21,981 nucleotides of DNA from a virus. Made by a program: the position numbers and the translations under genes. The stretch lies in IMG/VR virus record IMGVR_UViG_3300037502_000854, positions 1-21,981 of that record. One strand, given 5' to 3'. Numbering within the stretch: position 1 is the stretch's first letter; the number at the start of each line of letters is the position of its first letter. The notes under the pieces are model-generated. The model was not told where the DNA came from. It did not search any database and saw only the letters and a program-made list of their open reading frames with translations. Shown in pieces: positions 1-21,981 of the stretch.

Positions 1-23
1 AAATCCCCCAATGATAGGGGGAT
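1..23 (-). terminator. Hairpin at left edge, probable intrinsic terminator of the leftward block
   Basis: A perfect 7-bp stem (ATCCCCC / GGGGGAT, positions 3-9 and 17-23) encloses a 7-nt loop. It lies 37 bp downstream of the last minus-strand stop codon. Read leftward, the stem is followed by T residues, but the window ends after three of them, so the T-tract cannot be confirmed. A second inverted repeat, GGGATAA (19-25) with TTATCCC (48-54), shares bases with the first, so the two hairpins are mutually exclusive. Confidence 0.5.
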
Positions 24-60
24 AACGGGGGGAGGAGAGTCCCACCATTATCCCTAATTT

Positions 61-240
61 TTAGACTCGTGCAAACAGTGGGTAAGTATGTTCGATTGCG
101 CCAAGTTTCTGTAGACGCTTTTTGTCAAACTCAACTTGGTTGACCCTTGGATACCCAGGACTGACCCAGATCCCTTTTTTGATCCAATGAGGGACATACA
201 TGATGTTTCGGTACGTCCAGACGGTTTGCGCTGTTTTCAT
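61..240 (-). CDS. Hypothetical small basic protein (59 aa)
   Basis: Not recognised. The frame runs from an ATG at 240 to a TAA at 61 and encodes 59 residues. These include many aromatic residues (four Tyr and three Trp) and a basic middle (FDKKRLQKLG). The start codon overlaps the stop of the MazG-like gene in an ATGA tetranucleotide (237-240), so translation is probably coupled. It is the last gene before the edge hairpin and so probably closes the leftward transcription unit. There is no signal peptide or obvious membrane segment. Support comes from its position in a continuous chain of overlapping genes and its unbroken frame. The function is unknown. Confidence 0.6.
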   Translation of the reverse strand: MKTAQTVWTYRNIMYVPHWIKKGIWVSPGYPRVNQVEFDKKRLQKLGAIEHTYPLFARV

Positions 241-554
241 GCTACATCCTTGATGAATACACCATTCGGCATCAGAAAACCTTTGCGGTCTTTAATCTGA
301 TGGTAAGCACCTTCCAGACATTCAACGATGTCTAAGTTCGCAAGAGCGCAGAAGTTGATCAAGCAGACCATGACATCACCCACAGCATCCGCAGTGAGTC
401 CGATGTCCTTCTTTGCCAGACCGTCTGCGAGTTCACCCATCTCTGAAACTGCTTTCAGGAATTGAGCATTAGCGGTTGAGTTTGGGATGATTTGTCTGTC
501 CCTGCTCCATTGGATGATTTTGACGTGGAGTTCATCGAAAGACATTCTTTGCAT
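237..554 (-). CDS. MazG-like nucleotide pyrophosphohydrolase
   Basis: This is a small all-alpha MazG-type protein (105 aa), a family that hydrolyses (d)NTPs to monophosphates and pyrophosphate. The metal-binding signature is visible as S-E-M-G-E-L (E38, E41), followed about 15 residues later by D-A-V-G-D (D56, D60), with the usual hydrophobic helix after it (VMVCLINFC). The frame could start at a GTG at 560, but the ATG at 554 is preceded by AGGAG at ideal spacing and is preferred; the GTG sits only two bases from that SD. Short stand-alone MazG-like proteins are common in phages and are thought to adjust nucleotide pools or alarmones. With ThyX in the same block it suggests nucleotide-pool control. 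The upstream stop lies a few bases in front of the start. Confidence 0.82.
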   Translation of the reverse strand: MQRMSFDELHVKIIQWSRDRQIIPNSTANAQFLKAVSEMGELADGLAKKDIGLTADAVGDVMVCLINFCALANLDIVECLEGAYHQIKDRKGFLMPNGVFIKDVA

Positions 555-556
555 GA

Positions 557-1042
557 TCACTCTCCTGAATGAGTTTGATGGTATTGGACAAGAGCCTCGA
601 TTCCGTTTGTATGTTTAACAGAGTTTCCTGAGCTTTTTGAGAGTCCTTTTGCAGGCAGTTTGTCCACAGATCGCCAACGAGCCGATTTATCGTTAGCCAT
701 CCGGCCACCCAATCGTTCAGATTCTCTGTCCCAAATTTTTTTGTTGAATCTAAATGCTCTTCGTTCATCTGATTTGATTCCATTGAAAATATGTTCCCTG
801 TCGTTTGCCATCGTTTGAATCAATTTCTTTCGGAAGAAATCAACATCAATATCTAACCAGTGGATATAGCTCTCCAGTCCCTCACCCCACAGAAAATCAT
901 GCGCTGTCATTGCATCCCATTGCATTGCAACAGGATTTTTATAAGGCTCTAAGCAAGCGTCTTTTACAGCAAGCGAAATAACGTTTGCAATGAGCATATG
1001 CTCTGGAATCCAATGCGACTTGAAATTGTCTGTATCAATCAT
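557..1042 (-). CDS. Hypothetical phage protein (161 aa)
   Basis: No function is recognised. The first half resembles phage hypothetical proteins with an 'AHDFLWGEGLESYIHWL' segment (residues 47-63), followed by a basic stretch (ERRAFRFNKKIW) and a low-complexity polar tail. The start ATG at 1042 overlaps the stop of the preceding gene as ATGA, and GGA lies in the preceding codons. An overlapping reading frame of 83 codons (532-783, same strand) covers the weaker C-terminal half, so the exact C-terminus could be affected by a sequencing or assembly indel. The N-terminal part is the better supported half. Confidence 0.65.
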   Translation of the reverse strand: MIDTDNFKSHWIPEHMLIANVISLAVKDACLEPYKNPVAMQWDAMTAHDFLWGEGLESYIHWLDIDVDFFRKKLIQTMANDREHIFNGIKSDERRAFRFNKKIWDRESERLGGRMANDKSARWRSVDKLPAKGLSKSSGNSVKHTNGIEALVQYHQTHSGE

Positions 1043-1248
1043 TTTCGTTTTCCATGCGGGTTGATTGGTTCAAACTGGTCCATATTTAGACTCATGATCG
1101 GAATCTCGTAAGAGCCGAATGTCAGTCCGCATCCGGCGCAAGTCCTGCGTCTGTAGGTGAAGCCGTATCGTGTGTCCATCCTCGTTTCTTTGACTTCGCT
1201 TCCTGTTCCAATCGGGCAGTTGCAATCTGGGTGATCAAGTCGCTTCAT
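1039..1248 (-). CDS. NrdR-like zinc-ribbon protein (69 aa)
   Basis: The protein is essentially one zinc ribbon. C9 and C11 are followed by a 'VKETRMDTRYGFTYRRRTC' run and the second knuckle C37-A-G-C40, then F-G-S-Y-E. This order (first Cys pair, V-x-(D/E)-(T/S)-R, R-R-R-x-C-x-x-C-G-x-x-F-x-x-Y-E) is the pattern of the N-terminal zinc ribbon of the ribonucleotide-reductase repressor NrdR. The ATP-cone domain of NrdR is absent, and the first knuckle is CxC rather than CxxC. It may bind nucleic acid. A direct role in nrd control is speculative. It sits in the overlapping small-gene chain; its ATG overlaps the stop of the 47-aa gene upstream. Confidence 0.7.
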   Translation of the reverse strand: MKRLDHPDCNCPIGTGSEVKETRMDTRYGFTYRRRTCAGCGLTFGSYEIPIMSLNMDQFEPINPHGKRK

Positions 1249-1388
1249 TCTTCTGCTTCAAAAGGCAATGGTCCAAGTTCTCGCATGAAGTCATCGTCCA
1301 TTTTACAAACCCATGCTTGCCAGTCCCATGTAAACAGCAAGGACACCGCGTTGTCATCTATCTCAACAAACAACTTGACTTGCTTCAC
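1245..1388 (-). CDS. Small hypothetical acidic protein with GTG start (47 aa)
   Basis: A 47-codon frame fills what would otherwise be a gap between two genes. It starts with GTG at 1388, eight bases after AAGGAG, and the GTG overlaps the TGA of the preceding gene (GTGA). Its own TGA overlaps the ATG at 1248 (ATGA). The product begins with a hydrophobic/basic strand (KQVKLFVEI), has a Trp-rich centre (TWDWQAWVC) and an acidic C-terminus (LPFEAEE). No family is recognised. The double overlap and the good SD make this a convincing gene despite its length. Confidence 0.68.
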   Translation of the reverse strand: MKQVKLFVEIDDNAVSLLFTWDWQAWVCKMDDDFMRELGPLPFEAEE

Positions 1389-1810
1389 CGGTTTTTCTCC
1401 TTTAGCTTTGCTTCGATTGCAAGTGAGAATTCGTAATAATCAAAACGAAATTCGTGTTTATTCCAAATATCTTCGATCTCCTCATCCGTCAGCCCGACCC
1501 ATTGGCGTGGTGCGGCGTAGAGCAATTGAATGCTCGGGTCATCGAAATCACATAGACCGTATTCGATTTGCTCGCACTCACCATCAGTATTGACGTACAT
1601 CCACGCCACCGGCTTCTCTGCCTGTTCGATGGCGGTGCGGAGGGCGGTGATTGCGTCGTTGGTCTGCTTGTTGATTCCATCAACGTCAAAACACTCAGCG
1701 TAGTAAGTGTCTTTAATCTGGTCTAAACCTAGAAAACGCTCCGTACCGTTGATCAGCACGTAGTTCTTTTCCAGCGCCTCCAGCGCTTGCTTCATCGCTT
1801 CGATGGTCAT
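1385..1810 (-). CDS. Hypothetical phage protein of the 'MTIEAMKQALEALE...LTDEEI' type (141 aa)
   Basis: The N-terminus (MTIEAMKQALEALEKN), the central helix ending 'ALRTAIEQAEKPVAWMY' and the C-terminal 'GLTDEEIEDIW' are hallmarks of a hypothetical protein common in beta- and gammaproteobacterial phages. In those proteins a repeated helix is followed by a small beta segment (VAWMYVNTDGE) and a terminal helix. The function is unknown. Its SD (GAGAGGTGAGCG) is formed by the last codons of the upstream gene, and its ATG overlaps that gene's stop. A truncated copy of its first twelve codons occurs upstream at 2207-2242. Confidence 0.75.
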   Translation of the reverse strand: MTIEAMKQALEALEKNYVLINGTERFLGLDQIKDTYYAECFDVDGINKQTNDAITALRTAIEQAEKPVAWMYVNTDGECEQIEYGLCDFDDPSIQLLYAAPRQWVGLTDEEIEDIWNKHEFRFDYYEFSLAIEAKLKEKNR

Positions 1811-2202
1811 CGCTCACCTCTCAATTCATCCGTTGTTCTGATGTTCGTCGGAATCGGTAACAATCGCCCGGATTTTGTACGCCATTTCCACTGCATACCG
1901 ACAACGGCTCGGTACAACTCGTACCCGTAGCCGTCATGGTTAAAAACGTGCTCACGGACATCCTCTTCGACCCTGCCGTACAAAAACCCGCCGCACTCGT
2001 CTTGCAACCAGTTGCGAACCACCATGCAGTGCGAACAGGTTTTGTGGTTGGTGAATTCTCCGTCGAACACGAACACATCGGTGTGATACTGCTCGCCGGG
2101 AGCGATGGAGCGAAAACACTCACGGCATTTGTGCGCCGTCTTGGCTTTCTGAATAGAAGTTCGCAGCAGCTCGACGCATTCAACATCATCAATCATGCAC
2201 AT
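1807..2202 (-). CDS. Hypothetical zinc-ribbon protein (131 aa)
   Basis: Two CxxC knuckles (C26-R-E-C29 and C56-S-H-C59) flank a segment 'IAPGEQYHTDVFVFDGEFTNHKT' and should bind one zinc ion. Phage proteins of this form (HKCREC...PGE.Y......DGEF...KTC..C) are widespread but uncharacterised. The C-terminal half is mixed, with several Trp and Tyr residues. The start at 2202 is fixed by GGAGG six bases upstream; that SD lies inside the preceding 17-codon mini-gene. The C-terminal codons (ELRGER, stop) encode the SD of the next gene. Confidence 0.72.
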   Translation of the reverse strand: MCMIDDVECVELLRTSIQKAKTAHKCRECFRSIAPGEQYHTDVFVFDGEFTNHKTCSHCMVVRNWLQDECGGFLYGRVEEDVREHVFNHDGYGYELYRAVVGMQWKWRTKSGRLLPIPTNIRTTDELRGER

Positions 2203-2242
2203 GATTAGCCTCCAGCGCCCGCTTCATTGCTTCAATGCTCAT
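2189..2242 (-). CDS. 17-codon mini-gene, truncated copy of the MTIEAM-type N-terminus
   Basis: The frame encodes MSIEAMKRALEANHVHD. Its first twelve codons match the start of the 141-aa protein at 1385-1810 (30 of 36 bases identical, 1775-1810 versus 2207-2242). It has its own SD (AAGGAG, eight bases before the ATG). Its ATG overlaps the stop of the gene upstream, and it overlaps the start of the next gene by 14 bp. The conserved CTGGAGGC segment provides the SD for that next gene. It looks like a paralogue remnant kept as a translational relay. Whether a peptide is made is unknown. Confidence 0.5.
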   Translation of the reverse strand: MSIEAMKRALEANHVHD

Positions 2243-2436
2243 TTCTTTAACTCCTTAATCGCCGCACGAGCCGGTCGCCACGTTTCGCAATCTTTACAGG
2301 ACGGATCACCGCAGTCTGGCTCTGCGCCTTCGACCAGACCCTCGATGATGGTCACCAACTGCGAGACGATATGCTCAAGCTCCATCATCGTCATTGTTGG
2401 AACGCCTCCGATTGTGCGGGTGAATTTCGGTTTCAT
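2239..2436 (-). CDS. Hypothetical Cys-containing protein (65 aa)
   Basis: A short protein with an amphipathic helix (MMELEHIVSQLVTIIEGL) followed by C42-G-D-P-S-C47-K-D-C50-E-T-W-R-P-A-R, which looks like half of a metal-binding site. Similar 'GDP.C..C..WRPARAAI' endings occur in other phage hypothetical proteins. The start ATG at 2436 has AGAGGTGAGAA directly upstream, written across the end of the preceding gene. The last codons (AAG GAG TTA AAG AAA) provide the SD of the mini-gene downstream. Confidence 0.62.
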   Translation of the reverse strand: MKPKFTRTIGGVPTMTMMELEHIVSQLVTIIEGLVEGAEPDCGDPSCKDCETWRPARAAIKELKK

Positions 2437-2439
2437 TTC

Positions 2440-2682
2440 TCACCTCTGCTTAAAACCAAGACGCCGCATCCCGAGTTCGATCAGCATGGCTGCGTCCTCA
2501 AGGCTGTTCTGACTGCTGCTCATGGCTGTCTGCCACTCGCCACCGACCCGCCTGCCGACCAGACCGACCGTGACGATCTCGCCTGCCTTGGCATCCTCAA
2601 GCCATTGCTCAAGCATTGCAATCGCGTCGGAGTTGTCTGGTGTAGTGGCTTTGATAAATGGTTTGATGTTATCTCGTGTCAT
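2440..2682 (-). CDS. Hypothetical phage protein (80 aa)
   Basis: The pattern is a helix (AIAMLEQWLEDAKAGEI), a beta strand (VTVGLVGRRVGGEW), a polar loop and a C-terminal helix ending in GMRRLGF. This resembles a common phage hypothetical family of about 80 residues with 'L..AK.GEI..VGLVG'. The function is unknown. The ATG overlaps the stop of the preceding gene, and the SD AGAGGTGAGAA precedes it. Its own end (CAG AGG TGA) places the stop codon inside the SD of the next gene. Confidence 0.62.
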   Translation of the reverse strand: MTRDNIKPFIKATTPDNSDAIAMLEQWLEDAKAGEIVTVGLVGRRVGGEWQTAMSSSQNSLEDAAMLIELGMRRLGFKQR

Positions 2683-2873
2683 TTCTCACCTCTTGCTTCA
2701 AGCATGGCGTCTGCCATTCGATAAGCATCATTTGCAATTTCTTTAGTGGTGTCATAAGGACGAACGCTGAATGTTTTGGTCTGCATCGCCTTGGCCGCAA
2801 AGTAGTCCCTAAGCGTCATGCCTTGATATGCCGTGCCCGTTGGAAACGCCGGTCCACCTGTTGGTTTATTCAT
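2679..2873 (-). CDS. Hypothetical protein of the 'GGPAFP...MTLRDYFAAKAM' family (64 aa)
   Basis: The N-terminal 'TGGPAFP' and 'GMTLRDYFAAKAMQ' segments and the terminal helix 'DAYRMADAMLEAR' are characteristic of a widespread prophage and phage protein of unknown function. The ATG at 2873 overlaps the previous stop (ATGA), and the SD AGAGGTGAGAG precedes it. The C-terminal residues ARGEK are translated from the SD of the next gene. Confidence 0.7.
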   Translation of the reverse strand: MNKPTGGPAFPTGTAYQGMTLRDYFAAKAMQTKTFSVRPYDTTKEIANDAYRMADAMLEARGEK

Positions 2874-3130
2874 CTCTCACCTCTTGCTTTCTTGAGTGCT
2901 GCTCGCGCTCTTGTAAACGTCGCATTAAGCTGGTCCCACCCATTTCCATCAGCAGCATCGACAATCTCTTGCAGTGCCTCGAAAAGATCAGGGGCTGCTG
3001 CGATTAGACGGGCATCTGCTGCTTTGACATTGCCGGTCGTGTATTCGGCGAAACTTCCGATCTGAACGTATCGATACTGTCGGCCATACATCGATGGTCT
3101 GTGCTTCCACGGCCCCGGTGTGTAGCTCAT
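2870..3130 (-). CDS. Hypothetical protein of the 'TPGPW...ARLIAAAPDL' family (86 aa)
   Basis: The start 'YTPGPWKHRP', the central 'DARLIAAAPDLFEALQEIV' helix and the basic C-terminal helix match a small phage protein family found very widely in proteobacterial phages. No function is established. The start is at an ATG preceded by GAGGAGAAAATAA, in ATGA overlap with the upstream gene. The C-terminus KKARGER is encoded by the SD region of the downstream gene. Confidence 0.72.
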   Translation of the reverse strand: MSYTPGPWKHRPSMYGRQYRYVQIGSFAEYTTGNVKAADARLIAAAPDLFEALQEIVDAADGNGWDQLNATFTRARAALKKARGER

Positions 3131-3399
3131 TTATTTTCTCCTCGTGCTCTGATTGCTGCGGCGCATTGTCGATTCTCATAATCCTCTCGCTGCATTCCAG
3201 CTTCATTGGTTATGCGGTCATCACACACCTTCGCGCAAGCCTCTCGCTCCTGAGCGATCCAGTTCTCAATGACCCGCATCGCCACCAGCGCATCCGCCTT
3301 CCGCACAAAGTGGATCGTGTCGTTGAAGCTCTTTGATCCTTCGGGTCGGACCGCAAATTGATCGAAGTACATTCGATCCTCGAAGACTTCTAATTTCAT
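3127..3399 (-). CDS. Hypothetical phage protein with 'EREACAKVC...CAAAIRARG' tail (90 aa)
   Basis: The N-terminal half appears to form beta strands (KLEVFEDRMYF, TIHFVRKADALVAM). The C-terminal half carries the signature 'AQEREACAKVCDD' followed by 'RQCAAAIRARGENK'. This tail is a recurring module in many otherwise unrelated small phage proteins, and the gene immediately upstream has a diverged copy of it. C55, C59 and C79 could form a redox or metal site, but no activity is known. The start ATG overlaps the previous stop; the SD is AAGGGG. Confidence 0.7.
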   Translation of the reverse strand: MKLEVFEDRMYFDQFAVRPEGSKSFNDTIHFVRKADALVAMRVIENWIAQEREACAKVCDDRITNEAGMQREDYENRQCAAAIRARGENK

Positions 3400-3671
3400 G
3401 ACTGGCCCCTTGCTCTGATCTTCTTGACCAGATCAAACGCCCATGAAGGCTCGTGATATGACTGGGCGATGTTTTCGATTAATGTGATGCAGGCTTCACG
3501 CTCTGCCTCAACCCCTTCCTGATACCACTTTGCTTTATTGTTCGTGTGGATGCGTTCTTCGATCAGGGCTGCAAAGTGCTCCAGTTCTTTTAGATGGATG
3601 ACGCGGCCCGTGTCGTATTCGTATGGCAGCTTGGACTCTTTCGCCATGCTGATGATGTCGTCTCGTGTCAT
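3396..3671 (-). CDS. Hypothetical phage protein of the 'MTRDDII...ELEHFAAL...EREAC' family (91 aa)
   Basis: The N-terminus MTRDDIISMAKES, the middle 'LKELEHFAALIEER' and the 'AEREACITLIENI' segment identify a common phage hypothetical family whose function is unknown. The C-terminal 'KKIRARGQS' matches the neighbouring gene's 'AAIRARGENK', so the two genes share a tail module. The predicted product is almost entirely helical. The ATG at 3671 is preceded by AGGGGATTGAG, which is formed by the end of the upstream gene. Confidence 0.72.
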   Translation of the reverse strand: MTRDDIISMAKESKLPYEYDTGRVIHLKELEHFAALIEERIHTNNKAKWYQEGVEAEREACITLIENIAQSYHEPSWAFDLVKKIRARGQS

Positions 3672-3672
3672 C

Positions 3673-3915
3673 TCAATCCCCTAGCAGATTGCCGATGTTT
3701 GACTGGGGTCGATACGTCGGTTCCACCAACTCCCGGATCTCTGGTGGGATCTTCGGCAACGGGAACCAACCCACATACCAGTCGTCCTTCCCGTCCCACC
3801 AGCCCGTCGAGGCAATGCCTGCTTTGTTGAGCAGGAGAACCTTCGGGCCTGTCGGACAGTTCGCCATTGATCGGAACATCAGATCAGCGTCTGTTATCGC
3901 CTCCTGGTTGATCAT
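3673..3915 (-). CDS. Hypothetical phage protein (80 aa)
   Basis: The sequence 'CPTGPKVLLLNKAGIASTGWWDGKDDWYVGWFPLPKIPPEI' is recognisable from phage hypothetical proteins, where 'VGWFPLPK.P' is the conserved signature. It is rich in Trp and Pro, probably a small beta fold. The start ATG at 3915 overlaps the previous stop, with GAGG five bases upstream. The function is unknown. Confidence 0.65.
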   Translation of the reverse strand: MINQEAITDADLMFRSMANCPTGPKVLLLNKAGIASTGWWDGKDDWYVGWFPLPKIPPEIRELVEPTYRPQSNIGNLLGD

Positions 3916-4145
3916 GCTGCCCTCATCAACTCTGACTCGATGCGCTCGATCTCTTTGTTCGTGAGCTTGCGCTCAAGCCACGGAGCAGGACGTCCACGCC
4001 GATCCATGATCCTGAACTCACCAACCTCTGCCCATCCGTAGTAGTCCCAGTCGCTTGCAGCGTTGCGGCTGTACGATCCTTGGCTAACGTACACATCAGC
4101 CTCAACCAAGCAAGGGATTCCAGCGATTCGTGTCTCGATTTGCAT
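3912..4145 (-). CDS. Hypothetical phage protein (77 aa)
   Basis: The N-terminus 'MQIETRIAGIPCLVEADVY' and the C-terminal 'RPAPWLERKLTNKEIERIESEL' flank a variable aromatic centre. This layout is known from small phage proteins in early operons; the function is unknown. The start at 4145 is fixed by AGGAG six bases upstream. A 24-bp spacer separates it from the zinc-ribbon gene upstream, one of the few non-overlapping junctions in this block. Confidence 0.68.
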   Translation of the reverse strand: MQIETRIAGIPCLVEADVYVSQGSYSRNAASDWDYYGWAEVGEFRIMDRRGRPAPWLERKLTNKEIERIESELMRAA

Positions 4146-4169
4146 GTTGCTCTCCTGTTGATGAGGGAA

Positions 4170-4355
4170 TCATCCCACACTTTTTATTGTTTGTGTAAAC
4201 TTTTTCGGAATATTTTCTAATCGCTCTTCCGATTCCGATAGAAGATTCCTAACATGGAAGTCATCGCACAGTGGACACAGGTAGATCAGACCGACACTGA
4301 CGCCCTGCGGCTCTCTATGATTGGGGCAAGCTGCTTCCTGGCTTCTGGCTGACAA
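4170..4355 (-). CDS. Small zinc-finger protein with TTG start (61 aa)
   Basis: C10-P-N-H13 and C27-P-L-C30, followed by D-D-F-H34, form a CxxH/CxxC metal site, with a polar helix after it. The frame starts with TTG at 4355. That choice is supported by a strong GGAGG exactly six bases upstream, which lies inside the 3' end of the replication-type gene it overlaps (70-bp overlap). The second half (SESEERLENIPKKF) is hydrophilic. No family is recognised. It could bind DNA or RNA near the replication proteins. An ATG-only gene search would miss it. Confidence 0.55.
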   Translation of the reverse strand: MSARSQEAACPNHREPQGVSVGLIYLCPLCDDFHVRNLLSESEERLENIPKKFTQTIKSVG

Positions 4356-4825
4356 TTTGCACCTCCGTCTGCAATGTGTTGGGCTAGGATGTCTGCAAGC
4401 CTGCTGTCTGTCCTAGCCCCTCTGCTGATCTCCAGGATCGCCTGTGCGCTCTTTGGGAACCTAGCCCAATGCAGGAAGTCAAACGCTGGTGTCCTGATCT
4501 GTGACACGGCATCCTGAATGATTGCCTTGCCTTCTGGAGTAACCTGCTTAGGAGGAGGTAGCGCAGCAGGCTTGTGTTCTGCCGCCCTAAACTGCTTGCA
4601 AAGCTGTATCCACTGAGCAAGGCTTGGTGGCCAGTCTGGGGGATCTCGCTGGAGGTGATCTAGCACCATCCTGATCGTGTCTGGAGGCACGGATCGCAAC
4701 TGAGCTTCCCAGGCTGCTTTAGCCTGATCAATCTCTTCTGGCGTCTTGCCAAAGTTGGACAGCACCTTCTGCTTGCCCCACAGAAGCCCAAAACGGTCGA
4801 TCAGCCGTTCGCAATAGCTTTGCAT
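4286..4825 (-). CDS. Putative replication protein, phage P-like / helicase-loader type (179 aa)
   Basis: The N-terminal 90 residues ('LIDRFGLLWGKQKVLSNFG...AKAAWEAQLRSVPPDTIRMVLDHLQRDPPDWPPSLAQWIQLCK') follow the pattern of lambda P-like replication proteins: a helix with FG.LW, a helix ending in 'W...L', and a 'WPPSL.....LC' segment. Lambda P itself recruits host DnaB to the origin. The C-terminal half is less distinctive and ends 'LAPIIESRRASVSV'. The start ATG at 4825 has GGAGG seven bases upstream and overlaps the preceding gene by 25 bp. Position downstream of the O-like C-terminal domain gene supports a replication role. Assignment is by pattern only. Confidence 0.55.
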   Translation of the reverse strand: MQSYCERLIDRFGLLWGKQKVLSNFGKTPEEIDQAKAAWEAQLRSVPPDTIRMVLDHLQRDPPDWPPSLAQWIQLCKQFRAAEHKPAALPPPKQVTPEGKAIIQDAVSQIRTPAFDFLHWARFPKSAQAILEISRGARTDSRLADILAQHIADGGANCQPEARKQLAPIIESRRASVSV

Positions 4826-5091
4826 TTGGCAACCTCCATGTCGATGACGTTCTTGCCTGTAAGGTGGCTCCAGAGGTCTTGCTTGACCTGCTTCTTCTCC
4901 ACCCAGTCAGCTTTAAACCCTCGCCATCCCATCAGCACCATGTGATCGAGTGCCTGCTCCAGAGTCCACCCTGCAAGCTGCGCCTCCTGCCTGATGGTGT
5001 TGATCACCCTGGTTGTGACAATGGCCCTCTTTGCCTTCCTGTGTGCCAGGAAGTCATCCCAGCACTCAGGACTAACGTCTTGTGGCTTCAT
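4801..5091 (-). CDS. Small protein resembling the C-terminal domain of phage replication (O-like) proteins (96 aa)
   Basis: The sequence 'VSPECWDDFLAHRKAKRAIVTTRVINTIRQEAQLAGWTLEQALDHMVLMGWRGFKADWV' matches a module often found at the C-terminus of phage replication initiators: W..F...RK.KRA.VT, then a helix, then GW.GFKA.W. Here it stands alone without the N-terminal winged-helix origin-binding part. It may act with the P-like protein encoded just downstream. Its ATG overlaps the upstream stop (ATGA). A complete initiator could exist elsewhere in the genome, and the role is inferred. Confidence 0.55.
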   Translation of the reverse strand: MKPQDVSPECWDDFLAHRKAKRAIVTTRVINTIRQEAQLAGWTLEQALDHMVLMGWRGFKADWVEKKQVKQDLWSHLTGKNVIDMEVAKCKAIANG

Positions 5092-5303
5092 GCGTACTTG
5101 TTCCTGATCAGAAAATCGACTAACTCTGCCTTTGATCCTTCTCGGTACTTTCCTCCAACCGGGAAAACATAGAACTTCCCGCTACTCAGTTCACCAATCA
5201 TCTTCTCTGCTGCGACCTCCCGCTTCTCCAGTCTGGTCAGATAGCGATCCTGAGCAGCCATCCTTCTGGATTGCGTTGCGTTGAGTTGTGCGTCTATGTT
5301 CAT
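5088..5303 (-). CDS. Hypothetical phage protein (71 aa), first gene of the replication block
   Basis: A basic N-terminal helix (SRRMAAQDRYLTRLEKREVAAEKMIGEL) leads to 'SSGKFYVFPVGGKYREGSKAELVDFLIRNKY', a motif seen in small hypothetical proteins of other phages. The start ATG at 5303 follows AGAGG at five bases. This is the first clear gene after the structured noncoding interval, so it would be the first gene controlled by the candidate antisense RNA. The function is unknown. Confidence 0.68.
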   Translation of the reverse strand: MNIDAQLNATQSRRMAAQDRYLTRLEKREVAAEKMIGELSSGKFYVFPVGGKYREGSKAELVDFLIRNKYA

Positions 5304-5395
5304 TTTTGCCTCTGCTGTTGTGTGTGTCAGTGGTGATACTGTAAACCAGATCAGAAGGCTTGTGTTGGAATTTATTTTTATCGTTTTGTCTGTGT

Positions 5396-5470
5396 CTATA
5401 GGTTTTGCCTAACACCTGTCTCTCTAGACAGACCTCCCCCAGGGTGGAGCCGAGCACTTTTGCGAAGCAC
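5396..5470 (-). CDS. Possible leader peptide (24 codons) under antisense control
   Basis: A GTG at 5470 lies nine bases after GAGGTG and opens a 24-codon frame ending in TAG at 5396. It matters because the SD and the first bases of the start codon fall inside the segment complementary to the candidate antisense RNA. The peptide is basic (starts MLRKSARLHPGGG) and unrecognised. A competing frame starts at an ATG at 5499, spans the same target and runs to 5191, overlapping the next gene. Either could be the translated leader, or neither. The call rests on position and SD only. Confidence 0.3.
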   Translation of the reverse strand: MLRKSARLHPGGGLSRETGVRQNL

Positions 5471-5483
5471 TGGGATTTCCACC
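5469..5483 (-). promoter_or_regulatory. Candidate antisense-RNA target site
   Basis: The minus strand reads GGTGGAAATCCCAGT. This is complementary to the segment ACTGGGATTCTTCCACC of the small RNA at 5727-5743, giving 8 + 7 base pairs flanking a 2-nt bulge in the RNA. The site covers a Shine-Dalgarno-like GAGGTGG and reaches the start of a GTG codon. Pairing would hide a ribosome-binding site in the leader of the replication genes. Confidence 0.5.
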
Positions 5484-5531
5484 TCTCCCACCCTACCATC
5501 CTGTGATAGGGCCAGAGTACCCGGAGGCTGC

Positions 5532-5617
5532 GATTGTTTCGATGTCGGAGTGGTCTACCACCGCTGTCTCCAACATCTACACCAGTCCCTCGCAGACAGG
5601 CTGGTCGGCTCGCAATC
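5532..5617 (-). other. Predicted three-way-junction RNA fold
   Basis: A closing helix GATTG/CAATC (5532-5536 with 5613-5617) encloses two separate hairpins. One is GATGT-GGAG-TGG paired with CCA-CTCC-ACATC (5541-5577). The other is ACCAG-CCT paired with AGG-CTGGT (5581-5605). The fold was found by eye and is symmetric between strands; it is listed on the minus strand because flanking genes are transcribed that way. Its role is unknown, perhaps a leader structure or a processing signal. Confidence 0.35.
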
Positions 5618-5700
5618 AGGGTGAGGATTAGCCGGTGTTTTCTCCCTCGCAGCCCATGCAGGCTCTTGCTATCGTGAGGGGAACGGCTGGAGTGGGGGCG

Positions 5701-5791
5701 AAAAAAAAGCTATCTGCCAAGACCCCGGTGGAAGAATCCCAGTTTGCGGCTGGAACTACCCCTAACGGGGTCGGAGTCTTGATAGATAGCT
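5701..5791 (-). ncRNA. C4 / P4-CI-like antisense RNA candidate
   Basis: On the minus strand an outer helix AGCTATCT/AGATAGCT (5784-5791 with 5708-5715) is continued after a 2x2 internal loop by CAAGAC/GTCTTG. Inside are two hairpins: ACCCC-GTTA-GGGGT (5758-5771) and TTCCAG-CCGCAAA-CTGGGA (5737-5755). After the second comes a partly single-stranded TTCTTCCACC. The 3' arm of the outer helix runs straight into eight T residues (5708-5701). Phage P1/P7 C4 RNA and P4 CI RNA are small structured antisense RNAs processed from the leader of the operon they repress, and they pair with ribosome-binding sites downstream in that leader. This element has the same layout and a matching target at 5469-5483. 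It follows the thyX and Cys-rich genes by 48 bp, with no obvious promoter of its own, so processing of a longer transcript is likely. Confidence 0.6.
5701..5791 (-). terminator. Intrinsic terminator formed by the outer stem of the small RNA
   Basis: The 8-bp stem AGCTATCT/AGATAGCT plus the coaxial 6-bp stem CAAGAC/GTCTTG is followed immediately by eight T residues on the minus strand. It would end transcription coming from the thyX genes. The loop is long (about 52 nt) for a simple terminator, consistent with it being the 3' end of a structured RNA. Confidence 0.6.
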
Positions 5792-5838
5792 CTCAGTCGG
5801 CTTCCACACCAACAAGAACATTGTACAGGTTTACAAAT

Positions 5839-5985
5839 TCACATACAACTGGTGTTGCAAAAAGTCCCTGTACAGCAAGTGGTACAGATCACCATCCTGC
5901 CGTTGACAAAGTATGTATGCGTCACACAGTTGGCAACAGCGATACCTGACATCAACATTCCGACAACAAAGATCAGTTTTTTCAT
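5839..5985 (-). CDS. Small secreted cysteine-rich protein (48 aa)
   Basis: The product starts MKKLIFVVGMLMSGIAVA, a textbook Sec signal peptide with likely cleavage after A18, leaving a mature peptide of about 30 residues beginning N-C. The mature part has six Cys (C20, C34, C37, C38, C43, C47) in the pattern C-x13-C-x2-C-C-x4-C-x3-C, plus many Thr. The start at 5985 follows GGAGA at six bases and overlaps the thyX stop (ATGA). The predicted location is the periplasm or cell surface, probably disulphide-bonded. The function is unknown; superinfection exclusion, toxin or envelope effects are only guesses. Confidence 0.72.
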   Translation of the reverse strand: MKKLIFVVGMLMSGIAVANCVTHTYFVNGRMVICTTCCTGTFCNTSCM

Positions 5986-6620
5986 GCTTGCTCTCCAAAA
6001 AAAGCGTCCATAGTAATCGGCACAACAGTCCGCAACTCAGCCAGGATCAACCCTGCCAGTTGCCTGTGTTCTGCCTGTGTGGTCGGATCTAGCCTTTGCT
6101 TGAGGTAGTGGATCCATGACCTAAGAGTCCCGTTCATATACATCCGACTGCTGGTCAACCCCTCCGGCAACAACACCCTGGCCTGCTCTTTTGCGATGCC
6201 CTGCTTCATCGCCTCGGAGTACAGCCTGTCAGTCTCTTTGATGACCCAGGACTGAACCTGATCCCACCATCTTGCAAGCTCTTCATCCGCAGTCGGGATG
6301 CTGTTCTGCCTGTTCGTGTGATCCTGCATCCTTGCCTGTCTGGGTTGGGGATGCTCTAGTAAGTGAGCACTTGCATACCGTTGGCTGAACTCCTGGAAGC
6401 TGAATGACCGATGCCGCAGGATCTGCCTGCCGATGTCCCTGGTCGTCTCAATCTCCATACAGACGTTAGCCATCTCGAAGGGCGAAACGTGACCATGCTC
6501 CATCAGGTATCGCAGCAACCCTGTCTTGCCGGATGACTGACCTTCTGGATTGCTAACCCTTGCGATGTACAGGATCTGCTGGTCAGCGTCCGGTGTTGCC
6601 CATTGTATTTTTGCTCTCAT
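5982..6620 (-). CDS. thyX: Flavin-dependent thymidylate synthase ThyX
   Basis: ThyX makes dTMP from dUMP with methylene-tetrahydrofolate, FAD and NADPH. The family signature R-H-R-x7-S is present as R69-H70-R71 ... S79, followed by Q-R-Y. The preceding 'EHGHVSPFEM' and the C-terminal 'LPEGLTSSRMYMNGTLRSWIHYLKQRL...QAEHR' are also characteristic. The 212-aa length is normal for phage ThyX. The frame is open to 6749, but the start is put at the ATG at 6620 because it overlaps the upstream stop (ATGA) and gives the usual N-terminus; the extension is Cys/Gly-rich and lies inside the HNH gene. It supplies dTMP for phage DNA synthesis. Confidence 0.95.
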   Translation of the reverse strand: MRAKIQWATPDADQQILYIARVSNPEGQSSGKTGLLRYLMEHGHVSPFEMANVCMEIETTRDIGRQILRHRSFSFQEFSQRYASAHLLEHPQPRQARMQDHTNRQNSIPTADEELARWWDQVQSWVIKETDRLYSEAMKQGIAKEQARVLLPEGLTSSRMYMNGTLRSWIHYLKQRLDPTTQAEHRQLAGLILAELRTVVPITMDAFFGEQA

Positions 6621-6901
6621 TTTGGAACCACCAATCCATCCTCGAACAACACAAGCATGGTCTTGCGCCATGCAGCCTCCCACAACTCTTTGCGCTCTTG
6701 ATAGCTGAGTTTCGACCCCTGATCGATCCCAGCATGACATCCAACACATAGCGCAGCAGAGTAGACATCATGCGCCTTCATCCCCATGCCCTTGCCGTAC
6801 TCTGTCCAATTCGCATGAGCAGCCTGGGTCTCACCCTCCCGGCCACACAGTTGACACGGAAGACTAGCCACCGCTCGCAATAGAGCTTTGTTTCTGTACA
6901 T
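6617..6901 (-). CDS. HNH-type nuclease (DUF1364-like), 94 aa
   Basis: The zinc ligands C16-x2-C19 and C52-x2-C55 and the HNH histidines H29 ('AAHANW') and H56 ('CVGCHAGIDQG') are in the order expected for small phage HNH proteins of the DUF1364 type. The surrounding 'RNKALL', 'YGKGMGMKAHD' and 'LWEAAWRKT' segments fit too. Such proteins sit in nin-like recombination regions and are presumed DNA endonucleases. The start is set at the ATG at 6901, preceded by GAGGTGG; an in-frame upstream ATG at 6964 would add a basic, unrelated extension. It overlaps the previous gene by 38 bp and thyX by 4 bp. Confidence 0.85.
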   Translation of the reverse strand: MYRNKALLRAVASLPCQLCGREGETQAAHANWTEYGKGMGMKAHDVYSAALCVGCHAGIDQGSKLSYQERKELWEAAWRKTMLVLFEDGLVVPK

Positions 6902-7163
6902 TCCACCACCTCGTGATTTCCTGTTGAAGTTCCTCTCGCCCTGACATGCCGCGAGCTTTTTCAACTTGCTCTAGGTATCCTTTTCTGGATGATTTCGGCC
7001 TCGACAGCACCCACTTTGCCTCGCAATACAGCCTGTACTCCCTGCTGTGCAAACCCACTACGCTTCCGTCTGGTAGATGCTTGGCAACCGCGTTATCGTG
7101 TCGCGTTCCACACGCATAGCACGTAAGTCGTCCGTCCAGACTAGACCCCTCTCTGTCGCCCAT
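6864..7163 (-). CDS. Hypothetical Cys-containing phage protein (99 aa)
   Basis: The N-terminus contains 'LTCYACGTRHDNAVAKHLPDG', with C15-x2-C18 and H22, then 'SREYRLYCEAKWVL' with C47. This could be a zinc-binding site with an unusual last ligand. The second half is a basic helix (SRKGYLEQVEKARGM). The start ATG at 7163 has AGGTG upstream and overlaps ninB by 106 bp. The overlap is long, but the N-terminal Cys motif lies in it, which supports the assigned start. The function is unknown. It sits between ninB and an HNH nuclease, so a nucleic-acid role is likely. Confidence 0.65.
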   Translation of the reverse strand: MGDREGSSLDGRLTCYACGTRHDNAVAKHLPDGSVVGLHSREYRLYCEAKWVLSRPKSSRKGYLEQVEKARGMSGREELQQEITRWWNVQKQSSIASGG

Positions 7164-7489
7164 GCAATCACCTTTTCCACATAGTCCGAGAACGCCGCGG
7201 TCGTCATCCCTGTCGTTGTCGGCTCTTGCTCGATGATGTTCCCGTTCGGAAGCTCAATCACCCGACCATTCAGGAATAGCGTCTTGAAATAGCAATGCCA
7301 AGTCTCTGCGCTGTACTCTGACCCAGGCTTGATCTGCTCTGCGACCTCATGCAAGACAGCCCAATAGAGTGCGTTCTGAGCCGTTGTTCTGTTGGGTTTA
7401 GAGATAGACACCACCCAGCCCAATTTAGACGCTTGTACGGCCTCTAAAGCCTGTTTACGGGCATTGTCGTTAATCAGCGGAATAATCAT
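7058..7489 (-). CDS. ninB: NinB-like recombination protein
   Basis: The segment 'SKPNRTTAQNALYWAVLHEVAEQI' followed by 'YSAETWHCYFKTLFL' is the signature of lambda NinB (Orf), which binds single-stranded DNA and SSB and can replace bacterial RecFOR functions in phage recombination. The length of 143 aa matches the lambda protein (146 aa). The ATG at 7489 is preferred over one at 7501 because GGGGGAAG precedes it and it overlaps the upstream stop as ATGA. It lies with an HNH nuclease and a resolvase-like nuclease, a nin-region grouping. The ERF and YqaJ genes on the other strand probably work in the same pathway. Confidence 0.88.
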   Translation of the reverse strand: MIIPLINDNARKQALEAVQASKLGWVVSISKPNRTTAQNALYWAVLHEVAEQIKPGSEYSAETWHCYFKTLFLNGRVIELPNGNIIEQEPTTTGMTTAAFSDYVEKVIAWATERGLVWTDDLRAMRVERDTITRLPSIYQTEA

Positions 7490-8037
7490 AGCTTCCCCCA
7501 TTGGTTTGCCATCGCATCAGCAATTCCTTGGTAGGTTTTGCTGCGCTCTTTCCACCTGGTCGGACTGGGGGGCATACGATGGATACGGTTGTCTCTACCT
7601 TCAACAATGTTGGAAGGTTGCAAGACAGGAAGGTTTTTTAGCCACAGGCAGGTTGCTTTCGTCTCTCCGTGACCAAACATCCACGGCTGAATGATCTGAT
7701 CTGGTTTCCTGATCTTGCTGCTGATGATGCTTACAGGGTTTTCCAAAGCAATCCGCTCTACAGGAGCATCAAGCAACAGACGAACAAACTCCAAGGCTTC
7801 AGCCTGTTCGCGCTGCTTAAGATGGAACCATCGCGCTCCAGAAACCGCTAGGTGAGTGCATGGAGGATGAGCCACCATCAAGTCCCATCCATCAGCCAAA
7901 ACATCCCTGACATCACCTTGGTAGTGCGGCCCATCAACATCAGTCGGCAAAAGATCACAGGACATGGCATCGTGACCAGCTCGAATGAACGCATCACGCA
8001 CAGCACCACTGTATTCGCAAGCGACTAAAACTCTCAC
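7486..8037 (-). CDS. Compact cytosine-C5-methyltransferase-like protein (183 aa)
   Basis: The N-terminus 'RVLVACEYSGAVRDAFIRAGHDAMSCDLLP' corresponds to motifs I and II of SAM-dependent methyltransferases. H57-P-P-C60-T-H-L corresponds to motif IV with the catalytic Cys of C5-cytosine enzymes, and L-E99-N-P to motif VI (normally ENV). There is no room for a normal target-recognition domain, and no clear QxRxR motif VIII is seen. This type is common in phages and usually called DNA cytosine methyltransferase, but its substrate is unproven. The GTG start at 8037 is fixed by GGAGGTG five bases upstream and by a GTGA overlap. The frame is open 67 codons further upstream, but that stretch is a shadow of the nuclease gene. 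Confidence 0.72.
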   Translation of the reverse strand: MRVLVACEYSGAVRDAFIRAGHDAMSCDLLPTDVDGPHYQGDVRDVLADGWDLMVAHPPCTHLAVSGARWFHLKQREQAEALEFVRLLLDAPVERIALENPVSIISSKIRKPDQIIQPWMFGHGETKATCLWLKNLPVLQPSNIVEGRDNRIHRMPPSPTRWKERSKTYQGIADAMANQWGKL

Positions 8038-8342
8038 AGTTCCACCTCCTTTAACTTCCACCTGTTGCCCTCTTTGTACCAACCATGCAGGATCACTCTC
8101 CAGCCTGACCGCAGCATCTCTGGATAGGCTTCTGCTTCCTCTATCTTGTGTCGTCTGGCAGCAAGGTTGCTCTTGCTGGTCACCTGGACAGCAATCGTCT
8201 CCCTGTTGCCAATCGCCAGCAGATCGATACAGCCCCACAGGTCATGCTTCCTCCTTGTGAAAGCGTTGTAGTGCTCCACAGTCGCAACCAGATAGCCAAG
8301 CTCTACAAGGTGAGCCTTACTTCGTGCCGTGAGATTCGTCAC
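8034..8342 (-). CDS. PD-(D/E)XK nuclease-like (resolvase/VRR-type) protein (102 aa)
   Basis: The core 'KHDLWGCIDLLAIGNRETIAVQVTSKSNLAARRHKI' has the layout of a restriction-endonuclease-like fold: a conserved G-x-x-D40, a beta hairpin, then A-V-Q53-V-T55. This is the position of the (E/Q)xK strand in archaeal-resolvase-like and VRR-type nucleases, although the canonical Lys is replaced. The C-terminal 'WRVILHGWYK' completes the sheet. A junction-resolving or repair role in phage recombination is plausible but unproven. The start is GTG at 8342, six bases after GGAGG, and overlaps the regulator gene by 26 bp. Confidence 0.6.
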   Translation of the reverse strand: MTNLTARSKAHLVELGYLVATVEHYNAFTRRKHDLWGCIDLLAIGNRETIAVQVTSKSNLAARRHKIEEAEAYPEMLRSGWRVILHGWYKEGNRWKLKEVEL

Positions 8343-8538
8343 CGAACACCTCCGGGCAAAGTTCGCTCGCCTTGATCCGACCCTCGGTCAGCCTCTCGAT
8401 CTGCACCGCCCTCTTGACTGGAATGCCTGTGCTTCTCCACTTGTAGACCGCTTGCCTGCTCAACCTCAACTCACGACACAAAGCATCAGTCCCACCCACC
8501 ATCGCTGACGCAGCCTTCAATGCTCGTTCTGGGTCCAT
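8317..8538 (-). CDS. YdaS/Cro-like helix-turn-helix regulator (73 aa)
   Basis: A single helix-turn-helix is visible: 'VGGTDALCRELRLSRQAVYKWRSTGIPVKRAVQIERLTEGRIKASELCPEVF'. 'LSRQAVYKW' is the recognition helix, and 'IP..RA..IE..T.G.I....L.P..F' is the conserved tail of YdaS/Cro-type phage repressors. Its ATG at 8538 has a perfect AGGAGGTG four bases upstream. It is the first gene of the leftward block, directly beside the divergent control region, so it probably represses one or both promoters there, as Cro does. No partner CI-type repressor is visible in the window. Confidence 0.85.
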   Translation of the reverse strand: MDPERALKAASAMVGGTDALCRELRLSRQAVYKWRSTGIPVKRAVQIERLTEGRIKASELCPEVFGDESHGTK

Positions 8539-8667
8539 TTGACACCTCCTGACGCAATGCTACACTACAGGTTGATGTGGTGCAAACAGAAGCTATAGAT
8601 TTTAGCTAACAAGCAACAAAGAACAATAAAAATATTTGTGTTGACCGTGTGTTTGGAAGTAGTGAGA
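8539..8667. promoter_or_regulatory. Divergent control region between leftward and rightward early genes
   Basis: This 129-bp AT-richer region separates the regulator gene (minus) from the recombination genes (plus). Rightward candidate: TTGATG (8572-8577), 16 bp, TATAGA (8594-8599). Leftward candidates: TTGTTC (8626-8621), 16 bp, TAAAAT (8604-8599); or TTGCAC (8585-8580), 17 bp, TAGCAT (8562-8557), the latter leaving almost no untranslated leader. Each matches the sigma-70 consensus only partly. Confidence 0.55.
8591..8607. promoter_or_regulatory. Candidate operator (17-bp inverted repeat)
   Basis: AGCTATAGATTTTAGCT has 5-bp inverted arms (AGCTA/TAGCT) around a 7-bp centre. Its size is typical of Cro/CI operators, and it covers the -10 candidates of both divergent promoters. 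The neighbouring YdaS/Cro-like protein is the obvious candidate to bind it. Only one clear copy was found by eye. Confidence 0.4.
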
Positions 8668-8874
8668 ATGTCAACCATCGACACACACAAGGGGATCGAG
8701 ATGTTGGTTGATGTGCTGAAGGAAGTGCAGATTCTGCTGAGCAAGATGGTTCAGCAAGACCACAAGAGCTTCGATATGTCTGGTGAGTACCTGCGCGAAG
8801 CAGGGATTGATTACGTTCGGGACGTCCTGTCCTTGCAAGGCAAGATTGACTATCTACTTGGAGAGAAGAAATGA
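8668..8874 (+). CDS. Hypothetical small helical protein (68 aa)
   Basis: First gene of the rightward unit. The product is predicted to be mostly helical (EMLVDVLKEVQILLSKMVQQD, then YLREAGIDYVRDVLSLQGKIDYLL) with heptad-like leucines, so it may oligomerise. The start is placed at the ATG at 8668, preceded by GGAAG at eight bases. An in-frame GTG at 8638 has no SD and lies in the promoter area. The stop overlaps the next ATG (ATGA). Not recognised. Confidence 0.65.
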   Translation: MSTIDTHKGIEMLVDVLKEVQILLSKMVQQDHKSFDMSGEYLREAGIDYVRDVLSLQGKIDYLLGEKK

Positions 8875-9014
8875 ACGATCAGAACCGCTGGGAGTATGAG
8901 GTGCAGCGTCACCAGGAGCGCGAAGAGATAAAGCGCAAGCTGTTTGCCTTCAGCATCTGGGGATTCCTGTGGACAGCATTCTTTGCGCTGATGTACGCAG
9001 CACTTGCAGCATGA
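8871..9014 (+). CDS. Small single-span membrane protein (47 aa)
   Basis: A 47-codon frame begins at an ATG preceded by GGAGAGAAGAA and overlaps the genes on both sides by 4 bp (ATGA at both ends). The first 25 residues are strongly charged ([18 protein letters not shown]). The rest is one hydrophobic helix ([19 protein letters not shown]) ending in small residues. It is probably an inner-membrane protein with a cytoplasmic N-terminus. The function is unknown. Its place in an early recombination operon, not the lysis cassette, is unusual for a membrane protein. Confidence 0.65.
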
Positions 9015-9211
9015 TCCTAGATCCAAACTTTGTCTGGGTTCCAAGCGCCGCCACAGACGTAACACAAACATGGCGCAAATTCGGGTGGAAACCTATTTCG
9101 GAGAGAACAGATCATGAAGCAAATCGCATCCGCGCTCGTCAAAGCACAGCAAGCATTTGGACCAGCACTCAAGACCAGCGTGAACCCACACTTCCGCAGC
9201 AAATACGCTGA
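9011..9211 (+). CDS. Small phage protein with '[22 protein letters not shown]' motif (66 aa)
   Basis: The N-terminal 30 residues contain a motif of the form FV.VP..ATDVT.TWR.FGW.P, which recurs in small phage proteins of unknown function. The ATG overlaps the previous stop (ATGA). After residue 31 the frame enters the erf gene (98-bp overlap), and the remaining 35 residues look like a shadow of that gene. The real protein may end near 9105 in relatives, with this tail arising from loss of a stop codon. Confidence 0.55.
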
Positions 9212-9668
9212 TCTCGCAGCAGTCGTCGAAGCAGTGATTGATGGCCTCAACAAGAATGGGATCTATCTGACACAACTGACCCACGAGTGCGACAACGGGG
9301 TCATCGTCGAAACCATGCTGATCCATGAGTCGGGTGAAACCCTATCCGGCGGCAAGCTTCACGTTCCTGCAAGCAAGCAAGACGCGCAAGGATACGGCTC
9401 GGCCCTTTCGTACGCTCGTAGATATAGCTTGATGGCTATCACCGGCATAGCTCCAGAAGACGATGACGGTAACGCTGCAAGCAAAACCAAAATGCGTCCG
9501 CTAGATTCAACAGCAGCCGTTAAAACGCTCTCAGAGGCTGCAACGATGGAAGACCTCAAAACCATGTACGCCAAGGCTTTCAAAGCCTTCCAGGGCGATC
9601 CTGAGGCTCTGAAAGCTATTGACGCAGCAAAGGATTCGCGCAAGGCTGAACTGATGGAGATTGCGTAA
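9114..9668 (+). CDS. erf: ERF-family single-strand annealing protein
   Basis: ERF proteins anneal complementary single strands in phage recombination (P22 Erf type). The family core is clear: '[22 protein letters not shown]' near residue 20, '[18 protein letters not shown]' in the middle, and '[35 protein letters not shown]' near residues 88-122. The C-terminal 50 residues are helical and variable, as usual. The ATG at 9114 is preceded by GGAGAGAACAGATC. The stop TAA overlaps the start of the exonuclease gene by one base (TAATG), the usual pairing of an annealing protein with a YqaJ exonuclease. Confidence 0.93.
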
Positions 9669-10267
9669 TGGAACAGCGAACCGACGAATGGATCAATGCC
9701 AGACTCGGTTCTGCTACCGCATCTCGCATGAACGATGCGCTAGCAGGCTCAGAAACTGCGGCCAGACGGAACTACCTGATCCAGCTTGTGACAGAGAGAC
9801 TCACCGGCCAGCAACAGGATTCCTTCTCATCAGCAGCAATGCAAAGAGGGACAGACTTGGAACCTGTCGCACGAATGGCGTATGAGTCCAAAAATGGATT
9901 CGTAGATAAAACAGGCTTTCACAAACACCCGTCTATAGAGTGGTTTGGTGCTTCGCCGGATGGTTTGGTAGGGGATGATGGTCTGGTAGAGATCAAATGC
10001 CCACACTCAACAACCCATGTGGACTACATCCTAGAAGGCAAAGTCCCGACAAAGTACAAGCGGCAGATGCTGGCTCAACTGGCCTGCACTGGTCGCAAGT
10101 GGTGCGATTTTGTGTCGTTCGACAACAGGCTTCCAGAGCACCTGCAACTGTTCGTGGTCAGGTTTGAGCCAAAGCCAGAGGAGATCGCAAAGCTAGAAGA
10201 AGGTGTGATCAAGTTTCTCAACGATGTTCAACAGGAGTTCAACAGATGCCAGTCGTTTACGAAGTGA
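9668..10267 (+). CDS. YqaJ-type phage recombination exonuclease
   Basis: This is a lambda-exonuclease-fold protein that resects double-stranded ends to create substrates for the annealing protein. Visible family features are 'RTDEWINARLGSATASRM' at the N-terminus, 'AAMQRGTDLEPVARMAYE' (E65), and the catalytic core 'GASPDGLVGDDGLVEIKCP' with D98, E108 and K110 (PD-(D/E)XK). The 199-aa length is normal. It is directly coupled to erf (TAATG), and its 3' end overlaps the SSB-like gene by 22 bp. Confidence 0.93.
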   Translation: MEQRTDEWINARLGSATASRMNDALAGSETAARRNYLIQLVTERLTGQQQDSFSSAAMQRGTDLEPVARMAYESKNGFVDKTGFHKHPSIEWFGASPDGLVGDDGLVEIKCPHSTTHVDYILEGKVPTKYKRQMLAQLACTGRKWCDFVSFDNRLPEHLQLFVVRFEPKPEEIAKLEEGVIKFLNDVQQEFNRCQSFTK

Positions 10268-10482
10268 CCGCAGCAGGTGAGAAGTACACCGCCAAAGACG
10301 GATCAGAAAAAACCAAGTGGATCAGGATCGGAACAGTCATCCAAACCAAAGCAGGCAGGATGTCGCTCAAGATTGAGTCCATCCCTGTCGGTTGGGATGG
10401 TTGGGCAAGCCTGATGGAGCCTCGCCAAGACGAGCCAAAAAAGGCTCGACAGCCTGGGGAAGACGATGACCTCCCATTCTGA
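10246..10482 (+). CDS. SSB-like small phage protein (78 aa)
   Basis: The last residues, E-D-D-D-L-P-F, match the acidic tip of bacterial single-stranded DNA-binding proteins (DDDIPF), which recruits repair and replication enzymes. The body (KYTAKDGSEKTKWIRIGTVIQ..AGRMSLKIESIPVGWDGWASL) looks like a short beta barrel and resembles small proteins found beside phage annealing/exonuclease pairs. The start at 10246 has AGGAG eight bases upstream, inside the exonuclease gene. It probably coats or hands over ssDNA during ERF/YqaJ recombination. It is shorter than standard SSB, so the fold assignment is inference. Confidence 0.65.
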   Translation: MPVVYEVTAAGEKYTAKDGSEKTKWIRIGTVIQTKAGRMSLKIESIPVGWDGWASLMEPRQDEPKKARQPGEDDDLPF

Positions 10483-10729
10483 TGCAATCAATCCAAGCCA
10501 TTACAAGCAGGGATCTATAGAGTGTATAGACGCGCTAGCAGCAGCAACAGCTAACCTGAAAGGTATCGATGCTGTCTGTACCGCTAACGCGATCAAGTAC
10601 CTATGGAGGTGGAAAGAGAAAAACGGAATGGAGGATCTACGAAAGGCTCAGTGGTACATCAACAGGCTTATTTCGTCATCTCTTGAGCAGCCTTCGCAAC
10701 CTCCAGCACCCGACGAGTCCAACCTCTAG
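10466..10729 (+). CDS. DUF3310 family protein (87 aa)
   Basis: The conserved DUF3310 pattern is complete: 'INPSHYKQGSIECIDAL' at the N-terminus, then 'CTANAIKYLWRWKEKNGMEDLRKAQWYINRLI'. The biochemical function is not established, although such proteins are often labelled nucleotide kinase in databases. Its start overlaps the SSB-like gene by 17 bp. The Ser/Pro-rich last 20 residues lie outside the domain and overlap the endolysin gene on the other strand for 62 bp. It is the last gene of the rightward unit. Confidence 0.85.
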   Translation: MTSHSDAINPSHYKQGSIECIDALAAATANLKGIDAVCTANAIKYLWRWKEKNGMEDLRKAQWYINRLISSSLEQPSQPPAPDESNL

Positions 10730-11174
10730 CGAATGTCTGAAAGTGTGGCAAGCCTTGGAGAAATTCCAATCGCTTGTCGCACAGTTCCTGAGCCAATACA
10801 GCAGCATCATGCGTTTTTACAGCCTCGACAGTCTTGGGACCAATCGAACCGTCTTTCGTGGCTCCTACGCATTCCTGGAGCATCCTGGAGGCTCTGGCAA
10901 CACCAGAGTTCACCGCAAAGTCAAACACGGCATAGTCAACCCCAGGAGGCAAGTCATCGCCTCGAACACGATCCCAATAGTTCTTCCGATAAAACGGCTT
11001 GACCGTCTCAACCGTTAGATCGCGCATATCCTGTTCTGTTACTTCTTTGCCAAGATATTCTTCCCATGCTGCCTTAGTGACTCCGAGGTTAGTGATGCCA
11101 CCTGGATCAGACGGGTGTGCAACGAATCCACCCTCGTGCTTGATCACCATTTGAAAGCAAATATCAAACTTCAC
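10668..11174 (-). CDS. Endolysin, glycoside hydrolase family 108 lysozyme
   Basis: The N-terminal 'MVIKHEGGFVAHPSDPGGITNLGVTKAAWEEYLG' is the GH108 signature, with catalytic E14 in H-E-G-G. 'VKPFYRKNYWDRV' and 'AVFDFAVNSGVARASRMLQ' follow, and a C-terminal peptidoglycan-binding-type segment 'DGSIGPKTVEAV' completes the usual architecture. The 168-aa length is normal. It cleaves peptidoglycan at lysis. There is no clear signal or SAR helix, so release would depend on the holin encoded upstream (4-bp overlap). The 3' end converges with DUF3310 without a visible terminator. Confidence 0.92.
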   Translation of the reverse strand: MKFDICFQMVIKHEGGFVAHPSDPGGITNLGVTKAAWEEYLGKEVTEQDMRDLTVETVKPFYRKNYWDRVRGDDLPPGVDYAVFDFAVNSGVARASRMLQECVGATKDGSIGPKTVEAVKTHDAAVLAQELCDKRLEFLQGLPHFQTFARGWTRRVLEVAKAAQEMTK

Positions 11175-11584
11175 TTGTCACCTCTTTTGGTGAAAATCTT
11201 TTCAGCAGTTCTTCCGCCAAAGTACGCAAGCATTATCAACTGACCCCACTCGCCGAGCAGCTTGACGTAGCTTTCGTTTACGCTCCATCCGAAAGCAGAG
11301 GCCGAGGCAAATACAAAATACGCACACAGGATCGCTATAAGGGTCATGGGACGGATGTTTTTGGAAAGCCAGCTATCGCTACCCATGTCCGCTTTCCAGC
11401 GGTCTGTGACGTTCTGCTGCTCTGCCTTAAACAGTTCCGTTTCATTCGCCATCTTCGCCAATTCACCAGACTGCTCTAACTGAGCCAGTTCAGCCTGTGC
11501 TTTGGCTTTGGCCTCTGGGTCAGGTACAACCTTATCGAGAATCTTACTAGCGAACGGAAGCAGTGCTGTCAACGCTGGAAGCAT
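11171..11584 (-). CDS. Holin of the 3TM phage holin family (137 aa)
   Basis: The N-terminus has a hydrophobic segment (LPALTALLPFASKIL). A charged amphipathic helix follows (EAKAKAQAELAQLEQSGEL...), then 'RWKADMGSDSWLSKNIRPMTLIAILCAYFVFASASAF' and a last hydrophobic segment near 'WGQLIMLAYFGGRTAEK'. The 'SDSWLSKNIRP' motif is typical of the 3TM holin family. The ATG at 11584 is used because GGAGAAG precedes it; the longer frame to 11644 overlaps the neighbour and lacks an SD. It forms membrane lesions that release the endolysin. Confidence 0.82.
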   Translation of the reverse strand: MLPALTALLPFASKILDKVVPDPEAKAKAQAELAQLEQSGELAKMANETELFKAEQQNVTDRWKADMGSDSWLSKNIRPMTLIAILCAYFVFASASAFGWSVNESYVKLLGEWGQLIMLAYFGGRTAEKIFTKRGDK

Positions 11585-11828
11585 TGCGCTTCTCCAATGC
11601 GGTAGATAAAGACTTGCGGCCAACGACACCACCAATTGCGCCAATACACAGCAGCATGATGTCTTTCAAGATTGCAAGGAAAGCCTCATCAATCGGACTC
11701 ATGCGCTCCATGTCATGCTCGACAAACAGAACACCGCCGAGAATGGTTAACACCGACACAACTAGAATGCCAGTCAGCGACAGCGTGATGATTGCCCAGA
11801 CCCTGACTTCAATCTCTTCGTTTGTCAT
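11547..11828 (-). CDS. Small two-span membrane protein of the lysis region (93 aa)
   Basis: Two hydrophobic helices are evident ('VWAIITLSLTGILVVSVLTILGGVLF' and 'AILKDIMLLCIGAIGGVVG'), separated by an acidic loop, with a polar Ser-rich C-terminus. The ATG at 11828 overlaps the upstream stop as ATGA and is chosen over the open extension to 11861. It sits just before the holin and overlaps it by 38 bp. It could be a second holin, an antiholin or a spanin-like accessory. No lipobox is present, so it is not an o-spanin. Confidence 0.68.
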   Translation of the reverse strand: MTNEEIEVRVWAIITLSLTGILVVSVLTILGGVLFVEHDMERMSPIDEAFLAILKDIMLLCIGAIGGVVGRKSLSTALEKRNASSVDSTASVR

Positions 11829-12337
11829 GATTGGTCGATGATGAATGCAATGATGTGCCAAATTATCAGACCGCCCGTGAACACAATCATGCCAATGAAA
11901 GCATAATCTGTCACCATCCTGATCAACTTCTTACGCCTGCGGATCTGCTCATAAACCATCTTTTCTCGCTTCTCTTTGATGCCCCTCCGCATCATAATAA
12001 ATTCGTTGTACCCATCTTTTCCGAGCCACCAAAGTTCACCAAGCGTGAACATGTGCCGGATCTCTTCCTCCATCTGAGCGATCTTGATCTTGGCAGCATA
12101 CGCATCAAACGCTTCAGCAGTCGCTGATTTTTTGAAAACCAGCTTTTTGAACAGCGGAGGAGGCTTATTAGCATTCTCTTCCTCTGTCCGAATCCACTCT
12201 TGCAGATCAGCAACAGCACCGGCCCATTTGCCAAGCTGACCGAAAATATCTTCAGCTTCTCGACCAACCTCGACAGCAGCCTTCAGTCCGTTGAAGACAG
12301 CCGTTGCAGTCGCCAGCAGGCTGACTGGATCAAGCAT
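11825..12337 (-). CDS. Hypothetical membrane-anchored phage protein (170 aa)
   Basis: The N-terminus 'LDPVSLLATATAVFNGLKAAVEVGREAEDIFGQLGKWAGAVADL' is followed by a long charged helical region ('AKIKIAQMEEEIRHMFTLGELWWLGKDGYNEFIMMRRGIKEKREKMVYEQIRRRKKL') and one C-terminal transmembrane helix ('FIGMIVFTGGLIIWHIIAFII'). Similar proteins occur in several marine and freshwater podoviruses near the lysis genes; the function is unknown. The start ATG at 12337 shares one base with the upstream TAA (TAATG), which favours it over the longer frame to 12403. Confidence 0.7.
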   Translation of the reverse strand: MLDPVSLLATATAVFNGLKAAVEVGREAEDIFGQLGKWAGAVADLQEWIRTEEENANKPPPLFKKLVFKKSATAEAFDAYAAKIKIAQMEEEIRHMFTLGELWWLGKDGYNEFIMMRRGIKEKREKMVYEQIRRRKKLIRMVTDYAFIGMIVFTGGLIIWHIIAFIIDQS

Positions 12338-12531
12338 TATTTGATCCAGCCATCCCAGGCTGCTTTCATCACAAGCAGAGCAGCACCGATACCTGCAAGC
12401 CACTTCATGAAAGCAACCAGCGTCTGAGCCGCTTTCCAGGCTTCCGCAAGGTCTTTGATCGAGTGATTGAGGTCATCAACTTTGGCCTCGATCTTCTCAA
12501 CGTGTGCGCGGAGTTGTTCGACCTCGCTCAT
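12337..12531 (-). CDS. Small coiled-coil membrane protein (64 aa)
   Basis: The first 35 residues form a heptad-like helix ('VEQLRAHVEKIEAKVDDLNHSIKDLAEAW'), followed by one membrane helix ('FMKWLAGIGAALLVMKAAW'). The layout resembles XhlA-type and other holin-associated phage proteins. The start is placed at ATG 12531, five bases after GAGGT; a GTG at 12537 is part of the SD itself. Its TAA overlaps the next ATG. Confidence 0.65.
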   Translation of the reverse strand: MSEVEQLRAHVEKIEAKVDDLNHSIKDLAEAWKAAQTLVAFMKWLAGIGAALLVMKAAWDGWIK

Positions 12532-12533
12532 GA

Positions 12534-13622
12534 TCACCTCAAAATCATCACGCAGATTTCTGAAACATCTTCTGCAACTCCACCAATGTTTCCAGCGGAG
12601 TTTGCAAAGGTAGTTAAAATGTCAAGACTACCTGTTGCTAGAGTAACAGTGCGAACAAATCCATTCCCGTTTCTAGTACATACAGCGGCATAATTAGCAT
12701 CATCTATCGCCGTGGAAAAGTTTATTGTGTAGTTTCCTGTTGAGTTTTTATAAACATTGGAAACATTTCCACTTGCTCTGATTGTTTGGTTTGTTCCAGT
12801 TGTTCCGGTTCCATTAAAATTAACCCATGCTCTGCAACCATACACAGGAGCAGATCCAGCTTGCGCGCCGCTTAATTTGGGGGCTGTAATCGCAGCATCA
12901 GAAACGGTTGTTGCAGTTGATGCTGTGGCAGCATTCCCAGAAATATCAATTCCCCATGTTCCACTTGCACCGCTACCAGTCAAACTAGGAGCGTACGACC
13001 CAATATTTGCAGTGGTAACACCATTCGTCGCTGTTGCAGCATTTCCGCTAATGTTAATCGCCCAAGTACCAGACGCACCAGATCCGGTTTTGGTGGGTGC
13101 ATCATTCGCAATGCGAGCAATAGTGTATGCGGTGGTAGCAGCGTTTGTGCTGTTATCACTGGTTGATGGAGTAGGCAGAACAGGACTGCTTGAGAATGTC
13201 TTAACGCCAGCAATCGTTTGGTTGCCAGTCGTATAAACCCCATTCGTTACCGTCCCAGCATTGCCAGTCACGTTTCCTGTAACGTTACCCGTCACATTGC
13301 CCGTCACATTCCCAACAAACCCGGCAGAGGTAAACGTACCGACAGACACACCGTTGGCAGAAACACCAACAATGTTTGCACCGCCAGAGTAGAAGCCGGT
13401 ATCTAGGTCACCGTTGAACGTCCACGATGGCGCAGCAGCAGTCCCAGCAGGAGCAATGTACTTGTCCTGTGAACCGTTCTGCCACTCTTTCAGATCAGCC
13501 ATCAACTGCCGAATGGCATTGTTGATGTTCGCAGGAGAGCAACCCTCTGCGATGTTGATAGAGTTGATGTCAGTGTTGAGGTCTGGGTTAGTGTCGAACT
13601 CGGAGATCTTTGTCTTTGCCAT
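12534..13622 (-). CDS. Tail fibre-like protein with Gly/Asn/Thr repeats (362 aa)
   Basis: The N-terminal 50 residues ('KISEFDTNPDLNTDINSINIAEGCSP' then 'NNAIRQLMADLKEWQNG') are a recurring virion-attachment segment in environmental phage fibres. The middle is a repeat region: four GNVT units (residues 104-119), then two copies of 'TGSGASGTW.I.ISGNAATA' (from 179 and 215). The C-terminus ('YGCRAWVNFNGTGTTGTNQTIRASGNVSNVYKNS..') is a compact beta domain probably exposed at the fibre tip. It probably recognises the host surface. ATG at 13622 follows the upstream stop by a few bases. Confidence 0.8.
   Translation of the reverse strand: MAKTKISEFDTNPDLNTDINSINIAEGCSPANINNAIRQLMADLKEWQNGSQDKYIAPAGTAAAPSWTFNGDLDTGFYSGGANIVGVSANGVSVGTFTSAGFVGNVTGNVTGNVTGNVTGNAGTVTNGVYTTGNQTIAGVKTFSSSPVLPTPSTSDNSTNAATTAYTIARIANDAPTKTGSGASGTWAINISGNAATATNGVTTANIGSYAPSLTGSGASGTWGIDISGNAATASTATTVSDAAITAPKLSGAQAGSAPVYGCRAWVNFNGTGTTGTNQTIRASGNVSNVYKNSTGNYTINFSTAIDDANYAAVCTRNGNGFVRTVTLATGSLDILTTFANSAGNIGGVAEDVSEICVMILR
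12918..13088 (-). repeat. Two copies of a TGSGASGTW-x-I-x-ISGNAATA module in the fibre gene
   Basis: The module lies at 13026-13088 and 12918-12980, 108 bp apart. The protein copies differ at only a few positions (AINI versus GIDI). It is an internal duplication in the shaft of the fibre. Confidence 0.75.
13260..13313 (-). repeat. 12-bp tandem repeat encoding GNVT
   Basis: Four 12-bp units plus a half unit (GG-N-AA-Y-GT-N-AC-N) encode GNVTGNVTGNVTGNVTGN. Third positions differ between units, so the repeat is maintained at the protein level and is not a recent slippage product. Confidence 0.85.
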
Positions 13623-13623
13623 G

Positions 13624-15228
13624 TCATTGCTCTTTCATCTGCTCGGATTGATACAGCAGGTTAAGGATAGCCGGATAGTTGGCTTCTGGAAGCATCCCAC
13701 CAACACCAAGCAAGCCACGAGTTAACTGACCAGTTCCGAATGCAGCTTCCCCGACAATTCTTGGAGATGAAGCAGCAGTGCCAAGCACAGCAGGAACAGC
13801 GCCACCAGCATAAAACAATCCACCGACACCAAGCGGAGCCGTTGCTCTTTGGATGCCCCTTGGCGTCAGTTCAGACATAGCTTGACCAGCAAGAGCCGGA
13901 AGCATTTGCTGACCACCTTGCTCTTCAAGCTGCCTTGCAAGGTTCAACCTCTGACCATAATTTGTCGCTGCGTTATTCCGCATGAGAGATTGAAGTTTCC
14001 TCATTGCAGTGTCAGAAGACGCTTTGTCTCCAAGCGACAATGCTCTTTCAATCTCCCTGATCTGGTCAGTAGCTTCAGAGTAGGCCTGCATGGTTTTGGA
14101 ATAAGTCGGAGCCTGTTTGCTGATCTCTGACTTGATAGAGTTGTAAACATTCTTTACAACCATATCAGCTTGAGTCCCAGGCTTTGTACGCTCCAAAACC
14201 TGACCAACTTGCTGCTTAAGAGCATCAAGACCTTCAGGAGTATGAAATTCAGCAGGATTGAGATTTTTCCAATCATCAATCATCTGCCTAACTTCTGACA
14301 GGTTTTGTGCAGCTTCAGCGTTTTTAACTTGGCCTTTAAACGTAACTTTGTCTTGAGCGTTTTGCAGAGCCTTGTCTATGCCGTCAAACTTCAAAACGGT
14401 TGTATCGCCTTTGATGTTTGAAATGTTTGCTCGATAAACATTGCCACGATCAATCTTGAACTGCTCAAGATTTTGCTTGGCAATATCAAGAACATTTGTC
14501 ATCGGAGCTTGATTTCGCAGGTTTTCTGCAAACTGTACAGCAGTCGGCCCTCCAGCACGACCAGCCTGATATGCCTGCTCGACAGCCTCTCTTCCCGCTC
14601 CTGTGGTCATCCCAAGAATCGGGGCAGCAGCCTGTCCAGCAACACGCAACCCAGTCCCAGCGGCTTTAGCAGTCAGTGACAGTGGATCGACAAAACTTGC
14701 AGCAGTAGACAACCCACCCGCTATAGCAGGAGCACGAGCAGCGGCAGCAGCACCACCAGTCAATAACGTCGAAACATCCGCAAGAAACGCCGCAGGATCA
14801 GTTGCAATAACCTCTTTCAAGCCTTCAGTCGTCCCATACCTTTGGGCGTACATAGACGCCACTCGACGAGCCGCTTCTCTGGACTGCGGATCTTCACCAA
14901 TTGCCTGAACCAATCTTTCAGGCAAAATGTTTTGCAACGTCCCAGCAGCAACGTCAAGAACAGCTTTGCCTGTCTGTACAGGACTCATGATTGCAGACGC
15001 AATGTCACCAACCATTTTTCCAACAGATCCAGGAAGTGCAGCAACACCACGCGCAGCAACTTCACCAGCAGACATTTCACCAAACGCAAGCCTACTAACG
15101 TCTACAATTTCTTTGCCCTGAAAGTCTTTTGCAGCCCTTTGCATGACTTGTTCACGGGTAACGCTCTCTGGAACACCTTCATACAAGTGTGTAGAGCCAT
15201 CAGAAAAAGTGATAGTGATGTTTGCCAT
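13624..15228 (-). CDS. Putative internal virion / ejection-type protein (534 aa)
   Basis: The N-terminus is a small beta domain ('NITITFSDGSTHLYEGVPESVTREQVMQRAAKDFQG'). Ala/Gly-rich hydrophobic stretches follow ('TLLTGGAAAAARAPAIAGGLSTAASF'), then a long helical region with many Gln and Lys, and another Gly/Ala-rich segment near the end ('APLGVGGLFYAGGAVPAVLG'). Such alternating amphipathic and membrane-like segments suit a protein ejected through the tail. The ATG at 15228 shares a base with the upstream TAA (TAATG). Placement among virion genes supports a structural role; no enzyme motif is seen. Confidence 0.62.
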   Translation of the reverse strand: MANITITFSDGSTHLYEGVPESVTREQVMQRAAKDFQGKEIVDVSRLAFGEMSAGEVAARGVAALPGSVGKMVGDIASAIMSPVQTGKAVLDVAAGTLQNILPERLVQAIGEDPQSREAARRVASMYAQRYGTTEGLKEVIATDPAAFLADVSTLLTGGAAAAARAPAIAGGLSTAASFVDPLSLTAKAAGTGLRVAGQAAAPILGMTTGAGREAVEQAYQAGRAGGPTAVQFAENLRNQAPMTNVLDIAKQNLEQFKIDRGNVYRANISNIKGDTTVLKFDGIDKALQNAQDKVTFKGQVKNAEAAQNLSEVRQMIDDWKNLNPAEFHTPEGLDALKQQVGQVLERTKPGTQADMVVKNVYNSIKSEISKQAPTYSKTMQAYSEATDQIREIERALSLGDKASSDTAMRKLQSLMRNNAATNYGQRLNLARQLEEQGGQQMLPALAGQAMSELTPRGIQRATAPLGVGGLFYAGGAVPAVLGTAASSPRIVGEAAFGTGQLTRGLLGVGGMLPEANYPAILNLLYQSEQMKEQ

Positions 15229-16562
15229 TACCACTTACTCCTTCCAGACTCAATGGTTTGCGGAGTCGGGATTTCATACTCTGTCGTATACGCATCAGCA
15301 AACCTTCTGGATTCCTCAGGAAGAATCTCTCGCAAAGACTTAACTTGTCGCTGATGAGACGAAATACGAAACTTCGCAACTTTATCAAGAGCATTGAGCA
15401 AAGTTTTAACTTCACCAGAAGTGAACTGGGCAAGGTTTCCACCAGCAGCACGAGCGATCAAAGCGCGTTCGCCTTCGGTAATTGCACCTTGACCACGCAT
15501 TGCCTTAGCAGCTTCCAACTCAAGGCTTGCAAGACCTTGCATGGTCGCAGTTGTTCTATTCAACAGTTCTTGTGTATTTCTTCCGGTAACACCTAAGCCA
15601 CTGGCAAGCCTAGCAATTGCAGCGGCCTGACCGCTCAGTGGACCAGAAAAAACGCCTTCTTCAATCAAAGGTTTCAAGTTTGAAACCGTTCTGCGAGTCT
15701 CAAAAGCAGCATCTGCCGCAATTTGAGATGCATCAGCCCTTTCAATGGCTGATTTGATCATTGCATTTGCAGCAGTTTCGCCAGTCTTGACCTCAATAGA
15801 TGGTCTACCAGCGGCTGCAACAGTAATCTTTGATTGTTCTGCTATTGCAGGCAATCGTTGCAATTGATCAGGTGTCAATTGACTAGGATCATCTGTTCCA
15901 AACTCCCTGAACGCAGCAGCACGAAGATCAGCCGGTAGTTCTTTTTTCTTTGTAGCACCAGCAGCAATTGGGGTAGCCATGCCGCCCGGTCCGATTGTGA
16001 ATGCTGTTTGCCCTTCTCCGAGCGTAATAGTCTCGGGCTTAGGTGCGCGAGACATCTTTAACTGTAGTTCTACAGCCTCCATGACCTTTTTAAACTTGTC
16101 AGGATCATCACCAAGCGCACCACGCAACACGTTTGCCGCCGCTTGATTGATCTGCAATTCACCGGTGGCATAACCCGGCAACAGATTGCCTTCCTCGTCT
16201 CGCGTAACATCCTGCCGCATACCCGCAACAGTAGGCGCACCTTGTTGTACAAGAGAAGGCATGATCTGTCTAATAGCTTCTTGCTGCTGACGCTGACGCT
16301 GCGCCTCTTGCAGCCTTTGCATCATAGTAGCCTGCTGGATCTGTTGATTGGTAGCCTGCTGATACATCTGCTGACCAGCCATCAACCCTGACCCAATTGC
16401 CTGTCCGATGTTCGTGCGAGTCCTGCTCGGACCACCTGCTTGCAACAAACCAGCAGCAAGCCCCAGCAAACCCTGCTGACGAGCCTGCTGGAGCATGTTT
16501 TCGTCACCCAACAGACCCATTACCGGGTTTGCAGGGAACAGTCGATCAAGGATTCCGTCCAT
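15228..16562 (-). CDS. Putative internal virion / ejection-type protein (444 aa)
   Basis: A hydrophobic N-terminal stretch ('GLLGLAAGLLQAGGPSRTRTNIGQAIGSGL') is followed by a Gln-rich coiled-coil region ('QQIQQATMMQRLQEAQRQRQ' and on). A helical C-terminal domain contains 'LELEAAKAMRGQGAITEGERALIARAAGG' and 'VKTLLNALDKVAKFRI'. That last domain is familiar from large phage virion proteins of unknown function. The ATG at 16562 has a perfect GGAGG six bases upstream, written in the last codons of the gene before it. It is probably carried in the capsid and injected with DNA. Confidence 0.65.
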   Translation of the reverse strand: MDGILDRLFPANPVMGLLGDENMLQQARQQGLLGLAAGLLQAGGPSRTRTNIGQAIGSGLMAGQQMYQQATNQQIQQATMMQRLQEAQRQRQQQEAIRQIMPSLVQQGAPTVAGMRQDVTRDEEGNLLPGYATGELQINQAAANVLRGALGDDPDKFKKVMEAVELQLKMSRAPKPETITLGEGQTAFTIGPGGMATPIAAGATKKKELPADLRAAAFREFGTDDPSQLTPDQLQRLPAIAEQSKITVAAAGRPSIEVKTGETAANAMIKSAIERADASQIAADAAFETRRTVSNLKPLIEEGVFSGPLSGQAAAIARLASGLGVTGRNTQELLNRTTATMQGLASLELEAAKAMRGQGAITEGERALIARAAGGNLAQFTSGEVKTLLNALDKVAKFRISSHQRQVKSLREILPEESRRFADAYTTEYEIPTPQTIESGRSKW

Positions 16563-16564
16563 GA

Positions 16565-17143
16565 TTACCTCCGGCCCGGAAAGTATTCCAAAATCTCTTC
16601 TCGTTGCCCAGGAATCAGCCTGCTGCGCCTCATGCCAGGAACGCCAAACAACCCAATCTCTTCATCTCCAAACACATTAGGTACTGACGGACCCATACGG
16701 CTCATCACAATCTCAGGGGCTTGGAATGCCATCGGGATAGGCTGACCTGGAGTAACTCGGCCCGGAGCGGTCTGCGCCTGTTGAGGTGTAAATGATCCTG
16801 CGAGTTGAGCGCCAGCAGCAAGTGTCGCAGGATTGGCTAGTCGAGACATAAGACTCGGAGCGGCAGGAGCACCACCAGCAAGCAATGCACCTCCACCTGC
16901 CACGCCTCCGGCAGGAATTGCGCTAGCAGTCAATCCACCAGCGGCTTGTGCTCCCATCGGAGTCATGCCAGCTAGCAGACCAGAACTCGGAGCAGACGCA
17001 GCAGCCGCACCTGCGCCACCTGCCAGCAATCCACCGCCACCACCCAGCGCAGCACCCATAAGAGCACCCTTCAGAGGGTCTTTCTTGTTGGTCACAGCAC
17101 CGGCAGCAGCACCAACCATTGCAAGGGTCATCGGATCAGCCAT
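16565..17143 (-). CDS. Gly/Ala-rich glycine-zipper virion protein (192 aa)
   Basis: Nearly two thirds of the protein is Gly/Ala/Pro-rich with repeated small residues ('LMGAALGGGGGLLAGGAGAAAASAP'), a pattern of glycine-zipper membrane-inserting proteins. The C-terminal 60 residues are ordinary ('PEIVMSRMGPSVPNVFGDEEIGLFG'). Located with other ejection-type proteins, it may form a membrane channel during DNA entry; this is inference. Its last codons CGG AGG TAA double as the SD of the next gene. Confidence 0.62.
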   Translation of the reverse strand: MADPMTLAMVGAAAGAVTNKKDPLKGALMGAALGGGGGLLAGGAGAAAASAPSSGLLAGMTPMGAQAAGGLTASAIPAGGVAGGGALLAGGAPAAPSLMSRLANPATLAAGAQLAGSFTPQQAQTAPGRVTPGQPIPMAFQAPEIVMSRMGPSVPNVFGDEEIGLFGVPGMRRSRLIPGQREEILEYFPGRR

Positions 17144-17144
17144 T

Positions 17145-18293
17145 TTAGGTTCCTTGTGCGGTCATGCCGAAGTTTGCTCTCGGTTGATTAAAAGCACTTA
17201 CAAGCGCAGCACCACCTAGTGCCGTAGCAGCGGGATTAGTGTACTCAGGAGCAACCTGTTGAGATCCAGCAGGCACACCACCGATATACGACAGATATTG
17301 CTGAAGGGCTTGGAAAGGTGCTTGTTGTTGGAAGTTGTACCGATTGATTGCGTCCTGCACTTCCTGCTGGGAATACTGTTCGCCCAACTGACCAGTCTGC
17401 AACAGGCGCTGAATGTCTGCGTAATCCTGAGCAGCAAGTGTCGGAGCCAACTGAGCAGCAGCCAGACGGACATTCGCCGCACCCTGTTCCGCTCCTGTAA
17501 GACCCTGTGCCGCCTGCAACTGAGTCGCAAACTGTTGCGCCTGCGTCTGACCCAAGCCACTGGTCGCTGCAAGCTGATTGATGAGTGCCTGCTGTTGAGC
17601 TTGTTGCTGACGATTGAGCGCAGCCTCTTGAAGCTGACGCTCCTGCTGATACCCGGCAAACCCGAGACGCTCACCCAGACCAGACAGATTTGCTGCAAGT
17701 GACTCAGCAGCACCTGCCTGCAATTGACCCTGTGCCGCAGATCCATACCGGCCAGCACGAGAGGCTTGCGAGTTGATGTTCTGAATCTGTTGTTGGAACT
17801 GGGAGGTAATCGGTCGCGCAGCAGCCTCGAAGGTCGCTTGCAGGAACGGATTCATTCCAAGAAACGCACCACCTGCTGTCTGATCAGGAGCAACCTGACC
17901 GGCTCGACCGTAGATGTCTTGGTACATCCCTGCCGCCGGACCCTGCCCTGCTTGGCTGTAGATGTTGCCAAACATGCTTCCAGCAGGTGCTTGAAAGCCA
18001 GTAGCAGCCCCTACAGCACCTTGTGCGCCTGATACCAGCGGAGAGCCTGCCTGCGCCCTCTGTGCGGCCATTTGCATGGCCTGCTGAGTGTACTCAGACG
18101 GTCCGACATAAGTCTGACCGGGAAAATACTGCGGCACATATCCGGCTCGCATCTCACCCGTCTGCGGATCTCGATACTGGAGTTGCCCGGTCTGAAACAG
18201 GCTCTGTGCTGCACCTAGACCTTGCTCGATATACGGGACCAGACGGGGATCGACCCTAGTTTCCGTCTGAGACGTTCCTGATCTGCTACCCAT
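17145..18293 (-). CDS. Gln/Ala-rich virion protein (382 aa)
   Basis: The N-terminus 'VDPRLVPYIEQGLGAAQSLFQTG' and 'YFPGQTYVGPSEYTQQAMQMAAQRA' is followed by a long region very rich in Gln and Ala ('QQAQQQALINQLAATSGLGQTQAQQF', 'LRAAQLAP'-like), predicted helical. It resembles internal proteins of environmental podoviruses; the function is unknown. The start is ATG 18293 because GAGGTG lies four bases upstream and the preceding gene ends there. The frame is open to 18431, but that part is a shadow of the GNAT-like gene. Confidence 0.65.
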   Translation of the reverse strand: MGSRSGTSQTETRVDPRLVPYIEQGLGAAQSLFQTGQLQYRDPQTGEMRAGYVPQYFPGQTYVGPSEYTQQAMQMAAQRAQAGSPLVSGAQGAVGAATGFQAPAGSMFGNIYSQAGQGPAAGMYQDIYGRAGQVAPDQTAGGAFLGMNPFLQATFEAAARPITSQFQQQIQNINSQASRAGRYGSAAQGQLQAGAAESLAANLSGLGERLGFAGYQQERQLQEAALNRQQQAQQQALINQLAATSGLGQTQAQQFATQLQAAQGLTGAEQGAANVRLAAAQLAPTLAAQDYADIQRLLQTGQLGEQYSQQEVQDAINRYNFQQQAPFQALQQYLSYIGGVPAGSQQVAPEYTNPAATALGGAALVSAFNQPRANFGMTAQGT

Positions 18294-18690
18294 TCGACAC
18301 CTCTTTCGCCCATCTAACGGGCTTGTAACCGTGTTTCTCGGCCATCCTTGCCCATCCTGGCCGATTTGACTCAAACGTGATTTTACGCGCCCCACCCGAT
18401 TTAGCAATTTCCTCTGCGTGACGGAAACCATCTTCCATCAGGAACTTGCCATACCCTGCCCAGATATGCAGGGAATCACCTACAGGCTGAAGCACACCAA
18501 ACCCAACAGGCTGATCGTTCTCAACCATCAGCCACAACATTGATCTACCGGAGTAACAGTCGCAATAAATGTCTTCCGGTATCCAAGGCTCAGAACTTGC
18601 CTCTTTCACCCTCAGCAAGCCCTCTCGAACGTAACCCCAAACCTGCCGGAGATTATTGGGTTCGATAAAGACTCTAGCCGAGGACGACAT
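18286..18690 (-). CDS. GNAT-fold acetyltransferase-like virion-region protein (134 aa)
   Basis: The central strands 'MLWLMVENDQPVGFGVLQPVGDSLHIWAGYG' (51-81) and the C-terminal 'GGARKITFESNRPGWARMAEKHGYKPVRW' (99-127) match the order of a GNAT domain: beta-4, a helix beginning near the acetyl-CoA site, then 'GW...A.KHGY.P'. The classical Q/R-x-x-G-x-G/A loop is weak, so activity is uncertain. T7 gp13, another internal-virion-region protein, is also described as acetyltransferase-like, and this gene sits in a similar setting. Start ATG 18690 overlaps the previous gene by 17 bp with a weak SD; an open extension to 18771 is a shadow. Confidence 0.62.
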   Translation of the reverse strand: MSSSARVFIEPNNLRQVWGYVREGLLRVKEASSEPWIPEDIYCDCYSGRSMLWLMVENDQPVGFGVLQPVGDSLHIWAGYGKFLMEDGFRHAEEIAKSGGARKITFESNRPGWARMAEKHGYKPVRWAKEVSNG

Positions 18691-19453
18691 ACCGATAGGT
18701 TTTGTCTGCGGTACTGTTTGCAAAGTGATTGACGGTTGCCTGACCTTGCGTCTGATTGGATGCGTAGACATCCGACGTTGAAGATTCAGACACCATCATT
18801 ATCGTAGCGATTACAGACGGAGTTGCTGGCCTCGTTGGGGTCGAGGCTGTAGGCAGATGCTCCAGTTTTACTGCTGTATTTGTGGTTGCCCACATGATCT
18901 GAACATAATCTCCAGCGTCCAGATCAACAAAGAAATTCAGCGCGGCAATAACATGACCATCAACAGATCCATGCCGCTCATTGATAGAAAACCTGCTATT
19001 GCTGTTTGCGATGTCTGATCCGTTTTTACGGAACCAAACATCTACGTCTTGGATCTGCGAATCAGCATTAGCAAACTGAGCAGAAAACTGTAGGTTGTAG
19101 ACACCAGGACTGGTAACAGTGATCTGCGAGTTTGAAACAACAGACACACCATTGCTGAAGTCTGTCGTGCTGAACGACATCGCATAGGCAGCAGTTGTCG
19201 TGGTAGCAGACTGGTCTGTGTCGTCCTGAAACGCTCCATACGGCACACCATCAGCAGAAGCAGCAGCAGAGTAGGGTGCAAACAGGATGATGCTGTCATC
19301 GCTAATTCGCTCATCGTACAGGGTCGTACTGGTCGCACCACCTGTGTCGAGAGTAATCAACCCGACAGAGTTGATCTTGCCATCCAGAATCCGGTTGACA
19401 ATCTCAGATACATCCCGAGGTGTTCCACCTTGCTGCGGTAACCTGCGGAACAT
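18674..19453 (-). CDS. Structural protein with C1q/TNF-like beta domain (259 aa)
   Basis: The N-terminus 'RLPQQGGTPRDVSEIVNRILDGKINSVGLITL' is a conserved virion-anchoring segment in environmental phages. It is followed by 'ILFAPYSAAASADGVPYGAFQDDTDQSATTTTAA'. The next part ('GVYNLQFSAQFANADSQIQDVDVWFRKNGSDIANSNSRFSI....AALNFFVDLDAGDYVQIMWATTNTAVKLEHLP') has the jelly-roll strand order of C1q/TNF-like domains, common in trimeric fibres and decorations. The ATG at 19453 overlaps the upstream TAA (TAATG). Confidence 0.7.
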   Translation of the reverse strand: MFRRLPQQGGTPRDVSEIVNRILDGKINSVGLITLDTGGATSTTLYDERISDDSIILFAPYSAAASADGVPYGAFQDDTDQSATTTTAAYAMSFSTTDFSNGVSVVSNSQITVTSPGVYNLQFSAQFANADSQIQDVDVWFRKNGSDIANSNSRFSINERHGSVDGHVIAALNFFVDLDAGDYVQIMWATTNTAVKLEHLPTASTPTRPATPSVIATIMMVSESSTSDVYASNQTQGQATVNHFANSTADKTYRYVVLG

Positions 19454-20874
19454 TAACGGCCACCCACCGCTTTGATTTCAACATCAACACCAACAGCGGT
19501 AATCCAGGTTTCTGTCGGAGTCAGGCTTACCCTGTGGTACTTACCACGGGATCTGAGTGGAATCCTGTTCTCACTATCAGCAGCAACAGGAGATGAATAG
19601 CTGATATTGCCATCCAGACGATAACGCGCTGCAACCTTGACCGTAGCTGACCCATTATCAACAATAGGTCTGGCAAGCGTCAGAATCGTCTCTGTGGCTT
19701 CCGTTTCAATGTCGCCTGTAGTGAGCACAGCCGTTTGATTAGCGCCGCCAAACGTCACCAATCGATCAGCCTCAACCCCACCTAGAACCAGCTTGCCACC
19801 GGCCCAGAGACGAGAATCCAGCGTTGCTGGCAAGGCATCAATACTCGATGAGATATTGGCAAGCTGCTCCAGCGTATAACTTGCAGTCGCAAGTGTAGAT
19901 ACATAATCAGCGGTAGTGTTGGCATGGCTCCACTTGTCCACCGAGTAGTTGTAAATCAACAATTGCTGAATGTTGAAAATATCACGGAAGCACCAAACCA
20001 CAACCTTGTTAACCGGATCGACTGCTGCTGACATCTTGTCAAACTGTGCCGGATCAGCATTATCGTAAAACCACCGATCAACCACCTCGTTCCCGATACC
20101 CTTGACCGTCTGACCATCGGTCACAAAGAATCCATCATCACTCAAGAAGTAAGTCAGCGGTCCAGACTGAACTACAGACCGAGACTCGTAACAGCCGAGG
20201 TTGCGAGCGATGATGTCAAACTGGAAGAACAGCGGAGAGCCGATATACGTCATCCGCGCAATTGCTCTTTCCAGCAGAACAATCCCAAACTCACCACCAG
20301 TCAGACCACGGATTTCGCCACCGTCAGCGATCACCTGAGAATCAGACTGGCTTCCAGCACCAGGAGTCCAATCCGTCTCATCGTTGATGTCCGACCAGTA
20401 GACCGTAGAAATCTCACTAGCAGTCTTGGCTGCAACCACGAAATCCCGGACAACCGTCACAAACTGAGCAGTGGGCGCAGCAGCAGCAACATCAGCGAAT
20501 GCCGTACTCGATCCCATGTCCCAGGCTTGGATCTTGTCTATTCCATTCGCCGCCAGAACAACAGCACCAAACTGTGCTGTCGTCCACAGAGTCGTGGTGG
20601 AGTAAGCAGTTGACACCCTACTGACATCATCCATCGACGCATCAGCAGGATCAAACTTAAACAGCTTTGTCGGCCCGGCAGCAAAAAGGGTGGTGGTTGT
20701 ACCCTGCCTGCCGATAAAACTCGTCAGAAGGCTTTCTGAGGCTGTAGAAGAGAGGTTTGCATTAGATGGTATCGGACCATACCCTGACGCGACAGGGAGG
20801 CAGTTTAGAGCCTCTGTCAGCCCTCCTGCGATACCCGGTCGGTCAGGTGTCCACTTACCAAACGCAATTCTCAT
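19453..20874 (-). CDS. Tail accessory protein, P22 gp10-like beta-propeller candidate (473 aa)
   Basis: Repeated strand motifs suggest a propeller: 'TKLFKFD', 'IDKIQAWD', 'STVYWSDINDETDW', 'TYFLSDDGFFVTDG' and 'VVVWCFRD...LLIYNYSVDKWS'. The strongest conserved block is 'GEFGIVLLERAIARMTYIGSPLFFQFDIIARNLGC' near residue 194. The length of 473 equals that of P22 gp10 (472), a tail stabilisation protein, and the position after small virion genes fits. The family link is by length, motif and context, not by alignment. Start ATG 20874 overlaps the stop of the 47-aa gene. Confidence 0.6.
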   Translation of the reverse strand: MRIAFGKWTPDRPGIAGGLTEALNCLPVASGYGPIPSNANLSSTASESLLTSFIGRQGTTTTLFAAGPTKLFKFDPADASMDDVSRVSTAYSTTTLWTTAQFGAVVLAANGIDKIQAWDMGSSTAFADVAAAAPTAQFVTVVRDFVVAAKTASEISTVYWSDINDETDWTPGAGSQSDSQVIADGGEIRGLTGGEFGIVLLERAIARMTYIGSPLFFQFDIIARNLGCYESRSVVQSGPLTYFLSDDGFFVTDGQTVKGIGNEVVDRWFYDNADPAQFDKMSAAVDPVNKVVVWCFRDIFNIQQLLIYNYSVDKWSHANTTADYVSTLATASYTLEQLANISSSIDALPATLDSRLWAGGKLVLGGVEADRLVTFGGANQTAVLTTGDIETEATETILTLARPIVDNGSATVKVAARYRLDGNISYSSPVAADSENRIPLRSRGKYHRVSLTPTETWITAVGVDVEIKAVGGR

Positions 20875-21014
20875 TTTTCCTCTTCTGTCTGCTGCTGGAC
20901 CTGCTCTCGCAGTTTCGTCCAGATGGCAACGGATAGCTCAAGCGGCAGTTTGCCCAAGCCCATCGCAATGATGTTAGCCTCTTCGACCGTGATCGTGATG
21001 GTGAACTCTTTCAT
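20871..21014 (-). CDS. Small hypothetical protein of the virion block (47 aa)
   Basis: The frame runs from ATG 21014 to TGA 20871. The ATG shares one base with the upstream TGA (TGATG), and its own TGA overlaps the next ATG (ATGA). The product has a short beta start (KEFTITITVEEAN), 'IIAMGLGKLPLELSVAIWTKL' and a Gln/Glu-rich end. Small proteins with 'LT..EAN.I...L.KLP.E....' occur next to phage structural genes; the role is unknown. Confidence 0.68.
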   Translation of the reverse strand: MKEFTITITVEEANIIAMGLGKLPLELSVAIWTKLREQVQQQTEEEK

Positions 21015-21343
21015 CAGGCAGCCCAAGGCAAAGGAGGTTGAATTTCTTTCGGATTCTTCTGGTTCTCGATCTGACCGGCCACAGCCGCTTCGGTCGCGTC
21101 CTTGTCAACACCGTTTGCCCAGACCCAGCCCAGCACGATGTCTTGCGTGAGGTCTGCGTAGGGAATGAACGAGGCAGGATCGGCAGCAGGCAGGCTGACG
21201 GTCGAGTAGACCGAGCCAGAGTAGGTTTTGTCACCGTCCACTTCCGTGCCGTTGCAGCGCCAGCCGACAGTCAGGACTGCCTCTGCGGGATCAACAGTGG
21301 TGGGGGTGGTCTTAAGCCATTCGATAATCCAGACGGGGGTCAT
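21014..21343 (-). CDS. Hypothetical phage structural-region protein (109 aa)
   Basis: The pattern 'AEAVLTVGWRCNGTEVDGDKTYSGSVY' followed by 'DPASFIPYADLTQDIVLGWVWANGVDKDATEAAVAGQIENQKNP' and the end 'PPLPWAA' is recognisable from small proteins adjacent to fibre and tail genes in environmental phages. No function is known. The ATG at 21343 has AAGGAAACTGAC upstream. It is separated from the fibre-like gene by 12 bp. Confidence 0.7.
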   Translation of the reverse strand: MTPVWIIEWLKTTPTTVDPAEAVLTVGWRCNGTEVDGDKTYSGSVYSTVSLPAADPASFIPYADLTQDIVLGWVWANGVDKDATEAAVAGQIENQKNPKEIQPPLPWAA

Positions 21344-21355
21344 GTCAGTTTCCTT

Positions 21356-21981
21356 TTACGATTGAAACACAAGTTTTTCGCCGCTGAGTTTTTCAAGCAG
21401 ACGCATCGCTTTGAGCATGTCGACGTTAATGCGTTTGCCGTCACGCTCAGAGTAATAGGACCACGCCATGTCTTCTGACGGGCCATCTGGGATGAGTTCA
21501 AAGTTGTGCGGCGACAGTGTGGTGACGTTGCCAGCTTCGTCCCTGACCTTCAACTCACTGCTGGACGATACGTCTTCGGCGTACAGAATTACACCGTTGG
21601 TAACAGAGCCTGTTGGCGCTGTGCCGTTAAAGATTGCGAAAGTACCGACAGACGATGCGCCTGCGGTCGTGCCGTTCAACAAAAGATTGCGATTGGCGTC
21701 TAATGTGAGCGCCTCCGTGAAGGTGATCGCGTTGTCTGCGGTGCCGGAGGGGGCGGTGAAGAAGATGTGCTGGCCGTTGAACTGTTGGTAGTAAGTTGCG
21801 CTGGACGACGCAACGTATTTCCAACCGGACTGGAAATAGGCGTTTGAAGTAACGCCGCTGTTGTTCCCGGTGGTCAAACTATGGAGGCTTGAATTGCCAA
21901 CTTGCAATGCCTTAAACGTATCCCAAGCACTCGGCGTCACCCCTAAGCCGAGGTTGCCGGAGACGTCGAGACGCATGGCCT
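21356..21981 (-). CDS. Fibre-like protein, 5' end outside the window (at least 208 aa)
   Basis: The reading frame is open through the right edge, and the first visible Met (21976) sits inside a typical fibre segment ('MRLDVSGNLGLGVTPSAWDTFKALQVG'), so the true start lies beyond the window. The body resembles tail-fibre tip regions: 'ITFTEALTLDANRNLLLNG', 'AEDVSSSSELKVRDEAGNVTTLSPHNF'. The C-terminal helix 'SERDGKRINVDMLKAMRLLEKLSGEKLVFQ' is a conserved ending in many phage fibres, in the position where others carry an S74 chaperone; the peptidase motif itself is not seen. Confidence 0.78.
   Translation of the reverse strand, partial: AMRLDVSGNLGLGVTPSAWDTFKALQVGNSSLHSLTTGNNSGVTSNAYFQSGWKYVASSSATYYQQFNGQHIFFTAPSGTADNAITFTEALTLDANRNLLLNGTTAGASSVGTFAIFNGTAPTGSVTNGVILYAEDVSSSSELKVRDEAGNVTTLSPHNFELIPDGPSEDMAWSYYSERDGKRINVDMLKAMRLLEKLSGEKLVFQS

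Follow-up and report, generated by a model that had tools for sequence, protein, structure and literature searches.

What might explain why unrelated small genes of one phage end in nearly the same few residues? The window, which is the whole stretch of 21,981 nucleotides of viral DNA analysed here, carries five R-G-E or R-G-Q tails on its minus strand (gene ends at 3396, 3127, 2870, 2679 and 1807), as a sequence-only reading had claimed. That reading had called the genes successive, which does not hold, since genes 2440-2682 and 2239-2436 sit between the LEARGEK and ELRGER tails. It had also proposed that the tail codons supply the Shine-Dalgarno sequence (SD) of the next gene, and this they do, with a four-nucleotide ATGA overlap at all five of the junctions that it named. 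The features are as follows, with tails given up to the stop codon.

3396 to 3671, minus strand: small gene, tail IRARGQS; next start at 3399; its final codons supply the SD of gene 3127-3399 (AGCAAGGGGCCAGTC followed by ATGA)
3127 to 3399, minus strand: small gene, tail IRARGENK; next start at 3130; its SD, GAGGAG, serves gene 2870-3130
2870 to 3130, minus strand: small gene (phrog_1273), tail KKARGER; next start at 2873
2870 to 2887, minus strand: RGE joint GCAAGAGGTGAGAGATGA, joining genes 2870-3130 and 2679-2873
2679 to 2873, minus strand: small gene (C-terminal part of phrog_2201), tail LEARGEK; next start at 2682
2679 to 2696, minus strand: RGE joint GCAAGAGGTGAGAAATGA, joining genes 2679-2873 and 2440-2682
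2440 to 2682, minus strand: small gene MTRDNIKPF..LGFKQR; next ATG 3 nt past the stop
2433 to 2447, minus strand: joint DNA AGAGGTGAGAAATGA in the other reading frame, with the stop TGA within the SD; tail KQR
2239 to 2436, minus strand: small gene MKPKFTR..KELKK, then a short remnant ORF
1807 to 2202, minus strand: small gene, tail ELRGER; next start at 1810
1807 to 1821, minus strand: joint AGAGGTGAGCGATGA, joining genes 1807-2202 and 1385-1810, with one mismatch
1385 to 1810, minus strand: small gene MTIEAMKQ..LKEKNR, whose end forms the second type of joint (AAAGGAGAAAAACCG followed by GTGA)
9114 to 9668, plus strand: ERF single-strand annealing protein (PF04404, E 2.9e-23), candidate exchange agent
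9668 to 10267, plus strand: YqaJ exonuclease (PF09588, E 1.3e-29)

With up to two mismatches allowed, AGAGGTGAGARATGA was found five times in the window, whereas 100 shuffles averaged 0.12; three of the matches are exact, one has a single mismatch and one, at 11171, has two. The junction of 2440 and 2436, which the sequence-only reading missed, is the same DNA read as AAG CAG AGG TGA gaa ATG, and this other-frame junction is the best internal evidence that the DNA, not the peptide, is conserved. The IRARGQS and IRARGENK joints have weaker or different SDs (AAGGGG and GAGGAG), with predicted pairing to the 16S end of -7.2 and -8.9 kcal/mol, respectively, against -11.7 to -11.9 kcal/mol for the GAGGTGA joints. 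The end of gene 1385-1810, CTAAAGGAGAAAAACCG followed by GTGA with the tail LKEKNR, represents a second joint type, and both types, RGE and KEKN, include an SD.

Gene 2440-2682 has no family match in PHROGs or Pfam. In the isolate phage collection no match was found to protein 3127, and protein 2870 had eight weak matches. A genome scan gave three metagenome-assembled contigs, labelled Armatimonadota, Verrucomicrobiota and Rhodoferax, which is insufficient to fix a host.

Relatives' loci were retrieved with the genes and patterns of this chain, and all counts refer to the matches listed. Genes were called with a purpose-written small dynamic-programming caller rather than a standard program, with a minimum of 38 codons. 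Loci L426-L459 were added after the data set, read separately and kept outside all statistics; among them, relatives of gene 1807-2202 have the tails ELRGEK (L429) and ELRGKE (L430). Single-linkage protein clusters fused genes 2870, 3127 and 3396 into one family and were replaced by pairwise tests.

The joints prove interchangeable among the relatives, where the same upstream gene precedes different genes and the same downstream gene follows different genes; one downstream gene was found behind at least 21 distinct upstream contexts, and gene 2440-2682 stands behind many unrelated genes among the matches listed. That the joints might serve gene shuffling had been suggested beforehand, and in the sequence data gene-order changes do coincide with joints, with the exchange point placed inside the joint. 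When the downstream gene was the same and the upstream genes were unrelated, bases -6 to -1 matched at 0.785 (124 pairs among the matches listed) against 0.627 in within-locus shuffles (0/1000), a right half that is partly common to same-upstream-gene pairs as well (0.691 against 0.621, 5/1000). In 139 mirror pairs among the matches listed, bases -20 to -15 matched at 0.907 against 0.695 in shuffles (0/1000). This split inheritance persists when the 2440 family is removed, and it is seen across tail types. Since the left half tracks the upstream gene and the last two codons track the downstream gene, the exchanges appear to fall within the joint, and in this phage and its relatives whole genes appear to be swapped there.

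Exchange also runs like with like. Among the matches listed, RGE-RGE exchange stood at 23.6 against 13.5 and KEKN-KEKN exchange at 8.7 against 1.7, and mixed RGE/KEKN exchange at 4.2 against 9.6. Neighbour turnover was higher at RGE joints, where only 7 RGE families remain when the retrieval genes are left out. Among the listed loci, the longest common identical run between unrelated RGE junctions had a median of 10 nt, compared with 5 nt at other ATGA junctions. Clean insertion or deletion events fitted the joint pattern in 32 of 120 cases among the matches listed, a figure that is only rough because the pattern did not catch the other-frame joint and accepts some non-RGE sites.

Could selection on the peptide instead have preserved the tail as a protein motif, such as a signal for degradation or interaction? 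The codons speak for a second job, as had been proposed. Among the AIRARGxx genes in the matches listed, the arginine that encodes the SD is AGR in 145/147, unlike the arginine two residues upstream (67/147) and the other arginines of these genes (196/844), and the glutamate is GAG in 83/87 compared with 674/1336 elsewhere. The same DNA also occurs in two frames: the 159 AGAGGTGAGMRATGA sites among the matches listed comprise 63 with the ATGA overlap, 35 whose stop lies inside the SD and 61 with no upstream frame or a short one. The recurrence of the same 15-mer in a second frame (LGFKQR) and the restriction of the AGR bias to the SD arginine argue that DNA, not peptide, has been kept. Retention of RARGE tails where no start overlaps had been named as the sign of selection on the protein alone. 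The 188 AIRAR-tailed genes among the matches listed include 171 with the ATGA overlap, 10 with a nearby start and 7 without a called next gene; this last class, re-read by eye, included caller misses, as 4 of the 7 still have ATGA, and G-E-x is kept in none of the other three. Gene 2679 has at least 80 relatives, 6 of them without a nearby start, and among the matches listed L212 alone of these six keeps RGE, coded CGT GGC GAG with no SD. On the side of the peptide, the A-R before RGE is retained without a next start in L167, L208 and L212, so part of the tail is held at the protein level, and LGFKQR is retained in L352 and L356 without a following start. As an account of the common tail, peptide selection nevertheless seems to us extremely improbable. 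Hardly less improbable is the reading of the repeat as a translational operator or the target of a small RNA, in which one phage regulator would bind the start region common to many genes and the conservation would reflect binding. The same sequence does lie at several starts, and such a role was left open for the start-associated sequences (SAS) of cluster K mycobacteriophages in the available text of that report (PMC3203893). Against it, the bases beyond the SD core differ by neighbour (TGAGAR, AAACAC, CAAGC, CCAGTC), the joint types are mixed within the one chain of the window, and an Rfam search of the window returned no family; a tRNA search of the window returned none.

A weightier alternative is convergence, in which each junction evolves a strong SD ahead of an overlapping start, illegitimate recombination strikes anywhere, selection keeps the junctions that translate, and the similar tails arise as a side effect that plays no part in recombination. 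Prokaryotes commonly have ATGA overlaps whose SD lies in the upstream gene, according to the part of PMC6728339 available to us, and homology within the joint is short: both the joint itself and the common runs, with their median of 10 nt, fall below the minimal pairing segment of 23-27 bp given for Red-beta in the accessible portion of PMC3945230. Ends of homology blocks are, moreover, enriched at every start class among the matches listed (4.4-5.9x; 5.7x at RGE, 4.4x at spaced starts), so exchange at gene boundaries is general. Set beside other gene boundaries, the RGE figure of 5.7x compares with 4.4-4.9x. Convergence fails to predict, however, that RGE and KEKN joints, both bearing an SD, would each exchange with their own kind, that the last two codons would match the downstream gene, or that RGE joints would have the higher turnover, and we regard it as unlikely.

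We favour, at a probability of roughly two in three, a standard joint with crossover inside it. The chain would consist of small gene cassettes connected by a standard translational joint, roughly 18 nt long and reading GCAAGRGG......ATGA in the RGE type, in which one stretch encodes the C-terminal end of the upstream protein, holds a strong SD and forms the stop-start overlap. The SD GAGGTGA is predicted to pair with the 16S 3' end, and the overlap suggests termination-reinitiation as the way in which the next gene is translated. Unrelated junctions have almost identical joint DNA, so a crossover within this stretch, roughly between -14 and -7 relative to the ATG, would swap everything downstream with frame, SD spacing and coupling intact, and a second crossover would exchange one whole cassette. 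The A-R of the tail would stay with the upstream gene, and the two final codons (E-R, E-K, Q-A, N-T and others) would come with the downstream gene. A phage annealing recombinase may carry out the exchange by using the joint as microhomology; the window's ERF/YqaJ pair are plausible candidate agents. The more specific form of the reading, a cassette system with two or more exchange types, among them RGE and KEKN, in which the two closing codons of each gene descend with its downstream neighbour, the C-terminal codons that encode the SD act as adapters for annealing recombination and the common tail is an assembly scar, strikes us as evenly balanced between right and wrong.

SD-in-tail coupling is by itself ordinary, and the five window junctions, with their 4-nt overlap and internal SD, are like the coupled overlapping gene pairs described in the available part of PMC6728339, in which the upstream gene contains an SD in its 3' end and overlaps its neighbour by the 4 nt AUGA. 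Unlike in ordinary coupled overlaps, the joint here is common to unrelated genes, and the other ATGA junctions of the listed loci have no such common joint. The joint is also reminiscent of SAS, 13-bp GGGATAGGAGCCC repeats which, in the available text of PMC3203893, are short SD-core repeats that keep a single orientation and directly precede the starts of many non-structural genes from different families; here too an SD-core repeat lies a few bases upstream of many starts of different families. Compared with SAS as described there, the present joint is coding, fused to the ATGA overlap, of two types and split in its inheritance, and the SAS consensus had no match in the window at up to two mismatches. 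Exchange at SAS sites is not discussed in that available text.

PeSLs are promoter-plus-stem-loop elements of T4-type phages, and this repeated gene-junction element reportedly mediates modular shuffling. The joint resembles PeSLs in being a repeated element at gene junctions and differs from them in being coding. In positions 1200-4200 of the window PeSL-type signals showed no excess, with 1 promoter-like signal (2.5 expected) and 3 terminator-like signals (2.3 expected).

A conserved short gene-boundary sequence could target homologous exchange in mosaic phages, as proposed in the accessible portions of PMC3974807 and PMC2327257. Here, short conserved DNA is common to the junctions of non-homologous neighbours, and the split inheritance of its halves points to crossover inside it. 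Unlike the boundary sequences of mosaic phages, this boundary encodes a C-terminus and an SD, recurs at several junctions within one genome and comes in two exchange-compatible types. In the open-access literature on SAS, overlaps and general mosaicism we found no description of a C-terminal joint that encodes an SD and shows split inheritance. What is new is the modular joint of two types, a variant of the known phage boundary or start-associated sequences.

Single-gene swaps that leave the operon undamaged are usually put down to random joining plus selection. Because the joint recurs and the parentage of each half can be read, the boundary-sequence idea becomes directly testable in this phage and its relatives. 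If genes are swapped at the joints, the last residues of a protein would often travel with the next gene and not with its own. A C-terminal motif common to unrelated small phage proteins can serve as a translation signal and at the same time be a scar of assembly, instead of being a protein motif, and annotation should treat it with corresponding caution.

What might explain why unrelated genes of this phage end in similar tails? The small genes form a chain with junctions that are not uniform over the 21,981 bases of the virus record:

5303 down to 61, minus strand: chain of small genes
2440-2682, minus strand: gene with tail GFKQR, next ATG 3 nt after
2239-2436, minus strand: gene with tail KELKK
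1385-1810, minus strand: gene with tail LKEKNR, GTGA overlap

The sequence-only reading held that codons of successive tails supply the Shine-Dalgarno (SD) sequence of the next gene. This stands for the five genes tailed IRARGQS, IRARGENK, KKARGER, LEARGEK and ELRGER, all with an ATGA stop-start overlap with the next ATG, but not for a uniform run, as the GFKQR, KELKK and LKEKNR exits differ. The 15-mer AGAGGTGAGARATGA has five window matches at ≤2 mismatches versus 0.12 expected. Besides this RGE joint there is a KEKN joint, AAGGAGAARAACMS abutting ATGA (tails LKEKN[RT]), at 1385-1402 on the minus strand and recurrent in many relatives. A short ORF, MSIEAMKRALEANHVHD, sits at 2194-2242 (minus), after gene 2239 and before gene 1807. 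Over 35 nt its start shares 86% identity with that of gene 1385-1810 (MTIEAMKQALEA), which gives the ORF the look of a gene start cut short and left behind at a junction.

The DNA, rather than the peptide, appears to be what is shared, as had been proposed. At the 2440/2436 junction the same 15-mer is read in another frame (CAG AGG TGA gaa ATG), with the stop inside the SD (the other-frame joint). Across 423 loci, AGAGGTGAGMRATGA has 159 distinct sites. At 63 the upstream gene stops in an ATGA overlap, at 35 its TGA falls inside the SD, and 61 have no or a short upstream frame. An ORF follows 34 of the sites with TGA inside the SD; LGFKQR relatives account for 23 of these and genes with other tails for 11. 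In genes ending AIRARGxx, the SD arginine is AGR in 145/147, versus 67/147 for the arginine two residues upstream and 196/844 for their other arginines; the tail glutamate is GAG in 83/87 (674/1336 elsewhere) and the glycine GGT in 87/147 (131/613). AIRAR-tailed genes overlap the next gene in 171 of 188 cases, 10 have a nearby start, and seven have no called next gene, with ATGA still there in four; none of the three lacking ATGA keeps G-E-x. Among the matches listed, 80 relatives of gene 2679 comprise 69 overlaps, five with another nearby start and six with no start, and only one of the six ends in RGE, in codons that make no SD. The preceding A-R, present in several of these six, is thus a part that descends with the protein. 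Predicted pairing with the 16S end is -11.7 to -11.9 kcal/mol for GAGGTGA joints, with class means of -10.8 for RGE (n=230), -8.55 for KEKN (n=163), -7.65 for other ATGA junctions (n=1328) and -5.77 for shuffled 20-mers.

Gene neighbours change at these joints. From 80 relatives of gene 2440 kept of 98 we obtained 53 distinct junctions, with upstream tails such as AIRARGER, MLKARGEK, LKKARGER and AIRARGNT and many different genes downstream. As the downstream partner, this one family stands behind 21 distinct upstream contexts in 30 of the 272 RGE-class junctions, bearing out the suggestion that gene-order change coincides with RGE joints. Relatives of gene 2870 (21 loci) have the joint ahead of several unrelated genes. 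Direct comparison with the window gives such a case in locus L356, which matches at 91.9% on one flank and 86.8% on the other, while 694 nt more separate the other-frame joint from the ATGAAACC start. In place of the short ORF at 2194-2242, loci L429 and L430 have other sequence ahead of the same downstream gene, with only CTAATC directly before ATG in common. Genes in L437, L439 and L440, from 2501, are 81% identical to window gene 3396-3671 over the first 37 residues; their C-terminus, DEMEMPKQEPK, is unlike it and is not overlapped by a start, as would result from a swap of the distal half within the gene.

Where in the joint would exchange occur? The 272 RGE-class junctions, drawn from 1721 non-redundant ATGA junctions of 343 loci, gave 124 pairs with the same downstream and unrelated upstream genes (84 junctions) and a mirror set of 139 pairs with the same upstream and unrelated downstream genes (97 junctions). 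In the first set the six bases before ATG match at 0.785 versus 0.627 in within-locus shuffles (0/1000), and 314 pairs of unrelated junctions from those loci give 0.560. The result holds when the 2440 family is dropped: 0.787 versus 0.617 in 48 pairs (0/1000). Bases -20 to -15 match at 0.907 versus 0.695 in the mirror set (0/1000), and at 0.68 versus 0.659 in the first set (186/1000). By these half-by-half values the left half of the joint goes with the upstream gene, and its final two codons come with the downstream one, a tendency and not an absolute rule, because the right half is also somewhat common in the mirror set (0.691 versus 0.621, 5/1000). Distant homology among upstream genes as the source of this split is argued against by 67 pairs with upstream tails of different types, which match at 0.843, a value without a shuffle control.

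Selection for any good SD would not predict that joints pair like with like, whereas homology-guided exchange does. In 981 pairs with the same downstream and unrelated upstream genes, weighted counts against a permutation that ignores phage relatedness were in excess for RGE-RGE (23.6 versus 13.5, 0/2000) and KEKN-KEKN (8.7 versus 1.7, 0/2000), and mixed pairs were scarce (4.2 versus 9.6, 3/2000); some of the excess could come from upstream genes whose homology is too distant to have been detected. Unrelated junction pairs from the same loci were near expectation. KEKN joints seem to exchange with their own kind in preference to RGE joints. Neighbour turnover, the share of homologues 88-99% identical with a different next gene, is 0.72 at RGE exits (90 genes), 0.78 at other-frame joints (27) and 0.50 at KEKN (36), versus 0.26 at other ATGA (381), 0.34 at other tight (353) and 0.44 at spaced junctions (274). 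Without homologues of the retrieval genes, family means are 0.76 for RGE (7 families) versus 0.27 (99 families, p=0.0021), and p=0.0064 against all other classes except KEKN and other-frame; the sole other-frame family left shows no neighbour switch. The RGE difference is borderline at 75-88% identity (4 families, p=0.053) and not significant at 60-75% (5 families, p=0.23). Against joint-specific exchange counts the finding that, among 2897 ends of DNA-homology blocks, enrichment at gene starts is alike in all classes (4.4-5.9x); 25.4% of upstream blocks (n=1435) end at 0 to +5 of a gene start versus 2.2% at random. Identical runs between unrelated RGE joints are also short (median 10 nt; at least 12 nt in 34%, at least 16 nt in 12%), below the Red-beta pairing minimum of 23-27 bp given in an excerpt of PMC3945230. 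Low-frequency exchange by RecET over 5-13 bp is nevertheless cited in PMC2327257.

The candidate agent is encoded in the window, where ERF (PF04404) and YqaJ (PF09588) adjoin and NinB (PF05772) is also present:

5982-6749, minus strand: ThyX-type thymidylate synthase (PF02511)
7058-7501, minus strand: NinB (PF05772)
9114-9668, plus strand: ERF, closest to Methylophilales phage MEP301
19453-20874, minus strand: structural protein, most similar to Methylophilales phage Venkman (49%) and to Manatee Spring metagenome phages

The host is, at a guess, betaproteobacterial. Window 5400-5830 folds somewhat better than shuffles (z -2.2), had no match in an Rfam search and is possibly a non-coding RNA. 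By inference, the phage's ERF would act at the joints. PeSLs are known junction elements for shuffling. So are boundary sequences, in excerpts of PMC3974807 and PMC2327257. The phage D3 Erf protein recombines diverged DNA (excerpt of PMC3945230), overlapping gene pairs commonly have the SD within the 3' end of the upstream member (excerpt of PMC6728339), and start-associated repeats are known as SAS, whose consensus in the excerpted PMC3203893 is absent from the window. The joint described here unites features of overlapping SDs, SAS, PeSLs and boundary sequences in coding DNA; it has two types, and the inheritance of its halves is split.
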